From Denitrobaculum tricleocarpae (lineage in GTDB: Bacteria > Pseudomonadota > Alphaproteobacteria > Kiloniellales > Kiloniellaceae): a stretch of DNA of 64,000 nucleotides. Below, piece after piece: positions 1 to 64,000 of the stretch. The notes beneath the pieces were generated by a model. It searched no databases. It had not been told where the DNA came from and worked only from the letters and a program-made list of their open reading frames with translations. Position 1 is the stretch's first letter. The number at the start of each line of letters is the position of its first letter. The stretch spans positions 1 to 64,000 of the forward strand of contig NZ_ML660062.1 of NCBI RefSeq assembly GCF_007004665.1. Direction: 5' to 3'. The position numbers were made by a program, and so were the translations under genes.

Positions 1-188
1 TCTTACGCATAGTTGTGTAACACAAGATGCGCAAAGCATAGGCCCTAAATATGAGACAATACCACCCCACACAGACCGCCGACCGCGCATCCCTTCCAAA
101 TCATATTCACTATGTCAAAGAACAGGCAACACGGCGTCCAATCTCCTTGCCGGTTCGATCCGGCGAGGCGACCCAGCCCCGTGCTGCG
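1..188 (-). other. rRNA operon leader with boxA (operon runs off the left edge)
   Basis: Read leftward, the region after the promoter at 195-223 is non-coding. It contains tgttctttgacata (complement of 112-125), the boxA antitermination motif typical of alphaproteobacterial rRNA leaders and spacers. The following bases (gtgaatatg, complement of about 102-110) also fit such leaders. The mature 16S rRNA is not in the window and would start left of base 1. The text ggttcgatcc near 150 resembles a tRNA T-loop, but no cloverleaf surrounds it. What is seen is promoter plus boxA; that the product is rRNA is inferred. Confidence 0.7.
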
Positions 189-194
189 GGGCGG

Positions 195-223
195 GTTATA
201 TGCCTGAGGCCCTAGGGTGTCAA
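195..223 (-). promoter_or_regulatory. Strong sigma-70 promoter of an rRNA operon, with UP-like element
   Basis: On the minus strand TTGACA (218-223) and TATAAC (195-200) are separated by exactly 17 bp. This is an almost perfect housekeeping promoter. Just upstream (about 227-247) is an A/T-rich tract with a run of eight A on the minus strand, which resembles an UP element. Transcription runs left into the boxA leader, the arrangement expected for rRNA promoter P1. Confidence 0.75.
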
Positions 224-250
224 ACCCTTTTGTTGCATTTTTTTTGCCCT

Positions 251-569
251 CGTCAGACAAACCGAAGACAAGATATCAAAAGCCTAGGATTTATGGGCTT
301 TTTCGGCAAAATCGCCATTCGGTCTAACAGCTTTAGGGCAGATCGGCACTGCGGAAACAGTGCCGCTTTTGTAGACAGTAGATGGCGACTCGCCGGGTTC
401 TTTTCAAGACCGATTCCGGAACTCGCACCAAGCCTTCCCTTCCAGGTGGTCATATGTCGGAATTTCACGCCTTAAAGTCATTGTCCGGCGCGCAAATCTC
501 TCCGGTGCATTCGAAGTGGGGCGTCTTTACTGCTAGATTGATCCGACAATCGCCATGAGGAGAGCCGCT
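251..569. other. Intergenic stretch upstream of the enolase-superfamily gene
   Basis: About 320 bp between the rRNA promoter and the next gene. Short open frames exist on both strands, but none has a convincing ribosome-binding site or a recognisable product. No hairpin with a T tract was seen. It probably holds the promoter of the gene at 570, but no clear -35/-10 pair could be chosen. Confidence 0.4.
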
Positions 570-1748
570 GTGAGCAAGATCGACCGAATCGAGATTCATG
601 AGTTCACCTTTGACGTCGAGAATCTCGGTCTCGAGAGCGAATCGGAGAAGGCCGTTTACAACATCGGCTACAAACCGGGCGGTAAAATTGAGCTCTCGAA
701 GTATGCCGTGGTGATTCGCGCCGACGACGGGACACGCGGCGAGTACGTCACCCATTGGGTCGGCACCAAGGCGGCTTTGGCTCAAAGCCTGATGATGGCC
801 CCAAACCTGATCGGCCGGGATCCGGAACAGCGCGAGGGCATCTTCGATGATCTCAAACGCGAGTTCCGGCAATACGACCACATGGGACACGGACCTCTGG
901 ACATTGCCCTTTGGGACCTCGCCGGCAAGAAATACGGAACCTCCGTCGCAAAACTGCTCGGGGGTTACCGCGAGCGCCTGCCCGCCTATGCCAGCACTTA
1001 CCATGCCGACCGCCGTGGCGGTCTGGACAGCAAAGAAGCCTTCGTCGCTTTCGCCGAACAGTGCTTTGAGACCGGCTACCGGGCTTTCAAAATCCACGGC
1101 TGGCATGACGGTGACACGCGTGAAGAAGCCGACAACGTACGCTACATGGGGGAACGGATGGGCGACCGCATGACCCTGATGATCGACCCTGCCTGCGAGC
1201 TGCGCACCTTCGCGGATGCACTCTATGTCGGACATGCCTGCGACGACGCCGGCTTCTTCTGGCTGGAAGATCCTTTTCGCGATGCGGGCACCTCCGCCTT
1301 CGCGCACAAGAGACTTCGGGAGAAGATCAAAACACCGCTCTTACAGACCGAACATATCCGCGGTATAGAGCCCAAGGCCGACTTCCTGATCGCGGGGGGC
1401 ACCGATTTCCTGCGCGCCGACCCGGAGTACGATATGGGCATTACCGGCTGCATGAAGATCGCCCACCTGGCGGAGGCCATGGGGGTCGACTGCGAGATCC
1501 ACGCCTGTGGCCCCGCCCACCGGGCCTGTATGTCGGCGATGCGGAATTCGAATTTCTACGAAGTCGCCCTGGTCGGACCGGATTGCCCCAACGCCGTGCC
1601 GCCGGTCTACGCCTGCGGCTACAGCGACGAATTGGACGCGGTCGATGCCCAGGGCTGCATGCCCGTACCACAGGGCCCGGGCCTGGGTGTCGTTTACGAC
1701 TGGGACTTCATTCAACACAGAAGAACCGCGCGGCATTGCTTCGAATAA
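570..1748 (+). CDS. Mandelate racemase/muconate-lactonizing-type enzyme (enolase superfamily)
   Basis: A 392-residue enolase-superfamily protein, a usual length for sugar-acid dehydratases and racemases. These enzymes abstract the proton alpha to a carboxylate using Mg2+ held by three acidic residues. Counting from the upstream ATG at 555, visible motifs are FKIHGW (Lys near 178, the second-strand base region), IDPAC (Asp near 210), WLEDPF (Glu near 238), QTEH (Glu near 265) and IHACGPAH (His region near 316). The start is taken as GTG 570 because AGGAGA (558-563) lies six bases before it, whereas ATG 555 has no such site. It stands alone, so the context does not reveal a substrate. The family is clear; the reaction (dehydratase, racemase or epimerase) is not. 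Confidence 0.85.
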   Translation: MSKIDRIEIHEFTFDVENLGLESESEKAVYNIGYKPGGKIELSKYAVVIRADDGTRGEYVTHWVGTKAALAQSLMMAPNLIGRDPEQREGIFDDLKREFRQYDHMGHGPLDIALWDLAGKKYGTSVAKLLGGYRERLPAYASTYHADRRGGLDSKEAFVAFAEQCFETGYRAFKIHGWHDGDTREEADNVRYMGERMGDRMTLMIDPACELRTFADALYVGHACDDAGFFWLEDPFRDAGTSAFAHKRLREKIKTPLLQTEHIRGIEPKADFLIAGGTDFLRADPEYDMGITGCMKIAHLAEAMGVDCEIHACGPAHRACMSAMRNSNFYEVALVGPDCPNAVPPVYACGYSDELDAVDAQGCMPVPQGPGLGVVYDWDFIQHRRTARHCFE

Positions 1749-2026
1749 CCCGACCGGTGACAATCAACCGTCCGTTTGATCAGTAAAGATCACCCTACGA
1801 CAAGCAGTTAGATCCCGCCAATTGAGCGCATGACTTGTGCCGCCAATCTGTCATGCCCCAACAATAACACAGGGCAAATAGAGAGCGTACGCGGGGAAAG
1901 AGCGCTAAGGCGTTGCTTTCAATCGCAATTAACCTTGAGCCTTCATCGAAAATTAATGTATATGGTTAACCTTACAACGGGGGCCGAAACTCGGATTCGG
2001 CTGTAGTTTTACGGAGAGTTCGAGTT

Positions 2027-3850
2027 TTGACGTTCCGCCAACCAACGAGCCCGTCTGTCCTGGGCAAAGCCACAAGTATTTTCAGCAACGGCACTTTTCA
2101 AACGAACGGCGCCTCGCAGTTCAACCGCAAGCTCCTCGCGAGCGGTATCGTCACTGCAGGTCTAGTGGGCGTTTTCACACTCGGTGTCGGCGCATGGACC
2201 ATCGGCGGATGGGTTTTCGGATCAGGTTCAGCCGACACGCAAAGCACGGAAATTGCTTCGTCCGGTCAAACCGCTCCGAAAGCTGCCGGTGAACTGGTGG
2301 TGAAAGTCACCGGGGAAAACGCGGAAAACCCCGCATCCACCGCAAAGCCTGAAATCAGTCAGACGGCTGCGCTTGCCGAAGTGGCGGATACTGAGCGGAA
2401 ACAGAACGTGGTGCAGAAACAGGACGCGGACCAAGAGCAGGACCGGGACCAGCTCAGCGATAATGTCATCGCCCGCGCATCGAACATCGCCTCGCAATAT
2501 GCCGAAGCCCTGGTGGGAATTGGCAGCGGCGCGCACTCCATCGCAGCGACGCAGCGCCCGAGCGCGCCTTCCATGGCTGACAGCCCCGATACGCCGGCCC
2601 TGGAGCCCAAGACGGTGAAGGTCTCACGGGGCGATACTTTGATGGGTCTGATGGTCGGCGCCGGTGCAGGACGCTCCGATGCCCACGAAGCCATCACGGC
2701 ATTGCGCGAGGTCTACAGCCCGCGCCGTTTGCGGCCCGGCCAGGAAATCGAGCTGACCTTCTCGACGATTTCAGCAATCGACGAGGAAGAAGCAAACGCG
2801 CAAGGCAGCGCCGACGACACCAACGCCGACAGCCTGCTGATGGGCCTTAGCCTGCAGAGCGCGGTCGATGAAATCGTTCAGGTGGCGCGCGCTGCCGCGA
2901 GCGACGATTTCGTCGCGGAAGCCATTGCCCGTCCGCTTGAACGTCAGGTTCTGCACGGCAGCGGCACCATCGAGAGCAGCCTCTTTGTCGCAGCCCGAAA
3001 TGCCGGCATTCCCAACTCGGTCATGATCGGGCTGATGCGTGCCTTCAGCTATGACGTGGACTTTCAGCGTGAGATTCAGCCAGGCGACAAATTCGACCTG
3101 GTTTACGAGGCCTTCTACGACAACGAAGGCAAGATGGCGAAGACCGGAAACATTCTGGTCGCGTCGCTGTCCCTGTCCGGCACGCCACTCAATCTTTACA
3201 GCTTCACGCCATCGAGCGGATTTACGGACTTTTTCGATGAAAAGGGTCAGGCCGTCCGCAAGGCCCTGCTGCGGACTCCGGTGGACGGTGCGCGACTGTC
3301 CTCAGGTTTCGGAGTTCGCAAGCATCCGATCCTGGGTTACAACAAGATGCACAAAGGTCTGGATTTCGCGGCGCCCAGCGGCACGCCGATCTACGCTGCG
3401 GGTGACGGTGTCATCGAGCGGATCGGCCGGAACGGCGGTTACGGCAAGTACATCCGTATTCGTCATCACTCCGGCTACAAGACCGCCTATGCGCACATGA
3501 AGGGCTACGGCAAAGGCGTGAAGAAGGGCAAGCGCGTCAAACAGGGCCAGATCATCGGCTACGTCGGCACCACCGGCCGTTCGACCGGTCCGCATCTGCA
3601 CTACGAGGTCCTGGTCAACAACAAGCAGGTCAACCCCCGCAAGATCAAGCTGCCGGCCGGTGAAAAGCTGAAAAAGCAGGACCTGAAAAACTTCCAGGCG
3701 CACCGCGCCGACATGGACCAGTTGCGTCAGGACATCATCGCGGGCAACGCCCAGATCGTTCAAGCCGCCCCGGCCAACTGCAACGCGCCGCAGTCGGTGG
3801 ACGAGAGCGGCACCGCAACAGCCAGTGCCGCAAGCCCTAACGGCTGCTAA
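2027..3850 (+). CDS. Membrane-anchored LysM/M23 peptidoglycan endopeptidase
   Basis: A 607-residue cell-wall hydrolase of the M23 (LytM/lysostaphin) family. Order: a short basic N-terminus; one hydrophobic segment near residues 38-60 that should anchor it in the inner membrane; a low-complexity Gln/Asp/Glu-rich linker; a LysM/OapA-like segment near 195-245 (VSRGDTLMGLM); a middle region usual in the family; and the zinc peptidase domain. The metal and catalytic motifs are intact: HKGLD near 442, YAHM near 488 and HLHYE near 523. It should cut peptide cross-links in the periplasm during growth or division. The start is TTG 2027, preceded by GGAGAG at about nine bases. It appears monocistronic. 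Confidence 0.9.
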   Translation: MTFRQPTSPSVLGKATSIFSNGTFQTNGASQFNRKLLASGIVTAGLVGVFTLGVGAWTIGGWVFGSGSADTQSTEIASSGQTAPKAAGELVVKVTGENAENPASTAKPEISQTAALAEVADTERKQNVVQKQDADQEQDRDQLSDNVIARASNIASQYAEALVGIGSGAHSIAATQRPSAPSMADSPDTPALEPKTVKVSRGDTLMGLMVGAGAGRSDAHEAITALREVYSPRRLRPGQEIELTFSTISAIDEEEANAQGSADDTNADSLLMGLSLQSAVDEIVQVARAAASDDFVAEAIARPLERQVLHGSGTIESSLFVAARNAGIPNSVMIGLMRAFSYDVDFQREIQPGDKFDLVYEAFYDNEGKMAKTGNILVASLSLSGTPLNLYSFTPSSGFTDFFDEKGQAVRKALLRTPVDGARLSSGFGVRKHPILGYNKMHKGLDFAAPSGTPIYAAGDGVIERIGRNGGYGKYIRIRHHSGYKTAYAHMKGYGKGVKKGKRVKQGQIIGYVGTTGRSTGPHLHYEVLVNNKQVNPRKIKLPAGEKLKKQDLKNFQAHRADMDQLRQDIIAGNAQIVQAAPANCNAPQSVDESGTATASAASPNGC

Positions 3851-4069
3851 TCGAGTCCTGCCGGTCAACGTGCGATACAGCTCAGCGTGCCGACTGTAGA
3901 GGCCTTGGCCGCCGGTTCTTGATCCGCGTGGTAGGGGCCAAACATGATCTGATTTCCGGCCAATCTGAACGTCAGATGAACGGCGCATTCACCAAGGGCT
4001 CAGCTCCAACTCCCTAACATCCCGATCACAGTCCTCGACGGGGATCGCGATGTTTTGGGAACGAGAACG

Positions 4070-4630
4070 ATGAAGCGTATTAAAACACCTGTCCTTTGCC
4101 TTCTGCTGGGAGTCATTTTGGCACTTACCGCCCTGCTCGATGCGTCAGGCGCACGTGCTGATTCCTGGGCCGATTCCTGGGCCGATTCCTGGGGCGACGA
4201 CGATGACCGGCCAGGCTACCGGCAGAGTGCGTGGCATCCTCACGAGACGCATCGCGGCAAAGAACACTTCCATAAACACAAACACGGCCATAAACATGCT
4301 CATAGGCACAAACACGGGCATGGCCATAAACACGGGCACGGGCCACACCACGGCCATTGGTCAGATGATACGGACTACGTCCAAGATAACTACGCGTACG
4401 ACGAAGCAGACAGCCCCCCGCTTGATATCCGGCCGGAGACCGCGGCCGTCTGGCGCAATCCGCCAGAGCCTGTCAGGCCCGACCAGAGCGTCTCCATTCC
4501 ATCTCAAGAATTCGGAGCAGGTCCCTGCCGGGAGTACACCGCCACGGCACGGATTGCGGGGCGCGAACAACAGATCTATGGCCGGGCCTGCCGCCAGCCG
4601 GATGGTGCCTGGAAGTTTGAGCCGGAATAA
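4070..4630 (+). CDS. Secreted histidine-rich protein with 17-kDa-surface-antigen-type C-terminus
   Basis: 186 residues. A Sec signal peptide ends near residue 31 (GARA). Then come three DSWA repeats and a Asp/Gly stretch, then about 35 residues in which nearly every other residue is His (HKHGHKHAHRHKHGHG and onward). An acidic/Pro linker follows. The last 35 residues contain CREYTATARIAGREQQ and ACRQPDGAWKF, the signature of the RT0821/Lpp0805 (17-kDa surface antigen-like) family. The His tract suggests binding of Zn, Ni or Cu in the periplasm or at the surface; this is inferred. ATG 4070 is preferred over TTG 4055 because it begins a clean signal peptide. The stop codon is inside the loop of a hairpin shared with clpB. 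Confidence 0.75.
   Translation: MKRIKTPVLCLLLGVILALTALLDASGARADSWADSWADSWGDDDDRPGYRQSAWHPHETHRGKEHFHKHKHGHKHAHRHKHGHGHKHGHGPHHGHWSDDTDYVQDNYAYDEADSPPLDIRPETAAVWRNPPEPVRPDQSVSIPSQEFGAGPCREYTATARIAGREQQIYGRACRQPDGAWKFEPE
4160..4195 (+). repeat. Three tandem 12-bp repeats (gattcctgggcc) coding DSWA
   Basis: Units 4160-4171, 4172-4183 and 4184-4195 are identical except for one base in the last. They encode DSWA-DSWA-DSWG directly after the predicted signal-peptide cleavage site. Exact nucleotide identity suggests a recent in-frame slippage expansion. Confidence 0.9.
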
Positions 4631-4648
4631 CAGGCCTCCGGCTCAAAC
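4615..4648. terminator. Bidirectional hairpin between two convergent genes
   Basis: gtttgagccgga (4615-4626) and tccggctcaaac (4637-4648) form a perfect 12-bp stem with a 10-nt loop. The left arm is the last codons of the histidine-rich gene and its stop is in the loop. The gene on the other strand, clpB, ends at 4666. There is no long T tract, so its terminator strength is uncertain. Confidence 0.6.
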
Positions 4649-4665
4649 ACCTCAGCTTGCGGGCG

Positions 4666-7257
4666 TTAAGCGGCTGCCACCAACTCGCCATTGATGGTCA
4701 GACCGCTTTCGTCCGTGGAGACATGGACCGTATCGCCCTCGGCAACCTTGCCCCCGAGGATCATTCCCGCAAGCGGGTTCTGCAGTTCGCGCTGGATCAC
4801 GCGCTTCAGAGGACGCGCGCCGTAGACCGGGTCATAACCCTTATCGGCCAGCCAGGCCAGGGCCTGCCCGTCCAGATCCAGCGTGATCTTGCGCTCAATG
4901 AGCATCTTGTGCAGACGCGCAAGCTGGACTTCGACGATACCACTCATCTGATCGCGGGTCAGGCGGTGGAACAGCAGGGTTTCGTCCAAACGGTTCAGGA
5001 ACTCAGGCCGGAAAGACGCCCGGACAACCTCCATCACCTGGTCGCGCACCTCATCGCTGTCATGGCCCTCGGACTGCGCCGCGAGAATCTCGCCACCCAG
5101 ATTGGAGGTCATGATGATCAGCGTGTTCTTGAAGTCGACGGTCCGGCCCTGCCCATCGGTCAGACGACCGTCATCCAGGACCTGAAGCAGAACGTTGAAG
5201 ACATCCGGGTGCGCTTTTTCAATCTCGTCGAGCAGCACGACCTGATAGGGCCGCCGACGCACGCCCTCGGTCAGGGCGCCGCCCTCTTCGTAACCGACAT
5301 AGCCCGGCGGAGCGCCAATCATCCGCGCCACACTGTGCTTTTCCATGTACTCGGACATATCGATCCGCAACATGGCGGTCTCGTCATCGAACAGAAACTG
5401 CGCGAGTGCCTTGGTCAGCTCGGTCTTACCGACACCGGTCGGGCCAAGGAACAGGAAGGAGCCAATCGGACGATCCGGATCCTGCAGACCGGCCCGCGCC
5501 CGGCGGACCGCATTGGAAACCGCGGAGATCGCCTCATCCTGGCCAATCACCCGCGCGCCCAGCACGGATTCCATACGCAGAAGCTTGTCACGCTCACCTT
5601 CGAGCATCTTATCGACCGGAATACCGGTCCAGCGGGAGACCACGGCGGCAATATCGCTCTGCGTGACCTCTTCGTTCAGCATCTTGCGGCCCTCGGCGTT
5701 CCGCGACTCTTCCAGCTGCCGCTCGAGATCGGGAATCACGCCGTACATCAGCTCGCCGGCGCGCTGAAGCTGTCCCTGCCGCTGCGCAATCTCCAATTCG
5801 CCGCGCGCGTGATCCAACTGTTCCTTGAGCTTTTGCGCACCCGCAAGTTTGTTCTTTTCCGCGGTCCAGCGGGCGGTCAGTTCAGCCGACTGCTTCTCCA
5901 GATCGCCGATCTCGGTTTCGAGCTTCTTCAGCCGCTCCTTGGAGGCCTCGTCGCTTTCCTTGCCCAGGGCCGCTTCCTCAATCTTCAACTGAATGAGACG
6001 CCGGTCCAACTCATCGATCTCTTCGGGCTTGGAGTCGACCTCCATGCGCAGCCGGCTGCCGGCTTCATCGACCAGATCGATGGCCTTATCGGGAAGGAAA
6101 CGGTCCGAAATATAGCGGTTCGAGAGCGTCGCCGCAGCGACGATGGCCGCGTCGGTCATCCGCACCCCATGGTGCAGTTCGTACTTTTCCTTCAAGCCGC
6201 GCAGGATGGATACGGTTTCTTCGACCGAGGGCTCGCTGACGACCACGGGCTGGAAGCGGCGCGCGAGCGCCGCGTCTTTTTCGATGTGCTTACGGTATTC
6301 ATCCAGCGTGGTCGCGCCGACACAATGCAGTTCGCCGCGCGCCAGCGCGGGCTTGAGCATGTTGGAGGCATCCATGGCGCCATCGGCCTTACCCGCCCCG
6401 ACAAGGGTATGCAATTCGTCGATGAAAACGACGATTTCACCACCGGCTTCGGCGATTTCGTGCAGCACCGCTTTCAAGCGCTCTTCAAACTCGCCGCGGA
6501 ACTTGGCACCGGCGATCATGGCCCCGAGATCCAGAGACATGAGCTGCTTGTCTTTCAGGGTCTCGGGAACGTCGCCGTTGACGATGCGCTGAGCCAGCCC
6601 CTCGACAATCGCCGTTTTACCAACGCCGGGTTCACCAATGAGAACCGGGTTGTTTTTGGTCCGCCGGGAGAGCACCTGCACGGTTCGGCGGATCTCTTCG
6701 TCACGGCCGATGACCGGATCCAGCTTGCCTTCGCGGGCCGCTGCGGTCAGGTCCTGCGCATATTTCTTCAGCGCATCGTAGTTGTCTTCGGCCGAGGCCG
6801 ACTCGGCCTTACGGCCCTTACGGATGTCGTTAATTGCCGTATTGAGTTTTTGCGGCGTCACGCCTGACTCTTTTAAAGCCTTGCCGCTCGCCGTTTCCTC
6901 CGACATAGCGAGCGCCAGCAGCAGACGCTCAACCGTGACGTAACTGTCGCCGGCCTTGTCAGCGACCTGCTGTGCCTGATCCATCAAGCGCGCAAATTCA
7001 GGTGTCAGATACATCTGACCTGAGCCGCTGCCCTCGACTTTCGGCATCTTGCCTAGATCGAGCTCAACCATCTCCAGACATCTGGCGGGGTCGCCGCCAG
7101 CGGAGGCGATCAGCTTCGCAACCGTACCTTCACGGTCATCCAACAGGGTTTTCAGCAGGTGTTCCGGGGTCAGACGCTGATGATTGCTGCGCAGCGCCAA
7201 GCCTTGCGCGGCCTCGATAAAGCCGCGGGCCCGGTCGGTAAACTTGTTCAAGTCCAT
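4666..7257 (-). CDS. clpB: ATP-dependent disaggregase ClpB
   Basis: An 863-residue Hsp100 chaperone that with DnaK reactivates aggregated proteins in the cytosol. Order: N-terminal Clp_N repeats; first AAA+ domain with GEPGVGKTA and VVFIDELH; a coiled-coil M domain; second AAA+ domain with [11 protein letters not shown] and [13 protein letters not shown]; and the C-terminal D2-small domain. Length and motifs match full ClpB. An in-frame start 14 codons upstream exists, but [10 protein letters not shown] is the family N-terminus and has GGGAGG eight or nine bases before it. A heat-shock-type promoter lies upstream (7391-7419). It ends the leftward core block of the window. Confidence 0.97.
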
Positions 7258-7688
7258 ATAAGGTGCCTCCCTCGTCCGTGCCCGGTCCATGCGGCCCACA
7301 GTCGACGATGCAAAGGGTTTCTCTGACCATGCCCGCAGGATAGCAGCACACGGTAACCACGACGTTGATCAACATCACCCGTCCCACAGCATATGGGACT
7401 GTTGCAGAAAAGACACAAGGTGTGAATCACACTATTTCACCCCAACGTCCCGTCTCAACCCTTGTCCCCGGCAGACATATCACAATTGGACCTTATCTCT
7501 TTGAATTGTTAGGGTTCCTACCTTCAGAAGGAAAATCCGGCATTTCAATGAGAATTCCAACAGATCGCTGTCCGCAGCAATGCCTGTAGCCGATCGAACG
7601 GGCTGGAAAGAGATGGCATCTCCACGCGGAATTTTTGTGAGAGAGCCGGCGTTTTGTGAGAGAAAAGACATACAAGGAGCGCCGTTCG
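7258..7688. other. Divergent intergenic region between clpB and the MOSC gene
   Basis: About 430 bp. It holds the clpB heat-shock-like promoter (7391-7419, listed separately) and, at 7674-7679, the AAGGAG ribosome-binding site of the rightward MOSC gene. Two copies of ttgtgagaga (7635-7644 and 7652-7661) are noted without a known role. No other gene is supported. Confidence 0.5.
7391..7419 (-). promoter_or_regulatory. Candidate sigma-32 (RpoH) promoter of clpB
   Basis: On the minus strand CTTG (7416-7419) is followed after 18 bp by CCCATAT (7391-7397). Alphaproteobacterial RpoH promoters have CTTG, 17-18 bp, then CYTATNT, so only one core position differs. It lies about 134 bp before the clpB start. 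The match and the known heat-shock control of clpB support it; it has not been tested. Confidence 0.55.
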
Positions 7689-8444
7689 ATGGCGATCAAG
7701 ATCACTGATATTGTCCGCTATCCGGTCAAGGGAATGTCCGGCGAACATCTCAACGATGTTGCCTTGACCACCGGCCTGGGTCTCCCCGACGACCGCCGCT
7801 TTGCGCTGTCCCACGGCTCTACAGCCTTTGATATCAAAGCACCGCAATGGATGCCGAAAGCCAACTTCCTGATGCTGGCGAAGAACGAGAAGCTGGCTCA
7901 ATTGCAGACCAGCTTCGATTCGGACAGCGGTCAATTGACGATCGAGCGCGGCGGCAAGCAGGTGGTGGCCGGCAAGATCACCGAACCCATGGGCCGGACG
8001 ATCGTTGCGCAGTTTTTCGCGGGCTTCCTGGGCGATCAGGCCCGCGGCGCACCGAAACTGATCGAAGCGCCGGGGCATATGTTCAGCGATGTGCGCGAAA
8101 AATGCGTCTCCATCATCAATATCGCCTCGATCAAAGATCTCGAGCGGGTCGCGCGCAGCGAGCTTGATCCGCTACGCTTTCGCGGCAATGTCATGATCGA
8201 GGGCGCGCAGCCCTGGCAGGAGTTTGACTGGGTCGGGCAGGAGATCGAGATCTCCGGCGTTCGCCTGAAGGTCCTGAGCAAGATCCGGCGCTGCCCCGCA
8301 ACCAGTGTCAATCCCTCGACGGCAGAACGGGATATCAACGTCCCGCAGACGCTCCAGCGCGGCTTCGGTCACGTTCACATGGGCATTTACGCCGAGGTTC
8401 TGAACGACGGCAGGATATCGGTCGGCGACGGCCTCCAGCTATAG
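7689..8444 (+). CDS. MOSC domain-containing protein
   Basis: 251 residues: an N-terminal MOSC_N beta-barrel domain (begins MAIKITDIVRYPVKGMSGE) and a C-terminal MOSC domain carrying the conserved Cys in RRCPAT. MOSC proteins are molybdenum-cofactor-dependent or sulfur-carrier enzymes, such as mARC-type reductases and YiiM. The substrate here is unknown. The start is ATG 7689 because AAGGAG (7674-7679) lies nine bases upstream; an in-frame ATG 11 codons earlier has no such site. It is convergent with the DUF4167 gene. Confidence 0.85.
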   Translation: MAIKITDIVRYPVKGMSGEHLNDVALTTGLGLPDDRRFALSHGSTAFDIKAPQWMPKANFLMLAKNEKLAQLQTSFDSDSGQLTIERGGKQVVAGKITEPMGRTIVAQFFAGFLGDQARGAPKLIEAPGHMFSDVREKCVSIINIASIKDLERVARSELDPLRFRGNVMIEGAQPWQEFDWVGQEIEISGVRLKVLSKIRRCPATSVNPSTAERDINVPQTLQRGFGHVHMGIYAEVLNDGRISVGDGLQL

Positions 8445-8553
8445 GGCAGATCAAGTAGAGATCGAACGCCTTCGGCAATCTGCCGGGCTTGTGAACCTGC
8501 ACAACCGGTCAGACCCGGGCACGCCGCGGATCACTCGCCGCCCTCTGAACATC

Positions 8554-8600
8554 AAAAAAGGCTCCGTCGGGCCACCAATAGAGTGACATGACAGAGCCTT
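8554..8600 (-). terminator. Rho-independent terminator of the DUF4167/prmC/prfA side
   Basis: On the minus strand aaggctctgtc (complement of 8590-8600) can pair with gacggagcctt (complement of 8558-8568), an 11-bp stem with one G-U pair. It is followed by six T residues (complement of 8554-8559). It lies about 50 bp after the DUF4167 stop, so that operon probably ends here and clpB is transcribed on its own. Confidence 0.7.
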
Positions 8601-8648
8601 GAGAGCCTGCGCATCCGCGATCACGCGAACGCCGTAATTTTCGGGCCG

Positions 8649-9668
8649 TCAAGCGTTAGCGGCGTTCGGCCCCTCGGAGGTCGCGTCCTCGCCTTCCGCC
8701 GCGGGTGCGGCCTCAACCACGACCTTGCGAGGGCGTCCACGGCGCTTGGGAGCCGGGGCGGCTTCCGCAGCATCGGTCGGAGCGTCCGACGCGGGCGCAG
8801 TCTCGCCGGCGCTGTCTTCGGACGAGGCAGTGCTTTGCATTTCTTCGACGGGCCGCTTGCGTGGCCGGCCGCGGCGGCGCGGTGCGGGTGCCTCTTCAGC
8901 AGGACTGTCCAACGGTACAATCGCCGCCGGGATGCTGTCTTCAAGCGAAGGTGCCGACGCGTCCGGAGCCGGCGACGGCTCGTCCTGGCGTGAAGCCATT
9001 TGCCTCGGCGCAGCTTGATCCGGCCGTCCAGAGGAGTCAGACGACTCAGCGGATCTGGACCTGTTCCGGTCACCATAGCGGCCACCCCGGGACCTGCGTT
9101 GCCCCTCACGCCCGTCAAGCGGGAGCTCATTTTGTGAAGCACGCTCCGCCCCTGCCGCTCCGTTACTGGGCGCGATGTCCGGCTGCGGCTCGAGTCCCGG
9201 CACTTCGGCATCGTCCCGTGCGGGTCCACGGCTGCGACGATCCTGATGATTGCGTCCCGACCGGTCATGCCGCTCTTGACGATCCTGATGACTGCGCCCG
9301 GATTGATTGCCGTGCGGCAGAGCCTGATTGCCTTCGACATCGGCGGTTGGCTGCTGTGCCGTGCTCGACTGGGTGCCGTGCGCCCGCTGCGATCCGGGCG
9401 ATTCAGGGTCAGTGCTGTCGTTCACGATGCGATAGTAGTGCTCGGCATGCTGATAGTAGGCTTCCGCAGCAATCCTGTCGCTGGCCGAAGTCGCATCCCG
9501 CGCCAGCCCGATATACTTCTCGTAGACCTGACTCGCGTTGCCGCGAATTCGGCCATCGGGACCGTTGCTGTCATATGTACCAGAGCGACTCTGGCCACCA
9601 CCGTGCTGTTTGCGGTTGTTCGTACGACCGCGCGGTCGCCGACCGCCATTAGAATTTTGCTGTCTCAT
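8649..9668 (-). CDS. DUF4167 domain protein with C-terminal AT-hook-like motifs
   Basis: 339 residues. The first about 100 residues are the DUF4167 domain of alphaproteobacteria: an Arg/Gly/Asn-rich start (RRPRGRTNNRKQ), then the conserved DSNGPDGRIRGNASQVYEKY and a helix ending QHAEHYYRIVND. The rest is low complexity, rich in Asp, Arg, Ser, Pro and Ala. It ends with two AT-hook-like cores (RRGRPRK near 265 and 311). The position after prmC is conserved in alphaproteobacteria. The function is unknown; the basic start and hooks suggest nucleic-acid binding, which is inferred. It is separated from prmC by 172 bp and may have its own promoter. Confidence 0.85.
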   Translation of the reverse strand: MRQQNSNGGRRPRGRTNNRKQHGGGQSRSGTYDSNGPDGRIRGNASQVYEKYIGLARDATSASDRIAAEAYYQHAEHYYRIVNDSTDPESPGSQRAHGTQSSTAQQPTADVEGNQALPHGNQSGRSHQDRQERHDRSGRNHQDRRSRGPARDDAEVPGLEPQPDIAPSNGAAGAERASQNELPLDGREGQRRSRGGRYGDRNRSRSAESSDSSGRPDQAAPRQMASRQDEPSPAPDASAPSLEDSIPAAIVPLDSPAEEAPAPRRRGRPRKRPVEEMQSTASSEDSAGETAPASDAPTDAAEAAPAPKRRGRPRKVVVEAAPAAEGEDATSEGPNAANA

Positions 9669-9840
9669 CGTTCACTTACTTAAGAACGGAATAAATGCCG
9701 CTCGCATCACTGTCTTCGCTTCGAAAGCTCAGTCTAGCGAGATTGAACCACGCACACTTTTCAGGATCGTGGGGCGCCCTTAGGACGCGAGAGCAATTGC
9801 TCGGCGAATTCAAACTAGCGGTCCGACTCACCATTTCCAA

Positions 9841-10755
9841 CTACTTTTTTACCTTGACTGCAAAACAACAGCGCTCAACACCCGAAAGATCGCGTTTCCG
9901 CCAGGGAGAATTCAATCCGGCGGCCAGAAGCATCTCCTCGACGCTGTTTGCCTGCCCCCGCCCCACTTCAAGCGCCAGCAGCCCGTGTGCAGGAAGCAAG
10001 TCCGCGGCACCGGGGATGAGAATCCTATAATCACGCAAACCATCGACGCCGGCGATCAGGGCTGCGGGCGGGTCGTAATCCGACACTTCGGGTTCAAGGA
10101 GCGCCGCTTCACCCTCTGTGATATAGGGCGGGTTGCTCAAAACGATATCCCATGCGCCGGTCAGGCCCTTTGTCCAATCGTGGCAGGCAAAGTCGGCACG
10201 CCCCGAGAGCTCCAGATTGCCGGCATTGTCTCTTGCCACCGCCAAAGCTTCTTCGGAGATATCCACGCCGAGCCCGCAGGCCGCGGGCAGCTCTGAGAGA
10301 AGCGCCAGGAGCAAGCAACCCGTCCCGGTTCCCAAATCCAGTATTCTCAGCGGCTTGGACGTATCCTGGACCCATTCCAGAATTCCCTCAATGAGGGTCT
10401 CGCTGTCGGGACGCGGGTCAAGTGTATCGGGCGAAACTCTGAAGGGGAGACTCCAGAATTCCCGCACTCCGACGACGCGCGATACCGGCTCGCGTTTCGC
10501 TCGGCGGCCAATTGCAGCCTGAAAGCGGCTCAGTTCACTGCCGCTCAGGACTTGCTCGGGTTCTCGAAGCAACGCCGAGGCTCCTCCAGGCAGAATCGTC
10601 GAGAGCAAAAGGCGGGCATCCCGCCGTGCCCCCTCGATCCCGGCGGCGGTGAGCCGGGCCGTGGCCACCCGCAGAGCCGAAGCCGCGGTCACGTGCTTTG
10701 ACAGGTCCCAAGACGCCGTCAGAGGCTCCCCGGCTTCTTCAGTCCTGGAAATCAT
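9841..10755 (-). CDS. prmC: Release-factor glutamine N5-methyltransferase PrmC
   Basis: 304 residues. PrmC methylates the Gln of the GGQ motif of peptide-chain release factors, using S-adenosylmethionine, in the cytosol. An N-terminal helical domain precedes the SAM-binding motif [10 protein letters not shown] (near residue 140) and the catalytic NPPY motif (SNPPYIT near 206). Its ATG overlaps the prfA stop by four bases (ATGA). The enzyme is thus translated with its substrate, release factor 1. That coupling supports both identities. Confidence 0.95.
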
Positions 10756-11828
10756 TGAATCTCCGCGAGTTTTGCCGCCTGGTCTTCGGCAATAAGAGGA
10801 GAGATCAGCTCGCCAAGCGCCTCACCGGTGATGACCTTGTCCAACTTGTAAAGCGTCAGATTGATCCGGTGATCCGTCACCCGTCCCTGCGGAAAGTTGT
10901 AAGTGCGAATCCGCTCGGACCGGTCGCCGCTGCCGACCTGACTGCGCCGGTTTTCCGCCAGTTCGTCCTCTTGCTGCTGACGCATGTGGTCGTAGAGGCG
11001 CGCCCGCAGGACCTTCATGGCCTTGGCTTTGTTCTTGTGCTGGGATTTTTCGTCCTGGCACTGAACCACCACGCCCGAGGGCAAATGGGTGATGCGAACA
11101 GCGGAGTCGGTGGTGTTCACATGCTGACCGCCGGCGCCCTGGGAACGATAGGTGTCAATGCGAAGGTCCTTCTCCTCCACATGCACATCGACATCTTCCG
11201 CTTCGGGCAAGACGGCGACTGTCGCCGCCGAAGTGTGAATCCGACCGCCCGACTCCGTGACGGGCACCCGTTGGACGCGATGCACGCCCGATTCGAACTT
11301 GAGTTCCGCGAAGACCCCGCGCCCGGCGATCGATGCGCTGGCCTCCTTGAGACCGCCGATACCGGTCTCGGACATGTCCAGAACTTCAAACCGCCAGCCA
11401 TGGGAGTCCGCGAACCGCTGGTACATGCGGAAGAGTTCGGCTGCAAAAAGCGCCGCCTCATCGCCGCCGGTCCCGGCCCGGACCTCCAGGATCGCATTGC
11501 GCTCGTCATCTCTGTCTTTAGGCAGCAGAAGGACCTGGACGTCATGTTGCAGTTTCGGAATCCGCTCCTTGAGCTCATAGAACTCCTGCTCAGCCAGCGC
11601 CTTCATCTCCGCGTCGGAGTCCGAATCCGTCATCATTTCGGCCAGATCGGCCAACTCAGTCTGCGCCTGCCGGAGTTCCGCAATCGCCTCGACCACCGGC
11701 GTTATCTCGGAAAACTCCTTCAGCATCGCCGTATAATCGCTGGAGCCGGGATCGTGATGGGTGGCCAAGACATCGCGCAGTTCATCATGGCGCGCCGAAA
11801 CGGCATCCAGTTTTTGGTCCAGGTTCAC
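10752..11828 (-). CDS. prfA: Peptide chain release factor 1
   Basis: 358 residues. RF1 reads UAA and UAG stop codons and triggers peptidyl-tRNA hydrolysis on the ribosome. The catalytic GAGGQHVN is near residues 231-238, the same position as in E. coli RF1. An N-terminal helical domain and the C-terminal RF1 region are complete. The start is taken as GTG 11828 because the GGAG in the end of hemA lies nine bases before it; a TTG two codons earlier is too close to that site. The gene begins immediately after the hemA stop and overlaps prmC. Confidence 0.96.
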
Positions 11829-11834
11829 GCCCAA

Positions 11835-13226
11835 CTACTCCTTCACACTCTCGCCGCCGCATCCGGATGCATCCTTGGGATGGCCGGCAGCGTCTTCATC
11901 TTTTTTTATCTCACCCGGCACCAGGTCAGCACACTCGCCCAACCCGAAAAGGTGGCTCGCCGCCCTCACCAGGGCGTCATGGTCCGGACCTTGGGTAACC
12001 TCCGCCGCATTCTCACGCAACGCCTTCGAAGGCTCATGCAGCAGCCTGTTGATCAACAGGCGGGTCGCAGCATCGGCGTCCAGCTTTCCTTCGCTCAAAA
12101 CCTGGTCGCGCACGGCTTCGAAGTGACGCCGGAGCTGAGCGACACTGGGTGCAGCCGCCCGCTCCGCCCATTTGCGCTCGAAACGCAAAAGCTCTTCGCC
12201 CAGAATTTTCCAGGCCGCCATGGTCGCTGTCTCGCGCGAGACCTTACCGGCCAGCGCCAGACTCTCCAGATCGTCGAGATCGTAGACGTAAACGCCATCC
12301 ATCTCTCCGACCGCAGGCGCGACGTCACCAGGAACCGACGCATCAACCAGGAACATCGGCTTTTTCCGCCGTTTCCGGAGCGCCGCATCGATCATGGCCG
12401 GCTCCAGGCTGTAGCGCCCGCCGCCGGCAGCGGTGATCACGACATCCGCCGCCTCCAATGCCCGATCCAGCTCCTGCCAGGGGCGGGTATGGCACCCAAA
12501 GCGATGGGATGCAATCTCGGCGCGCCGGTCCGAACTGTGCAGCACCGTCAGTTCCGACAAACCGGCAGCCTGAAATTCAATGGCCAGCAGCTCACCCATC
12601 TCGCCGAGCCCCACCAGCAGTCCCGCGCAGCGCGAGAGGTCACCATGCAGGTCGCGGGCGGTCTGGAGCGCCGACGCAATGAGAGACACAGGCTGCTGCG
12701 CGACAGGTGTCTCGCTGCGGACCCGCTTGGCGGTTCCGAAGGCTGCCTGCATCACCGCCTCGAGCAAGGGGCCCGACATATTCTGCTCGAGGGCTTGCCG
12801 ATGGCTGGCCTTGACCTGACCGAGGATCTGCGGTTCGCCGATCACCTGACTGTCAAGCGACGAGGTCACCGCAAAGACATGACGTAAAGCCGCCCGTCCC
12901 CGGTGAAAGTAGCCTTCTTCATCCAAGACCCGCGGATCCTCACCGATCCGGCGCGCCATGACCAGGCGCAGGCGGGCTTCTATTCCCTGAAGCGGCGCCT
13001 GCGCGCTTGAGGCCTCATCGGCGTCCTGCACCGCAAGGATATCGAGCCGCTCGCAGGTCGAGATCACAAGGGCTTGCGAAACACCGGCCTCGCTCAACTC
13101 CTTCAGGATTTGCGATTGATCGGCCTCTTCAGCGAAAAGACGGTCGCGCAGCGTCATGGACGCTGTCCGCTGGCTTACGCCAATCACGACAAGACGGTCG
13201 GAAGAACTTTGGTCCGGGCCGACCAC
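11835..13226 (-). CDS. hemA: Glutamyl-tRNA reductase (C5 haem pathway)
   Basis: 463 residues. GluTR reduces glutamyl-tRNA(Glu) to glutamate-1-semialdehyde, the first step of 5-aminolevulinate synthesis by the C5 route. Visible: the catalytic Cys in STCER near residue 57 (the usual motif is STCNR); GEPQILGQ; an NADPH-binding Rossmann region (LLVGLGEMGELLA); and a C-terminal dimerisation helix region. The tail has an extra Lys/Asp/Gly-rich end. The start is GTG 13226 with only a weak ribosome site, so the exact N-terminus is open. The order hemA-prfA-prmC is the one of E. coli. Most alphaproteobacteria instead carry an ALA synthase, also named hemA. Confidence 0.93.
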   Translation of the reverse strand: MVGPDQSSSDRLVVIGVSQRTASMTLRDRLFAEEADQSQILKELSEAGVSQALVISTCERLDILAVQDADEASSAQAPLQGIEARLRLVMARRIGEDPRVLDEEGYFHRGRAALRHVFAVTSSLDSQVIGEPQILGQVKASHRQALEQNMSGPLLEAVMQAAFGTAKRVRSETPVAQQPVSLIASALQTARDLHGDLSRCAGLLVGLGEMGELLAIEFQAAGLSELTVLHSSDRRAEIASHRFGCHTRPWQELDRALEAADVVITAAGGGRYSLEPAMIDAALRKRRKKPMFLVDASVPGDVAPAVGEMDGVYVYDLDDLESLALAGKVSRETATMAAWKILGEELLRFERKWAERAAAPSVAQLRRHFEAVRDQVLSEGKLDADAATRLLINRLLHEPSKALRENAAEVTQGPDHDALVRAASHLFGLGECADLVPGEIKKDEDAAGHPKDASGCGGESVKE

Positions 13227-13236
13227 AATCGGTCCG

Positions 13237-14481
13237 CTATCGGAAGCGGACGAGGTACTCTACAACCGCGTCAAGGGATACGAGCTCTTGTTCGCCCGTG
13301 TCCAGATCCCGGATTGTAGCGGATTGCTTCGCCAATTCGTCCTCACCCAACAGCACGGCGGCGCGGGCACCCAGTTTGTTCGCCCGCTTCATCCGCTTGC
13401 CGACATTACCACTGAATCCAAGCTCAATGCCATATCCTGCGTGCCGAAGCTTGTGCGCAAGCGGCTGGGCCACAGCTTCCGAGGCCTGGCCGACCGGAAT
13501 GACGGCGATCGGCCTCGGGGCCGGGATTTCCTTGTCCATCAGCATGGAAAGCCGCTCGATCCCCGCCGCCCATCCGACACCCGTTGTCGCGGGACCGCCC
13601 ATGGTCTCGACCAAACCGTCATAACGGCCACCGGCCAGAACCGCGCTCTGCGCGCCCAGCATATCGGTCGTAAACTCAAAGGCAGTGTGGCAGTAGTAAT
13701 CCAGGCCGCGGACCAGGCGCGGATTCAGATTATAAGCGATCCCCAGGGCTTCCAGGCCTTCCTTGACGGTCGCAAAGAACTCCCCGCTCTCGGCATTCAG
13801 GTAATCGCCAAAGACCGGGGCCCCGGCAACAATCTTACGGTCGCCCTCGTTCTTGGAGTCGAGGATCCGCAGAGGATTGCGTTCAAGCCGGTCCCGGCTG
13901 TCGCCTGACAGGTCATCTCTGTGATCCGAAAAGTACTCCACCAGGGCCGCGCGGTAGGCGGTCCGGCTGTCGCTGTCACCCAGAGTGTTGAGTTCCAACG
14001 ACGTATTTTCGTAGACGCCGAGCCCGGTCAGGATATGTGCTCCCAGGGCGATCAGTTCGATATCGCCCTGGGCTTTCGGAACCCCGAGCAACTCAGCCCC
14101 GAACTGGTGAAACTGACGCTGTCGGCCCTTCTGGGGGCGTTCATGCCGGAACATGGGGCCGGCGTAGAAGAATTTCAGGGGAAGTTGCTGGCTCAGGCCC
14201 CCGGACATCAGGGCTCGCGCGACCCCGGCCGTATTCTCTGGCCGCAGGGTGATTTGCTCCCCTTCCTTCATGGAGAAGGTATACATTTCCTTGGTGACGA
14301 TGTCCGAGGTGTCGCCAAGCGTGCGCTTGAAGACCTCGGTAAACTCGAAGATCGGCGTGGCCATCTCCAGGTACCCATAGCGTTCGGCGATCTCGCGCGC
14401 CGTCTCGATCACGGCCCGTTGGCGCCGCATCTCCTCAGGCAGTATATCGCGCGTGCCGCGAACAGGTTGCAGGGCTGACAC
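13237..14481 (-). CDS. hisS: Histidyl-tRNA synthetase
   Basis: 414 residues, a class II aminoacyl-tRNA synthetase that charges tRNA(His). The N-terminus PVRGTRDILPEEM, the motif 2 region (FRHERPQKGRQRQFHQFG), the His-specific LVRGLDYYCHTAFEF and GGRYDGL, and a C-terminal anticodon-binding domain are all present. Downstream, hemA starts 10 bp after the stop, so the two are probably co-transcribed. ispG lies 70 bp upstream on the same strand. The ispG-hisS order is common in alphaproteobacteria. Confidence 0.96.
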   Translation of the reverse strand: MSALQPVRGTRDILPEEMRRQRAVIETAREIAERYGYLEMATPIFEFTEVFKRTLGDTSDIVTKEMYTFSMKEGEQITLRPENTAGVARALMSGGLSQQLPLKFFYAGPMFRHERPQKGRQRQFHQFGAELLGVPKAQGDIELIALGAHILTGLGVYENTSLELNTLGDSDSRTAYRAALVEYFSDHRDDLSGDSRDRLERNPLRILDSKNEGDRKIVAGAPVFGDYLNAESGEFFATVKEGLEALGIAYNLNPRLVRGLDYYCHTAFEFTTDMLGAQSAVLAGGRYDGLVETMGGPATTGVGWAAGIERLSMLMDKEIPAPRPIAVIPVGQASEAVAQPLAHKLRHAGYGIELGFSGNVGKRMKRANKLGARAAVLLGEDELAKQSATIRDLDTGEQELVSLDAVVEYLVRFR

Positions 14482-14551
14482 TTTAACTTCTCCGGAATTC
14501 TCTGAATTGCATGTATCTTCTGGGCGGTCGCTTTTTTAGACAAACCGCACG

Positions 14552-15685
14552 CTATTCGGCAGCGGCGTTCCGTTCGGCCTCGGCAGTCGTCTCCGCCTCG
14601 ATCTGGGCCGCCTTGGCCTCGACCAGTTCAACCAGATGGTCGACGATATCCTGATTTTTCAGCCGATGGTCCGGCAGGCCCGCGATGTAGACCTGATGGG
14701 TGTCGTTGCCGCCGCCGGTAAAGCCGATATCCGTTTCCCGCGCCTCTCCGGGACCATTGACCACACAGCCGATCACGGACACCGTCATCGGCGTCGTGAT
14801 GTGGGCCAGGCGCTTTTCCAGAACCTCGACCGTTTTAATCACGTCGAACTGCTGCCGGGCACAGGACGGGCAGGAAATCACATTGACGCCTCTGTGCCGC
14901 AGGTTGAGGGATTTCAGGATATCGAACCCGACCTTAACCTCTTCAACGGGATCCGCGGAAAGCGAGACCCGAACCGTATCTCCGATACCCGCCCAGAGCA
15001 GAGCGCCCAGGCCGATCGAGGATTTGATGGTCCCGATGCGCAGTCCGCCGGCCTCCGTCACACCGATATGAAGCGGATAGTCGCAAGCATCGGCCAGCCC
15101 CTGATAAGCGGCGACGGCCAGGAAGACATCCGAGGCCTTGCAGGAGATCTTGAACTCGAAAAAGTCGTTATCTTCAAGAATACGGATGTGATTGAGGGCC
15201 GATTCGACCATCGCCTCGGGGCAGGGTTCGCCATGCTTTTCCAGCAGTTCGCGCTCCAGAGAGCCGGCGTTGACCCCGATCCGCATGGAGCAACCGTGGT
15301 CCTTCGCAGCCTTCACCACCTCCCGGACCCGCTCGCTGCTGCCGATGTTGCCCGGATTGATCCGAAGGCAGGCAGCGCCGGCCTCGGCGGCTTCGATGGC
15401 GCGTTTGTAGTGGAAATGGATATCGGCGACGATCGGAACCGAGACCTGCGGAATGATTTTGCCAAGCGCCTCGGTCGACTCCTCATCCGGGCAGGAAATC
15501 CGGACGATATCCGCACCTGCCGCCTCCATCTCCCGAACCTGCGCAACCGTCGCCGCAACATCGGTCGTCAGGGTATTGGTCATGGACTGCACCGTGATAG
15601 GCGCGTCCCCGCCCACCTTGACATCGCCAACAGAGATCTGACGTGACTTGCGGCGGTAGATATCGCGATAGGGCCGAACACTCAT
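14552..15685 (-). CDS. ispG: 4-hydroxy-3-methylbut-2-enyl-diphosphate synthase (flavodoxin)
   Basis: 377 residues. IspG converts MEcPP to HMBPP in the MEP isoprenoid pathway, using a [4Fe-4S] cluster. The TIM-barrel domain begins with [14 protein letters not shown]. The cluster cysteines are seen in [11 protein letters not shown] (near 270) and GCVVNGPGE (near 308). Length and both motifs fit an intact enzyme. It sits between a rodZ-like gene and hisS, the usual order. Confidence 0.96.
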
Positions 15686-15954
15686 GATTTCGCTCTTATG
15701 CCTGGTCCTGAAGTCTGACCGTTTCCCTCAAGAGCAAACCCGCTGACCTCTGCGGATGCTCACGGCAACAGGCGCAGGCCCCGGACGTCTGACCGCCCAA
15801 AGCCTCCGGCCTGTCGATGACCGTCTCAACTCTTGGCGTACAAAAACCTGCCACATGGCCTGCGGCTGTTTTCAAGGCGGAAAATGCGCTCTTTGCACCC
15901 AAACTTCAAGGGCGCAGGGAGCGCGGCACAAGATCGCTTGTTGAATAGCGGGTG
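15686..15954. other. Spacer between the rodZ-like gene and ispG
   Basis: 269 bp. It has short open frames on both strands without ribosome-binding sites or family features. No convincing promoter or terminator was recognised. ispG may have its own promoter here. Confidence 0.4.
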
Positions 15955-17277
15955 CTACTGCTGCGTGGCGCCGGCCAGGAGAACCTGGGGATCAAGCGCG
16001 AGATCCCGTCGGACCGAGCCTACGGGTCCCAATGGGGCCATCAGCGTGCCGTCGACAAGAACCTCGATGCCACCGGCATTTCCGGTCAAAAGGGTCAGCC
16101 CCTCCTCGTTCGGAACCCGGTAGACGTCACCTTCCCGCAGAACCCGGGTGAGCAGCAGTTCGTCGGAACGATCCCTGACCTGGACCCAGGCATCTTGCGT
16201 CGCACGTAGGATAATGCGCGCATCGGCATTGTCCTCGCCGTAAACCTGCGGCTGCGTTGCATCGGGAACCGACACGGTCTGGGTCGGAATGGGTGCAGCG
16301 GGCGCCGCGGGAATCTCGGTCTCGCTCGAGCTCAGGCTTGTGACCGTTTCAGACGAAATGACCGTCGTACCAGTCTGCGGCACCGTGCTCCCAGCCGCGG
16401 TAGCCGGCTGACTTTGGGCCTGGGTCTGGGCGGGGGCCTGGGCCTGGGTCTGGGCGGGGGCCGCAGGCACAGCGGCGATGCTCGCCGTGGTTTGCGTACT
16501 GGAGGGTTCGGAAGTGGTCGCCGCAGGCGCAGGCGTGGCCGCCGGCGCGGCGGTCTGGCTGGTCTGAGATGGCTCGGGGCTCGGTGCGGGTGCCGAAGGC
16601 TGTGCCGTGGCAACCGCCGCGACGGCGCTCTCCGCAGCAGCCGGAGCGCCGCCCGTCCCGGATTCGGCTGCGCTTTCCCCCGACGCGTTCTCCTCGGATT
16701 TGTTCTCCGCCACCGGGGCCTCGGCAGGCGTGTTCTCGACAGTGGCTATGGCGCTTTCGGGCTCTGCAGACTCATCCTGAAACAGAGCCTGCAAGCGATC
16801 CGGCAGGGCGGGGATGAAGTCCACCAACCTTGAGTCGCGGCTGGAAAGCCCGTACCAGCCGCCATAGGCCAGCGCGCCCATGATCAGCGCGACCAGCAGG
16901 ATCGCGCCGCCGGGCACCTTGCCCTCAGGGACTGGAGACGGAAACACCAGCTGTGTTTGATCGTCGAGGCCATCGACGTCCTCTCGGAATCTCTGGACAA
17001 TTTCTTCTTCGTCGAGATCGAGATATTCGGCATAAGTCTTAATGAAACCAAGCGCGTACGTCGATCCGGGCAGGGCATCGTAACGGCCCTGCTCAATCGC
17101 CTCGAGGTAGACATAGCGGATGCGCAATGCCTGGGCGACCGTCTTGAGGTCCTGGCCCGTTTGCTTGCGGTGACGTCGAAGGAGCGAAGAAACCGGTTCA
17201 GGGGCGGCAAGGCTCGTCTCGCCGGCGTTCAGAATGGGTTCTTGATTGTCTTTTTTAGGCTTCACAACAGGATTCAC
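15955..17277 (-). CDS. rodZ: RodZ-like protein: Xre HTH, one membrane helix, DUF4115
   Basis: 440 residues. Cytoplasmic helix-turn-helix domain near 28-95 (LLRRHRKQTGQDLKTVAQAL), one transmembrane helix near 125-147, a long Ala/Pro/Gln/Thr/Ser-rich periplasmic linker, and a C-terminal DUF4115 beta domain (WVQVRDRSDELLLTR). This is the architecture of RodZ, which links MreB filaments to the elongasome and sets rod shape. The linker includes tandem QAQAPAQTQ-type repeats visible in the DNA (about 16420-16460). The position just upstream of ispG is conserved. Identity as true RodZ is likely but not proven. Confidence 0.85.
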   Translation of the reverse strand: MNPVVKPKKDNQEPILNAGETSLAAPEPVSSLLRRHRKQTGQDLKTVAQALRIRYVYLEAIEQGRYDALPGSTYALGFIKTYAEYLDLDEEEIVQRFREDVDGLDDQTQLVFPSPVPEGKVPGGAILLVALIMGALAYGGWYGLSSRDSRLVDFIPALPDRLQALFQDESAEPESAIATVENTPAEAPVAENKSEENASGESAAESGTGGAPAAAESAVAAVATAQPSAPAPSPEPSQTSQTAAPAATPAPAATTSEPSSTQTTASIAAVPAAPAQTQAQAPAQTQAQSQPATAAGSTVPQTGTTVISSETVTSLSSSETEIPAAPAAPIPTQTVSVPDATQPQVYGEDNADARIILRATQDAWVQVRDRSDELLLTRVLREGDVYRVPNEEGLTLLTGNAGGIEVLVDGTLMAPLGPVGSVRRDLALDPQVLLAGATQQ

Positions 17278-17590
17278 GCCATGATGTTAGTGACATGGAA
17301 AAGCTAAGCATCACAGAAAACTAAATCATCTTGGTTAACAATGGGTTTTTATTTTCAGTGTCAAAACCTCTGATGCAGTTTTCGGAAATTTGTGCGGATG
17401 TCCCATTTGAGCCGCGTTTATCCGTCTTTGTGTCCGGAATTTACCACAAAACCTGCCGCAAAACGCGAAAATTTGCAAAGCGGGCACTCAAGGGCCTGCG
17501 CTCGGGACAGGTCTGGATCGAGAAGTCGTCACCTTGGCATTTGTTGAGGCCGTGTTGCATGGCTTCTTGAGGTGGAGATCGATCTCCTGC
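17278..17590. other. Intergenic stretch between ptsP and the rodZ-like gene
   Basis: 313 bp. It contains the candidate rodZ promoter (17335-17364) and, next to the ptsP stop, a perfect 14-bp palindrome ggagatcgatctcc (17574-17587). The palindrome has no T tract, so it may be a weak ptsP terminator or a protein site. A 79-codon open frame on the plus strand has no family features and is not called. Confidence 0.4.
17335..17364 (-). promoter_or_regulatory. Candidate promoter of the rodZ-ispG-hisS cluster
   Basis: Minus strand TTGACA (17359-17364), 18-bp A-rich spacer, TGTTAA (17335-17340), about 58 bp before the rodZ start. The -35 is perfect; the -10 matches only partly. Confidence 0.4.
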
Positions 17591-20053
17591 CTAGAGATCA
17601 ACCCTCTGCTCTTCGGCGTAGCTTTTCAGGTGACTCCGCAAGCTGTGGTCCGGCAGTTCCAGCCACGACGGCAGCAGATCGCGTAAAGGATCAAGCTTCA
17701 AACTGCGGACCATCGTTTTTATGGGGGCGATACTCGGTGCGGGCATGGACAGACTCTCGAATCCGCAACCGAGCAGGGCCATGGCCTCCAGCGGGTGCGA
17801 AGCCATGTCGCCGCAGAGCGAGAGGCTTACATCCTTTTCCTGTGCCTGATTGGCAACGCTGTGAAGGAGCTTCAGGAAACCCGGCGCAAGCACGTCATAG
17901 CGCCGTGCAAGCCGCGGATTCCCGCGGTCGGCGGCAAAGTGGAATTGAAAGAGGTCGTTACTGCCCACGGACAGGAAGTCGACTTTTTCCAGGAGCGCCG
18001 GCAGTTGCCAGACCAGCGACGGAACCTCCAGCATCAGCCCGACTTTCACCACCGTCGGCAGCTTCTCGTCTTTCTTCGCGGCCCGTTCGATTTCGCGCTC
18101 CAGCAAGGCCCGGGCATCGTCGAACTCGGCAACATCGCTGATCATGGGAAACATGATCCGCAATTCGCGCCCTTCGGACGCCCTCAGCAAGGCCCGGATC
18201 TGCTGCCGCAGAACCGCCGGACGGTCCAGACCGATTCGAATGGCCCGCCAGCCCATGGCCGGGTTCTCGTCCACCTCACCTTGCCAGTAAGGCAACACCT
18301 TGTCCCCGCCGACATCCAGCGTGCGGAAGACGACCGGCTTTCCCTCCGCCTGTTCCACGATCCGGCTGTAGAGCTCAGTCTGTGCCGTCACACCCGGAAA
18401 GGTATCGCGCACCATGAAGGGAATTTCCGTGCGATAAAGCCCGATCCCATCGGCGCCGCTGTCGTGGAGGTGCGGAATATCGATCAGAAGCCCGGCATTG
18501 ATATTCAGGGAAACCCGCTGTCCGTCGGCGGTGACGGGCGGCAGGTCGCGTGTCGCCGCAAACATCTCCTGACGGCGGTCCCGCTCCGCGATCATGCTGG
18601 AGAAGCTCTCCTGAACCTCCTCGTTGGGCCGCAAGAGAACCTGTTCGTTGTCGGCGTCGACAACAACCTGATCACCAAAGCGCACTGAAGTGACGATATC
18701 CCGGCAACGCCCGATCACAGGAATGTTCAGGGCGCGTGCCATGATCACGACGTGAGCCGTCGGCGAGCCCTCCTCCAGCACCACAGCCCGCAAACGCTCG
18801 GCATCGTAGTCCAGAAGCTCCGCAGGCCCCAGGTTCCGTGCTATCAGGACCATATCTTCGGGCAGATCCTGCGTGTCCGTACCCTCGGGATCCAGGAGAT
18901 GATGCAGCAGCCTGTTGCCGAGGTCTTCCAGATCGGAAAGGCGCTCTTTAAGGTAAGGGTCCTTGACCTTTGCCATGCGGGCGCGGGTTGCCACCTGAAT
19001 CTTCTCAACGGCCGCTTCGGCCGTGAGGCCGCTGAGAATGGCTTCATCGATCCGGCCGATCCAGCCTCTATCCTCGGCGAACATGCGATAGACCTCGAGC
19101 ACTTCCCGGTGCTCACCCAGCTCCGCGATGTCAGCGCGCGCCAGAAGGCCGTCAATTGCCCCGCGCATCTCGGCAACAGCCGTGATCAGGCGCCCACGTT
19201 CAACCTCGGGGTCATCGGCAATCACCTGAGAGATCACAATACCGCGTGTATGCGGAACGGCCTGCCCGGTCGCCAGCCCTTCGTTGAGCATCAAACCGTC
19301 CAGGCGCATCGGCCTGCCGCCGCCGGTACCAGCTGTTTCATCTTCCAGCAGGGCGATTTCACCGCCTGCAAAGAGCTCGGCCAGAAGCATGGCGACTGTC
19401 TCGAGCGCTTCGACTTCTTCGTCTGTGTAATTCCTGGAAGTTACATTCTGCACAGCCAGAACGCCGAGCACACGGCCGGCACGCAGGATCGGCACGCCAA
19501 GCAGCGACTGATAGATTTCTTCGCCTGTCTCGGGCCGATAAGCGAAATTCGGATGTTTCTGCGCATCGGACAAGGCCAAGGGCAAAGCCAGCGCAGCCAC
19601 CTGTCCGACAATACCCTCTTCAACATGCAAGCGTGTCTGATGCACAGCTTCAGGCTTCAGACCCATGGTCGCGAAGAGTTCAAGCACATCGCCCGGGCGC
19701 AGGACATAGATGGAGCAGACCTCCGCCACGATATCCTGAGCGATCAGCTTGACGATATTATCGAGTTTGGCCTGGCTACTGCCGCGCTCCTTCATCAAAT
19801 CCCGCAGCAGGCGCAGCAAGCGCCGCGATCCGGCCCACTCATGGGCCCGGCCATCGTGGGCTTTAATGTCCAGGGACTTTGGATCCGGTGTTTTGGTCAG
19901 GCGCTGCGGGCCCGGCGGCAACCGCTCCTCGACAGGCACAGGCGCGCCGGCAGGCGGCTTATCGCCCAGCGGTTCGGGAGTCGTAGAATCGCGCAAGGAT
20001 GCCGATTTTCCCGCATCTTTCTGTGTCTTCGGATTGTGAGGCGGTGCATTCAT
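17591..20053 (-). CDS. ptsP: Nitrogen PTS enzyme I (PEP-protein phosphotransferase PtsP)
   Basis: 820 residues. EI-Ntr takes phosphate from phosphoenolpyruvate and passes it to NPr/PtsO, starting the regulatory nitrogen phosphotransferase chain. Order: a Pro/Lys-rich N-terminal extension; a GAF domain near 80-230 that in homologues senses glutamine; the PTS EI N-terminal domain; the phosphohistidine region TAHVVIMARALNIP near 433; and the PEP-binding TIM barrel ending with LCGDMASHP. The first about 60 residues are poorly conserved, so the start could be further in. lysC lies 44 bp upstream on the same strand, a pairing widespread in alphaproteobacteria. Confidence 0.94.
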   Translation of the reverse strand: MNAPPHNPKTQKDAGKSASLRDSTTPEPLGDKPPAGAPVPVEERLPPGPQRLTKTPDPKSLDIKAHDGRAHEWAGSRRLLRLLRDLMKERGSSQAKLDNIVKLIAQDIVAEVCSIYVLRPGDVLELFATMGLKPEAVHQTRLHVEEGIVGQVAALALPLALSDAQKHPNFAYRPETGEEIYQSLLGVPILRAGRVLGVLAVQNVTSRNYTDEEVEALETVAMLLAELFAGGEIALLEDETAGTGGGRPMRLDGLMLNEGLATGQAVPHTRGIVISQVIADDPEVERGRLITAVAEMRGAIDGLLARADIAELGEHREVLEVYRMFAEDRGWIGRIDEAILSGLTAEAAVEKIQVATRARMAKVKDPYLKERLSDLEDLGNRLLHHLLDPEGTDTQDLPEDMVLIARNLGPAELLDYDAERLRAVVLEEGSPTAHVVIMARALNIPVIGRCRDIVTSVRFGDQVVVDADNEQVLLRPNEEVQESFSSMIAERDRRQEMFAATRDLPPVTADGQRVSLNINAGLLIDIPHLHDSGADGIGLYRTEIPFMVRDTFPGVTAQTELYSRIVEQAEGKPVVFRTLDVGGDKVLPYWQGEVDENPAMGWRAIRIGLDRPAVLRQQIRALLRASEGRELRIMFPMISDVAEFDDARALLEREIERAAKKDEKLPTVVKVGLMLEVPSLVWQLPALLEKVDFLSVGSNDLFQFHFAADRGNPRLARRYDVLAPGFLKLLHSVANQAQEKDVSLSLCGDMASHPLEAMALLGCGFESLSMPAPSIAPIKTMVRSLKLDPLRDLLPSWLELPDHSLRSHLKSYAEEQRVDL

Positions 20054-20097
20054 GATGCGATGATCTTACACGAGATCGCGACAAAATGTGTTGCGTT

Positions 20098-21318
20098 TTA
20101 TGCAGCATCAAGGCCGTAGGCTGTGTGAAGGCTGCGCAGAGCCAGCTCGGCGTACTCCTCCGCCAGCAGGACACTGACCTTGATCTCCGATGTGGAAATA
20201 ACCTGCAGGTTGATGCCCTTGTCCGCCAATGTGGTGAACATTTTCTTGGCCACACCGGCGTGACTGCGCATTCCGACGCCGATCACCGAAACCTTGACGA
20301 CGTTGGGATCGGAGGTCAAGGCGTCGTACTTCAGCTCATCCCGGAGCTCTTCCAGCACCGAAACGGCCCGATCCATATCGGTTTTCGTCACAGTGAAGGT
20401 CATATCGGTCGAGTTACCATCCGCGGAATAGCTCTGAACGATCATATCCACGTTAATCGAGGCGTCCGCCAGAGGTCCGAAAATCCCTGCGGCGATACCC
20501 GGGCGGTCGGGAACCCGGATCAGAGTGATCTTGGCCTCATCCCGGCTATAGGCGATTCCACTTACAAGTGCGTCTTCCACGATTTCATCCTCGTCAACAA
20601 CCAGCGTGCCTTCGGCGTCGTTGAAACTCGAGCGCACCTGCACGCGCACCGAATGTTTCATGGCCATCTCAACCGAGCGCGTCTGTAGGACCTTTGCGCC
20701 CTGCGACGCCATCTCAAGCATCTCTTCGTAGGTTATTTTGTCCAGTTTGCGGGCTTTGGTAACGATGCGCGGGTCCGTCGTATAAACCCCATCGACATCG
20801 GTATAGATATCGCAGCGATCGGCCTTCAGCGCGGCGGCCAGCGCAACGGCGGAGGTGTCAGACCCGCCACGGCCAAGAGTTGAGATGCGGCCATCCGGGC
20901 CGATCCCCTGGAACCCGGCAAAAACCGCGACCTGGCCTTCGCCGAAGCGCCGGATCAGATCCTCCACCTCGATTTCGCGGATACGCGCGCTGCCGTGGCT
21001 GCCGTCGGTTCTGATCGGCGCCTGCCAGCCCAGCCAGGAACGGGCATTCACGCCGATCGACTGCAGGACGATGGCCAGCAGTCCGCTGGTCACCTGTTCA
21101 CCGGAAGAGACAACGACGTCGTACTCCCGCAAATCAGCCAGTTTACCGGCAGAATCCACGTAGCCGATCAGTTGATTGGTGACACCGGACATGGCGGACA
21201 CAACAACGGCGACCTCGTGGCCGGCATCCACCTCAGCCTTGACCCGTTGGGCGACGTGGCGGATGCGATCCAGATCAGCCACCGAAGTACCACCGAATTT
21301 CATCACGATTCGGGACAT
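20098..21318 (-). CDS. lysC: Aspartate kinase
   Basis: 406 residues. It phosphorylates aspartate, the first step to lysine, threonine, methionine and diaminopimelate. The kinase domain starts with KFGGTSVAD (residues 7-15) and includes [10 protein letters not shown] and [16 protein letters not shown]. Two ACT domains at the C-terminus ([19 protein letters not shown] and [20 protein letters not shown] regions) indicate feedback control by lysine or threonine. It is divergent from ubiG and followed by ptsP. Confidence 0.96.
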
Positions 21319-21444
21319 AACGACCTTGAAATAAAAAGAGAACGATCAGGTTGCCCGCAGTGCGGCGGCTATCCATACTCTTTACGAGGGGCTGGTGGCA
21401 AGTAAACCGCCCGGGCCCGGCTGTAATATTATCGGAACCAGGAT

Positions 21445-22194
21445 ATGACCAAGCTGCAGGACCACACGAGCGTCGACCCGCAGGAGATCGAGAAATTCTC
21501 AGCCATCGCCGCGGAATGGTGGGATCCGTCAGGTAAATTCAAACCCCTGCACCAGCTCAATCCAACCCGTCTGGGCTACATTCGCGATCTTGCCGCCCGG
21601 CACTTCGGGAAAGATCCTTTGTCGGACCAGCCTCTTGCCGGTCTCAGTATACTGGATATCGGCTGCGGCGGCGGCCTGCTGAGCGAGCCGCTCTGCCGGC
21701 TGGGCGCAGACGTAACCGCGATCGATGCAGCCGAAAAGAATATCAAAACCGCGAGCACCCATGCCGCCGAGAACGGCCTCCAAATCAACTACCGTCACAC
21801 CTCCGCCGAAGATCTTGCTGCGGAAAAGCAGAGTTTCGATGTGGTCCTGAACATGGAGGTCATTGAGCATGTGGCTGACGTGACGTCTTTTTCCAAAGCC
21901 GCCTGTGCTCTGGTGAAAGAGGGCGGCGCGATGGTCGCCTCGACCCTTAACCGCACACCAAAATCCTATCTCATGGCCATTTTGGGGGCGGAGTACGTCC
22001 TGCGCTGGCTGCCGCGCGGGACCCATGACTGGCAAAAGTTCCTTCGCCCGTCGGAGCTGGCGGGCCTATTGCGCGCCCAGGGACTGGATATCGGTGATAT
22101 GAGCGGTGTTGTTTACAACCCGGTCAACGGCCGCTGGCGTCTCTCCCGGCGGGATCTGGATGTGAACTATATGCTGTTCGCGACCAAGCCTTAG
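21445..22194 (+). CDS. ubiG: Ubiquinone biosynthesis O-methyltransferase UbiG
   Basis: 249 residues. It carries out the two O-methylations of ubiquinone synthesis using SAM. The N-terminus IEKFSAIAAEWWDPSGKFKP is typical, the SAM motif ILDIGCGGGLLSEPL is near 69-83, and VASTLNRTPKS near the middle is characteristic of UbiG. It is divergent from lysC (126 bp between starts), the common alphaproteobacterial arrangement. Confidence 0.95.
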   Translation: MTKLQDHTSVDPQEIEKFSAIAAEWWDPSGKFKPLHQLNPTRLGYIRDLAARHFGKDPLSDQPLAGLSILDIGCGGGLLSEPLCRLGADVTAIDAAEKNIKTASTHAAENGLQINYRHTSAEDLAAEKQSFDVVLNMEVIEHVADVTSFSKAACALVKEGGAMVASTLNRTPKSYLMAILGAEYVLRWLPRGTHDWQKFLRPSELAGLLRAQGLDIGDMSGVVYNPVNGRWRLSRRDLDVNYMLFATKP

Positions 22195-22256
22195 GTCTCT
22201 CTCTGGCGTGGCACGGGCGGCAGGTGCCGCGATTGAGCGCCAGAACTCAGGCTTCT

Positions 22257-22781
22257 TCAGGAGTCGTGACGGGGAACCCAAGGGACCCGGGCGAACTCAA
22301 CCCCTTCTTCTTCCAGGGCTTTGGCGTCTTCATCGCTGGACTCGCCATAGATGCCGCGGGGCTCTCGCTCACCGTAGTGAATTTTGCGCGCTTCCTCGGC
22401 AAAGTCATCTCCCACGTAGTCGCACTCGCGCTCGACATTTTCGCGCAACTCGGTGAGTGCGCGCATAACCTCCGTCACCTTTTCCAGATCGGCGTTTGTG
22501 GTCACCGATCCCTGGGCCTGCAGGGAATTCGCGGGCGATGCCGCGGGTGCGATGACTTCCCCCATCTGCGCGGAGCTCTGGTCGGACTCAGCCTGCGCAG
22601 GCTCCTTATTCTGACGGCGCGTTGCGACGTTTGGCGCCATGAGAGCTTTTTCGACCCGGCTGGACCCGCAGACGGGACAACGCACAACGCCCGCTTCGAC
22701 CTGTTCGTGGTAGGCGGCGCTGTCTTTAAACCATGCCTCGAAGACATGTTCTTTTTTACATCTCAGATCAAAAACTATCAT
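22257..22781 (-). CDS. DUF1178 family zinc-ribbon-like protein
   Basis: 174 residues of the DUF1178 family. The start is MIVFDLRCKKEHVFEAWF, followed by a CPVC pair (RCPVCGSSRVEKALMAPNV) that with the early Cys could bind zinc. The C-terminal part ends in the conserved ARKIHYGEREPRGIYGE. The function is unknown. The gene is convergent with ubiG and on the same strand as the nit-grxC-comF set, as in other alphaproteobacteria. Confidence 0.88.
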   Translation of the reverse strand: MIVFDLRCKKEHVFEAWFKDSAAYHEQVEAGVVRCPVCGSSRVEKALMAPNVATRRQNKEPAQAESDQSSAQMGEVIAPAASPANSLQAQGSVTTNADLEKVTEVMRALTELRENVERECDYVGDDFAEEARKIHYGEREPRGIYGESSDEDAKALEEEGVEFARVPWVPRHDS

Positions 22782-22895
22782 TCCGCCAAATCCATCCGAT
22801 CGAAGGCACTCAGATCCCTGGGCAGGTCAAAAAATGCTATCTCCAAGGCACTCAATCAATGATAAGACTCGCGATACACCATAGGATCAAGAAAA

Positions 22896-23501
22896 ATGAC
22901 ACCTGAAACGCCCGCACCGCCCCCAAAATCCGAGTTAACGGGCAGCAATCCCTCGGAATGGGTCCGGCGTTTCGCGTGTCACGTTCCATCAGGCGGCCGC
23001 GTCCTGGACCTGGCCTGCGGCGGGGGCCGCCACAGCCGTCTATTCCTGGGGTTGGGACATCCCGTGCAGGCGGCCGATCGGGACCTGAGCCGCCTCGTTG
23101 ATTTGCGGGAAAATGCGACACCGCCGGGCCGCTTCGAGACCCTTGAGTGCGATCTGGAAGGCGGCGGTCCCTTCCCATTCACGCCAGGCAGTTTCGCAGG
23201 CGTCGTCGTCACAAACTATCTTTACCGCCCAATACTGCCCCAGATCGTGGAATCCATCGCGCCGGGCGGCGTACTGATTTATGAGACTTTCGCTCGAGGT
23301 AACGAGCAGTTCGGGCGCCCCTCGAACCCGGATTTCCTGCTGGAACCGGGCGAACTGCTGGAGGCTGTCGCGGGACGACTGCGTGTCCTGGCTTACGAAG
23401 ATCTCATCGTGGATAAGCCGAAACCGGCAGCAATCCAGCGTATCTGCGCCCAGCGGGAGGAAGGGTTTAGACCTCGGCCCCCTCAGTCCGGGGGTGCGTA
23501 G
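22896..23501 (+). CDS. Class I SAM-dependent methyltransferase (TehB-like)
   Basis: 201 residues with the SAM-binding loop RVLDLACGGGRHSRLFL near residue 32-48 and a downstream acidic motif (LECDLE). It resembles small TehB/Methyltransf_25-type enzymes. The substrate is unknown. Its 3' end overlaps that of the convergent nitrilase gene by 19 bp (23483-23501), so their mRNAs overlap head-on. It diverges from the DUF1178 gene by 114 bp. Confidence 0.75.
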   Translation: MTPETPAPPPKSELTGSNPSEWVRRFACHVPSGGRVLDLACGGGRHSRLFLGLGHPVQAADRDLSRLVDLRENATPPGRFETLECDLEGGGPFPFTPGSFAGVVVTNYLYRPILPQIVESIAPGGVLIYETFARGNEQFGRPSNPDFLLEPGELLEAVAGRLRVLAYEDLIVDKPKPAAIQRICAQREEGFRPRPPQSGGA

Positions 23502-24328
23502 TCCCTCACGTTGGTCAGGGAAGGCACCATCGAGCGGGCTTTACCGACGGCCGCGGGGTCGATTTTCGCCATCACTACTCCGGGCTCCTCGCCTCCTTCT
23601 GCCAGCACCTCTCCCCAGGGCGATACGATCAGCGAATGGCCGTAGGTTTCCCGCCCGCCGGCATGTGTCCCGCACTGGGCCGGTGCGAAGATGTAGCAGC
23701 CGGTCTCGATCGCGCGCGCCTTCAGCAGCGTGTGCCAGTGGGCGGCACCGGTCAGTCGGGTAAAGGCGGACGGCACGGTGATAAATGACGCTCCCGCTTC
23801 CGCGAGAACCCGGTATAGCGGAGGAAAGCGAAGGTCGTAGCAGATCGTCAGTCCAAGCCGCCCCCACGGCAGATCGGTCACAACCGCCTTTTCGCCGGCC
23901 CGATAAGTCGCAGATTCCCGGTAGGTCTGGCCATCGGGAATCTCCACGTCGAACATGTGGATCTTGTCGTAGCGCGCCTTGACGTTGCCATCAGGACCGA
24001 ACAGGAAGGAGCGGTTGGCAATCTTGTTGTCGCCCAAACCGATCCCGAAAGAACCGGCAAGCAGCCAGACCTGCAGCTCGGCGGCCAGCGCGCGAAAGAG
24101 GGGGATACCGGGGTGGCTCTCCTCCGGAAGTGACTTCTCCAGGGCGGCCGCGCGCCGTGACTCCAGGAGCGACGTCACCTCGGGGGTCATGATCAGGTCT
24201 GCACCTGCGCCATGCGCCTCACGAATCAGCGCCTCGGCGGCTTTGAGGCTCGGCGCATGATCAGGCCCGGTGTTCGTCTGGATGCAGGCCGCGGTAAAGG
24301 GCGCCCCGCTATTGGGCGTTGCGCTCAA
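23483..24328 (-). CDS. Nitrilase-superfamily hydrolase (Nit/deaminated-glutathione-amidase-like)
   Basis: 281 residues, the usual size of Nit1/Nit2 carbon-nitrogen hydrolases. The catalytic triad is visible: Glu in MTPEVTS (near 47), Lys in YDKIHMFD (near 120) and Cys in TICYDLRFP (near 160). Close homologues hydrolyse deaminated glutathione, a metabolite-repair reaction. The start codon overlaps the grxC stop by four bases, so the gene is translated after glutaredoxin. That link to glutathione chemistry supports the assignment. Confidence 0.88.
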   Translation of the reverse strand: MSATPNSGAPFTAACIQTNTGPDHAPSLKAAEALIREAHGAGADLIMTPEVTSLLESRRAAALEKSLPEESHPGIPLFRALAAELQVWLLAGSFGIGLGDNKIANRSFLFGPDGNVKARYDKIHMFDVEIPDGQTYRESATYRAGEKAVVTDLPWGRLGLTICYDLRFPPLYRVLAEAGASFITVPSAFTRLTGAAHWHTLLKARAIETGCYIFAPAQCGTHAGGRETYGHSLIVSPWGEVLAEGGEEPGVVMAKIDPAAVGKARSMVPSLTNVRDYAPPD

Positions 24329-24603
24329 GAGGCTTTCATCAAAAGCGGATCAAGACTGCCTTGCTGTTCAAGGGCATATAGGTCGTCGCAGCCGCCAATA
24401 TGCCGGCCATCGATGAAGATCTGCGGCACACTTGTGCGGCCGCCCGCGCGCTGGATCATCTCAGGACGCCGCCTGGGCTGCAGCATGATATCGATTTCAT
24501 CGTACTTCGCGCCCTTCGCTTCGAGCAGGCGTTTCGCCCGCGCGCAAAAACCGCACAGCATGCTTGAATAGACTTCGATCGCAGGTGACTGTTGTTCCGA
24601 CAT
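24325..24603 (-). CDS. grxC: Glutaredoxin 3
   Basis: 92 residues, full length. Grx3 reduces disulfides using glutathione. The active site is CGFC (residues 17-20), a variant of the common CPYC. The cis-Pro motif TSVPQIFIDGRHIGG binds glutathione. Co-translated with the downstream nitrilase gene by an ATGA overlap. Confidence 0.94.
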   Translation of the reverse strand: MSEQQSPAIEVYSSMLCGFCARAKRLLEAKGAKYDEIDIMLQPRRRPEMIQRAGGRTSVPQIFIDGRHIGGCDDLYALEQQGSLDPLLMKAS

Positions 24604-24836
24604 CGTACTCTCTAAATCTCAGTTACGCCCGTGGCGCGCAGCTTTTTCACTGCTTTAGCGAAAAAACCGCAAAGTAAAACAAAGTGTTAGGAGCGGACCA
24701 CTCTCATAGGGGAGCGAACGCACTCCAGACACAGAATCTTATATAACCCTGGAGATTTGGGGTCGTCACCGCCAATTTACAGCTGCGAATGCTCAAATCA
24801 CCTTAATTTTACCGCTTCCGGTCGCCCAGCGGCGCC

Positions 24837-25640
24837 TCAGCTGCGCAGAACCCGGGCGAGCGTCAAAACATCGACCGCCCCGGCGCCGTTCTTCCGCAAC
24901 GAAGCGACACAGGCCGCGACCGTTGCGCCGCTTGTGTAGACATCGTCGATCAAGAGCACTCTGCGGTCCCGGATTTCCGGCACCATCGATCCTGGGACAC
25001 GAAACGCGCCAGCCACGTTGTCGCGGCGTGCGGCGCGGCTGAGATGCCCTTGCGGCCGTGTCGCGCGCCGCCGTTCGAGAATCCGCGGATGAAAGGGTTT
25101 GTGACAGCGCTCAGCGAGCTTTTGCGCCAGCAGCGCAGACTGATTGTAGCGGCGCGTGAACAATCGCACCCAGTGCAGTGGGACAGGGACGATAAGATCC
25201 GCGTCATCGAGAAGCTCCGCGCCGGCGAGCGCCATCCAGCCCGCGAGGTTCAGAACCGTCTCTGTCCGATCAGCATGCTTGAACGCAAGGATCAAACTCC
25301 GGCTGGCATCATCGTAGGCCAGAGCCGATCTCGCCCGATCGAAGGCTTTGGGGCTCTGCAGGCAGTCGCCGCAGAGGGGAGCATTGCCGGTGGGATCCCG
25401 AGAGCTCGCAGTCCCAGACATACCAGCCTCGGCCCCGTCGAATTCAAAAGGGAAACCGCAACTCCGGCACCAGGGTGGGGCGAGAAAACGCAGATCCTTC
25501 CAACAATCGGCGCAGAGCGTGCCGTTGCGCTCCACCACCACGCGGCACTTGGCGCAGGTGGGCGGTAAAACGGCGTCCAGCACGCGGCGCCCGATCTCCA
25601 CAACAGATTGCATGAATAGAAACATGCCCCGTGCAACCAT
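24837..25640 (-). CDS. ComF family protein (phosphoribosyltransferase fold)
   Basis: 267 residues. Four Cys pairs in the first third (CAKC, CADCW, CRSCGF, CGDC) form a double zinc ribbon. The C-terminal half has the PRPP-binding loop VLLIDDVYTSGAT near 228. This is the ComF/GntX layout, linked to DNA uptake in naturally competent bacteria and of unclear role elsewhere. The start is uncertain: ATG codons at 25640, 25625 and 25613 are all in frame and none has a strong ribosome site. It lies upstream of grxC on the same strand, the conserved order. Confidence 0.87.
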   Translation of the reverse strand: MVARGMFLFMQSVVEIGRRVLDAVLPPTCAKCRVVVERNGTLCADCWKDLRFLAPPWCRSCGFPFEFDGAEAGMSGTASSRDPTGNAPLCGDCLQSPKAFDRARSALAYDDASRSLILAFKHADRTETVLNLAGWMALAGAELLDDADLIVPVPLHWVRLFTRRYNQSALLAQKLAERCHKPFHPRILERRRATRPQGHLSRAARRDNVAGAFRVPGSMVPEIRDRRVLLIDDVYTSGATVAACVASLRKNGAGAVDVLTLARVLRS

Positions 25641-25817
25641 GGGAAATCAATCGCTCAGTTCTTGCGGGCCGCGCCTGACGGCTGCGGCTTTTTTTTTTGG
25701 AAACTTCAATTGGGGCAGTGGCCGTTTGCCAAGACCCCGGAACTTTGATATCGCCCGAAACAGGCATAAGTAACGCTACTCAAGTAGAACAATCGGCCAG
25801 AGACAACGGATGTCGTC

Positions 25818-26765
25818 ATGAGCGATGCAATGAACGTGTTCGACCGGTCACTGGTGCGCCGGCACCGGGATCGCGCCGCGGAGCGGATCGGCGACTTCAG
25901 CTTTCTCTTCGACGCCGTTGCCCAAAGCATGGCGGACCGGCTGCTGGATATCGCCCGGACCTTTCCAACCTGCCTGGACCTGGGCTCTCGCGGCAACGAA
26001 CTGGCAGACATACTCGCGGAAAAGGCCGATACCGGCTTACTGGTGCGCAGCGACTTCTCCCCCGCGATGGCCGAGGCGGCGCAGCGGGGGCGTTCACCCC
26101 GTACAGTCGTTGCCGCGGATGAGGAACACCTGCCTTTTGCCGCGGCAAGCTTTGAGCTTGTGACCTCAAACCTCAATCTGCACTGGACCAATGATCTGCC
26201 CGGAGCACTGATCCAGATCCGGCAGGTTCTCAAGCCGGACGGTCTCTTTCTGGGCACAATGCTGGGCGGCGAGACCCTGCACGAGCTCAGAAACGCCTGG
26301 CTGCAGGCCGAGATCGAGCAGGAAGGCGGCGCCAGTCCGCGTCTCTCGCCCCTGGCGGACCTGCGCGACGCGGGGGCCCTGCTGCAACGCACTGGTTTTG
26401 CCCTGCCTGTCGCCGACGCGGACCGGATCACCGTGAGTTACCCGAATGCCCTGAAGCTGATGCAGGATCTGCGCGGCATGGGCGAGACCAATGCCATCCA
26501 CGACCGGCGCCGGACGCTCACGCGGCGCGCCACACTCTTTCGCGCCGCAGAAATCTATCAGGAAGAGTATGGGGATTCCGAAGGCCGCATAGCGGCGACC
26601 TTCGATGTTCTGACGCTGACCGGCTGGGCCCCCGACGCTTCGCAGCAGCAGCCGCTGCGTCCGGGCAGTGCCCGCAGCAGGCTGGCCGACGCGCTGGGCG
26701 TGCCCGAACGGGGCACGGATGACAGCACCGGTTTACCGATCAGCAGCCGGGACAAACCGGACTGA
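25818..26765 (+). CDS. SAM-dependent methyltransferase-fold protein (NDUFAF5/BioC-like)
   Basis: 315 residues. The N-terminus NVFDRSLVRRHRDRAAERI and the central LHWTNDLPGALIQIRQVLKPDG match the alphaproteobacterial family related to mitochondrial NDUFAF5, an arginine hydroxylase needed for complex I assembly; some members are annotated BioC-like. The SAM loop is modified (CLDLGSRGNELA near 53). Divergent from comF, as in relatives. The exact reaction is not shown by the sequence. Confidence 0.8.
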   Translation: MSDAMNVFDRSLVRRHRDRAAERIGDFSFLFDAVAQSMADRLLDIARTFPTCLDLGSRGNELADILAEKADTGLLVRSDFSPAMAEAAQRGRSPRTVVAADEEHLPFAAASFELVTSNLNLHWTNDLPGALIQIRQVLKPDGLFLGTMLGGETLHELRNAWLQAEIEQEGGASPRLSPLADLRDAGALLQRTGFALPVADADRITVSYPNALKLMQDLRGMGETNAIHDRRRTLTRRATLFRAAEIYQEEYGDSEGRIAATFDVLTLTGWAPDASQQQPLRPGSARSRLADALGVPERGTDDSTGLPISSRDKPD

Positions 26766-26810
26766 ACCCTGCGGTTATTATTTGAGAATCCGTTGCGCAA
26801 GTGCGCGGGG

Positions 26811-26900
26811 CCTAAAGCAGGTCGCGCAGTTGCGCGGTGACCTAAAGCAGGTCGCGCAGTTGCGCGGTGGCTTAGAGGAGGTCGCGCAGCTGCGCGACCA
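26811..26900. repeat. Three tandem 30-bp repeats made from the 3' end of mutT
   Basis: Units 26811-26840, 26841-26870 and 26871-26900. The first two are identical except for the last base. The third is the real end of mutT and differs at several positions. Read on the minus strand each unit ends with codons for AQLRDLL and a stop. A partial unit may precede at about 26791-26810. The third unit contains the perfect palindrome gtcgcgcagctgcgcgac (26881-26898); the other units contain near-palindromes. Confidence 0.9.
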
Positions 26901-27333
26901 GGGGCACATCGGCTTCAGGCATAGGATAGTCGCCAATGCGCGCGGGACGTACCCATTTGAGCACCTGACCTTCCCTGGGTGTCACCGTGCCCTGCCAGAT
27001 GCGGCAGACAAACAGCGGCATCAGCAGGTGAAAATCATCATAGCTGTGCGATGCAAAGGCCAAAGGGGCCAGGCAGCTCTCGCGGGTGTCGATCCCGAGC
27101 TCCTCCTCTAGCTCACGCACCAAAGCCTGCTCGGGGGTTTCCCCAGCATCCAGCTTGCCGCCCGGGAACTCCCATAGCCCGGCCATCGACTTGCCCGGCG
27201 GACGCTGCGCAATCAGGACACGGCCATCGGTATCGATCAACGCAACCGCCGCAACGAAAACCAGCGGCTTCGCCGTTGCCGTCGCCCGTTCACCGGCCGC
27301 CCAGCAGCCTCCAAGATCCGTTTCGTCTGCCAT
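26872..27333 (-). CDS. mutT: Nudix hydrolase, MutT type (8-oxo-dGTP diphosphatase)
   Basis: 153 residues. The Nudix box is intact, from GGKLDAGETPE to RELEEELGI (near 58-81), with the metal-binding Glu residues. After it come LAFASHSYDDFHLLMPLF and a Trp-containing base-recognition region typical of MutT. It should hydrolyse 8-oxo-dGTP and prevent A:T to C:G mutations. It lies 11 bp downstream of argJ on the same strand, the common alphaproteobacterial arrangement. Its last ten codons have been duplicated downstream as untranslated copies. Confidence 0.9.
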   Translation of the reverse strand: MADETDLGGCWAAGERATATAKPLVFVAAVALIDTDGRVLIAQRPPGKSMAGLWEFPGGKLDAGETPEQALVRELEEELGIDTRESCLAPLAFASHSYDDFHLLMPLFVCRIWQGTVTPREGQVLKWVRPARIGDYPMPEADVPLVAQLRDLL

Positions 27334-27344
27334 GTTATTTATCT

Positions 27345-28577
27345 CTAGCTGCGATAATCGGCGTTGATATCGATGTAGCCGTGACCGAGATCGCAGGTCC
27401 AGACCCGCGCCGCGCCCTCGCCGACGCCCACGTCCACTGCAATATCGATGTCCTGGCCCTTCATATGGGCCGCGACAGGGGTTTCATCGTATCCCGGAAC
27501 AACCCAGCCGTTTTTCGCCACCTCAATCCCGCCGATTTGGATGGAGAGCCGGTCACGGTCCGCGCGCTCGCCGGCCTTGCCGACCGCCATAACGATGCGC
27601 CCCCAGTTGGGATCCTCGCCGGCCACCGCCGTCTTCACCAGCGGCGAATTGCCGATTGCAAGGCCAATGCGCCGCGCCGCGCTGGGCGTTTCGGCACCGG
27701 ACACATCAATGGTCACGAACTTGCTGGCGCCCTCGCCGTCGCGCACCACCTGGATCGCCAGATCCTGCAGCAGATCCTCGAGCGCCTCCCGGAAAGCTGT
27801 GAGGGCGGGATCCTCCGCCGACGAGATCGCCTGATTATCTGCCTTACCGGTCGCGAAAAGCAAAAGCGTATCGCTTGTCGAGGTATCCCCATCCACCGTG
27901 ATCGAATTGAACGTCCGCTCATTCGCTTGTGTCAAAAGGGACTGCAACACGGCCGAGGGCAGCGCGGCATCGGTGGCAATGAAGGAGAGCATGGTCGCCA
28001 TATCCGGCGCGATCATACCGGAGCCCTTGGCAATGCCATTGATGGTGACCTGGGTTCCATTGATCTCGGTGCTGCGGGTTGCGCCCTTGGGGTAGGTGTC
28101 GGTGGTCATGATCGCCGCCGCCGCTTCCGGCCAGGCGTCCGTCCGCAGAAGCTTGGCCAGATCCGCGAGCGCCGAGGTCAGGCGATCGTCTGGCAGGGGC
28201 TCTCCAATGACGCCGGTCGAAGCGATAAAGACTTCTTCCGGCGCACAGCCGATAAGGTCCACCACAGCGCCAACGGTCCGCTCCACCGAGCCGGTCCCCG
28301 CCGCGCCCGTGAAGGCATTGGCGTTGCCGGAATTCACCACAAGCGCCCGGGCGCTGCCCTGGGATAAGGCCTCGCGGCACCAGAGCACGGGCGCCGAGGC
28401 AGTCAACGAACGGGTCAAGACCCCGGCCACCGTGGTGCCGGGATCGAAGACCATCACGCAGACGTCCGTGCGGTCCCGGTACTTCAGGCCGCAGGCCCCG
28501 GTCGTAACTTCCAGCCCGGCAAGCGGCGGCATCGCAGGGAATGCCGCCGGTGCGAGAGGAGAGACTTTCAAAGACAT
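27345..28577 (-). CDS. argJ: Bifunctional glutamate N-acetyltransferase/N-acetylglutamate synthase
   Basis: 410 residues. ArgJ moves acetyl from N-acetylornithine to glutamate in the cyclic arginine pathway; bifunctional forms also use acetyl-CoA. The precursor cleaves itself before the Thr of the conserved MATML (near 193), which lies in GSGMIAPDMATMLSF. TTDTYPKGATR and the C-terminal NSPLVKTAVAGEDPNWGR are also typical. Probably the first gene of argJ-mutT. Confidence 0.96.
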   Translation of the reverse strand: MSLKVSPLAPAAFPAMPPLAGLEVTTGACGLKYRDRTDVCVMVFDPGTTVAGVLTRSLTASAPVLWCREALSQGSARALVVNSGNANAFTGAAGTGSVERTVGAVVDLIGCAPEEVFIASTGVIGEPLPDDRLTSALADLAKLLRTDAWPEAAAAIMTTDTYPKGATRSTEINGTQVTINGIAKGSGMIAPDMATMLSFIATDAALPSAVLQSLLTQANERTFNSITVDGDTSTSDTLLLFATGKADNQAISSAEDPALTAFREALEDLLQDLAIQVVRDGEGASKFVTIDVSGAETPSAARRIGLAIGNSPLVKTAVAGEDPNWGRIVMAVGKAGERADRDRLSIQIGGIEVAKNGWVVPGYDETPVAAHMKGQDIDIAVDVGVGEGAARVWTCDLGHGYIDINADYRS

Positions 28578-28715
28578 CGCACTTCCACTCCTGCGGCTAT
28601 CGTGCTTGACAACGCGGCAACTTATCCCCGCCCTTCAGAAACCGGAAGGCCGGGACTCTTGAAACCGCGATTTCAGACGATACGAGCCGCCGATGCGGCG
28701 AACAACCGCCGAAAT

Positions 28716-29588
28716 TTACTGGCTGGTCCCCTCGCCTGCGGGCGCCTCATCACCTTCCGCAGGCTCTGCAGCTTCAGGCGTTACGATTTCGATGTCGGCG
28801 TTTTCGCGGAGTTTCGCGATCATCTCCAGATACACACCGCGAGAGAGCTCGGAGCGCAGGTTCTCCTCCATCTCTTCGAAAGAGGGCTGCTCGGCAAGCC
28901 GGCTGTCTTCAACCTTGATGATGTGCCAGCCGAACTGAGTCTGTACCGGCGTTGCGCTGTGCTGACCGACTTCCATGGCAAAGGCGGCTTCGGAAAACTC
29001 CGGCACCATCTGCCCTTCGCCGAAATAGCCCAGATCACCGCCCTGCGCGCCGGAGGGACCGGTCGAATGCTCGCCGGCAAGAGCTGCGAAATCAGCGCCC
29101 CCATCAAGCTCCGTAATGAGCGCCTTGGCCTGCTCTTCTTCCTCGACCAGGATGTGGCGGGCCCGCACTTCCTTGGACGCCGGGTTCTCCTGCACGAACT
29201 TATCATACTCGGCCTGCAGCTTTTCGTCGGTCACCTGCGCCTCGATCTCACGCACGATGTAGGTTTGCGAGATAATGCGGTCTTCCGACTCCTTCACACG
29301 CTGGACGACCTCTTCATCCTCTGCCAGGCCGGCAGCACGTCCGGCATCCCCAACCAGCTTGAGATCGATCACCTGTTCGACGAGCTGTGGAAAAATCAGG
29401 GCAATCTGCGCCTGCTGCTGCGGCGGCAGGGTCTGGGCCAGTGCCAGAACCTCGGATTGCAGGATATCTTCACCGCCGACCCGGGCTACAACGGGATCTT
29501 CAGCCGCGCTGTCCTGTGCCTGAACCGGTGGTGCAAATGCGACCGAGAGGGCACAAAATGCTGGGACCAAAAGATGCTTGATGCGCAT
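28716..29588 (-). CDS. Secreted parvulin-type peptidyl-prolyl isomerase
   Basis: 290 residues. Signal peptide of about 24 residues ending VQAQ, a SurA/PrsA-like N-terminal helical region, a PpiC domain near 140-235 ([40 protein letters not shown]), and an acidic Pro/Glu tail. It should assist folding of exported proteins in the periplasm. The start ATG 29588 is preceded by AAGGAG at about nine bases; an upstream in-frame extension of 63 codons has no such signal. It lies between argJ and a second parvulin gene. Confidence 0.93.
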
Positions 29589-29862
29589 GTCAGCGACTCC
29601 TTTATCAGGCCAACCTTCGGAACAAAGCCGAAATCCGGACCTTTCTTCTTGAATTGAGCGTTTTTGTTGCACGCGGGCCGTCCGGGCACAAGCCCGCTCG
29701 TATAACAGTTGGGTGACTCCCGACGTTTCTCTCTCGCCGAATAAACCGGGAAGAACCCTGGAGGTTTGACAGCGCAATCAGTCAAACCGAGACCCCGCTT
29801 TACCCGCAACGACGTCTTAAGTTCCGGATCCGGGGCAGATGAGGGCTCTGTATCCGCGCGCT

Positions 29863-31005
29863 TCAGTTCTCGGGGAACAGATCCAGGTCCGCGTCGGCGC
29901 GCAATTTCTTCAGAACCGCGCCGATACGCTCTCTGGCCAACTCGTCACGCAGCTTGGGTGCCAGTTCCTCGTAGACCGGAAGGCTGGCCTTGCGCTCGGC
30001 CTCGACCTTGATCACGTGCCACCCGAATTCGGTCCTCAATGGCCGGCTGCTGTAGCTTCCGACAGTTAAATCAAAAGCGGCGGCCGCGAAGTCAGGAGCC
30101 AGGCTGTCCCGGCGCATAAAGCCAAGATCTCCACCGTCGGCCGCCGAGCCGCCAATCGAATAATTCTTCGCCAATTCGGAGAAATCCAGCCCGTCATTTA
30201 GAGATTGCACGACGGCCAAGGCTTCTTCGCGGCTCTCAACCACGACATGGCGCAAATGACGTTCCGTCATTCCGGCGTTGGCCCGCAAGACCTCGAAATA
30301 GCGGGCGCGGACATCCGCTTCGGCGATATCAGGCGCCACCGTCTGGGCCATATAGGCATCCCTGAGAAGGATATCCTCGTAGGACTTCACCCGGCGCCGC
30401 AGATCCTTGTCATCATCCAAATCCTTTTCCCGCGCGGCGTTGGCCAGCAACTTCAGGTCAATCAGGCGGTCCAAGAGGGCAGGAAAAACAGATTCGAGGC
30501 GGCTCTGATACTCCTCCGGCAGGTCGCCCGCGGACTCGATCACGTCTTTCCACCGGATTTCCTCGCCGTCTACTTCGGCAACGACGGGATTGCGCCTGAT
30601 CATCTCCTGCATGGCGCTCCCCAGGGTCAGGACGTCAACATCCGCCGCACCACCCGGCTTACTTACGGCGTTGCCCACATAACCGGCTGGTGGCGCAATA
30701 GGCTCAATCACCAGAGGTGACGCGCGGCCTGCGGGCACGGAAGAGCCGGATTTCGGGATAGCACCGGAGCCGGGGATGTCCGATTCTGCCGAATACTCCA
30801 GGTTCGGCAGGCTTTCCGCGTTCGACGGAGCCAAATCCGACTCGGCCTGAGCCAGGGAAACAACCCGGACGTTCAAGCCGACCCCGTCCGCAAGCGTTTG
30901 AAGCCTAAGAGGCACCGCCAGGGCACATAAGCCCAGAAAAGCGGCCATGGCGGACTGGTGTGGGAGTCTCTGGCGCGAGGGGCTCCGGTCGTATGGTCGC
31001 GTCAC
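29863..31005 (-). CDS. Second parvulin-type peptidyl-prolyl isomerase, membrane-anchored or secreted
   Basis: 380 residues. A basic N-terminus and hydrophobic stretch near 18-45 suggest a signal peptide or anchor. A Ser/Pro/Gly-rich linker of about 70 residues follows. Then come a SurA_N-like segment (VAEVDGEEIRWKDVIESAGD) and a PpiC domain near 243-340 (ERHLRHVVVESREEA, DGGDLGFMRRDSLAPDF, TEFGWHVIKVEAER). It is clearly paralogous to the gene at 28716-29588. It diverges from secA by 405 bp. The start is uncertain; a later Met (residue 20) is possible. Confidence 0.85.
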   Translation of the reverse strand: MTRPYDRSPSRQRLPHQSAMAAFLGLCALAVPLRLQTLADGVGLNVRVVSLAQAESDLAPSNAESLPNLEYSAESDIPGSGAIPKSGSSVPAGRASPLVIEPIAPPAGYVGNAVSKPGGAADVDVLTLGSAMQEMIRRNPVVAEVDGEEIRWKDVIESAGDLPEEYQSRLESVFPALLDRLIDLKLLANAAREKDLDDDKDLRRRVKSYEDILLRDAYMAQTVAPDIAEADVRARYFEVLRANAGMTERHLRHVVVESREEALAVVQSLNDGLDFSELAKNYSIGGSAADGGDLGFMRRDSLAPDFAAAAFDLTVGSYSSRPLRTEFGWHVIKVEAERKASLPVYEELAPKLRDELARERIGAVLKKLRADADLDLFPEN

Positions 31006-31410
31006 AATGAGTTCCTTAAATTTCCAGATCCGCGGTGAAGGAAGTTACTGCCGACTGCGTCAAAGGGCGCCTTCGGCTGCTCAGAAGCGCATTCGCGCGC
31101 CCCTCAGCCATTGTACCGGAGCCGCCGATTACCCTTCTGCCATCTCATCTTGCATGTCAGACCAGCCTCGACAAGGGCATCGCACCCCCAACTCCAGTCC
31201 GGCGCGCGCCCCGTCACTGCGCAGTCAGGAAAATTACACAGAGAACTCAATTGCCTTCACGATTATGGTTAAATCCCGGCAGGTGGGAATCAAAAGGCCA
31301 CTTGATCCCCTCTTGCTGCGGGCTGCCAGCGTTGACAGGCACCTCGCGGACGCCTATTTGTCACTCCGTGTTCTGCACAGTTCCCGATTAATTTCTGTTC
31401 GAGGTCATAA
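31006..31410. other. Divergent intergenic region between the second parvulin gene and secA
   Basis: 405 bp. It holds the secA promoter candidate (31332-31360). Open frames crossing the region have no family features. No operator-like repeats were recognised. Confidence 0.4.
31332..31360 (+). promoter_or_regulatory. Candidate secA promoter
   Basis: TTGACA (31332-31337), 17-bp spacer, TATTTG (31355-31360), 50 bp before the secA ATG. The -35 is perfect and the spacing ideal; the -10 is a partial match. Confidence 0.45.
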
Positions 31411-34134
31411 ATGTTCGGCGCGCTTGCAAAGCGGCTGTTTGGTTCTGCTAACGACCGTTACGTCAAAGGTATGAGTCAGACTGTCGACGCCATCAACGCT
31501 CTCGAACCAGAGCTTGAAGCCCTTAGCGATGAAGATCTACGAGCAAAAACTGTCGAATTCCGCCAAAGGCTGAATGACGGCGCAAAGCTGGACGATCTGA
31601 TGGTCGAGGCTTTTGCGACCGTTCGCGAGGCGGCGAAGCGAACCCTTGGACAGCGCCATTTCGATGTCCAGATGGTCGGCGCCATGGTTCTGCACCGCGG
31701 TCAGATCGCGGAAATGAAGACCGGTGAAGGTAAAACCCTGGTCGCGACTCTGGCGGTTTACCTCAATGCCCTTTCCGGTCAGGGCGTCCACGTCGTGACT
31801 GTGAACGACTATCTTGCCCAGCGCGACTCGGAATGGATGGGTCAGGTATACAAGTTCCTGGGTTTGACGGTCAGCTGCATCGTCTCCGGCCTCCCGGACG
31901 AGATGCGCCGCGCGGCTTACGGCTGTGACGTCACCTATGGAACCAATAACGAATTCGGCTTTGATTATCTGCGCGACAATATGAAGTTCCAGCTGGAAGA
32001 CATGGTCCAGCGGGATTTCAACTACGCTATTGTCGACGAAGTGGACTCGATTCTCGTCGACGAAGCACGTACGCCTCTGATTATTTCGGGTCCTGCCGAA
32101 GACTCCTCGGAGCTCTACATCAAGATCAATGTTCTGATCCCGAAACTTGAGCCCGAACACTACGAGATGGACGAAAAGGCCCGCGCGGTTACCTTGACAG
32201 AGTCCGGCACGGAGCGGATGGAGGAGCTTCTGCAGGAAGTCGACATGCTGGAGGGCGGGTCGCTCTACGACATCGATAACGTCAGCGTGCTGCACCACGT
32301 CAATCAGGCCCTGCGCGCCCACAAGCTCTTCCAGCGCGACAAAGACTACATCGTCAAGGAAGACAAAGTCGTCATCATCGATGAATTCACAGGGCGAATG
32401 ATGGAGGGCCGGCGCTTCTCCGAAGGCCTGCATCAGGCTTTGGAAGCCAAGGAAAACGCGAAGATCCAGCAAGAAAACCAGACTCTCGCGTCCATCACCT
32501 TCCAGAATTACTTCCGCCTCTATCCCAAGCTGGCAGGCATGACCGGTACGGCCATGACGGAAGCCGCGGAATTCTCGGACATCTACAATCTGGACGTTAT
32601 CGAGATTCCCACCAATCTGCCCTTCATCCGTCTGGATCACGACGATGAGGTCTATCGCACCGCGACCGAGAAAGACAATGCGATCATCGAGTTGATCCGC
32701 GAATGCACGGCGCGTAAGCAACCGGTTCTGGTCGGCACCGTCTCAATCGAGAAGTCTGAGCATCTGGCCGCGCTGCTGAAGAAAGAGAAGATTGAGCACA
32801 AGGTCCTGAACGCCCGCTATCACGAGCAGGAAGCCTTCATCATCGCTCAGGCCGGAGCGCCAGGTGCTGTGACCATCGCCACCAACATGGCCGGCCGTGG
32901 TACCGATATTCAACTTGGCGGCAACGTCGATATGCGCGTCAAGCAGGAAGCAGAAGCGATCGAAGACGAGGCTCAACGCGCCGCCAAGATCGCCGAAATC
33001 GAAGCCGATGTGAAAGCCAAGGCCGCAGTCGCACGAGAAGCCGGGGGCTTGTTCGTGATCTCGAGCGAACGGCACGAAAGCCGCCGCATCGACAACCAGC
33101 TCCGTGGCCGTTCAGGCCGCCAGGCCGATCCGGGCGCTTCCAAGTTCTTCCTCAGCCTGGAAGACGATCTGATGCGCATTTTCGGTTCCGAGCGCATGGA
33201 TTCCATGCTGAAGAAGCTCGGCCTGCAGGAGGGCGAGGCCATCGTCCACCCCTGGGTTAACAAAGCGCTCGAGAAAGCCCAGCAGAAGGTCGAAGCCCGC
33301 AACTTCGAAGTTCGTAAGAACCTCCTGAAGTTCGACGATGTCATGAATGATCAGCGTAAAGTCATTTATGAGCAGCGTAAGGACCTGATGCGGGCGACCG
33401 AAGTCCACGAAACCATCGTCGATATGCGCCACGAGGTGATCGAAGACCTTATCACCCGCTGTATCCCGGCCAATGCCTATGCCGAACAGTGGGAAGTCGG
33501 CAGCATTCACGAAGAAACCCTGCGCTTGTTCAATCTTGATTTGCCGGTTGCCGACTGGGCCAAGGAAGAAGGCATTGCGGATCAGGAAATCCGCCAGCGC
33601 ATCACCGAAGCCGCCGACAAGAAAATGGCCGCCAGAACCGCTAACCACGGTGTTGAAATCTGGCACTCCGTGGAGAAGCAGGTCCTGCTGTCCGTACTCG
33701 ACAAGCAGTGGAAAGACCATCTCCTGTCGTTGGACCACCTGCGTCACGGCATCGCGTTGCGCGCCTACGGTCAGCGTGATCCTCTCAACGAGTACAAAAA
33801 AGAAGCCTTTGAACTCTTCGAGGCCATGCTGTCCGAGGTCCGTGACGAGGTCACCATGATGCTCAGCCGTCTTGAACTGCGCGTCGCAGATCCGGAAGCC
33901 GTGCAGCTTCAGCGCGCGCCGCAGGAAATGCACGAAACCCGCCAGGACCCGGCCCTCGTCGGCGCCGGTGCGCCAGCCGGAGAAGCCGCGGAAAGTGCTC
34001 AACCAACCCAGACCCGTGCAGCCTCGGCTAATCTCAATCCAAACGACCCTACCACCTGGGGCAAAGTGCAACGTAACGCGCCCTGCCCCTGCGGGTCAGG
34101 CAAAAAGTACAAGCATTGCCACGGCAAACTCTAA
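31411..34134 (+). CDS. secA: Preprotein translocase ATPase SecA
   Basis: 907 residues, full length. SecA drives proteins through SecYEG with ATP. Present: Walker A in [13 protein letters not shown] (near 100-108), the [19 protein letters not shown] region of the first nucleotide-binding fold, the [16 protein letters not shown] motif of the second, the helical scaffold domain, a variable Ala/Gln/Thr linker, and the zinc-binding SEC-C tail [14 protein letters not shown] at the very end. Divergent from the parvulin genes, so export and periplasmic folding genes sit together. Confidence 0.98.
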
Positions 34135-34443
34135 GCATTTGCCGGCAAACAGACTCCGGTACTGAGATCACAGACAGTATCCGGGCCGCACAGCTTCTTG
34201 ACGGCGCAACACTCACTCACTTTTTGACGGCTACAGTATCACCTGCAGCTCTATACACCCGGTCAGTACTTGCGCTATACAAACCGCTGTGATCTGGCAG
34301 CATCCAAGATGCACCATCCCCTTTTTCCGGCGGTTACCTCCAAAAATAATGAAACAGCGCCAACCGATCTGTCGTGTCCGGTTTAAACTCAGAACCATGA
34401 GGCCGGCAGGAATCGGTGATTTTGAGCAATAAAGGCTAAAGGC
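34135..34443. other. Intergenic stretch downstream of secA
   Basis: 309 bp, more AT-rich than the surroundings. No clear hairpin terminator, promoter or gene was recognised. It marks the change from the core block to accessory genes. Confidence 0.4.
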
Positions 34444-35193
34444 ATGAGTAGTCTCGGCAACTGTTTTTTCATGTATAGAACGGGTGCGCCCGTTGCTTCG
34501 ATTTGTAAGTACATGCTGGGGAAATTTCGGAAAATCCGGCTTTCAAAATTTCGCGACCTGCGGAAAGACTATCGCTCCAGGTATGCCAATGGAAATTTCT
34601 CTTCCGATTGGTTTTCAGTAAATATACCTAATTGGCTTTTGACGTTTGAAGACAAGAAGTTTCACGAAAAACAATCGATCAAAGCTCTCGAAGTCGGCTC
34701 ATTCGAAGGCGCGTCGTCTGTTTTCCTGGTATCTGAATTTAAGAATATGCACCTGACATGCGTCGATACCTGGCAAGGCGGTGAAGAGAATATAGGCCAC
34801 GACGGCCTTGAACTGATCGAACAGAAATTCGACGAGAACCTGAGCGAATACGCTTCTCGGATCGAGAAGTTTAAAGGCACTTCTTTCGCATTTTTCGAGA
34901 GCATCGACGGCAAACCGCAGTACGACTTCATCTACATTGATGGATCCCATCACGTTGACGATGTCGTGGTCGATGCCGTGAGGGCCTTCAAACTGCTCAA
35001 AGTCGGCGGCATCATGATATTCGATGACTACCTTTGGCATTTTTATTCACACGCATCCGATAACCCCTGCGCAGCCATCAACGCTTTCATGAGGCTAAAA
35101 CGCAATGATCTGGACATCATCTACATCGGCAGGCAGGTTCATATCCAAAAGGTCCGAGACAGAAATTCCGACGCGTTGGATGCGGGCAGTTAA
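34444..35193 (+). CDS. Class I SAM-dependent methyltransferase (Methyltransf_24 type)
   Basis: 249 residues. The Rossmann core is seen from ALEVGSFEGASS (near 81) through LTCVDTWQGG and FIYIDGSHHVDDV to VGGIMIFDDYLW. This is the Methyltransf_24 pattern found in enzymes acting on sugars, glycans or small molecules. An N-terminal basic stretch of about 60 residues precedes it. The gene stands alone and is visibly less GC-rich than its neighbours, which suggests acquisition by transfer. The substrate is unknown. Confidence 0.75.
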   Translation: MSSLGNCFFMYRTGAPVASICKYMLGKFRKIRLSKFRDLRKDYRSRYANGNFSSDWFSVNIPNWLLTFEDKKFHEKQSIKALEVGSFEGASSVFLVSEFKNMHLTCVDTWQGGEENIGHDGLELIEQKFDENLSEYASRIEKFKGTSFAFFESIDGKPQYDFIYIDGSHHVDDVVVDAVRAFKLLKVGGIMIFDDYLWHFYSHASDNPCAAINAFMRLKRNDLDIIYIGRQVHIQKVRDRNSDALDAGS

Positions 35194-35243
35194 CTCGCGC
35201 TTGACGGTTGGATCGTCGGTGAGAAGCCCCGTCAAACCGCCGG

Positions 35244-36032
35244 TTAGGGCGGCTCCATGGCGCCGGTCATGATGGCAACCGCGTCTGACATGGAACAGTC
35301 TTGCGGCCGGATGACAGCGATCCGCCGGCCCAGCCGGTGGACGTGAATGCGGTCCGCGATCTCGAAGACATGGGGCATGTTGTGCGAGATCAGGACGATG
35401 GGCAGGCCCCTGGCCTTGACGTCCAGGATCAGATCCAGGACCCGGCGGCTTTCCTTAACGCCGAGCGCGGCGGTCGGCTCATCCATAATGACCACCTTCG
35501 ACCCGAAGGCGGTGGCCCGCGCGACGGCGACGCCCTGGCGTTGTCCGCCCGAGAGGGTTTCCACCGCCTGATCGATATTCTGAATGGTCGTGAGGCCCAG
35601 TTCACTGAGTTTCTCGCGGGCGATGCGCCGCATCTCTGACCGGTCAAGCTTGCGGAACAAAGACCCCGCCAGACCGCCGGCGCGGATTTCCCGCCCCAGA
35701 AAAAGATTGTCCGCAATGGAAAGCGCAGGCGAAAGGGCAAGGTTCTGATAAACCGTCTCGATGCCCGCCGCGCGAGCCTCCATCGGAGACCGGAACCGGA
35801 TCGGCTGCCCATCAAGCCGGACCTCGCCCTGATCCGGGACCACAGCACCGCTCAGGCTTTTGATCAGGGTCGACTTACCCGCCCCGTTGTCGCCGATGAC
35901 AGCGAGCACCTCGCCCGGATAGAGCTCGAATTCCGCATGATCAAGGGCGACCACGCGCCCGTAGCGCTTCACCAGTCCGCGCGCCTGCAGCACAGGTTGG
36001 GGCGCGCCAGGTTTTGGTTCGCGACCCGTCAT
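35244..36032 (-). CDS. frcA: Sugar ABC transporter ATP-binding protein (FrcA-like)
   Basis: 262 residues, a single-domain ABC ATPase. Walker A GDNGAGKST (47-54), signature LSGGQRQ (near 157), Walker B VVIMDEP (near 180) and the switch His in LISHNM are all present. In Sinorhizobium FrcA powers uptake of fructose, mannose and ribose. An in-frame frame extends 25 codons upstream, but the ATG at 36032 overlaps the permease stop (ATGA), so coupled translation from there is expected. Last gene of the frcB-frcC-frcA set. Confidence 0.86.
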   Translation of the reverse strand: MTGREPKPGAPQPVLQARGLVKRYGRVVALDHAEFELYPGEVLAVIGDNGAGKSTLIKSLSGAVVPDQGEVRLDGQPIRFRSPMEARAAGIETVYQNLALSPALSIADNLFLGREIRAGGLAGSLFRKLDRSEMRRIAREKLSELGLTTIQNIDQAVETLSGGQRQGVAVARATAFGSKVVIMDEPTAALGVKESRRVLDLILDVKARGLPIVLISHNMPHVFEIADRIHVHRLGRRIAVIRPQDCSMSDAVAIMTGAMEPP

Positions 36033-37084
36033 GTCGAAACTTTCCGGATCCACTGGTCCAGGGCCACGGCGACGATGATGAGAAGTCCGACCGTAAATTC
36101 CTGCCACAGCACCTCGACGCCGGCGAGCTTGAGGCCCGAGCGGAAGACACCGACCGTCAGCGCCCCAATGAGCGTACCCAGGATCGAGCCGCGCCCGCCG
36201 AAGAGCGAGCAGCCGCCGATCACAACCGCTGTGATGGCATCAAGATTTCCCTCATAAAAGCTTTGCGGGCTGACCGATCCCAGACGCCCGATCGCGATCC
36301 ATCCCCCCAGCGCACAGATTGCGCCGGCCACGGCGTAAACCGAAATCAGCGTTCGGTCTGTCCGGATTCCAGACAATTCGGCGGCGTCCTTATCATCGCC
36401 CACCGCGTAGATGTGCCTGCCCCAGGCGGTCCAGTTCAGGATGTACCAGAAGAGCGCGAAGAGGCCGATCATGAGGAAAGACCCGTAGGTGAATTGTGCG
36501 CCAAAGATCCCAACACGCTCGCCGAAAAACTTGAGCAGGGGCGCCAGGCGGTCGATGTCGGAACTGCGCAGGGTTTGCGCATCGGAATACCAGAGGTTCA
36601 GCGCAAAGAAGATCGACCAGGTACCGAGCGTCACAATAAACGGCGGTAGGCGCAAACGGGTGATGAGGAAACCATTCACCAGCCCGCAAAGCGTGCCCAC
36701 GGCAAATCCCGCCATCAGGGCGAAGCCGACCGGCAGGCCGTAAACCACCCCCAAGCGCCCCATGACCACCGAACTCAGCACCATGATCGCTGCGACCGAA
36801 AGATCGATGCCGGCCGTGATGATGATCAGGGTCTGCGCAACACCCAGGATCCCGATCACGGTCACCTGCTGTATGATCAGGGAGAAATTGAAGGGAGTGA
36901 AAAAACGCTCCCCCGCGACGAGACCAAAGGCAAGCAGACTCAGCAGCAGCACGATTAAAGGCGCGGCCGTCGGGTTCGCATGGAGAAAGTAGTGCAGCCT
37001 GGCAAGCGGCCCATGGGCCTCGTCCTGGAAAGATGCGACCTCTGCCCTGTCGCGCGCCAGGCTGGGCGTTTCCCTATCCGACAT
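36029..37084 (-). CDS. frcC: Sugar ABC transporter permease (FrcC-like)
   Basis: 351 residues with about eight to ten hydrophobic helices, of the RbsC/FrcC (BPD_transp_2) family. GIDLSVAAIMVLSSVV and the GLVNGFLITRLRLPPFIVTL region, followed by SLFGGRGSILGTLIGAL, are characteristic of ribose/fructose-type permeases. It overlaps the ATPase gene by four bases and lies 115 bp after the binding-protein gene. Confidence 0.87.
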   Translation of the reverse strand: MSDRETPSLARDRAEVASFQDEAHGPLARLHYFLHANPTAAPLIVLLLSLLAFGLVAGERFFTPFNFSLIIQQVTVIGILGVAQTLIIITAGIDLSVAAIMVLSSVVMGRLGVVYGLPVGFALMAGFAVGTLCGLVNGFLITRLRLPPFIVTLGTWSIFFALNLWYSDAQTLRSSDIDRLAPLLKFFGERVGIFGAQFTYGSFLMIGLFALFWYILNWTAWGRHIYAVGDDKDAAELSGIRTDRTLISVYAVAGAICALGGWIAIGRLGSVSPQSFYEGNLDAITAVVIGGCSLFGGRGSILGTLIGALTVGVFRSGLKLAGVEVLWQEFTVGLLIIVAVALDQWIRKVST

Positions 37085-37199
37085 GGAGACTGTCCCCCTC
37101 TCTCCTGGCTATTGCTGCGGCCGAAGTCCGCCAGTCGGTGCAGCCGAACCCCGGCCAAGCAAACTCCGGCGCAACACTGCGGCTGTCATGCCGTTAAGA

Positions 37200-38246
37200 T
37201 CAGCCCCAGCACTGGGTCAGCCCTTCCTTGGAGGAGACTGATGGCACGCCCTCGACAGGCTGGTCGGTGATGAGAGTCACGCCGGTGTCGAGAAAATCGA
37301 GACCCGGTGTGTTCTTGGGTTTTGCGCCCGTGGCAGCGAAGTCGGCGATAGCCTCGACTCCGAGCGCCGCCATCTTGAGCGGGAACTGCATAGAGGTGGC
37401 CCCGATGATACCGTCGGCGACGTTCTGCACACCCGGGCAACCACCGTCGACGGAAACCACCAGAACATCCTGCTCTTTCCCGAAGGCCTTCAGCGCTTCA
37501 TAAGCACCCGCCGCCGCCGGTTCGTTGATGGTGTGGATGAGATTGATCCCGGGATCTTTCTGTAGAAGGTTCTCCATGGCAGTGCGTCCGCCCTCCTCGG
37601 AGCCGCGGGTCGAATCGCCGCCGACGAGACGCGGATCGTCCTCGTCATACATCTTCTTCACGTCCTTGACGTCGATGCCAAAGCCGGTGAGAAATCCCTG
37701 ATTGCGCAGCACGTCCACCGTAATCTGGGCTTCCGAAAGGTCCAGCGTCGCGATCTTGGCGTTGGCGGCATCAGCCCCCATCTTGGCCGCCGCCCACTGG
37801 CCGATCAACTCCCCCGCCTTGAAATTGTCGGTCGCAAAGGTGGCGTCCGCCGCATCGATCGGATCAAAGGGTGTATCCAGTGCGATCACCAGCACGCCCG
37901 CCTCACGGGCACGCCGGACCGTATCGGTCAAAGCCGCAGGATCGGAGGGCGTAATCAGAATCCCTTTGGCGCCGGCCGCAACCAGACTCTCGATCGCAGA
38001 GATCTGGGCTTCGTTGTCGCCATCGTATTTGCCGGCAAAGCTGCGCAGTTCCATCCCCAACTCCGCGGCCTTGGCTTCGGCGCCTTCCTTCATCTTGACG
38101 AAAAAGGGATTGGTATTGGTCTTGGTAATAAGGCCGACGATCTCACCCTCGGCATAAGCCGGGAATGAGGACCCCGCAAAGACTGCGGCGGCTATCAGCA
38201 CGGCGCCTGTTGTCCTGCCGACAGTGAACTTAAGCTCTCTCAACAT
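37200..38246 (-). CDS. frcB: Periplasmic sugar-binding protein (FrcB-like)
   Basis: 348 residues. A signal peptide ends near AYAEG. The mature protein is a type 1 periplasmic binding protein (Peripla_BP_4). [57 protein letters not shown] and [13 protein letters not shown] closely resemble remembered FrcB sequences for fructose/mannose/ribose. The start ATG 38246 has GGGAGGAA about seven bases upstream; the frame is open 41 codons further but without such a signal. First gene of the transporter. No sugar kinase or regulator lies next to it here. Confidence 0.88.
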
Positions 38247-38496
38247 GTCTCTTCCTCCCGTATGTCGCGGGCGGACGGTGCTGTCCGCGATGCTTGTTCG
38301 TTCTTGTTCTGCTGAGTGCAATTCCAAGGCCGAGGCCTGCAACAGCCGTTGGTTGAGCACTCTTGCCATAGACTACCGGATGCGGCGGGAATGTCTATTC
38401 TCCAGAAGTATGCCCAGAACCATGCAGAGGGCTTTGGCCTGAGCACAATTAGTTGTACGATCAGGCAGGGATACGCGCGAGGGGGGGGACGAATCG

Positions 38497-39684
38497 GTGG
38501 CGAAGAACATTGTCATCTGCTGCGATGGCACCGGAAACCAGATCGAGACAAATCTCTCGAACGTCTTGAAGCTTTTCCGTGTGGTCAGCAAGAACCAGAA
38601 ACAAAGCGTCTTCTATGACCCGGGGGTCGGCACCCTCGCCGTGCGGGATGCCTGGGCCGAGTTGCGGCAGGACACCAAGACCGTTCTGGGGCTGGCGACC
38701 GGCTATGGACTGGACGACAACGTCCTGGGCGCCTACCGCTTCCTGATCGACAATTACAAAACAGACGACAGCCTCTACCTTTTCGGTTTCAGCCGTGGTG
38801 CCTACACCGCGCGGGTCCTCGCCGGGCTGCTGCACACCATCGGCCTGCTGAGGCCGGAGCAGGCGAACCTCTGCGACTATGCCCTCGGTGCTTATAAGCA
38901 GGCAGGCGAGAACCACGATCTAAAAATTGCCTGGCACTTTCAACGCGTTGCTTCCGCGCGGCAAATCCGAATCAAGTTTCTCGGCGTTTGGGATACGGTC
39001 AGCTCGGTCCTGGTCCCGCGCCGGGACCGCTTCTTCATTCCCAGCCTGCAGAAACTGCCCTACACCCGGCGCAACCCCAGCGTCGAGATCTTCCGTCATG
39101 CCATGGCGATCGACGAGCGGCGACGTATGTTCCGTCTCAATCATTGGGAGCAGCCGCAAAAATTCGTCGCCAATCCCTTCGACAAAAGCGAGGAGGAGGT
39201 CGAACAAGACATCAAACAGGTTTGGTTTGCCGGCGTGCACTCGGACGTGGGCGGAGGTTATCCGGAGGAAGAAAGCGCACTCTCGAAGTATCCCCTGCAG
39301 TGGCTGCTGGACGAGGCCTCAGAACAAGGGCTGTCGGTGAACACCTCCATGATGAACCATCTGATCAAGGGCCATAAACGCAAAGGCAGCCAGCACAGCT
39401 ATATCCCGCCGGATCCGGGCGGCACGCTGCATAACTCCATGCGCGGATTCTGGAAGCTGCTGGAGTGGATTCCCAAAAGCGACAAGCTGAAGGAGTGGCC
39501 GAAACGCAAATCCTGGATAGGCTGGTATCTGCCGAAGTCGGAGCCGCGGTTTATCGCTGAAGGCGCCCGGATACACTGGTCCGCGATCGAACGCGAGAGA
39601 CGCGTCGGTGCTTACAAACCGCCAAACCTCCCGGAGAAATATGAGATCGAGGGCGAAGCGCCAAAGGCGGAAAATGAGGATTAA
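38497..39684 (+). CDS. DUF2235 family alpha/beta hydrolase
   Basis: 395 residues of the DUF2235 (T6SS phospholipase Tle-like) family. The N-terminus IVICCDGTGNQ, the nucleophile elbow GFSRGAYTARVLAGLL (Ser near 98) and VWFAGVHSDVGGGYPEE (Asp/His region) are all family hallmarks. Some relatives are type VI secretion lipase effectors; many others are standalone enzymes of unknown role. No T6SS gene is nearby and no signal peptide is seen. The start is GTG 38497 after a G-rich ribosome site. Confidence 0.85.
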   Translation: MAKNIVICCDGTGNQIETNLSNVLKLFRVVSKNQKQSVFYDPGVGTLAVRDAWAELRQDTKTVLGLATGYGLDDNVLGAYRFLIDNYKTDDSLYLFGFSRGAYTARVLAGLLHTIGLLRPEQANLCDYALGAYKQAGENHDLKIAWHFQRVASARQIRIKFLGVWDTVSSVLVPRRDRFFIPSLQKLPYTRRNPSVEIFRHAMAIDERRRMFRLNHWEQPQKFVANPFDKSEEEVEQDIKQVWFAGVHSDVGGGYPEEESALSKYPLQWLLDEASEQGLSVNTSMMNHLIKGHKRKGSQHSYIPPDPGGTLHNSMRGFWKLLEWIPKSDKLKEWPKRKSWIGWYLPKSEPRFIAEGARIHWSAIERERRVGAYKPPNLPEKYEIEGEAPKAENED

Positions 39685-39808
39685 TGCCCGCTAAACTGCC
39701 GTTCCTGACGCAGGCGTGATGCCAAAGCCCTGTCAATTCGGTGATAACCGACCTAAGTAATGTGTCGAGTAAACATAGCTTCGACCGTAGTCCAGAAGGA
39801 GGAACGAG

Positions 39809-40327
39809 ATGACGGCAACAGCAACGCTCGCCGGTGGATGCTTCTGGGGCATGCAGGATCTGATCCGCAAACTGCCGGGCGTCGTCTCGACCCGCGTCGG
39901 TTACAGCGGCGGCACGACCTCGTCCCCGACTTACCCTGATATCCGCACCGGCATGACCGGGCATGCGGAGAGCATTGAGATCACCTTCGATCCCGAGCGC
40001 ATCGGTTACCGCAACATTCTGGAGCTCTTCTTCCAGATCCATGACCCGACGACCGCAAACCGCCAGGGCAATGATATCGGCAGCCAGTACCGTTCGATCA
40101 TCTTCTATGCGGACGCCGAGCAGGAGCGCGTCGCGCGCGAGACCATTGCCGATGTCGAGGCCTCCGGTCTCTGGCCCGGGAAAGTGGTGACCGAAGTGGT
40201 TCCGGCCAGCGACTTCTGGGAAGCCGAAGATGCGCACCAGGACTATCTGCAAAAGCACCCGGGCGGCTACACCTGCCATTTCCCGCGGCCGAACTGGCGT
40301 TTACCGCGCAGGGATGCCGCCGAATAG
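39809..40327 (+). CDS. msrA: Peptide methionine sulfoxide reductase A
   Basis: 172 residues. MsrA reduces methionine-S-sulfoxide in proteins. The catalytic Cys 11 is in [34 protein letters not shown] and [10 protein letters not shown] are conserved family segments. No resolving Cys is seen near the C-terminus, so the enzyme may rely on another thiol. AAGGAGG lies about eight bases before the ATG. It appears monocistronic. Confidence 0.94.
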
Positions 40328-40356
40328 CGCAGACCGGTCAATCGTCAAAGCGGCCG

Positions 40357-41976
40357 TCAGAAGCGGCCGTCGTAAGCACGCGCACCGATCTCGGCGGCGA
40401 TCAGGGTGAAGCCCTCTTCCGCCGCCAGTCCGGCCTCGACCGCGGCGGCCATATCGGCCCGGGTGTCGACTGAAAATCCTTTTCCGCCAAGGGCTTGAGC
40501 CAAGGCCGGGAAATCGGTGCCGCCGAAATCGACCGCCAGATTGCGCAGGCCCTGGGCCCGTTGTTTCAACTCGATCAGGCCCAGCGAGCGGTCGATGAAG
40601 ACCACGATCACCAGCGGCAGCTTCAGATCCCGCAGGGTCGCGAGCTCGCCCAGGATCATCTCCAGACCGGCGTCACCGGTAAAAGCGACCACCGGTCGGT
40701 CCGGCGCGGCGAGCTTGAAACCCATGGCGACCGGCAGGGCGCAGCCCATGGTGCAGAGGCCGCTGGACTGAAGCAAACCGCGGGCTTGCGGGCAGTCCCA
40801 GAGCTGGCTGAGCAGAATACGATGAGCCCCGCTGTCGGCGGTGGCGACGCCGTTCTCCGGCAGCAGGCGGCGCATTTCCTCCATCGCCGCGCCGGGCCCC
40901 CAGTCCTCATTCGTGCGGAAGGCCGCGCGCAGGGCTTCGCGCACCGCCGCCGCCTCGCCCCCGAGCCAACGGACGGTGTCAAACTTCCCGGAATTGTTCC
41001 CAATCTCCCCCAATCCCAATTCGATATGACATACAAATGTCACAGTCACTTCGTGCATGCCGTGATGATTGGGCGCGGCGGTCAATTCGATCACCGGAGT
41101 CTTTTCCGGGTCCCAGGGACGGCACCAGTTCTGGCGCATCTCGATCGGATCGTACCCCGCGAGCAGAATCAGATCGGCCTGTTCCAGCAGCGGCAGCAGA
41201 TGCCGGTCGGCGAGCGGCGAGAGTCCGGCGGCGCCGAGCGCGAGCGGATCGTCTTCCGGCAAAATCCCCTTGGCCTTGTAGGTCGTGATCACCGGAATCC
41301 GATGCCGGCGGGCAAAGTCGGCGACGCCCTCTTCGCAGCCCTGGGCCAGAACCTCCAGACCGGCCAGCAGGATCGGGCGCTCGGCGGCGGCAAAGAGCGC
41401 GCGGGCCTTCTCGAGATCGGGTCCCGGCGCAGGCACGACGGGCGCGTAGGTCACCGGAACGGCTTTGCGCGGGTTGACTTGTTCGGCGCCGGCGACCGAC
41501 ATGGGCACGTCGATGTGCACGGGACCGGGCCGTCCTTCCATCGCAATAGTCAGGGCCTTGGCAACGATGGTCTCGACCGCGCCGTCGACCAGGGTGAAGC
41601 TGGCCTTGGTGATCGGCGCCAACAATGCGCGGTGATCGAAGACCTGGTGGGTGTAGCCGGCGGCGGTGGCTTCATCGACGCAGCCGGTCAGGAAGATCAG
41701 CGGCACCCGGTCCTGTTCGGCGTTGGCGATCACGTTGACCGCGTTGGCCACGCCGGGTCCCAGGGTCGCGATCAGAACGCCGGGCGCGCCGGTCGCGTGA
41801 TAGGTGCCTTCGGCCATGAAGCCGGCGGAGTTCTCGTGCTTGGTCAGGGTAAAGTCGAGACCGGCATCGGCCAGCGCGTGCATGACGGTCAGGACCTCAC
41901 CGCCGGGTATCCCGAAGGCATGGCGGCAGCCTGCGTCGTAAAGTGCCTGAGCAAGAATCTCCGCGGCCGTGGTCAT
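40357..41976 (-). CDS. Thiamine-diphosphate-dependent enzyme, acetolactate-synthase-like, substrate unknown
   Basis: 539 residues with three ThDP-enzyme domains (N-terminal PYR, central, C-terminal PP). The activating Glu is in TKHENSAGF (Glu 48). The diphosphate/Mg site reads FTGDAGLEMILGEL (near 433), then FIDRSLGLIEL, so the usual GDG...NN is changed to GDA...DR. This separates it from biosynthetic acetolactate synthase. The start ATG 41976 follows GGAG by eight bases. It lies 35 bp after the acyl-CoA-dehydrogenase-like gene and near a tricarboxylate-type transporter. Likely a carboligase, decarboxylase or lyase in a catabolic route. The product is not identifiable. Confidence 0.8.
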   Translation of the reverse strand: MTTAAEILAQALYDAGCRHAFGIPGGEVLTVMHALADAGLDFTLTKHENSAGFMAEGTYHATGAPGVLIATLGPGVANAVNVIANAEQDRVPLIFLTGCVDEATAAGYTHQVFDHRALLAPITKASFTLVDGAVETIVAKALTIAMEGRPGPVHIDVPMSVAGAEQVNPRKAVPVTYAPVVPAPGPDLEKARALFAAAERPILLAGLEVLAQGCEEGVADFARRHRIPVITTYKAKGILPEDDPLALGAAGLSPLADRHLLPLLEQADLILLAGYDPIEMRQNWCRPWDPEKTPVIELTAAPNHHGMHEVTVTFVCHIELGLGEIGNNSGKFDTVRWLGGEAAAVREALRAAFRTNEDWGPGAAMEEMRRLLPENGVATADSGAHRILLSQLWDCPQARGLLQSSGLCTMGCALPVAMGFKLAAPDRPVVAFTGDAGLEMILGELATLRDLKLPLVIVVFIDRSLGLIELKQRAQGLRNLAVDFGGTDFPALAQALGGKGFSVDTRADMAAAVEAGLAAEEGFTLIAAEIGARAYDGRF

Positions 41977-42011
41977 GGCGAAACTCCAAAAAGACAAAAG
42001 AGGCGGTGAAG

Positions 42012-43226
42012 CTACTTCGGCAGGTTCAGATAGCCGTCGCGGCTTTGCGGCAGCTTACGTTCCAGAATGTTGGAGGCGATGACCGTGCGCAGGATCTGGG
42101 CGGTGCCGCCGCCGATGGTGAACATGCGCGCGTCGCGGAGCATGCGCTCCATGGGATTGTTGCGCGAATAGCCCGCCGCGCCAAAGAGCTGCAGGGCATC
42201 GCTGGTGACCTTTATGGCCATCTCGGAGGCGAAGACCTTGGCCTGCGCGGCCTCCAAAACATCCGGGAAGCCTTCACTGGCGGCGGCCTTGTGCAGAAGC
42301 GCGCGGGCGGCGTCGATCTGGATCGACATATCCGCCAGCATCCACTGCAAACCCTGAAATTCGCAGATCGGACGGCCGAACTGCTCGCGGGCTTTGCTGT
42401 AGCCCAGCGCCTGCTCGTAAGCACCCGCCGCCAGTCCGAGGGCGACCGTGCCCGCCCCGACCCGCTGGGCATTGTAGGCGGTCATGAGTGCACCGAAGCC
42501 CCGGCGCAAGCCCTGCGGCGGCATCAGGAGCATATCTTTATGCACTGCCAGATCCTTGAACAGCACCTCGGTCTCGGGAATACCGCGCAACCCCATGGTG
42601 GGTTCCCGGCGGCCGATGATGAGGCCGGTTTCCGGCTGATCCGGTTCCAGGTCGGGCGCGCCCTGACGCACGACGATAAAGCCACCGATCCCCTGCTCGG
42701 CCCCGCCGTCGAAAACGCGGGCAAAAACCAGATGCAGCCGCGAGACACCGCCGCCGGTAATCCAGTGCTTGCCGCCATTGATGATGTAATAGTCACCCTT
42801 GCGGTCCGCGCGCGTGGTCATCTCGGTGGCCGCGCTGCCCGCCGCCGGCTCGGTGATGCAGATGGCGGGCTTGTCGCCGCTGAGCACGATCTCGGCGGCC
42901 AGTGTTTTTTGAGCCTCGCTGCCATAGGCCATGATGGCCCCGATGGCCCCCATGTTGGCCTCGACCGCGATGCGCCCGGTGACGCCGCAGACCTTGGCCA
43001 TCTCCTCGATCACCAGCGCGGCGTCCAGGTAACTCAAACCGGGTCCGCCGTGGGTCTTCGGGATGGTCATGCCGAAAAACCCCGCTTCGTTCAGCGCGCG
43101 GACGTTGTCCCAGGGGTAGCTCTCCTCACGGTCAATGGCTGCGGCGCGGGGCGCGATGACATCCTGCGCCAACGCGCGCGCCCTGGCCCGCAGTTCCACT
43201 TGATCCCCGGACAAGATTTCCGGCAT
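42012..43226 (-). CDS. Acyl-CoA dehydrogenase family flavoprotein with atypical active site
   Basis: 404 residues with the usual three ACAD domains: helical start, FAD-binding middle (CITEPAAGSAATEMTTRA, GGKHWITGGG) and C-terminal helices (REQFGRPICEFQGLQWMLADM). Where most members have the catalytic Glu in YEGT, this protein has TIGGGTAQILR. Where isovaleryl-type members have Glu in an ERL-type motif, it has YNAQR. Both usual bases therefore seem absent, so its chemistry may differ. The start ATG 43226 follows AAGGAGG closely. Upstream of, and probably co-transcribed with, the ThDP enzyme. Confidence 0.85.
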   Translation of the reverse strand: MPEILSGDQVELRARARALAQDVIAPRAAAIDREESYPWDNVRALNEAGFFGMTIPKTHGGPGLSYLDAALVIEEMAKVCGVTGRIAVEANMGAIGAIMAYGSEAQKTLAAEIVLSGDKPAICITEPAAGSAATEMTTRADRKGDYYIINGGKHWITGGGVSRLHLVFARVFDGGAEQGIGGFIVVRQGAPDLEPDQPETGLIIGRREPTMGLRGIPETEVLFKDLAVHKDMLLMPPQGLRRGFGALMTAYNAQRVGAGTVALGLAAGAYEQALGYSKAREQFGRPICEFQGLQWMLADMSIQIDAARALLHKAAASEGFPDVLEAAQAKVFASEMAIKVTSDALQLFGAAGYSRNNPMERMLRDARMFTIGGGTAQILRTVIASNILERKLPQSRDGYLNLPK

Positions 43227-43336
43227 GGCAGCCTCCTTCAAGAATTCCTCCGGCATCAGTCCGCGCCGGTTCACGACTGTGGCAGTCTAGCGGCTGAGGT
43301 CTCGACTTGGCGAGGCCGCTTGATAGAATTTCACGA

Positions 43337-44038
43337 TCAGCTTTGCTTCCCCACCGCATCGAAGACGGAGTTGATGTGATTGGAGACGGTCTCGCGCGCC
43401 GCCGCCGCATCGCCGGCCTGAATGAAGCGCAGCAGCTTTCGATGCTCCTCCAGAGCCAGTCCGATCCGGTTCTCGATGCCGCTCATCAGCTGCATGCGGG
43501 CCCGGTCCGTGTGGGCCTTGGCGGAATGGGCGAGCCGCCAGGCGGTGGGGATAGCGGCGAGGCGGGCGAGCTCGGCATGAAAGGCCTCATCGGCCCGGAA
43601 GAAGGCCACGGGATCGCCCATGAGGACAGCGCTTTCCTGTAGCGCCAGCAAGGGATTGAGGCTGTCGAGCGAGGGCTGCTTCTGCGCCAGAATCTGCACC
43701 ACTTCGCACTCCAGCGCGCGGCGGACGATGATGCCCTCGATGACCCGGTTTTCATCCCGGGGCGCGACGATCGATCCGACCTGCGGGCGGCTCTGAATCA
43801 GCCCGTCCCCCACCAGACGCAGATAGGCCTCGCGCACCGGTGTGCGGCTGACGCCCAGATAGCCGGCGAGCTCGGGTTCGTTCAGGCGCGCGCCGGACGG
43901 CAGCTTGGAGAGGATAATCGCGAGACGCACGGCCTCGTAGACCTGTGGCCCAATGGGCTTGGTGCGGTCCAGCTCCAGGTGATCGAAATCCCGGCTGAAG
44001 TCGGGTTGGTCGCTCTGATCTTTGCGGGGCCTCGGCAT
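43337..44038 (-). CDS. GntR-family regulator (FCD/FadR subfamily)
   Basis: 233 residues. An N-terminal winged helix (PSGARLNEPELAGYLGVSRTPVREAYLRL, seen as two adjacent motifs) is followed by an all-helical FCD ligand domain. Such regulators usually bind small carboxylates and repress adjacent catabolic genes. It sits between the ThDP/ACAD pair and the TctCBA transporter, all on the minus strand. The palindrome upstream of tctC (47169-47178) is a likely binding site. Confidence 0.88.
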   Translation of the reverse strand: MPRPRKDQSDQPDFSRDFDHLELDRTKPIGPQVYEAVRLAIILSKLPSGARLNEPELAGYLGVSRTPVREAYLRLVGDGLIQSRPQVGSIVAPRDENRVIEGIIVRRALECEVVQILAQKQPSLDSLNPLLALQESAVLMGDPVAFFRADEAFHAELARLAAIPTAWRLAHSAKAHTDRARMQLMSGIENRIGLALEEHRKLLRFIQAGDAAAARETVSNHINSVFDAVGKQS

Positions 44039-44095
44039 GGGTTTCTCTCAGACTTGGTCTTGATTGAACGGGACGGGCTTTTTTCGCCTCTCGTC

Positions 44096-45589
44096 TCAGG
44101 AGGGTCCAGTCTTTTTCCGCCGCCCGAAGGGGATGAGCACCAGCGCGACGGACAGAAGCGTCACCCCCATCAGCACCGCGCTGATCGGGCGCGTCAGGAA
44201 GGGTTCCAGCGAACCATCGGAGAGAATGAGCCCCCGCCGCAGGTTCTTGTCCAGCAAGCTGCCCAGAACCAGACCCAGTACGATCGGCGCCATGGGAAAT
44301 TTCATCTGCCTGAGCAGGAATCCGGCGATACCGAAACAGACCATCACCAGCACATCGAAGAGCCGATTGGCGATGGCGAAGGAGCCCACGGTGCAGAGCA
44401 CGAAGATCACCGGCATCAGCCGCTCGCGGGGAATGCGCAGAACCTGAAGCAGGCTGCCGCTCAACAGCAGACCCAGAAACGTGATGGCGAAGGCCGCATA
44501 GATCAGGGTCGCCGCCACGTCATAAACGAAGCTTGGGTTTTCGATCATGATCAGCGGCCCCGGGCGGACCCCGTGGATCACCATGGCGGCCAGAAGAACG
44601 GCGGCGGGCGCGGAGCCGGGAACCGCGAGGGTCAGCACCGGAATGATCGCGCCGGGCACCGCCGCGGAGTTGCCGGTCTCCGCCGAGATCAGACCTTCCT
44701 CCGACCCCTTGCCGTAGCGGTCCTTCTCCCGGCTGAAGCGCTTGGCCAGCGCATAGGAAACCCAGGCGCCGATGTCCTCGCCCACCCCCGGGATCACGCC
44801 GATCAGAGTTCCCGCGGCCCCGGAACGCGGGATGGTCAGCCAGTGTTTTCTGAGCTTGGAGAAGGACGGCAGCAGGCGGCCCGAAGCCTTGGCCACGACC
44901 GGTCCCTCGCGTCCGGCAATGGAGGTCAGGATCTCGGCGAAACCGAAGGCCCCGACCATGGCCGGGATCAGATTGATCCCGCCGGTCAGGTCCGTGATCC
45001 CATAGGAAAAACGCGCGTAGGCGAAGACGCTTTCCTGCCCGATCATGGCAATGATCAGGCCCAGCAGACCCGCAATCCAGCCCTTGAGCGGATCCTCCAT
45101 CGCTGTGAGGCGGCCTGAGATGACGATGCCGAACACCGCCAGCCAGAAGAATTCGAAAGCGCCGAACCTGAGGGCGTAGTCGGCGAGCAAAGGCGCGCCC
45201 AAGGCCAGGAGCGCCACGCCGACCAGGGTGCCGAAACAGGAGCCGATGGTCGCGAGCCCCAAGGCTTCGCGGGCGCGGCCCGATTGCGCCAGCGGGAAAC
45301 CATCGAGGGTTGTGGCGGCGCTTGCGGGCGTGCCGGGCATGTTCAAAAGGATCGCGCTGCGGCTGCCGCCGAAGATCGCGCCCACATACATGCAGAGCAG
45401 CGAAACGATGGCCGTGTGACTGTCCATGTGGAAGGTCAGGGTCGTCAGCAGCGCGAGACCCATGGTCGCGGTCAGGCCCGGCAGCATGCCGATCAGGATC
45501 CCCAGCAGCGTCGCCCAGAGCATGGTGAAAAGCTGCAGGGGTGCGGCGGCATTCACCAGCGCATTTCCAATGAGATCGAGCGGCCCCAT
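44096..45589 (-). CDS. tctA: Tripartite tricarboxylate transporter, large membrane subunit TctA
   Basis: 497 residues, highly hydrophobic, about 11-12 membrane helices. ATLLGILIGMLPGLTATMGLALL and GIIPVL-type glycine-rich segments (PGAIIPVLTLAVPGSAPAA) are hallmark TctA motifs. With TctB and TctC it imports a carboxylate in a sodium or proton-driven manner. Last gene of tctC-tctB-tctA; 9 bp separate it from tctB. Confidence 0.92.
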   Translation of the reverse strand: MGPLDLIGNALVNAAAPLQLFTMLWATLLGILIGMLPGLTATMGLALLTTLTFHMDSHTAIVSLLCMYVGAIFGGSRSAILLNMPGTPASAATTLDGFPLAQSGRAREALGLATIGSCFGTLVGVALLALGAPLLADYALRFGAFEFFWLAVFGIVISGRLTAMEDPLKGWIAGLLGLIIAMIGQESVFAYARFSYGITDLTGGINLIPAMVGAFGFAEILTSIAGREGPVVAKASGRLLPSFSKLRKHWLTIPRSGAAGTLIGVIPGVGEDIGAWVSYALAKRFSREKDRYGKGSEEGLISAETGNSAAVPGAIIPVLTLAVPGSAPAAVLLAAMVIHGVRPGPLIMIENPSFVYDVAATLIYAAFAITFLGLLLSGSLLQVLRIPRERLMPVIFVLCTVGSFAIANRLFDVLVMVCFGIAGFLLRQMKFPMAPIVLGLVLGSLLDKNLRRGLILSDGSLEPFLTRPISAVLMGVTLLSVALVLIPFGRRKKTGPS

Positions 45590-45598
45590 CTGTGCGGC

Positions 45599-46087
45599 TT
45601 ACGGGAGTTGAACCAGGAAGAGATCCTGGAACAGAAAAGAGATAGCGACGCTCACGGCCGCCGCCAGGAGGGCGGCAATGGCGGCGCGCCTGGGCAGCTT
45701 GGCGCGGTCTTTGTCGATCAGGTGTTCGAAGCTGAGCGTAAAGCTGAAAACGAAGATGGCAGTCGCCGCGATGAAGGGAACGCGGCCCAAAAGGCCCAGG
45801 GCGTAGATCAGCGTCAGCACCACCGCCAGCAGAACCCGTTTCCGGGACTCCGGCATCCGCAGATCCGGAAGAGACTCTTCATGCGCCGTTCTGGACCGGC
45901 GGAACGCCAGCAGGAGACCCGAGACCGCCAGCGCAAACCCCAGGAGTGCAGGAGTAAGACCGGGGGCCTCATAGACCGAGGCCCCCTGCTCCTGAAAGTC
46001 CGGCATCGCCAGGGAGCCGCCGAGGACGGCGACCCCCAGCAGAAAGAAAAAGATGCCGGTGACTCTATCGGCCCGTTGATTCGCCAT
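45599..46087 (-). CDS. tctB: Tripartite tricarboxylate transporter, small membrane subunit TctB
   Basis: 162 residues with four predicted membrane helices, typical of TctB: one near 10-28, one near 40-62, one near 80-110, and a C-terminal pair. Sequence is weakly conserved in this family, so the call rests on size, hydropathy and its place between tctC (27 bp upstream) and tctA. Confidence 0.85.
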   Translation of the reverse strand: MANQRADRVTGIFFFLLGVAVLGGSLAMPDFQEQGASVYEAPGLTPALLGFALAVSGLLLAFRRSRTAHEESLPDLRMPESRKRVLLAVVLTLIYALGLLGRVPFIAATAIFVFSFTLSFEHLIDKDRAKLPRRAAIAALLAAAVSVAISFLFQDLFLVQLP

Positions 46088-46114
46088 GGCCTAACGGTCT
46101 CTTCAGATCGCGCG

Positions 46115-47110
46115 TCAGGGGCGCGGAATGCCGAGTTCGTCGGGGCTCTTCACCGACTTGCCGCCGTCATGCAGCAACCAGGCGTTGGATTGGATGGAGG
46201 CCCAGACCCGGTCCTGCGCGTCGTCGCCGGCGTGGACCGTCATGACGGAGCCTTTGTTGGTGGTGTACTCCATCAGTGCGTCGGACTTGGCGATGTCCTT
46301 CATCCAGACCGACTCCAGCTTGGCGACCACTTCGTCGGGCACGCCCTTGGGCACGAAGATCCCGAAGTAGATCGGCGTGGGTTTGAAGTCCGGCAGGACG
46401 TCGGTGATGGCGGGAATGGTGCCGAGACCGGGAACCTCAATAGGTGCATCGGCCAGGACCGCCAGAGGACGCAGCCGCCCGGCTTTCAGCATCTCGATCT
46501 GTTCGGTGATGAGCTGGCTGGTGGCCTGGGTCTCGCCGGAGACGGTGGAAAGCACCGCCTTCGCACCGCCGTCGTAGGTGACGTGCTTGTAGCCGCCGCC
46601 CGAGGCCGTTATGAGCGCTTCCATCGCCGAATGACCGGCTGAGTTCACACCCGACGTACCGACAGCGGTGCCGTTGCCCGCCTTCAAAGCAGCGAGGAAG
46701 CCCGCCATGTCCTTGATGTCGGAATCCGGATTCACACTGATCACGTTGACCAGCGCCGAATTCAGGAAAAGGTGCCAGTCCTTGATCGAGGTATCGAGTT
46801 TTCCGGTGACCGCGTAGGTTCCCAGGTCCTTGGCCGCGCCCGCGGTCCAGGTGTAGCCGTCTTTCTCTGCATCCAGCGCGGCTTTTGAGCCGATGGAACC
46901 GGACGCGCCGGGCTGATTGACCACCACGACCTTCTGGCCAAGCGGCCCCTCGAGGGCACCCGCCGCGACCCGGGTGACCTGATCCGTCGCGCCGCCCGCG
47001 CCCCAGGGCACGATCAGGGTGATCGGTTTTTCCGGCCAACCCTCGGCCTGCGCGGATGTCGACAGGAGCGCAACGGCGAAAGCGCCGCCAAGAAGCGTTT
47101 TGAATTTCAT
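46115..47110 (-). CDS. tctC: Tripartite tricarboxylate transporter substrate-binding protein (Bug/TctC)
   Basis: 331 residues. A signal peptide of 22 residues ends at AQA. The mature start EGWPEKPITLIVPWGAGGATD and PGASGSIGSKAALDAEKDGYT are classic Bug-family motifs. The family binds carboxylates such as citrate, adipate or nicotinate; the ligand here is unknown. First gene of the transporter operon, transcribed from the region with the GntR-like palindrome. The ATG is preceded by GGGAGG. Confidence 0.92.
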   Translation of the reverse strand: MKFKTLLGGAFAVALLSTSAQAEGWPEKPITLIVPWGAGGATDQVTRVAAGALEGPLGQKVVVVNQPGASGSIGSKAALDAEKDGYTWTAGAAKDLGTYAVTGKLDTSIKDWHLFLNSALVNVISVNPDSDIKDMAGFLAALKAGNGTAVGTSGVNSAGHSAMEALITASGGGYKHVTYDGGAKAVLSTVSGETQATSQLITEQIEMLKAGRLRPLAVLADAPIEVPGLGTIPAITDVLPDFKPTPIYFGIFVPKGVPDEVVAKLESVWMKDIAKSDALMEYTTNKGSVMTVHAGDDAQDRVWASIQSNAWLLHDGGKSVKSPDELGIPRP

Positions 47111-47168
47111 GATGAGACCTCCCTCTCATTTATTTTTCGGCACCTTTGGCACCGTTCTTTTTACAAGA

Positions 47169-47178
47169 ATACTAGTAT
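47169..47178. promoter_or_regulatory. Candidate operator for the GntR/FCD regulator
   Basis: ATACTAGTAT is a perfect 10-bp palindrome in an AT-rich patch about 60 bp before the tctC start. Its size and position suit FadR-type GntR dimers, and the regulator gene is in the same cluster. No second copy was noticed near the regulator itself. Confidence 0.45.
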
Positions 47179-47470
47179 ACGCACAAAAATGAAAGCCACA
47201 ATACCGGGAGTGCATCTCCTACAGCCTGTGGTAACCGGAGTTTGATAGGGCGAAAGGCGGCGCTTGACAGGAACGCACCGAGTCCGGGCGCGCAAAGCGG
47301 TCCAAGAAAAAAAGTGTAATCGGGCCTGAAAACACCACACTCACATAAACAAAACCAAGCAAAAACGGCACTTCACCTAATTGAAATAGCTTCACCTAAA
47401 GCACAACCCAAAATAATCTCAAGGCTTTGTATAGAAATTTTGCCGATAGTCCTGGAAGGAGACGAGCCGG

Positions 47471-47560
47471 ATGGCAGCAAGCCCCGGAGTCATGAAAAGG
47501 CGGGATCATGAAAAAGCGGCGGCGACCCGGAAGAAACGCCCGGCACGACATCCCACTTGA
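47471..47560 (+). CDS. Possible 29-residue basic small protein
   Basis: ATG 47471 follows AAGGAG by about ten bases and opens a frame of 29 codons rich in Lys and Arg (MAASPGVMKRRDHEKAA begins it) that ends TGA at 47558-47560. It may be a real small protein, a leader peptide, or chance. No homologue is known to me. Confidence 0.2.
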   Translation: MAASPGVMKRRDHEKAAATRKKRPARHPT

Positions 47561-47658
47561 TTGGTCCGCCCGTCATGACTGTATCGCACGGTAATCATGA
47601 GAAGAGACTGGCCTGCTCAGAACCATGGAACTGAACATTAGGCCGGAGCGGAGACAGT

Positions 47659-48711
47659 ATGCTCGGCGCGAGCAACAACATCGAGATCAGTCACCGCCGC
47701 ATCACCGCGGAAGTATTGGCCAGGTTGAGGGTCGTTCAAGGACGCTTTGCGCGCGGCGACAGGAATGCCGGGCGGGTGATCCTGAAGGAATGCGATCTCT
47801 CGAACCTGGATTTCTCGTCCTCCTGTTTTGCCGGCGCCCACTTCATCGCCTGTAGCTTCGCGAACGCCAACCTGACCGATGCCGACTTCAGCAGAACAAT
47901 GCTGTTCGGATCCAACTTCGAGCGCGCCAACCTGACCCGCACAAACTTCGAGAGCGCCAATCTCCAGGCGGCCACCTTCGATGAAGCCACCATGGAAGAT
48001 ACGCGTCTCGATCGGGCCGACATTCGCAAAGGCACGCTGATCCACGGCAGCGAGAAGGAAGGCACGGCGAGCTATCAGGAGATCGAAACCTCGTTCCGTG
48101 AGGCCGAGCTGCGCGGCACCAACTTCACAAACGCCTTCCTGCGGAACGCGAACTTCGACGGCGCAAAGCTCGATAACGTCAAGCTGAAGGGAGCCGACCT
48201 GAGAGGGTCGAGTTTTCACGGAGCCGAACTGAAAAATGTCGACGCATCCCAGGCGCTGATCCAGGACGCCGACTTCCGCTCTGCCTCCCTGGAGGGAGTC
48301 GAACTGGGCGAGAGCCTGTCGCTGCTGGCCGCCGCCCCGGCTGCACCGATGGAGAAAGAAAGTCTGGAGACCATCATCGCCGACCACGAACGTTGGGTGG
48401 CATCGGGCGGCAAAGATGGAAAGCGGGCCTCCTTTGCCGAACAAAATCTCTCCGGCCACGACCTGGCCGGACGGAACCTCGCGACGATCTGCTTTAACTA
48501 CGCAAACCTCAGCGGGGCAAATTTCTCCCGAATGGTCCTGGCGGCCTGCAGTTTCCAGTATGCAAATCTGCGCGGCGCGGATCTGACGGGCAGCGATCTG
48601 CGCGGAGCGGATTTCAGCCATGCCGTGATCACCAATGCAAAGCTGGAGAGCTGCATCACTGGAGCGCTGCCGGGCACCGGGTTAAGCACAGTTATTGAGA
48701 GAAACGACTGA
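47659..48711 (+). CDS. Pentapeptide-repeat protein, copy 1
   Basis: 350 residues built mainly of A(D/N)LXX-type pentapeptides that should fold as a right-handed beta-helix. Repeats run from about 45 to 220 (FANANLTDADFSRTMLFGS and so on) and resume from about 265 to 335. They are split by a non-repeat segment near 224-265 that includes HERWVASGGKDGKRASF. No signal peptide or membrane helix. The paralogue at 54412-55506 shares the whole plan and even the GGAGAC ribosome site. The role is unknown. Pentapeptide proteins of other kinds mimic DNA or act as scaffolds. Confidence 0.85.
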   Translation: MLGASNNIEISHRRITAEVLARLRVVQGRFARGDRNAGRVILKECDLSNLDFSSSCFAGAHFIACSFANANLTDADFSRTMLFGSNFERANLTRTNFESANLQAATFDEATMEDTRLDRADIRKGTLIHGSEKEGTASYQEIETSFREAELRGTNFTNAFLRNANFDGAKLDNVKLKGADLRGSSFHGAELKNVDASQALIQDADFRSASLEGVELGESLSLLAAAPAAPMEKESLETIIADHERWVASGGKDGKRASFAEQNLSGHDLAGRNLATICFNYANLSGANFSRMVLAACSFQYANLRGADLTGSDLRGADFSHAVITNAKLESCITGALPGTGLSTVIERND

Positions 48712-48729
48712 GATCGGGACCGGTCGGGA

Positions 48730-49623
48730 CTAGCGCGTAGCTTTCGCCAGATCGATGAAGGCCCGCAGCCGGGCCGGCATGTGGCGTTTGCTGAGATAGT
48801 TGATGGTATAGCGGTGCTGGGGCGTGGTTTGGCCCTCGAGCAAGGCGACCACGCGACCTGCCGCAATCAAGGGTTCCGCTGCCTTCGTGTAGACGTAGCC
48901 CAGGCCGAGACCCGCCTCCGAGAAGCTCAGTAGCGTTGTTACGTCGTTCACCACGAAACGGGGTTTCGGCATCACACCGTAGGCCCCCTCGGGTCCATTG
49001 AAGCTCCAGGGAGCCAGGCGAGTCTCATCGCCGAAGGCATAGCAGATACCGTCGTGATCCGTGATATCGGCCGGTGTTTCCGGACGGCCTGCGCGCGCCA
49101 GGTATTCAGGCGCGGCGATGATCGACATCTCCAGCGTCGGGCCGATGGGCACCGCGTGGGTGTCTTGCTCCAGCAACGCGGTGGAGCGGATCGCAGCGTC
49201 GATGCCGCCACCAACCAGATCGACCTTCCGGTCGTCGTAGATCAGCGCGACGTCCACCCGGGGATAGGCTTTGGCAAAACGCGTGATCATCCGATCCAGG
49301 AAAAATGCACCGCAGCTGCGCGGCGCGCTCAGGCGCAGGGTGCCCGAAGGCACTGCGTCGTCTCTGTGGATTTCGCGCAGCGCCTTCTCCAATTCTGTCA
49401 CCGCGGGCAGGCTCAGCTCGTAGAGCTTTGCCCCAGCCGGGGTCAACGCCACCTGACGCGAGGTCCGCTCGAAAAGGCGCGCACCGAGGTGATCTTCGAA
49501 GCGCTTGATCGCCTCGCTGACCGAGCCGGGTCCGATCTGCAGGCGGCCCGCCGCCGCGCGGAAGCCGCCGCTGCGCGCAACCTCCACAAAGACGCTCACG
49601 TCATTCAGCTGGTTTCGCTTCAT
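48730..49623 (-). CDS. LysR-family transcriptional regulator
   Basis: 297 residues. An N-terminal winged helix (RAAAGRLQIGPGSVSEAI, residues about 17-36) is followed by a LysR substrate-binding domain (LRLSAPRSCGAFFLDRMI). The GDETRLAPWSFNGPEG segment is typical of the subgroup that acts on nearby redox or small-metabolite genes. It diverges from two SnoaL-like genes, with a symmetric site between them, so it probably controls them. Confidence 0.9.
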   Translation of the reverse strand: MKRNQLNDVSVFVEVARSGGFRAAAGRLQIGPGSVSEAIKRFEDHLGARLFERTSRQVALTPAGAKLYELSLPAVTELEKALREIHRDDAVPSGTLRLSAPRSCGAFFLDRMITRFAKAYPRVDVALIYDDRKVDLVGGGIDAAIRSTALLEQDTHAVPIGPTLEMSIIAAPEYLARAGRPETPADITDHDGICYAFGDETRLAPWSFNGPEGAYGVMPKPRFVVNDVTTLLSFSEAGLGLGYVYTKAAEPLIAAGRVVALLEGQTTPQHRYTINYLSKRHMPARLRAFIDLAKATR

Positions 49624-49655
49624 TGTTCTATTTTTCGATCAATTTGTTCAATTTA

Positions 49656-49676
49656 TATCGGGTTTATATAACGATA
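49656..49676. promoter_or_regulatory. Candidate LysR binding site between divergent genes
   Basis: TATCG (49656-49660) and CGATA (49672-49676) form a 21-bp dyad with an 11-bp AT-rich centre. It lies 33 bp upstream of the LysR start and about 70 bp before the SnoaL gene, the usual place for a LysR site. Confidence 0.4.
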
Positions 49677-49744
49677 GAAGAGCGTAGATAGGAAGGGAAG
49701 CCAAAACACGAACCAAGTTGACCAGCAAATGAAAGGCCCCTGCC

Positions 49745-50125
49745 ATGAACGACAAAGACGCCATCAACGCCGCATTGAACCAGTGGCTGACCAGCCTGGA
49801 CAGCGGCAACCTGCAAGGCATGCTCGACACCTGCGATCCGGAGGTCGTGGTCGCCAACGAGAACACGCCCACCACCATCGGCCTCGACGCGATCCGCGAC
49901 AAGTACGCGCCACGGATTGCCGCCCTGCGCTTCAAGTCCGGTTTCGAGACCGAACATCTGGCGGTTTACGGTGATTTCGCTGTCCTGATCGGGCATTTCG
50001 AAGCGCAAACCACCAACAAAAAAACCGGCGAGATCGGTGGCGGGTCCGGGCGCCTCGGGCTCATCTACCGCCGTCATCCCGACGGGTCCTGGAAAATGCT
50101 CCTCGATATGGACAACAACGCCTGA
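49745..50125 (+). CDS. SnoaL-like/NTF2-fold protein, first of a pair
   Basis: 126 residues, matching the DUF4440/SnoaL-like cone-shaped fold (NTF2 superfamily). An N-terminal helix with LTSLDSGNLQGMLDTCDPEVVV is followed by a strand-rich part ending in YRRHPDGSWKMLLDMDNN, the usual final strand. Such proteins may be isomerases, hydrolases or ligand-binding proteins. It lies 24 bp before a second gene of similar fold; both diverge from a LysR gene. Confidence 0.8.
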   Translation: MNDKDAINAALNQWLTSLDSGNLQGMLDTCDPEVVVANENTPTTIGLDAIRDKYAPRIAALRFKSGFETEHLAVYGDFAVLIGHFEAQTTNKKTGEIGGGSGRLGLIYRRHPDGSWKMLLDMDNNA

Positions 50126-50149
50126 TCTTGTTTCCGAGAGGAGCCCGCC

Positions 50150-50533
50150 ATGACCGCTAAAACCGCCGAACGTCCCCGGGACATCGCCACCTGCGTCGCC
50201 GCCTGCCTGAAAGACGGAGACCTGGAGGGGATTGTGTCGCTCTTCCACCCGGCGTGTCAGATCTTCTTTCCGCCGAACGAAACGCCGAAGTACGGGCAGA
50301 CCGGCGCACGCGAGGTTTTCGCGGAATTCGTTGCCCTGCGCCCAACCCTGATCTCAAAGGTTACGTCGGAAGTGATCAACGGGAACATCGCGCTCCTGCA
50401 GGCCGAATGGCAGCTTCTGGATGCGGAGGGCGGGATGCTCACAGCAGGCCGCTCGACGGAGGTCGCCAGGAAGCTGGAAAACGGCGGCTGGGGATACTTT
50501 ATCGACTGCCCAACCGGTCTGCCGACAGGGTAG
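50150..50533 (+). CDS. SnoaL-like/NTF2-fold protein, second of a pair
   Basis: 127 residues of the same fold (CLKDGDLEGIVSLFHPACQIFF at the first helix and strand; a central VINGNIALLQAEW strand; end NGGWGYFIDCPTG). A GAGAGGAG ribosome site lies before the ATG in the end region of the previous gene. Sequence identity to its partner is low, so the pair may form a heteromer or act on related substrates. A hairpin follows at 50610-50631. Confidence 0.75.
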   Translation: MTAKTAERPRDIATCVAACLKDGDLEGIVSLFHPACQIFFPPNETPKYGQTGAREVFAEFVALRPTLISKVTSEVINGNIALLQAEWQLLDAEGGMLTAGRSTEVARKLENGGWGYFIDCPTGLPTG

Positions 50534-50609
50534 CGAATCTCTTGGGCGTTAAGACCTCGAGCCCGGTTTCATCGAACTTTTCCTAGCGCGACCGCCACAG
50601 AAATACCTA

Positions 50610-50631
50610 GGGTGTGTGGGAACCACCACCC
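50610..50631 (+). terminator. Possible terminator after the SnoaL-like pair
   Basis: gggtgtgtgg (50610-50619) pairs with ccaccaccc (50623-50631) through nine base pairs, with one bulged base and a 3-nt loop. Only a short T-rich stretch (ttgtt) follows, so termination is plausible but weak. Confidence 0.45.
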
Positions 50632-50733
50632 TTGTTAGAGCTTTGTTTGCATTAATAGGTGTATATATGATGTTGACCCGACGCTGAAAAAGTAAACGCC
50701 GCTGGTCCCCGGCTGCTGACGATACTGGTGCCT

Positions 50734-51234
50734 ATGCTGACCCTTCCCGAGTATGCCCTGGACAAGCGAGTCTTTGGGCCGGTTCCACCCGAAGAAGCGC
50801 AGTTCATCTCGCCATTGGTCAGCGATGCCCTCAGTCATTGGCACAGCCTCAAGGGCGGGCGGCCTTATCCGCTGCGCCGTGACTTCCTGCCCGAGAACGC
50901 GACCCGCTTCTGGCGCTACCTGGCGCTCATGGATGTGCTCAACGACGACTATCGCATCCGGTTTTTCGGCAGCAAGCTGGTTGAGACCTACGGCGAGCTG
51001 ACCGGCCGGAAGATCTCGGAACTCGACCCGGCGATCAGGGACCGCAACCGCCTGATCTTTGACGCCTGCCGGGACAGCCAGCGGCCCGCCTACGCCTACT
51101 GGCCCATGAGCGCGGCGCGGGACAAGCCCTTTCTCGATGTGGAAGGGCTGTGCCTGCCGTTTTCAAAGGACGGCACCAGTCTGGATCTGATCGCGGGGCT
51201 CAACGTGAGCTCCTCGCGCCGGACATTGCGATAG
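50734..51234 (+). CDS. PAS_5 domain protein
   Basis: 166 residues. The PAS_5 family of alphaproteobacteria is recognised by HWHSLKGGRPYPLRRDFLPE, followed by FWRYLALMDVLNDDYRIRFFGSKLVE, which forms the PAS core. No output domain is attached. Members are predicted sensors or signalling adaptors; the ligand is unknown. The start is ATG 50734, with GTG 50728 as an alternative; neither has a strong ribosome site. It ends 6 bp from the convergent end of the PEP-CTERM array. Confidence 0.82.
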   Translation: MLTLPEYALDKRVFGPVPPEEAQFISPLVSDALSHWHSLKGGRPYPLRRDFLPENATRFWRYLALMDVLNDDYRIRFFGSKLVETYGELTGRKISELDPAIRDRNRLIFDACRDSQRPAYAYWPMSAARDKPFLDVEGLCLPFSKDGTSLDLIAGLNVSSSRRTLR

Positions 51235-51240
51235 GCGCGG

Positions 51241-51906
51241 CTATCCCGCCCGATGCCCTCTTGCCCTGCCATGCCGCCGCGCCAGGGCGAAACCCGCCAG
51301 ACCCAGACCGAAGAGCGTCAGCGTGCCCGGCTCCGGAACCGCCGCCATGGCGGGCGCCGCAACCAACAGCAGGTTGTCCACGGCCATTAAGCTCTGAGTG
51401 TTACCTGGGGGAACGCTGAATTGGATCTGCGAAAAAGCCGCGGTGCTGTCGATCACCCCCAAGAACCCGGCGGTATCCCCCAGTGTGTCTATGACATCAA
51501 CGACCAGGCCTAATTCGGGGATGGTCAATTGAAGCGGGCCCAGAAAAGCGAACCCCAGGCCGACTCCCGTCACAGGCTCGGGAAGGGTCCAGATCAGGTT
51601 CAAGGCCCCAGTGCTGGCATTACTGCTTAAGTCGGCTTGAAAGAAACCACTGCGAACAGTGTTTTGACTCGAACTCGGCTGCCCACCGGCCAAGGTTGAA
51701 ACCACGCCGTTGCCGAAAGTGATTGAAGTGCCGTCTGCGATTTCAGTGTCAAATCCCTCGTTCGTAATCGGTGCCGGGCCAGCGGCGGTCACGAAATCAG
51801 AAATGTTAGTGAAGGTAATGGGCGCAGCCTGGGCGCTGCCGACCGACAGGGCGAAGCCGCAGAGGGCCAGGACGAGGCCCGCCGTCAGTGATTTAAGACG
51901 CCGCAT
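51241..51906 (-). CDS. PEP-CTERM secreted protein, array copy 4 (last)
   Basis: 221 residues. A Sec signal peptide ends near residue 27 (SAQA). The mature part is a beta-rich domain, shared loosely with copies 1-3 (ITFGNGVVSTLAGG, FSQIQFSV). The C-terminus is a PEP-CTERM sorting signal: VPEPGTLTLFGLGLAGFAL and a basic tail. Exosortase is expected to cleave there and anchor the protein to the envelope or release it into the matrix; no exosortase gene is in the window. This copy is the most diverged and ends RGHRAG instead of QQNAAS. Its start overlaps copy 3 by 14 bp. Confidence 0.88.
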   Translation of the reverse strand: MRRLKSLTAGLVLALCGFALSVGSAQAAPITFTNISDFVTAAGPAPITNEGFDTEIADGTSITFGNGVVSTLAGGQPSSSQNTVRSGFFQADLSSNASTGALNLIWTLPEPVTGVGLGFAFLGPLQLTIPELGLVVDVIDTLGDTAGFLGVIDSTAAFSQIQFSVPPGNTQSLMAVDNLLLVAAPAMAAVPEPGTLTLFGLGLAGFALARRHGRARGHRAG

Positions 51907-52567
51907 TCTGCTGCCCCCGTGTCTTGCCGTGCCGCCGCGCCAGGGCGAAACCCGCCAGACCGAGACCGAAGAGCGCCAGCGTGCCCGGCTCCGGAACTGC
52001 CGCCATAGAGGGCGCCGCTGCGAAGCGCAGGTTATCGATTGAGAACCTGCCCAAACCAGTGCCCTGAATGCTGAACTGGATCTGGGTAAAGGGCGTCTGG
52101 CTGTTGATCAGACCGAATGCACCACTCGCGGCCCCCATCACTGTGTTGATATCGAAGAAGACATCCGACCCGGGGATGGTCACGTCGATGAGGCTGGTAG
52201 ACCCAAAATCCGCGATGAAACCAATTGCCGGGACGGGAAAGGTCCAGGTCAGGGTCAAGGGCGCACCGCCGCCAGAGCCGTCCAGGCTCCCACGAAAGAG
52301 ACCGTTAAGAACTGCGTTATCTAACACAACAGTCCCCAAGTTCCCGCCTGCCGCCGTTGAGACCACGCCGCTGTCGAAGGTTATTTCGACCGCGCCTGCG
52401 ATGTTATTATTGAAGGTTTCAGTGGTTACCGGCGCGGCGCCGATGGCGCCATTGAAGTCATTCAGGCTGGTCACCGTTATGGGCGCTGCCTGGGCGCTTC
52501 CGACCGACAGGGCGAAGCCGCAGAGAGCCAGCAAAAGGCCAGCCGTCAGTGATTTAAGATGCCGCAT
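51893..52567 (-). CDS. PEP-CTERM secreted protein, array copy 3
   Basis: 224 residues. The signal peptide (MRHLKSLTAGLLLALCG start) is nearly that of copy 4, whereas the mature domain resembles copy 1 (SLIDVTIPGS, QTPFTQIQFSIQ). The C-terminal VPEPGTLALFGLGLAGFAL, then an Arg/His/Gly tail ending QQNAAS, is the sorting signal. An open frame extends 56 codons upstream into copy 2, but the signal peptide fixes the start at 52567. It overlaps copies 2 and 4 by 14 bp each. Confidence 0.9.
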   Translation of the reverse strand: MRHLKSLTAGLLLALCGFALSVGSAQAAPITVTSLNDFNGAIGAAPVTTETFNNNIAGAVEITFDSGVVSTAAGGNLGTVVLDNAVLNGLFRGSLDGSGGGAPLTLTWTFPVPAIGFIADFGSTSLIDVTIPGSDVFFDINTVMGAASGAFGLINSQTPFTQIQFSIQGTGLGRFSIDNLRFAAAPSMAAVPEPGTLALFGLGLAGFALARRHGKTRGQQNAAS

Positions 52568-53216
52568 TCTGCTGCCCCCGTGTCTTGCCGTGCCGCCGCG
52601 CGAGGGCGAAACCCGCCAGACCGAGACCGAAGAGCGCCAGCGTGCCCGGCTCCGGAACCGCCGCGATGGAGGGCGCCGCTGCGAAGCGCAAATTGTCGAT
52701 GTCGAAGCTGTCACCACCATTACTATTCTGAACACTGAACTGGATCCGCCTGAAGGGCGTCAGGCTGTCGATCAGACCAAATGCGCCACTCCCGGCCCCT
52801 ATCTCTGTGAAGATATCGAAGACCTCACCAGAACCAAGTATGGTCACCTCGAGGGCGCTGGTACGCCCAAAATCCGCGATGAAACCAATGACCGGGACGG
52901 GAAAGGTCCAGGTCAGGGTCCGGGGCGCGAAGATGCCATTGGGGTCCAAGCCCCCTCTGAAGAGACCGTTAGAAACTCCGTTATCACCAAACCCGCCTGC
53001 CGCCGTTGAGACCACGCCGCTGTCGAAGGTGATTTCGACCGCGCCTGGGATGTTATTACTGAAGGTTTCAGTGGTTACCGGCGCGGCGCCGACGGCACTG
53101 TTGAAGTCATTCAGGCTAGTCACGGGCATGGGCGCCGCCTGGGCGCCACCCAGGGTCGGGCCGGTCATCCCCAAGGCCAGAACCAAGCCCGCTGCGTATG
53201 ATTTAAGACGCCGCAT
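52554..53216 (-). CDS. PEP-CTERM secreted protein, array copy 2
   Basis: 220 residues. The signal peptide (MRRLKSYAAGLVLALGM start) matches copy 1; the mature domain is a diverged version (SALEVTILGS, LTPFRRIQFSVQ). The C-terminus VPEPGTLALFGLGLAGFAL and QQNAAS end match copies 1 and 3. The start at 53216 is set by the signal peptide and by the 14-bp overlap with copy 1 (53203-53216). Confidence 0.9.
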   Translation of the reverse strand: MRRLKSYAAGLVLALGMTGPTLGGAQAAPMPVTSLNDFNSAVGAAPVTTETFSNNIPGAVEITFDSGVVSTAAGGFGDNGVSNGLFRGGLDPNGIFAPRTLTWTFPVPVIGFIADFGRTSALEVTILGSGEVFDIFTEIGAGSGAFGLIDSLTPFRRIQFSVQNSNGGDSFDIDNLRFAAAPSIAAVPEPGTLALFGLGLAGFALARRHGKTRGQQNAAS

Positions 53217-53880
53217 TCTGCTGCCCCCGCACCCTGCCATTCCGCCGCGCCAGGGCGAAACCCGCCAGACCGAGACCGAAGAGCGCCAGCGTGCCCGGCT
53301 CCGGAACTGTCACCACAGAGGGTGCCGCTGCGAAGCGCAAATTGTCGACAGAGAAAATCTCAATAAAAGAGCTATTCTGAATGCTGAACTGGATCTGGGT
53401 AAAGGGCGTCTGGCTATCGATCAGACCGAATGAACCATTCGCGGCCCCTATCACTGTGAAGATATCGAAGATCTCACCCGAACCGGGTATGGTTACGTCG
53501 ATGAGGCTGTTAGACCCAAAATCCGCGATGAAACCGATCACCGGGACGGGAAAGGTCCAGGTCAGGGTCAAGGGCGCGGAGCTGCCATCGCCGTCCAGGG
53601 CCCCACGAAAGAGACCGTTAAAAACTGCGTTATCAGACCCAACCACCCCCGAAAGCCCGCCTGCCGCTGTTGAGGCCACGCCGCTGTCGAAGGTGATTTC
53701 GACCCCGCCCGTGATGCGATTGCCAAAGGTCTCAGTGGTCACCGGCGCGGCGCCGATGGCGCTGTTGAAGTCGTTCAAGCTGGTTACCGTTATGGGCGCC
53801 GCCTGGCTGCCACCCAGGGTTAGCCCGCTCATCCCAAGGGCCAGAACCAGGCCCGCTGCGTATGATTTAAATCCCTTCAT
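53203..53880 (-). CDS. PEP-CTERM secreted protein, array copy 1 (first transcribed)
   Basis: 225 residues. Signal peptide to about residue 27, then a beta-rich domain (VTTETF, VEITFDSGVASTAAGG, TLTWTFPVPVIGFIADFG) and the sorting signal VPEPGTLALFGLGLAGFAL plus basic tail. The start ATG 53880 has GAGGGG upstream; a 21-codon upstream extension lacks a signal. Its initial codons (MKGFKS) differ from the MR(R/H)LKS starts of copies 2-4, which are built into the overlap with the previous gene. A 16-bp tandem repeat lies about 70 bp upstream. Confidence 0.9.
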   Translation of the reverse strand: MKGFKSYAAGLVLALGMSGLTLGGSQAAPITVTSLNDFNSAIGAAPVTTETFGNRITGGVEITFDSGVASTAAGGLSGVVGSDNAVFNGLFRGALDGDGSSAPLTLTWTFPVPVIGFIADFGSNSLIDVTIPGSGEIFDIFTVIGAANGSFGLIDSQTPFTQIQFSIQNSSFIEIFSVDNLRFAAAPSVVTVPEPGTLALFGLGLAGFALARRNGRVRGQQNAAS

Positions 53881-54411
53881 TGAGTTCCCCTCGCCGCCGC
53901 AGCTTTCCGGTCTCTCTTGCGACAAGATTTCCGTGCTGGGCATTTATCATGGTTAAATTGGATCAAGGTTAGATTGGATCAAAGCCCGCCGGGAACTGAA
54001 AAAGCGCCGAAGCTCCCGCGAGCCTTAGATTGCGCGAGGGATCACATCAGAGTGACCCGGGGAAGTGAAGGGGGCGGGCGCAGTTTGTCCCAAATCTGCG
54101 CAATTTTGTCCAATATGGAACAGTGTCCGGGCGAAAGAGGCTGATCCAAGGGTGGAGGTGCCCCTCCGGACAGCCTGAAACGGGGCTCTGGCCTCAAACA
54201 AAGCGCGCAGGTCTGCGCCGCAGCCCGAAAAGCCTCTACAATTGTAGGCATACTCAACGTTTTACAAACACTTAGGGCTGATACTTCCGGGTTGGAGCTG
54301 CCTCTTCCAGGCAGCGTACGCCCCTATCTGCGCCTTGATCGCCGCCGGCCCGCGCCAAAAGCCGGCAGGACGGGTTGATAAGGGTGGATCGGCAACCTCC
54401 GTGGAGACGGC
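53881..54411. other. Divergent intergenic region between the PEP-CTERM array and pentapeptide copy 2
   Basis: 531 bp. It holds a 16-bp tandem direct repeat (53951-53982) on the PEP-CTERM side. The rest, including AT-rich patches near 54100-54120 and 54235-54270, may hold promoters, but none was clear. No additional gene is supported. Confidence 0.4.
53951..53982. repeat. Two tandem 16-bp direct repeats upstream of the PEP-CTERM array
   Basis: ggttaaattggatcaa (53951-53966) is followed directly by ggttagattggatcaa (53967-53982); 15 of 16 bases agree. On the minus strand, the coding strand of the array, they lie about 70-100 bp before the first start. They could be paired sites for an activator or repressor. 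Confidence 0.8.
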
Positions 54412-55506
54412 ATGCTCAAAGAGAGCAACAACATCATCATCGTCGACCGCCGGATCACCACGGAAGCCCTGGAAAAGCTGATGGTGGTGCAGCGCGGCTT
54501 CGCCCGGGGCCGCAAGGCCGCGCGGCGGGTGATCCTGAAAAAGTGCGATCTGGCACACCTGGACCTCTCCTCGGCCTGTTTCGCGGGCGCCCACTTCATC
54601 GCCTGCGACTTCTCCAGCGCCAGCCTGCGCAATGCCGACTTCAGCCGCACCGTGCTGTTCGGCTCGAGCTTCGAGAACAGCGATCTGACCAGGACGAATT
54701 TCGAGATCGCGAACCTGCAGGCGGCGATCTTCGACAATGCCACCCTGCACGGCACGCGCCTGACCCGGGCGGACATTCGCAAGGGCACGCTGATCCACGG
54801 CCAGGAGCGCAACGGCACGGCGGTCTACCGGGAAATCGAAACCTCGTTCCGGGAAGCGGACCTGATCGGGGCCGATTTCGAGGATGCCTCGTTGCGCAAC
54901 GTCAATTTCTCCAGCGCCCGGATCGATGACGTGAACCTAAAGGGCGCGGATCTGACCGGGTCGCGCTTTCACGGTGCGCAGATCCGCAACCTGGATGTCT
55001 CGCAGGCCCTGGTACAGAACGCGGATTTCCGCGCGGCCTCCTTCGAGAACGTCACTCTGGGGGACAGTGCGCTGGTTCTGGCCGCGGCGGCCCAGATGAC
55101 TCCCACCAGCCGGCGGGACCTGGACGCCATTATTCAATGGCACGAGACCTGGGTGGCGTCCGACGGCCGGGAGGGCACCCGCGCCTGCTTCGACGAGCAG
55201 AACCTCTCGGGCCACGACCTGGCCGGCCATAACCTGGCCACGGTGTCCTTCGATTACGCGAATCTCAGCGGCGTGCGCTTTTCCAACATGGTGCTGGCCG
55301 CCTGCAGCTTTCAGCACGCGAACCTGCGCGGCGCCGATCTGAGCGGCAGCGACCTGCGCGGCGCGGACCTCAGCAGCGCCGTGCTCACCGGCGCGAACCT
55401 GGAGGGCTGCGACGTCGGCGAACTGCCGGAAACCGGGCTGGCCACGATTTTCCCCAGCAGCCGCAGCGAGCGCGCCGGCGCGCAGCAGCTCAGGCGCACG
55501 GGCTGA
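54412..55506 (+). CDS. Pentapeptide-repeat protein, copy 2
   Basis: 364 residues, a full-length paralogue of the protein at 47659-48711. It starts MLKESNNIIIVDRRITTEAL (copy 1: MLGASNNIEISHRRITAEVL) and has the same two beta-helix blocks split by the HETWVASDGREGTRACF segment. A Ser/Arg-rich tail of about 20 residues is extra. Both are preceded by GGAGAC six bases before the ATG. The two genes face the same way 5.7 kb apart. The function is unknown. Confidence 0.85.
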   Translation: MLKESNNIIIVDRRITTEALEKLMVVQRGFARGRKAARRVILKKCDLAHLDLSSACFAGAHFIACDFSSASLRNADFSRTVLFGSSFENSDLTRTNFEIANLQAAIFDNATLHGTRLTRADIRKGTLIHGQERNGTAVYREIETSFREADLIGADFEDASLRNVNFSSARIDDVNLKGADLTGSRFHGAQIRNLDVSQALVQNADFRAASFENVTLGDSALVLAAAAQMTPTSRRDLDAIIQWHETWVASDGREGTRACFDEQNLSGHDLAGHNLATVSFDYANLSGVRFSNMVLAACSFQHANLRGADLSGSDLRGADLSSAVLTGANLEGCDVGELPETGLATIFPSSRSERAGAQQLRRTG

Positions 55507-55591
55507 GGGACAGCCGGGCGGCGTTCAAGCGCGCGGCTTTAAAGGAAATGGCGGCTCTCGGAAAAACACTGCAGAGCGCGCGAGGCCGGGG

Positions 55592-56548
55592 TCAGGAGAG
55601 GCCCTTTTGGCCCATGCCGAGGAACTTGTCGCGGCGCTGCTGTTTCAGAACCGTGCCGTCCTTGCCGCGCATCCGCTCCAGCTCCGCCTCGATGGCGTTG
55701 CCCACGGCGGTGATGGTTTTCTCGACGCCCCGGTGGGCGCCGCCGAGCGGTTCGCTTACGATCTGATCGATCACGCCCAGCAGCTTGAGATCCTGCGCCG
55801 TAAGCTTCAGGGCCTCCGCGGCCTCCTTGGCCTGATCGCCGCTGCGCCAGAGGATAGAGGCGCAGCCCTCGGGCGAGATCACCGAATAGATCGAGTGCTC
55901 CAGCATGATGACCGCGTTGGCCGAGGCCAGAGCGATTGCGCCGCCGGAGCCGCCCTCGCCGATGATCACGGAGATCACCGGCACCTTCAGGCCGAGACAG
56001 ACCTCGATGCTGCGCGCGATGGCCTGGGACTGGCCGCGCTCCTCGGCGCCGATGCCGGGGTAGGCCCCCGCGGTATCGACCAGGGTGACCAGCGGCAGGC
56101 CGAAACGGTCCGCCATCTCCATCAGGCGCTGGGCCTTGCGGTAACCCTCGGGCCGGGCCATGCCGAAGTTGTGCTTGACCCGGGCGTTGGTGTCGGAGCC
56201 CTTTTCCTGGCCGATCACCATGACCGAATGGCCCCGGAAACGGCCGATCCCGCCGACGATGGCGTGATCCTCGGCAAAAGCCCGGTCACCCGCCAGCGGG
56301 GTAAAGTCCTCGATCAGCTGTTCGACGTAGTCGTTGAAGTGCGGGCGGTCGGGATGGCGGGCCACCTGGCTCTTCTGCCAGGCGCTCAGGCGGGCGTAGC
56401 TCTGCCGCAGCAGCCGGTCCGACTTTTCCTGCAGCTTGGTGACTTCCTCGGCGATATTCATGTCGCCGCTGTCGGAGATATGCCGCAGCTCCTCGATCTT
56501 GCCCTCGAGTTCGGCGATCGGCTTTTCGAAATCCAAAAAGTTATGCAT
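55592..56548 (-). CDS. accA: Acetyl-CoA carboxylase carboxyltransferase subunit alpha
   Basis: 318 residues. With AccD it moves carboxyl from biotin to acetyl-CoA, giving malonyl-CoA for fatty-acid synthesis. [21 protein letters not shown] is the standard N-terminus. [39 protein letters not shown] and [18 protein letters not shown] are the core crotonase-fold motifs. It appears monocistronic and is convergent with pentapeptide copy 2. Confidence 0.97.
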
Positions 56549-56860
56549 GACCTAATTCCCGACGATCCGGCGCGCGTTTGCTCCTCAAAGCCCGGCGCAG
56601 GCTCCTCAACCCATTTACCCCAACAGTCTCCTGCCCAGCCCTCTCCACGCGCACCCAACGCGCGGCTCTCACCGCTGATGTCACCGGGTTAAGACGAAGG
56701 CTTCGACAGAAGAAACACACAGTGCGGGCCTGTCTAACACAGGCCGGCGCCAGCGTAAAAGCAATCGCGGCAAAGATTCTGTAACAATTCGCGAAAAAAT
56801 GGATCCTGAAAATTCCTCCCCCGTCTCCGGGAGAGTGATGGCCTTGCGTGGAACCTGCAT

Positions 56861-57065
56861 CCGGCCCTCGCCCCCACCCGGCCAGGCCGCTTGGTTTGAC
56901 CAGGTTTCGACGCGTGTCGAAACCGGCACCGGCCCTCACCCCCACCCGGCCACATGTGTGGTTTGGTTAGGTTTCGACATATGTCGAAACCGGCACCGGC
57001 CCGCACCCCCACCCGGCCACCCATCGGAATGATCATGTGGGTGGCCGGGTGGGGGTGCGGGCCGG
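56861..57065. repeat. Palindromic repeat locus 1: units A, B and hairpin unit C
   Basis: Units A (56861-56928) and B (56929-56995) are 67-68 bp. Each begins ccggccctc, has a short CCAC/GTGG-like stem, then ggtttcgac-N4-gtcgaaacc. Unit C (56996-57065) shares the ccggccc(g)cacccccacccgg beginning but is a huge hairpin: 28-bp perfect arms (56996-57023 and 57038-57065) around a 14-nt loop. No open frame runs through it with gene features. It resembles REP/BIME or MITE-like elements. Confidence 0.85.
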
Positions 57066-57172
57066 AACCGCATCTAGACCAACCTAACAAGGACCGGCAC
57101 AAAAACCCAAGCTTGACGCAAGGCCGCGGGCGGCTGATGATCGGAGCCGTTCCTAGGGGGGCCTTTTATCAG

Positions 57173-57264
57173 CCTGCGGGTTGATATTGACGGGCTGAGA
57201 TACTGGGCAGGCGGCAACGCCCCCAGTGACCCTTCGAACCTGATCCGGGTAATGCCGGCGCAGG
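57173..57264 (+). ncRNA. TPP riboswitch (THI element)
   Basis: The conserved core is present: GGGCTGAGAT (about 57196-57205), then CCCTTCGAACCTGATC and GGTAATGCCGGCGCAGG. The closing stem P1 is cctgcg (57173-57178) with cgcagg (57259-57264). Thiamine pyrophosphate binding should lower expression of the downstream thiY and probably tenA. The mode (transcriptional or translational) is unclear; no obvious T-tract terminator follows. Confidence 0.93.
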
Positions 57265-57411
57265 GAAGGAAACCGGTTCTCACCACGAGAGAACACTCCG
57301 CAAAGACCCTCCGCTACTCACTCCCGGATCTCCTGGTGACTTTTCGAATGGAAAAGCACTGATCGTCTGAGTCTCGCACGCGAGGCGCATAACGGATTAA
57401 GGAGGTCCGCC

Positions 57412-58398
57412 ATGTTGTTCCGTTTTTCATCCAAGCCGCTCTTGCGCGCTTTCCGCCCGACCCTCGCCGCCCTGGCGCTGGCGATGGTCTCAAGCCTTTC
57501 CATCACCCCGGCCCAGGCCGCCGAGAAGACCACGATCCTGCTGGACTGGTTCCTGAACCCGGACCACGGGCCGCTGGTGGTGGCGCAGCAGCGTGGTTAC
57601 TTCGCCGAGGAAGGCCTGGAGGTCGAGCTGATCGAGCCCGCCGATCCCAACGATCCGCCCAAGCTGGTCGCCGCCGGCCGGGGGGATCTGGCCATTTCCT
57701 ACCAGCCGCAGCTGCATCTGCAGATCGAGGCCGGCCTGCCCCTGACGCGCATCGGCACCCTGGTCGCCACACCGCTGAACACCCTGCTGGTGCTGGACGA
57801 CGGCCCGATCAAATCCATCGCGGACCTGAAGGGCAAGAAGGTAGGCTTTTCCGTCGGCGGTTTCGAGGACGTGATGATGACCGCCATGCTGGCGCGCCAC
57901 GGCCTGACCACCGACGACATCGAACTGATCAACGTGAACTTCTCGCTCAGCCCGGCGATCCTCTCCGGCCAGGTTGACGCGGTGATCGGCGCCTACCGCA
58001 ACTTCGAGCTCAACCAGATGGACATCGAAGGCCACAAGGGCCGGGCCTTCTACGTCGAGGAGGAGGGTGTCGCCACCTACGACGAACTGATCATGGTCGC
58101 CAACAACGCCAAGCTCGACGACCCGCGCTTCCCGAAAGTCCTGCGCGCCATGGAGCGGGCCGTGACCTTCATGATCAACCACCCGGACGAAGCCTGGAAC
58201 GACTTCATCAGCTACCGCAAGGAACTGGACGACGAGCTGAACCGCCGCGCCTGGCGCGACACGCTGCCGCGTTTTGCATTGCGCCCCGCCGCCCTGGACA
58301 AGGGCCGTTACGAGGCTTTCGCCGCGTTCCTGCAGGAGCACAAGATGATCGGCAAGCTGGTCCCCGTGGAGAGCTACGCGGTCGAGTTGGAGAGGTAG
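57412..58398 (+). CDS. thiY: Thiamine-precursor-binding protein of an ABC transporter (ThiY-like)
   Basis: 328 residues. A signal peptide ends near residue 36 (AQAA). The mature protein is an NMT1/THI5-like binding protein: LLDWFLNPDHGPLVVAQQRG, LVAAGRGDLAISYQ and GKKVGFSVGGFEDVMM. ThiY binds formylaminopyrimidine or HMP-type precursors for salvage. Directly controlled by the TPP riboswitch, with a near-perfect AAGGAGGT ribosome site six bases before the ATG. The usual partners thiX (permease) and thiZ (ATPase) are not next to it here. Confidence 0.88.
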   Translation: MLFRFSSKPLLRAFRPTLAALALAMVSSLSITPAQAAEKTTILLDWFLNPDHGPLVVAQQRGYFAEEGLEVELIEPADPNDPPKLVAAGRGDLAISYQPQLHLQIEAGLPLTRIGTLVATPLNTLLVLDDGPIKSIADLKGKKVGFSVGGFEDVMMTAMLARHGLTTDDIELINVNFSLSPAILSGQVDAVIGAYRNFELNQMDIEGHKGRAFYVEEEGVATYDELIMVANNAKLDDPRFPKVLRAMERAVTFMINHPDEAWNDFISYRKELDDELNRRAWRDTLPRFALRPAALDKGRYEAFAAFLQEHKMIGKLVPVESYAVELER

Positions 58399-58428
58399 GC
58401 CCAGTTTTGGCTGACGCCTAGTTCGGTG

Positions 58429-58566
58429 CCGGCCCGCACCCCCTCCCGGCCACTTGGCGTGGTTTGATTAGGTTTCGACTGACGCCGAAACCGGCACCAG
58501 CCCGCTCCCCCTCCCAACCACCCAATGCGATTATCCTGTGGGTGGTTGGGAGGGGGAGCGGGCCGG
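58429..58566. repeat. Palindromic repeat locus 2: unit D and hairpin unit E
   Basis: Unit D (58429-58496, 68 bp) matches units A and B of locus 1: ccggcccgc start, CCAC/GTGG stem, ggtttcg-N8-cgaaacc. Unit E (58497-58566) matches hairpin unit C: 28-nt arms (58497-58524 and 58539-58566) with one mismatch and a 14-nt loop. Several arm bases differ from unit C, yet each change is matched in the partner arm. It lies between thiY and tenA. Confidence 0.85.
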
Positions 58567-58596
58567 CACCGAAACTCCATTCAAGAGTGAGAACCT

Positions 58597-59292
58597 ATGA
58601 GCTCGTCAAACAACGAGAATGAATTAACCACCACCCGCTTTACCGACCGCCTCCGCGACGAATCAGAACCCTTCTGGACCCAGGCCACCACCCACCGCTT
58701 CACCCGGCAGCTCGCGGACGGGACCCTGCCGGACGAAGTTTTCATCCGCTATCTGATCCAGGACTATCACTACGTGGACTGTCTGGCGCAGGCGGTCGGC
58801 TTCGCGGTCGCGCTGGCCCCCGACATGGCCACCCGCCGCCCTCTGGCCGGTTTCCTCTCGGTCCTGACCAACGCCGAAAACGATTTCTTCCTGAAGTCCT
58901 TCGCGCGCCTGGGTGTGGATGAGGCCACCTGGCGCAACACCCCGCCCTCACCTGTTACGCAAGCCATCTCGGAGGCCATCGTCGGCGGCGCCAGCGGCCA
59001 CGCTGGATCAGGCCAATACCCCGAAGCCATGACCGTCCTGCTCTGCTCCGAATGGGTCTACCAGGCCTGGGCCGAGCCGGTCGCCGACGCCCAGCCGCCC
59101 CAGCCACAATACCGGGAATGGATCGAACTGCATGCGACGGCCGAGTTCATCGGCTTCGTGGAGTGGCTACGGGAAGAGACCGACCGGGCCTGCGAGGGAT
59201 TGGATGCAGAGCGGCAGGAGGCTCTGGTCGCGCTCTTCCGGAAGGTGACGGAGCTGGAAGCGGCGTTTTTTGAGGATGCTTTTGGAAGTTGA
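58597..59292 (+). CDS. tenA: TenA-family protein (aminopyrimidine aminohydrolase/thiaminase II-like)
   Basis: 231 residues, all helical. TenA enzymes hydrolyse aminopyrimidines from degraded thiamine for salvage. Asp in LIQDYHYVD (near 56) and Cys near 149 (LLCSEWVYQAW) fit the TenA_C active-site positions, and a Glu near the end (ELEAAFFED) fits the third. The Cys context is unusual, so TenA_E-type chemistry cannot be excluded. It follows thiY after 198 bp with a repeat element between. Likely under the same riboswitch. Confidence 0.88.
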   Translation: MSSSNNENELTTTRFTDRLRDESEPFWTQATTHRFTRQLADGTLPDEVFIRYLIQDYHYVDCLAQAVGFAVALAPDMATRRPLAGFLSVLTNAENDFFLKSFARLGVDEATWRNTPPSPVTQAISEAIVGGASGHAGSGQYPEAMTVLLCSEWVYQAWAEPVADAQPPQPQYREWIELHATAEFIGFVEWLREETDRACEGLDAERQEALVALFRKVTELEAAFFEDAFGS

Positions 59293-59402
59293 GTAAGCTT
59301 GGGACCCACTAGCCGGTGGCGGACCAGATCGGGTTTTGCTGCTTCAAAGGTCCCTCCCAGTCTCCGGAACGCCCCCATAACGTTTCTCGAATTATGCAGC
59401 CC

Positions 59403-59834
59403 TCATTTGCAGTATTTGCAGTTCGGGCACTTCAACAATCTGCGATGCTCTGGGCGCTGGTAAATATGTCCTCTAGGGTTATTTACAATTCTTGGATTTC
59501 GAAAATCATCGTGAAGATTAGTGTCTCTCGAAAAAAGCACTCTAGCGCCTGACACCAACGCAAGCGCAAGTATATGTTGGTCATCAGATTTTACGCCATC
59601 GGGAAGTGTATTTTTTTTGTTTTCCACCAAATCATCATTCACTTCTCTTAATCTTCCAGATTTCAAGAGTTGAATGTATAAACCTCTAAATTTGCACCTT
59701 AACATTTCCTTCTTATGATCATGTCCAGAAACACATCTTATTGTGTCTCTTTGTAGCGCCTCGATTATCGGCTTCGCTGCTTCGGAAGGCCTGATGCACT
59801 CATCTGCTACATTCGCATCAATAATCAGACACAT
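59403..59834 (-). CDS. PIN-domain putative nuclease paired with an ATPase
   Basis: 143 residues. A PIN-like metal site is suggested by IIDANVADECI (Asp 6, Asp 11, Glu 12), SDDQHILALAL (Asp 84, Asp 85) and FSRDTNLHDDF (Asp 104). The pattern matches PIN RNases and toxins. The end carries CPNCKYC, a possible zinc-binding cluster. The gene starts 2 bp after the stop of the ATPase gene, so they are co-translated. Both are clearly AT-rich relative to the window, suggesting transfer. Target and function are unknown; an abortive-infection effector is a reasonable guess. Confidence 0.7.
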   Translation of the reverse strand: MCLIIDANVADECIRPSEAAKPIIEALQRDTIRCVSGHDHKKEMLRCKFRGLYIQLLKSGRLREVNDDLVENKKNTLPDGVKSDDQHILALALVSGARVLFSRDTNLHDDFRNPRIVNNPRGHIYQRPEHRRLLKCPNCKYCK

Positions 59835-59836
59835 AT

Positions 59837-61213
59837 TTAAATTTCCAAGCCCAAAGATCGCATTTCCTCGTCAAGAAAAAACTGTCTATATCCTTTTGGG
59901 GCATTCACCAAATTTCCACTACTATCGATCGATATTTCATGAATAATTACATCGTGGCCAATTCGTTCAAAATACAGAATTCCAACGTCTTTCGGTGACA
60001 ATACAACACCCTCCCTCACTTCCATTCTTATTCTGTCCAGCAAATGATCACTATGAGTTTCAATAAAAATACTGTGCCTTCTCGACTTAGCCATGTGTGA
60101 GAAGAAGCTACCTAATTCTGCCTGTGCTTTAGGATGTAAATGGACTTCAGGTTGCTGAAACAAAAATAACGTTTTTCGATTTGCTCTCAGTATATCGGTC
60201 AGAATGGGCAACGCTTGGCTAACACCGTAGCCCACATCTACGAGATTGGACGCACGTTTCTCCATTTTTACGATGATTTGAAATGGCCCACCTGTGGAAG
60301 CACCAACTTTCTTGACAACGACATCTTGAAACAAACCTGAAGCACGCCCAAACTCGATAAGGCTTTTTCTTATTCGCAGCCATTTGTCAGCATCAAAATA
60401 GTTTAGCTGAGCAAGCACGAAAGGCATGTGGCCGCCATCTGGCGTTTGAGAGATATCCGAAGGATTATAAGTTCTTTCGGGCCTAGAACGAACAGGAGCA
60501 GAGGAATAAACCCCCGACGGCAACAATCTAAGAGCACTTCTATACATACGACCAAGAACTGACATCTCGGATCGAAGCGCTCTTGCATGCCCTTGCGAAG
60601 ACATCACGTCTTCATCGCTCAAGCTCTCAATCTCGTCATACAAAATATTTCTAAGAAAAAACTCTATTATAGACAAATCTAGGTTCCCATAATCTGACGA
60701 CAAAATTGGAAACTCAGGCTCAAAGTCGACAATTTTAGCTGAAGGCAAATTCACCCTAAAATTTGTTCGCTCCTCTGACCGCAATTCAAATCCGTAAGAC
60801 CCAGCGCTAAAAGACACTTCTCGCAAGTGCGGTTGAGATTTTTTATCTGAAAATTCAATAAATAGCTTAAATGGAATCTTCCTGTTTTCTCCATCCTCCT
60901 TGCCAAACAAGTCCGCCTCAACACCTCTACTCCTACTAGCCACTAAAACATCTTCAACTTCAAAAGAAAACGAATCTGCTCTACCGAATCTCCCACCTCT
61001 GTAGTGCGCAATATTTTCGTAGGCCCCCAAGTGGAAAGGCTCTTTATTGAAAGATGCTTTTGATTTTCGATCAAAGAGGTCAAATATAAATCGGGTCGCC
61101 GCCAAAAAGGATGTTTTGCCAGCGCTGTTTTCACCCACAAGCAGGTTAATTGGGCGAACCTCGACAACCTGCTGCTCATGAAAACACCGGAAGTCTGAAA
61201 TTTTAATTTGCAA
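59837..61213 (-). CDS. DUF3696/OLD-like ABC-type ATPase paired with a PIN protein
   Basis: 458 residues. N-terminus IKISDFRCFHEQ, Walker A GENSAGKTS (27-35), a long insertion, then the DUF3696 signature region VDVGYGVSQALPILTDIL, Walker B-like FQQPEVHLHPKAQAEL, and the switch IFIETHSDHLLDRIR. No TOPRIM nuclease domain follows, unlike true OLD proteins. The partner PIN gene may be the effector. TTG 61213 is the start, with GAGGA (complement of 61220-61224) six bases upstream. It is AT-rich with different codon use from flanking genes. A transferred defence module is inferred. Confidence 0.75.
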   Translation of the reverse strand: MQIKISDFRCFHEQQVVEVRPINLLVGENSAGKTSFLAATRFIFDLFDRKSKASFNKEPFHLGAYENIAHYRGGRFGRADSFSFEVEDVLVASRSRGVEADLFGKEDGENRKIPFKLFIEFSDKKSQPHLREVSFSAGSYGFELRSEERTNFRVNLPSAKIVDFEPEFPILSSDYGNLDLSIIEFFLRNILYDEIESLSDEDVMSSQGHARALRSEMSVLGRMYRSALRLLPSGVYSSAPVRSRPERTYNPSDISQTPDGGHMPFVLAQLNYFDADKWLRIRKSLIEFGRASGLFQDVVVKKVGASTGGPFQIIVKMEKRASNLVDVGYGVSQALPILTDILRANRKTLFLFQQPEVHLHPKAQAELGSFFSHMAKSRRHSIFIETHSDHLLDRIRMEVREGVVLSPKDVGILYFERIGHDVIIHEISIDSSGNLVNAPKGYRQFFLDEEMRSLGLEI

Positions 61214-61401
61214 TTTTTATCCTCTTACTTCATTCGCCGGGCATCGATGTATTTACACTGAGCACAATACACGACTCGTATCGTCAAATACACAAACAAC
61301 CGGTGGCAGGTTGCGCTGACCCATTTACACTTGCTTGCCGCCTATGTAATGAGTGTCAGATTGAACTATCCCACCCGGCGCAGCCACGGAGCGATCAGAG
61401 G

Positions 61402-62334
61402 TCACTCCACCACATCACGAAAGAATTCGCTGCACACCAGGGCAACCTCTTTCGGGGCTTCGACCATGGGGACGTGACCGACTTTCTCCATGACGATCTT
61501 TCGGCTGTTGGTGATCTCTCGATGTAAAAATTCGGCGTTGTCGACGTGGAAAATTTTATCCATCGCGCCCCAGAGTATGAGAGTTGGTGTGGTGATTTTT
61601 GGAAGATGCGCCGTTTGATCCAAATCCTGCGCGATATCTTCGGCAATCTTGCGGTTGATGGCGGTGCGTTTGACAAACTCTCTGGCCAAGGCAGAGACCA
61701 TAATGCCGGGGATATAGGGTGGAGCCTCCATACCAATGCGCATCATCGCCCGATAGTCTGAAGCATCGCGCACCTCAAGCATTGGATTGATGCCGGTCTT
61801 TTCCACATGCTGTCGTAACCAGCTCGGGGTTACGTCTGCCCCGGCGGTGTCGATCAGCACCAGGGATGCGACAAGAGCGGGTGATGTTGCGGCGAGCTGG
61901 ATTGCAATGGCGCCGCCCATGGAATTGCCGATCAGATGTGCCCGCTTGATCCCGAGTGCAGCCAAAAACTCTTTGAGCCGCGCCGCCTGATACTGGATGC
62001 CATAGTCCAGCCCAATATCCGAGACGCTTTTGCCATGTCCCGGTAGATCCGGAATGATCAGAGGAAGGCCGCTTTTGAGGTGCTGCGCAAAACGAAGCCA
62101 GGATGTTTTGTCTGCAGCCGCGCCATGCAGCAGGACGAGGGCTTCCGATAAAGCGCCGGACGCGCTGTTCGCGCTGCGGAGGAATTCGACATCGCCAAAG
62201 GAAAGTTGAAGGGAGTCTCTCACCAGACCAGCGCGCCTGGACTCTGCCGCAATCGCTTTTTCCAGGAAAAAATCACCGATGGAATTTAAAAGGGTACCCA
62301 TAGCCGCCAGGATGTTCGTTACTTCATCCCACAT
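61402..62334 (-). CDS. Alpha/beta-fold hydrolase
   Basis: 310 residues. An N-terminal helical/hydrophobic stretch of about 40 residues is followed by a classic fold: LLHGAAADKTSW (oxyanion region), GNSMGGAIA (nucleophile Ser), WGAMDKIF (Asp) and GHVPMVEAP (His). The triad is complete. It resembles lipases/esterases of the MhpC type. The substrate is unknown. GC content is back to the level of the window, so it is outside the AT-rich island. Confidence 0.88.
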   Translation of the reverse strand: MWDEVTNILAAMGTLLNSIGDFFLEKAIAAESRRAGLVRDSLQLSFGDVEFLRSANSASGALSEALVLLHGAAADKTSWLRFAQHLKSGLPLIIPDLPGHGKSVSDIGLDYGIQYQAARLKEFLAALGIKRAHLIGNSMGGAIAIQLAATSPALVASLVLIDTAGADVTPSWLRQHVEKTGINPMLEVRDASDYRAMMRIGMEAPPYIPGIMVSALAREFVKRTAINRKIAEDIAQDLDQTAHLPKITTPTLILWGAMDKIFHVDNAEFLHREITNSRKIVMEKVGHVPMVEAPKEVALVCSEFFRDVVE

Positions 62335-62566
62335 ATCACAGTCTGGATGGATAGTAAGGCCCTGAATTTCGGGTCAGGAGTGCAATCGAACCAGGCGGCC
62401 TGACGCAGGCTCAAGGCGCCTGCGGCAGAGCGAAGCAAGCGCTATTCCAACGCCTAGCCGCTGTCAGAGTCAGGTCTCCGCTCGCACGTTATCGGCGATG
62501 ACAGCAGACACACACACGACCCTGCGAACCTGTTCGGCGTACTCACCCCAAAAGAAATGACCACGC

Positions 62567-63658
62567 CTAACCCTTACGGCGCAGCCCTTCCGCGTTGGCG
62601 GCTTTCAAGGCCCAGAGAACAATCTGGGGCGAAACCTCGGTCGGTTCGTTGTGGATGGTCTCGCCGGAGGCACAGGCCGCTGTCGCGGCAATCATCAGTT
62701 GCTCGTCATCGGCACTTTCCAGGCCGATGTCGGCGAGAGTCGTCGGCAGGCCGATCGCCTCGCAGAAGCCGTAAACCTGATCGATCATGTCTCTTGGCTT
62801 ATCGGTCAGGAACAGAGAGGCGAGAACGCCAATGGCCACTTTCTCCCCATGCCAGTAGCTGTGGGTTTCTTCCAACGCCGTCAGGCCGTTGTGGATGGCG
62901 TGACAGGCGGCCAGACCGCCGCTCTCGAAACCCAGGCCGCTGAGCAGTGTGTTCGCCTCAATCACATGCTCCAACGCCGGAGTCACGGCTTTCGCCTCAC
63001 AGGCCGTCAGCGCCAGAGGGCCGTACTCCAGCAGGGTGTCGAAGCACAAACGGGCCAGGGCATTGGCGGTCATGGTCCCCGGGCGGCCCGTCATATTCGC
63101 GGCCATGCGAATCCGGCAGGATTCCGCTTCCAGCCAGGTTGCGAGCGCATCGCCCATGCCGGCGATCAGGAAACGCGGCGGGGCCTTTACGATGATCGTC
63201 GAGTCGACAATGACCACGTTCGGGTTCTGCGGCAGGACGAGATATCTGGCGAACGCGCCAGCCTCTGTGTAGATGACCGAGAGCGCACTGCAGGGCGCAT
63301 CGGTCGAGGCTATGGTCGGGACAATGACGATCGGCAGGACCGCCTCATGGGCCACCGCCTTGGCGGTATCCAGGGTCTTGCCACCGCCAACACCCACAAT
63401 CACGTTCGCCCCGGCCGACTCCGCCACAGCCTTGATCCGCGCAATTTCGGGATCACTGCACTCGCCGCCGAAGACATCGATGACGGCGTCCGGCACCCCT
63501 TTCAAACCGGCCGAGACCTCGTCGTTCAGGTTCGCCTGGACGAAGGGATCGACCAGAACGAGCGGCTTGGATCCCAATCGCTTTACTTCTTCGCCCAGCA
63601 CGCCGAGAGCGTTGGCGCCCTGGACGTATCGCCCTGGAAAAATCGACGTGGTGATCAT
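62567..63658 (-). CDS. gldA: Glycerol dehydrogenase-like iron-type alcohol dehydrogenase
   Basis: 363 residues. MITTSIFPGRYVQGANAL is a GldA-type N-terminus. The NAD site is VGVGGGKTLDTAKAVA, and metal ligands are in GMGDALATWLEA (Asp) and the HxxxxGLTALEETHSYWHGE region (two His). It should oxidise glycerol to dihydroxyacetone with NAD+. The start is ATG 63658; a TTG six codons upstream is possible but less likely. It stands alone here. Confidence 0.9.
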   Translation of the reverse strand: MITTSIFPGRYVQGANALGVLGEEVKRLGSKPLVLVDPFVQANLNDEVSAGLKGVPDAVIDVFGGECSDPEIARIKAVAESAGANVIVGVGGGKTLDTAKAVAHEAVLPIVIVPTIASTDAPCSALSVIYTEAGAFARYLVLPQNPNVVIVDSTIIVKAPPRFLIAGMGDALATWLEAESCRIRMAANMTGRPGTMTANALARLCFDTLLEYGPLALTACEAKAVTPALEHVIEANTLLSGLGFESGGLAACHAIHNGLTALEETHSYWHGEKVAIGVLASLFLTDKPRDMIDQVYGFCEAIGLPTTLADIGLESADDEQLMIAATAACASGETIHNEPTEVSPQIVLWALKAANAEGLRRKG

Positions 63659-64000
63659 GTTCGACTTGTCTCCCAATTGTCAGCTGTTGCGTACCGGATG
63701 TGCTGCGTCCCCGATGTTCAGCGTCCCGGTACATCTTTGATATCGCTTATGCACAGGCATCTCCTTGCGGTAAATCAAGTGAAGCGGGCGCTCCAGCATC
63801 GCCTCGCCCGTTCCGCTTTGCGGCAGATCTTTGGTTGGGCGTCCTCAACGAGGATAAAGGTTACTTGGGGTCGGCTCCAAGTCTGTGCGCGGTACACAAC
63901 GGCTCTCGTGCTCAAACCTTAGAACGCGTCAAACAACTCCGACCTGCGCTGATCCGGGGCGCCGCCGTGCCGCACCCGACCGATTACGGCCCGCCGGACT
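63659..64000. other. Right-end stretch without a recognised gene
   Basis: 342 bp to the window end. Open frames exist, but none has family features or a good ribosome site. A promoter for gldA may be here; none was clear. The last bases may belong to a gene outside the window. Confidence 0.35.

Follow-up and report, generated by a model that had tools for sequence, protein, structure and literature searches.

The window analysed here, a 64,000-nucleotide stretch of the Denitrobaculum tricleocarpae genome (G000), carries on its minus strand, from 53880 to 51241, four open reading frames for PEP-CTERM proteins that lie head to tail and are joined by three overlaps of 14 nt. The first gene, g1 (53203..53880, 225 aa, PEP-CTERM motif at 53242-53307), has a Shine-Dalgarno (SD)-like GAGGGG ahead of its ATG and is followed on the same strand by g2 (52554..53216, 220 aa, motif at 52590-52658), g3 (51893..52567, 224 aa, motif at 51929-51997) and g4 (51241..51906, 221 aa, motif at 51271-51339). 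Start-to-start distances along the array are 664, 649 and 661 bp, and the four tandem frames, their 14-nt overlaps and the unit lengths of 649-664 bp described in the first-pass annotation were found to be exact.

The units differ from one another by 17-38% at the DNA level, every indel among them preserves the reading frame, and the contig that contains the array is 192 kb long. An assembly collapse or expansion, which the first-pass annotation had raised, was rejected because the units have diverged to this degree, the array is placed mid-contig, and the independent assembly of the sister species (G002) has this joint too, at the corresponding locus. A single protein produced by frameshift read-through was considered unlikely, since the signal peptide and the sorting tail are intact in every one of the four frames. 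Judged from the sequence, all four frames look translated, because the indels keep the frame and dN/dS among the bodies of g1-g3 is 0.50-0.66, with the g2-g3 value (0.66) weakly below 1; dS and dN were obtained throughout with our own script for the Nei-Gojobori method, a simple counting method.

All four proteins scored above the cut-offs of both PF07589 (32-34 bits vs 20.7) and TIGR02595 (23-28 bits vs 16), which confirmed their PEP-CTERM identity. Signal peptides with a basic n-region, a hydrophobic core and an AQA/AP or SQA/AP site were recognized by eye in all four. The genome contains 36 PEP-CTERM ORFs, and the only exosortase found in it is XrtA (TIGR03109, 304.7 bits vs the cut-off of 208), located within a complete XrtA/exopolysaccharide (EPS) cluster that includes an XrtA-associated FemAB protein, a deacetylase, an ATPase, a kinase and glycosyltransferases. 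The array resembles the described PEP-CTERM/exosortase A (XrtA) systems (PMC1569441) in that its proteins have the same signal peptide, VPEP motif, hydrophobic helix and basic tail, and in that XrtA and an EPS cluster are likewise present in the genome. The products would be exported by means of a Sec-type signal peptide, processed by exosortase A at the PEP-CTERM tail and, presumably through binding to EPS, retained within the exopolysaccharide layer or at its surface.

The protein bodies of the array matched no named family, and no close relative was detected by a body-type profile search of 385 genomes of the class or by a sequence search of the Protein Data Bank. Among the genomes searched, close relatives of the bodies occurred only in this genus and in one sister-genus genome, and a search for a wider family in the genome_contigs collection yielded one relative. 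AlphaFold2 modelled the body as a beta-sandwich, with pLDDT >=90 over 128 residues. The best Foldseek matches to this model include carbohydrate-binding modules of families 29, 32 and 86, all of them weak (E ~1e-3 to 1e-2, TM ~0.5 at best), and binding of exopolysaccharide by the modelled body is a reasonable guess, not a result.

The overlap sequence of all three joints is ATGCGGCRTCTTAA, read on the minus strand as ATGCGGCGTCTTAA between g1 and g2 (53203..53216), ATGCGGCATCTTAA between g2 and g3 (52554..52567) and ATGCGGCGTCTTAA between g3 and g4 (51893..51906). At each joint the downstream ATG begins at the second base of an Asn codon (AAT) of the upstream gene, one base on from its frame. 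The upstream TAA, which the first-pass annotation had placed inside the fifth codon of the next gene, in fact straddles codons 4 and 5 (CTT AAA). An extended joint of 25 nt, CAGCAGAATGCGGCRTCTTAAATCA, has three perfect matches in the window and none in the shuffled sequences (0.00 expected); among 60 related genomes and this one, it was found three times here, once in G002 and nowhere else. As copies of one ancestral joint, the three amount to a single coincidence. The identical joint stands at this locus in the sister species too, so it goes back to one event, inherited by both and older than the separation of G000 and G002.

The array genes and the dispersed singletons of the genus share a conserved Ser, preceded by Lys or Arg, five codons downstream of the start codon (M-x-x-x-K/R-S). 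Since the distance from the ATG to this K/R-S is equal in the array and in the genus singletons, the downstream ATG looks ancestral. The creation of a new start codon by the joint was set aside, as the shared spacing would then be a coincidence. The leader of the single gene found in another congener (G003), AAGAAGAATG, resembles the AGCAGAATG of the joint, which fits an original downstream start with an upstream tail fused before it. The 14-nt overlap is probably an inherited fusion joint, in which the tail of the upstream gene would have been fused a few bases 5' of the original start codon of the next gene. The upstream frame would then stay open until the first stop that it meets out of frame with the following gene, the TAA across that gene's codons 4-5, so that the last residues of the upstream protein (NAAS) would be read from the start of that gene, and the downstream gene would have lost its promoter and gained an SD-like GGGGG within the upstream tail. 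A structure shared by the joints was not found by RNA folding.

The SD-like GGGGG sites lie on the minus strand 7 nt ahead of the starts of g2 (53224..53228), g3 (52575..52579) and g4 (51914..51918), and each has a computed duplex energy of -8.6 kcal/mol with the general anti-SD CACCUCCU, which is not one taken from this genome. For about 19% of the minus-strand ATGs in the window, the upstream SD energy is at least as favourable as -6 kcal/mol. The gene s4 of the sister species has AAGGGAG where the array genes have GGGGG. Like the termination-reinitiation pairs described by Huber et al. 2019 and 2023 (PMC6728339, PMC10666635), the array genes are co-directional, with each start inside the end of the upstream gene; in contrast to those pairs, the overlap is 14 nt, where 4 or 1 nt is common, and the partners are paralogues. 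Overlap as such permits termination-reinitiation. In one study cited in a review, coupling fell steadily as the overlap grew from 4 to 25 nt (PMC12548453), and by analogy an overlap of 14 nt would be less favourable for reinitiation than one of 4 nt. The "tight translational coupling" proposed at first pass is therefore not warranted, given this drop in coupling and the SD-like GGGGG that each internal start has of its own. We estimate that g2-g4 combine moderate coupling with SD-led initiation; their translation would probably start partly from the SD-like sites and partly by termination-reinitiation.

Upstream of g1, at 54084..54111 on the minus strand, lies a direct repeat, GGACAAA..GGACAAA with 21-bp spacing, which is the sole copy in the window and is a putative shared promoter or regulator element. 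Its consensus is GGACAAANTTGCNCN7GGACAAA, often with a CTCTTC-like stretch ~10-20 bp after it, and it also occurs ahead of the genes at the corresponding loci of G002 and G003 and ahead of many other PEP-CTERM genes of the genus. Among sites with <=1 mismatch in the four congeneric genomes G000-G003, 25 of 32 lie 530-870 bp 5' of a same-strand PEP-CTERM motif, a placement with a chance of ~0.5% per site. The repeat was absent from four sister-genus genomes. The element looks like one that serves a PEP-CTERM regulon as its promoter or activator site. That the element stands before g1 only, with none between the array units, while each gene of a tandem pair at C7:212-213 kb has one, supports g1-g4 being a single operon. 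The array would accordingly be transcribed from one regulated promoter region ~200-230 bp 5' of g1. Many proteobacterial PEP-CTERM genes have a sigma-54 promoter and a PrsR-type motif ahead of them; inspection by eye of the region before g1 revealed no -24/-12 pair. A sigma-70 promoter scan found no site, and terminator-like sites were near the chance level. According to Haft et al. 2006, more than 65% of PEP-CTERM genes are single-gene operons with long upstream regions (PMC1569441). The array departs from that pattern, with four genes in one overlapping series, and its upstream GGACAAA element differs from the sigma-54 pair of that study.

Comparison of copy number and junctions in close relatives, as the first-pass annotation had proposed, revealed a joint kept at a fixed locus with variable copy number. 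The sister species G002 has two genes, s1 and s4, at the syntenic locus, with the same 14-nt overlap, the identical 25-nt joint and the same neighbours as here, a pentapeptide-repeat gene and a PAS_5 gene. In G003 these two neighbours enclose a single gene, which is of the g4 type. In G001 the pentapeptide gene is present, and a close homologue of g1 and the PAS_5 orthologue are absent. The array copy number across the four congeners is thus 4 in G000, 2 in G002, 1 in G003 and 0 in G001.

Several features of the surrounding region were also observed. Two homologous pentapeptide-repeat proteins flank it, at window positions 47659-48711 and 54412-55506; their genes adjoin one another in G001, and the second-best match in G003 lies on a different contig, which indicates that the block between the two was rearranged. 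The PAS_5 gene (50728-51234) has a dS of 0.47 to its G002 orthologue, compared with 0.07-0.15 for its neighbours, and may possibly have been exchanged itself. Farther away, at 59403-61213 on the minus strand, an AAA-type ATPase gene is followed 2 bp on by a small PIN-like gene, a pair that by eye resembles defence-type systems.

Tandem PEP-CTERM clusters are common in the genus, with further examples in G000 C12 (L094), G003 C8 (L088), G002 C4 and C14 (L089, L090) and G001 C12 (L092). Like the array, these consist of 2-4 genes head to tail, and their copy number varies among congeners. They differ from it in that the eight inspected, with gene starts picked by a simple rule, mostly have gaps of 7-430 bp and include one 8-nt overlap, in G003 C8 (L088), and in that several have GGACAAA elements of their own or unlike bodies. 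A description of overlapping PEP-CTERM arrays was not found in the open-access papers searched. The array of overlap-joined paralogues is real and inherited; it represents an uncommon variant of a common arrangement rather than a new type of system.

The ages of the units were compared with those of the species. Between G000 and G002, dS is 0.07 for accA and 0.15 for the pentapeptide gene, both of which flank the locus, and 0.08 for the bodies of g4 and s4; between G000 and G003 it is 0.50-0.65. Among the bodies of g1, g2 and g3, dS is 0.27-0.34, compared with 0.76-0.90 between s1 and g1-g3 and ~1.0 between g4 and g1-g3. If the clock holds, the g1-g3 split would be older than the split of G000 and G002 and younger than that of G003. 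In the body protein tree, g4, s4 and the G003 gene form one clade with full support, and g4, whose orthologues are the other two, belongs to an older lineage. A second group contains g1-g3, s1 and dispersed paralogues, with no resolution of their internal order; s1 and a gene of G016 have long branches.

Identity between genes changes abruptly along their length. It falls from 96% over the first 67 nt to 67% between s1 and g1, and from 91% over 89 nt to 57% between g3 and g4, and it rises from 76% at the start to 97% between the orthologues g4 and s4 (0/2000 permutations for each); the low identity at the start of the last pair is explained by the resemblance of the signal-peptide end of g4 to that of g3. 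At the C-terminal end, identity between unlike bodies climbs from ~57% to 85%, beyond all 2000 permutations. Among the controls, dispersed orthologues had no step (556/2000 permutations), the non-array pair u4-g1 had a weaker one (21/2000), which suggests that tail similarity is in part constraint, and C7_G000-g1 dropped abruptly at the very end (0/2000), where the tails are unrelated. By these comparisons, the array is a mosaic of at least two paralogue lineages, in which recombination has exchanged the signal-peptide and C-terminal ends. The separation of g1-g3 predates that of the sister species, so the array has both gained and lost copies, and loss in the sister species is as likely as recent gain. 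The simplest history starts from a longer array in the ancestor, from which each of the two species lost different copies; alternatively, the bodies may have evolved at an accelerated rate or been imported. Homologous recombination between the near-identical ends would have altered the copy number and swapped ends among the units.

Taken together, we consider it likely that the four PEP-CTERM paralogues form one operon, with an inherited fusion joint and recombined ends, that encodes XrtA-sorted matrix proteins. Recent amplification of a single unit in tandem through unequal crossover, with termination-reinitiation coupling the genes tightly to fix the stoichiometry, would explain the identical joints, the nearly equal unit lengths and the difference in copy number between species, and subunits of heteromeric complexes are enriched among gene pairs with short overlaps (PMC10666635). 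This account is rather unlikely, because g4 forms a separate clade, the dS of the g1-g3 bodies exceeds that of the species split, coupling drops with overlaps of >4 nt (PMC12548453), and there is no sign of a complex among the products. The "repeated crossover of one unit" suggested at first pass holds only in part: copy number changed at a fixed locus with the overlap intact, and recombination among units occurred, but with g4 in its own clade and a body dS of ~1.0 to g1-g3, it was not one unit that was repeated.

The shared ends around unlike bodies, and a body of s1 that is orthologous to none of g1-g3 despite the near-identity of its first 67 nt to g1, could also reflect a diversity-generating cassette, in which identical ends serve as recombination handles and bodies are swapped within a fixed frame of expression and sorting to give lineage-specific surface repertoires. 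We regard this as improbable, since the joint is present in two species only, ordinary gene conversion with differential loss gives the same pattern, and no donor locus was found in the genome. Slightly more doubtful still is a body-swapping cassette in which the promoter, joints and ends stay fixed while carbohydrate-binding bodies change, and in which reinitiation grades the output down the operon. That the overlaps are neutral leftovers, with g1 and perhaps one other gene expressed and the remainder decaying, is very improbable: the overlap is without a proven role and dN/dS is raised among the paralogues relative to the orthologues, but the four frames are intact, indels are in-frame only, signal peptides and sorting tails are preserved, and dN/dS between g4 and s4 is 0.18.

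PEP-CTERM proteins are numerous, with dozens in a genome, and poorly understood. The locus, with its 4, 2, 1 and 0 copies in close relatives, its datable shared joint and its recombined ends, is a small natural experiment on how such a repertoire grows, and it bears on whether the amounts of sorted matrix proteins relative to one another depend on the overlap. Should the body-swapping arrangement prove true, recombination would renew the matrix proteins while their expression and sorting stay intact.

Follow-up and report, generated by a model that had tools for sequence, protein, structure and literature searches.

What are the palindromic repeats that flank thiY in Denitrobaculum tricleocarpae, and why do the two arms of each hairpin differ from copy to copy in a matched way? 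The question arises from a 64-kb window (the whole 64,000-nucleotide stretch of DNA analysed here), for which a preliminary description had proposed a new REP/BIME-like or MITE-like family whose structure is maintained either by selection on RNA or DNA shape or by arm-to-arm conversion. It is probable, in our opinion, that a non-autonomous MITE family of Alphaproteobacteria has these hairpins as its core, with movement by an IS630-type transposase and arms renewed by template switching. The family resembles known IS630-type MITEs and is distinguished by its conserved hairpin core.

Repeat units and hairpins around thiY

Five copies of a C-rich arm were located by repeat search (56848-56884, 56916-56952, 56983-57019, 58416-58452, and 58484-58520), which agrees with the earlier division into units A-B-C before thiY and D-E after it. 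Successive copies are separated by 68, 67, 1433, and 68 bp, i.e., the period inside both groups is 67–68 bp. The A-C array is located upstream of a TPP riboswitch and thiY, and the D-E array between thiY and the next open reading frame, which we take to be tenA (Table 1). Units A, B, and D are half units formed by the first arm, a spacer, and a small hairpin; this small hairpin (GGTTTCGAC..GTCGAAACC or similar) is found 5' of B, C, and E. Units C and E form almost perfect inverted repeats with arms of 33 nt (94 and 91% complementary, respectively) and loops of 14 nt, and their RNA folds (-82.4 kcal/mol, z about -10.7, for C; -72.1 kcal/mol, z about -10.5, for E) are far outside those of shuffled sequences, none of 200 being as good in either case. 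Hairpins with 14-nt loops had been claimed for both units, as had arm differences between C and E that are matched in the partner arm, and these paired differences are indeed present. The loops had also been described as alike, which is correct only in part, TCGGAATGATCATG (unit C) and ATGCGATTATCCTG (unit E) being two loop types of the family. In the genus of the analysed genome, tandem half units (first arm, spacer, and small hairpin) precede the full hairpins (56861-57023 and 58429-58524). An Rfam scan of the window gave the TPP riboswitch as the sole match at or above the gathering score; the hairpins themselves matched only other models, mostly of miRNA, all below threshold.

Table 1. Features of the two repeat arrays and their surroundings (positions in the window).
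Feature	Positions	Strand	Evidence
Half unit A, C-rich arm without partner arm	56861..56884	+	Repeat search
Small hairpin GGTTTCGAC..GTCGAAACC before B	56903..56924	+	Inverted repeats
Half unit B, C-rich arm 67-68 bp past A	56929..56953	+	Direct repeats
Small hairpin 5' of unit C, after GGTTTGGTTA	56970..56991	+	Inverted repeat
Unit C, left arm	56991..57023	+	Inverted repeat; covariance model R1, 100.5 bits
Unit C, loop TCGGAATGATCATG	57024..57037	+	Hairpin alignment
Unit C, right arm	57038..57070	+	Inverted repeat
TPP riboswitch after unit C and before thiY; adjacent to the element but no part of it	57145..57283	+	Rfam RF00059, 69.3 bits
thiY open reading frame, 328 aa, between the two arrays; name from the preliminary description	57412..58398	+	
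Half unit D, C-rich arm	58429..58453	+	Repeat search
Small hairpin 5' of unit E, after GGTTTGATTA	58471..58492	+	Inverted repeat
Unit E, left arm	58492..58524	+	Inverted repeat; covariance model R1, 99.2 bits
Unit E, loop ATGCGATTATCCTG	58525..58538	+	Hairpin alignment
Unit E, right arm, before the downstream open reading frame 58597-59292	58539..58571	+	Inverted repeat

A dispersed family and its insertion sites

The covariance model R1, built from nine full hairpins of the same genome, matched nine hairpin sites in it, each of them on both strands because the sites are palindromes, and a DNA search found further copies on contigs C4, C8, C9, C11, C12, and C17. Among relatives, matches at E≤1e-3 were obtained in 31 of 98 genomes with a patchy distribution; for example, in genus g2 the hairpin is present in five of eight genomes and absent from three, and none of the g4 genomes listed in the covariance model search has it. 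The exact core pattern was found in at least 119 stretches of named genomes, and all 80 of the 80 matches listed are alphaproteobacterial by record title, including Sphingomonas, Qipengyuania, Erythrobacter, Novosphingobium, Minwuia, Kordiimonadales, and Kiloniellales. The core arm is common to these lineages and the outer parts are lineage-specific, those of the Sphingomonas and Qipengyuania copies being different. The hairpins around thiY thus belong to a dispersed alphaproteobacterial family spanning several orders, as shown by a covariance model scan, the kind of check suggested in the preliminary description, together with the search for the core pattern. A local chance duplication is excluded by the nine hairpins of the genome, the 31 carriers among relatives, and the named taxa of several orders. 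Spread by phages or plasmids was also set aside, the core being found in only three viral contigs and in two of 72,556 plasmid records, with low coverage. The contigs from the viral collection that hold the exact core pattern are L351, L352, and L353. No description of the hairpin family was found in the open-access literature, searched by core letters and by title or abstract start.

The whole element consists of a (C/T)TAG terminal inverted repeat, the small hairpin, the large GC-rich hairpin (stem of about 26–33 bp and loop of 12–18 nt), and the other terminal repeat, and measures about 130 bp in the clearest genome. In G046, 15 of the 20 copies examined are 128 bp long from TA to TA with both ends present, and several of the other five are near contig ends. 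The copies of this genome are nearly identical (mean core identity, 0.986) and read CTAGAGCGTTTTCC, small hairpin, large hairpin, and GGAAAACGCTCTAG, with CTAGAGCGTTTTCC as the terminal inverted repeat at both ends and unrelated sequence outside CTAG on either side. End sites CTAGAGCGTTTTC with up to one mismatch number 118 and 117 in G046, versus 5 and 3 for the reversed control. In g2 the inverted repeats are weaker than in G046, one end reading CTAGAGCGTTTTCGAC and the opposite end a looser CTAGACTCTTTC. The two sides of the copies in the genus studied here read GGTTTGATTAG and CTAGATCAAACC, unlike CTAGAGC. A second MITE-like family (L111; L023:2370-2510), starting with TAGAGCAGAT and about 150 bp long, has many copies in g2 genomes and is present in G010, a genome without the hairpin family; it has the same TAGAGC start and once adjoins a hairpin element at a common TAG.

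Two clean empty sites were found in relatives, and at both of them the empty genome has a single (C/T)TAG where the occupied one has a copy on each side of the element (CTAG at one locus, TTAG at the other). At one locus, G008 carries CCCTAG, the element, and CCTAGCTG (L124) where G014 has CCCTAGCTC (L327); at the other, G020 (L165) is occupied and G012 reads GGATTAGTCGCGC (L355). They represent one of four aligned sites in a first set and one of five aligned out of six in a second, whose sixth is a remnant; the remaining sites compared are too diverged or contain hairpin remnants. In L384 (compared with L163) most of the hairpin is gone, leaving the two outer parts of the element and the final segment of the right arm, and L362 and L363 retain the right part of the element. 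These three are scars of palindrome deletion at orthologous sites. Being dispersed, with inverted ends, a fixed length in G046, and empty sites, the repeats do form a MITE-like family, one of the two possibilities raised at the outset. In G003, the region downstream of thiY looks duplicated (L174, about 2034 and 5359), the flanks of the two hairpins being 98.7 and 91.7% identical.

The elements of relatives coincide with the ends of genes. In six relatives, 132 element sides were considered (98 in g2 and 34 in G046), and a confident coding frame enters the element at 92 of them; in 50 of these 92 entering genes the stop codon is exactly at the element tip. Stops within 60 nt number 79, and the 50 at tip positions compare with 10.5 expected from a uniform spread, an excess whose p-value is optimistic because the tip window of eight positions was chosen after the pile-up had been seen. 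TAG is used in 41 of the 50 tip stops versus 11 of the 42 other stops, partly because of the tip sequence itself. Among 97 elements with both flanks, a gene ends on both sides in 46, on one side in 40, and on none in 11. In the genus of D. tricleocarpae there is no pile-up of stops at the tips, the offsets are spread, and the copies of the window likewise show no coincidence. A stop bias arising because CTAG lies mostly at stops was not supported in the window, where only 3 of 26 CTAG are at called stops, so target choice alone is not obviously the cause. Our proposal is that tips coincide with stop codons because TAG tips preserve stops after insertion. Each tip reads TAG into the element, and insertion into a stop codon would leave the gene a stop; where two genes converge on one CTAG, insertion would keep both stops.

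Candidate mobilising enzymes

The Correia elements of Neisseria, RUP of pneumococcus, and Nezha of cyanobacteria are IS630-type MITEs. The elements described here resemble them in being about 100–150 bp long and gene-less, in their terminal inverted repeats and TA target, and in having ends common to an IS630-family transposon. Unlike them, they contain a long hairpin core common to alphaproteobacterial orders with outer ends that vary by lineage, their tips lie at stop codons, and their loops undergo inversion. RIME and other rhizobial mosaic elements are alphaproteobacterial, palindromic, mosaic, and intergenic, and the present family is like them by description only.

The ends provide the link with IS630. 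YTAGAGC is present at both ends, 1.05–1.1 kb apart, in 8 of 31 distinct IS630 loci examined (G002, G016, G023, G025 twice, G034, G058, and G060), of which the G002 locus, from the same genus as the analysed genome, measures 1,095 bp and the G016 locus is from g2. CTAGAGCG ends occur in some insertion sequences of the IS630 family from the same order, and one IS630 end, CTAGAGCGTTTTCC, is identical to the G046 element in 14 of 14 positions. The three transposases tested all exceed the NCBIfam IS630 cut-off. With p-values that ignore phylogeny, an IS630 match was obtained in 27 of 31 hairpin genomes versus 33 of 67 others (p = 0.0003), and within the order in 25 of 29 versus 18 of 32 (p = 0.013). 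According to the part of the source that was available (PMC2170065), insertion of IS630-type elements takes place at TA, which is duplicated. A 1991 paper by Tenzen and Ohtsubo reportedly deals, by its title, with a CTAG preference of IS630. Because the element ends match IS630-family insertion sequences of the same order, a transposase of this type is the likely mobiliser; judging from these ends and the empty sites, it would most likely have cut and pasted the mini-element into the TA of CTAG or TTAG.

The IS630 link holds for the ends of relatives only, the copies of the genus studied here being members of the family by core and layout; no insertion sequence with the ends of this genus was found. 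Remnants of the IS630 family exist in the analysed genome (G000:C1:355252-355569 and G000:C27:8535-8894), one of them with an internal stop. An IS630 transposase as the present-day mobiliser in every carrier was discarded, as G003, G012, G020, and G049 are hairpin genomes without an IS630 match. Moreover, one mobiliser does not fit all copies because those of Sphingomonas and Qipengyuania have other outer parts. In G046, the resident IS630 (C74) does not have YTAGAGC at both ends, and facing exact CTAGAGCGTTTTC pairs 0.8–2.5 kb apart are absent among the matches listed.

The other possibility put forward initially was a REP/BIME family, which would owe its spread to a tyrosine transposase of the RAYT (TnpA-REP) type. 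The repeats are many-copy intergenic palindromes in tandem arrangements, as are RAYT-associated REP/BIMEs in the part of PMC2817692 available, and the tandem half units recall BIMEs. One Y1_Tnp gene exists in the genome, and Y1_Tnp was matched in 16 of 31 hairpin genomes versus 23 of 67 others (p = 0.12, ignoring phylogeny). However, there is no association within the order (14 of 29 versus 15 of 32, p = 1.0), and the only Y1_Tnp gene of the genome (locus L023) has none of these hairpins within 1.5 kb on either side. The gene was sought in vain in 15 of the 31 hairpin genomes (including G008, G012, G016, G018, and G046), which refutes a RAYT-REP system for those carriers. Unlike RAYT-linked REPs, the family does not have the GTRG head as a constant part of the element flanks examined; its core is about 80 nt, with long stems (about 26–33 bp) and large loops, and the inverted tips with a TA target fit a DDE transposase. 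A RAYT origin is hence highly improbable.

Matched arms, loop inversion, and their meaning

In the nine hairpins of the genome, 17 cells are changed on both sides, exceeding all 500 shuffles. A larger set of 107 hairpins from 13 genomes, a part of the matches and mostly the best scoring, was also examined; it excludes duplicate loci (L053, L056, L057, L061, L062, L082, L091, L093, and L095) and L089, L172, L178, and L179, in which no hairpin reached 22 pairs out of 26. The 24 innermost pairs are Watson-Crick in 2,541 of 2,568 cells, and paired departures number 84 versus 6.9 expected with independent arms. The hairpins had been chosen by the same threshold of 22 out of 26, which inflates the share of paired cells, and the orthologues among them are not independent. 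Among the 27 unpaired cells, 15 are A-C and 5 are G-U. Many of the paired changes are transversions, and at one position T-A is replaced by A-T in 15 of the 107 hairpins with no intermediate. Between orthologous hairpins (34 pairs at 14 loci, pairs within a locus not being independent), both arms differ at 40 positions and a single arm at 17. Six of the 14 loci have an inverted loop, and the loops are otherwise about 93–100% identical.

Paired changes are poor evidence for selection on RNA shape because A-C cells outnumber G-U cells by 15 to 5, and the loop inversions point to a DNA process. Of the earlier proposal that the structure is maintained, what stands is that the arms are kept matched and that arm-to-arm conversion is an option; the part on RNA shape found little support in this ratio. 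According to the available part of PMC8604942, inverted repeats that undergo template switching end up with homogenised arms and inverted spacers, and the paired changes fit such switching during replication. Our hairpins resemble those homogenised by template switching in their matched arms and inverted spacers, and differ from those in the available parts of the two sources (PMC8604942, PMC8794818) in occurring within a dispersed bacterial mobile family, at many parallel loci. After insertion, template switching during replication would copy one arm onto the other, giving a paired change in one step, and would sometimes invert the loop; deletions would remove much of the hairpin, leaving scars.

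A different origin of the paired changes, compatible with the MITE reading, would be gene conversion of whole cassettes between dispersed copies and not template switching within a hairpin. Some arm and loop types do recur together at different loci, e.g., the AACC arm is combined with loop ATGCGATTATCCTG in unit E, at L018, and at L012 (G003), and palindromic arms would allow entry in either orientation, so that the loop could invert. Nevertheless, paralogues within a genome of the same genus (identity, 0.87–0.89) are hardly more alike than non-orthologues between genomes (0.87), orthologues reaching 0.93, which makes concerted evolution within the genome a weak candidate. In addition, at a locus whose gene is presumably livF both arms differ, the loop and its orientation being unchanged, and an intermediate altered in one arm exists in G001. 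Cassette conversion is therefore a possible, if doubtful, explanation. Still less probable, and indeed unlikely, is selection for a structure, in RNA or DNA, at the 3' ends of genes (a terminator, an mRNA stabiliser, or a protein site), compensatory substitutions being retained for the sake of pairing and mobility being old and secondary. The very stable folds, the many elements at which genes end on both sides (46 of 97) or one, and the conservation of the core arms between orthologues of the genus (93% identity versus 52–60% just outside and 39–49% further out) would suit such a role, but the unpaired cells show no wobble bias, many paired changes are transversions, loops are inverted and hairpins deleted at orthologous sites, no U-tract follows the stems inspected, and no Rfam hairpin family matched above threshold.

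Within the preferred reading of a MITE family renewed by template switching, an effect of the hairpins on the transcripts of thiY or of the downstream gene may be envisaged from their position, and they may act at the 3' ends of genes. A more speculative idea, which we regard as rather unlikely, is that the core constitutes a separate module, one palindrome carried across alphaproteobacterial orders in mini-transposons with lineage-specific ends, landing on stop codons and conserved for a host or transposition factor. If this were true, gene ends would be turned into hairpin-marked, possibly bidirectional, 3' ends, and the core would be kept through recognition by the factor, with template switching renewing the arms.

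A location at stop codons would explain in a simple way how mini-transposons spread at low cost through genomes densely packed with genes. Paired changes in hairpin arms are commonly taken as proof of a functional RNA, and the many orthologous and paralogous hairpins of this family allow that interpretation to be tested against template switching, for which loop inversion speaks. For studies of the loss and inversion of palindromes in bacteria, the family is in addition a source of many natural replicates.

Follow-up and report, generated by a model that had tools for sequence, protein, structure and literature searches.

In the window, by which we mean the whole 64,000-nucleotide stretch of DNA that was analysed, a gene encoding an ABC ATPase of the OLD/DUF3696 type is followed on the same (minus) strand by a gene encoding a small PIN-like protein, and the stop codon of the first is separated from the start codon of the second by 2 bp (Table 1). 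The GC content ranges from 0.39 to 0.48 over positions 59500-61499, against 0.58-0.67 (approximately 60%) in most of the flanking DNA. An earlier description of this segment, made from the letters and the open reading frames (hereafter the sequence-only reading), had presented it as an AT-rich two-gene island, and we confirmed the position of both ORFs, the distance between them and the dip in GC content. A Shine-Dalgarno-like sequence, AGAGGA, lies immediately 5' of the TTG start codon of the ATPase gene. The number of sigma-70 promoters predicted was equal to or lower than that obtained with shuffled sequences, with none on the minus strand, and no RNA component such as that of a retron was detected with Rfam at gathering scores.

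Table 1. Features of the ATPase/PIN locus, in window coordinates
Feature	Position	Strand	Evidence
Inserted, genus-variable island between the convergent tenA and alpha/beta hydrolase genes	59285..61378	.	blastn against sister species
OLD/DUF3696-type ABC ATPase, 458 aa, TTG start	59837..61213	-	Pfam, AF2 and Foldseek
Walker A, GENSAGKT, residues 27-34 of the ATPase	61112..61135	-	ATPase alignment
Walker B region, LFLFQQPEVHLHP, residues 349-361 of the ATPase, includes QPEVHLHP	60131..60169	-	ATPase alignment
DUF3696 C-terminal segment, residues 405-453 of the ATPase	59855..60001	-	Pfam PF12476, 7.6e-6, above the gathering score
PIN-family nuclease (predicted), 143 aa, ATG start, begins MCLIIDAN	59403..59834	-	AF2, Foldseek and acidic residues
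C-terminal Cys stretch, CPNCKYC, residues 136-142 of the PIN-like protein	59409..59429	-	Alignment of relatives

The limits of the island were obtained from blastn comparisons with sister species, in which homology ends at 59284/59285 and restarts at 61379-61393. Two of these species keep the flanking tenA and alpha/beta hydrolase genes and have different DNA between them, while in a third the hydrolase gene was beyond reach. Both G002 and G003 carry other cargo at the site occupied by the pair in the window; in G003, a sister species, this cargo is a dCTP deaminase (PADLOC dCTPase, 1.4e-163). The gap between tenA and the hydrolase gene therefore looks like a hotspot for cargo genes. At the same chromosomal site, locus L046 (6681-8240), from a species of the same genus, has a defence gene for a dCTP deaminase, and HTH and M78-peptidase genes lie close to it. 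We also observed a tandem array of a 67-bp repeat (2.5 copies) at window positions 56852-57020. In the sister species, copies related to this repeat flank tenA several times and tenA itself is duplicated, with three copies in G003 and a fragment in G002. Tandem or direct repeats that could mark the insertion of the window pair were considered and discarded, as just short, chance-like pairs were found. None of the six neighbouring genes of the pair in the window matched a PADLOC defence family.

The assignment of the larger protein is straightforward. It exceeds the Pfam cut-offs for AAA_15 (5.3e-23), AAA_21 (5.5e-19) and DUF3696, the last of these at its C-terminus, and it contains both Walker motifs, as corresponds to an OLD/DUF3696-type ABC ATPase. 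Residues G27, E28, N29, S30, G32 and K33 of Walker A, as well as Q354, E356, H358, L359 and P361 of the Walker B region, are identical in all nine aligned sequences. The ATPase with Walker A, DUF3696 signature and PEVHLHP that had been recognized by eye is thus supported by domains above the cut-offs and by invariant motifs. The AF2 model (pLDDT 83, pTM 0.84) retrieved with Foldseek the heads of Rad50 and SMC proteins, PtuA (from Septu and from retrons) and GajA.

For the small protein, Pfam gave only sub-threshold matches (PIN_3, 0.006; PIN, 0.025), and the assignment comes from its predicted structure and its acidic residues. In the AF2 model (8 rows; pLDDT 79, pTM 0.75), strands and helices alternate in the order characteristic of a PIN domain, and the top Foldseek match was the VapC structure 5ecd (E 5e-3, probability 1.00), followed by many more VapC and other PIN structures. 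Since these E-values are modest, the model makes a PIN fold likely, short of proof. The sequence-only reading had staked its proposal on this fold, and the PIN topology and the VapC top match bear it out. The alignment of relatives revealed that D6, E43 and D85 are present in 17 of 17 sequences and D104 in 16 of 17; judging from the alignment, this acidic quartet is the set expected of a PIN active site. The C-terminal cysteine cluster that had also been pointed out does exist in the window copy (KCPNCKYCK) but it is specific to it: the near-terminal C139 is the only one broadly kept (15 of 17 relatives), and with a single conserved cysteine the cluster is not a trait of the family.

Relatives were gathered from genome contigs, genome samples and viral contigs. 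In all 17 loci with readable upstream DNA, the window included, the ATPase gene lies directly upstream of the PIN gene on the same strand, with gaps between -17 and +11 bp; one further PIN copy (L049) starts at a contig edge and is not included among the 17. The hosts belong to the Alpha- and Gammaproteobacteria, Planctomycetota and Fibrobacterota, and two copies are on viral contigs. Two scans of viral contigs with the PIN sequence returned one relative, and these two copies (L024 and L025) were found by scanning with the ATPase; the PIN query gave no match in plasmid and phage records. Weak PIN matches from the genome searches (E > 1e-6) were excluded from the family because none of them has the ATPase: it was absent next to all eight of these generic matches, which resemble ordinary PIN toxins. 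The pair is rare, being detected in 2 of 399 genomes of the phylum of the window, in 6 of 343 genomes of the phylum of L001 (counting L049) and in 6 of 369 genomes of the class of L002.

The reciprocal search, which covered one sample of 246 genomes and another of 229, detected nine ATPase genes with E <= 1e-80, seven of which adjoin a PIN gene, and the next ATPases appeared at approximately 1e-34; given that the genomes used to seed the alignments are part of these samples, the counts should not be taken as frequencies. The two ATPases that have no PIN partner, L094 and the second copy of L003, indicate that this protein may at times act alone, or that these copies are decaying. In the latter (L003, 6571-7938), the Walker B stretch is altered (QSETHLYP) and an HTH/M78-like protein is encoded next. 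In the tree, the ATPases of the family form one clade with a support of 100/100, apart from HEC-03 and the other DUF3696 ATPases. The distance matrices of the PIN-like proteins and the ATPases were correlated (Mantel r 0.81, or 0.57 when a near-copy was removed; 0 of 10000 permutations). These observations show that the two genes are almost obligately co-encoded and co-diverging, and they provide the conserved pairing across phyla that the sequence-only reading had named as support for its proposal, as opposed to the infrequent co-occurrence that it had named as a refutation.

The neighbourhoods of the relatives are those that a mobile defence module would be expected to show. The pair is located between HmaB and HmaC in L075 and at the end of a full HmaA-HmaB-HmaC cluster in L067. 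In L074, it comes after the gene for a type IIG restriction enzyme, and the gene upstream of the pair in L076 is near-identical to that one. In L073, it is part of a Druantia-like island, which also encodes DruA, HerA and type III-like helicases. An integrase adjoins the pair in L002. On the viral contig L024, the pair is flanked by an SPP1-type portal and terminase-like genes, and on L025 it has endolysin/lysis and Rha genes near it. Together with the dCTP deaminase found at the equivalent site of a sister species, the Hma, type IIG and Druantia-like contexts agree with the earlier proposal of a candidate defence system. The island of L073 carries, besides its copy of the pair, a second DUF3696 ATPase gene (18797-19901), which is followed by one for a different PIN-like protein and lies beside ThiF/E1-like genes. 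Another DUF3696-type ATPase is encoded by the P2-EC5 phage (L033, 243-2913; ORF555/ORF333), where its unrelated partner is weakly similar to PD-(D/E)XK nucleases. In the genome samples, other DUF3696 ATPases are likewise followed by further PIN-like or by unrelated proteins, and from these varied partners it seems that partner exchange is general among them.

Considering these results, we propose that the pair is probably a horizontally acquired two-gene module for anti-phage defence, in which the ATPase is predicted to gate the PIN nuclease. We see an even chance that the pair represents a distinct and unnamed defence system, present in several phyla and in phages, whose OLD-type ATPase directly restrains a PIN RNase until infection frees it to cut tRNA or mRNA, as a PIN-based counterpart of PARIS. 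According to this model, the ATPase, as a dimer resembling Rad50 or PtuA, would bind the PIN protein and keep it inactive, taking the part of the antitoxin with no separate antitoxin being needed. A phage trigger, such as DNA ends, an anti-restriction protein or a change in nucleotides, would shift the ATP state of the ATPase, and this change would release or activate the nuclease. The freed PIN protein would then act as an RNase in the manner of VapC, with tRNA or mRNA as its most likely substrates, and the resulting arrest of translation would abort the infection, as presumed for AriB in PARIS. RNA is favoured as the target because of the similarity to VapC and, indirectly, because of the RNA ligase encoded beside some HEC-03 loci.

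The similarity to VapC, together with the tight coupling of the two genes and their presence on mobile DNA (the integrase at L002 and the phages of L024 and L025), could also suggest a toxin-antitoxin-like maintenance function, in which a VapC-type toxin neutralised by the ATPase would stabilise mobile DNA and would not block phages. However, a small DNA-binding antitoxin such as that of VapBC is absent; the upstream gene is the one for the 458-aa ATPase, to which this role would be left and whose Walker motifs are intact, and the pairs surrounded by Hma, type IIG and Druantia genes do not fit with simple maintenance. We therefore view this explanation as unlikely. At L008, one of the generic PIN loci, a small gene of 92 aa occupies the upstream position instead of the ATPase gene. 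Some PIN-like nucleases are structure-specific DNases, and several of the Rad50/SMC heads matched by the ATPase model were solved with bound DNA. The PIN protein could then be a flap or nicking DNase that a Rad50/RecF-like, DNA-sensing ATPase directs to phage or plasmid DNA, causing interference and not suicide. Yet VapC proteins, the top matches of the fold, cleave RNA, and the RNA ligase gene that follows the pair at distantly related HEC-03 plasmid loci also points to RNA, so we consider a DNase unlikely as well.

The rarity of the pair and the lack of a defence neighbour in the window are compatible with a housekeeping or selfish pair that processes RNA or DNA and hitch-hikes on islands. 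A function outside defence is nonetheless very hard to reconcile with a patchy distribution across phyla, a variable site that is also used by another defence gene, and copies that are embedded in Hma clusters or carried by phages. If, as we favour, the pair is a defence module, the copies within Hma suggest a back-up layer behind restriction. Moreover, if the ATPase gates the PIN protein, the pair would illustrate how a VapC-like RNase can be controlled without a classical antitoxin. The family, which is compact and is now defined by sequence, adds to the evidence for a single ATPase chassis combined with interchangeable nucleases (TOPRIM, HNH and, here, PIN).

Among the named systems, the ATPase of the window is closest to NsnB of Menshen (NsnA/B/C), its top PADLOC match (1.7e-45), but neither the DUF262 protein NsnA nor the OLD-TOPRIM partner NsnC adjoins it, its partner being the PIN-like protein. 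HEC-03, a PADLOC candidate formed by HEC-03A and HEC-03B, likewise consists of a DUF3696-type ATPase followed by a small protein; by eye, HEC-03A, the partner of HEC-03B, is PIN-like (IDTN..E..D..D). In contrast with a true HEC-03 locus (7e-134), the window ATPase matched HEC-03B at 7.2e-26, in third place after NsnB and PDC-M55A, and the ATPases of its family fall in a fully supported clade apart from those of HEC-03. The PIN-like protein had no PADLOC match, including to HEC-03A, and a common origin of the two PINs was discarded as unsupported, since the profile comparison gave a probability of 19% over only 47 columns. The plasmid loci of HEC-03 differ also by an extra gene, for an RNA ligase or an HNH protein. 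On Aeromonas and Azotobacter plasmids (L028, 4382-5620, and L030, 4376-5607), the gene after the HEC-03-type pair belongs to an RNA ligase family, and in Acinetobacter (L035) it is an HNH gene.

PARIS (AriA/AriB) shares with the model proposed for the window pair an OLD-ABC ATPase that gates a separate nuclease, with a presumed abortive logic; however, AriB is a TOPRIM protein whereas the partner here is PIN-like, and AriA was just the fourth-best PADLOC match of the ATPase (1.8e-24). Septu (PtuA/PtuB) is also composed of two genes, for an ABC ATPase and a nuclease, and PtuA was among the structural matches described above, but PtuB is an HNH nuclease and the window partner had no HNH match. 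The pair is also distinct from Gabija, as the 458-aa ATPase ends in DUF3696, shows no TOPRIM match and has no adjoining helicase gene. A further parallel is provided by a survey of OLD-ABC ATPases that are paired with HNH, PD-(D/E)XK or PIN nucleases instead of TOPRIM; these pairs are described from 594 taxa, in the surroundings of BREX and DUF499 systems (PMC12839542, 2026). These dyads likewise include an OLD-type ABC ATPase with a PIN endoRNase, and the survey spans BREX and DUF499 (Hma) loci; the likeness to the window family is one to its class-level text description, from which the general class is already known. The earlier statement that no named system has this exact pair holds in a narrow sense, but HEC-03 is a related candidate and the OLD-ABC/PIN dyads of that survey have to be set beside it. 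Judged against this class-level description, the ATPase/PIN pair appears to be a well-delimited two-gene family without a name.
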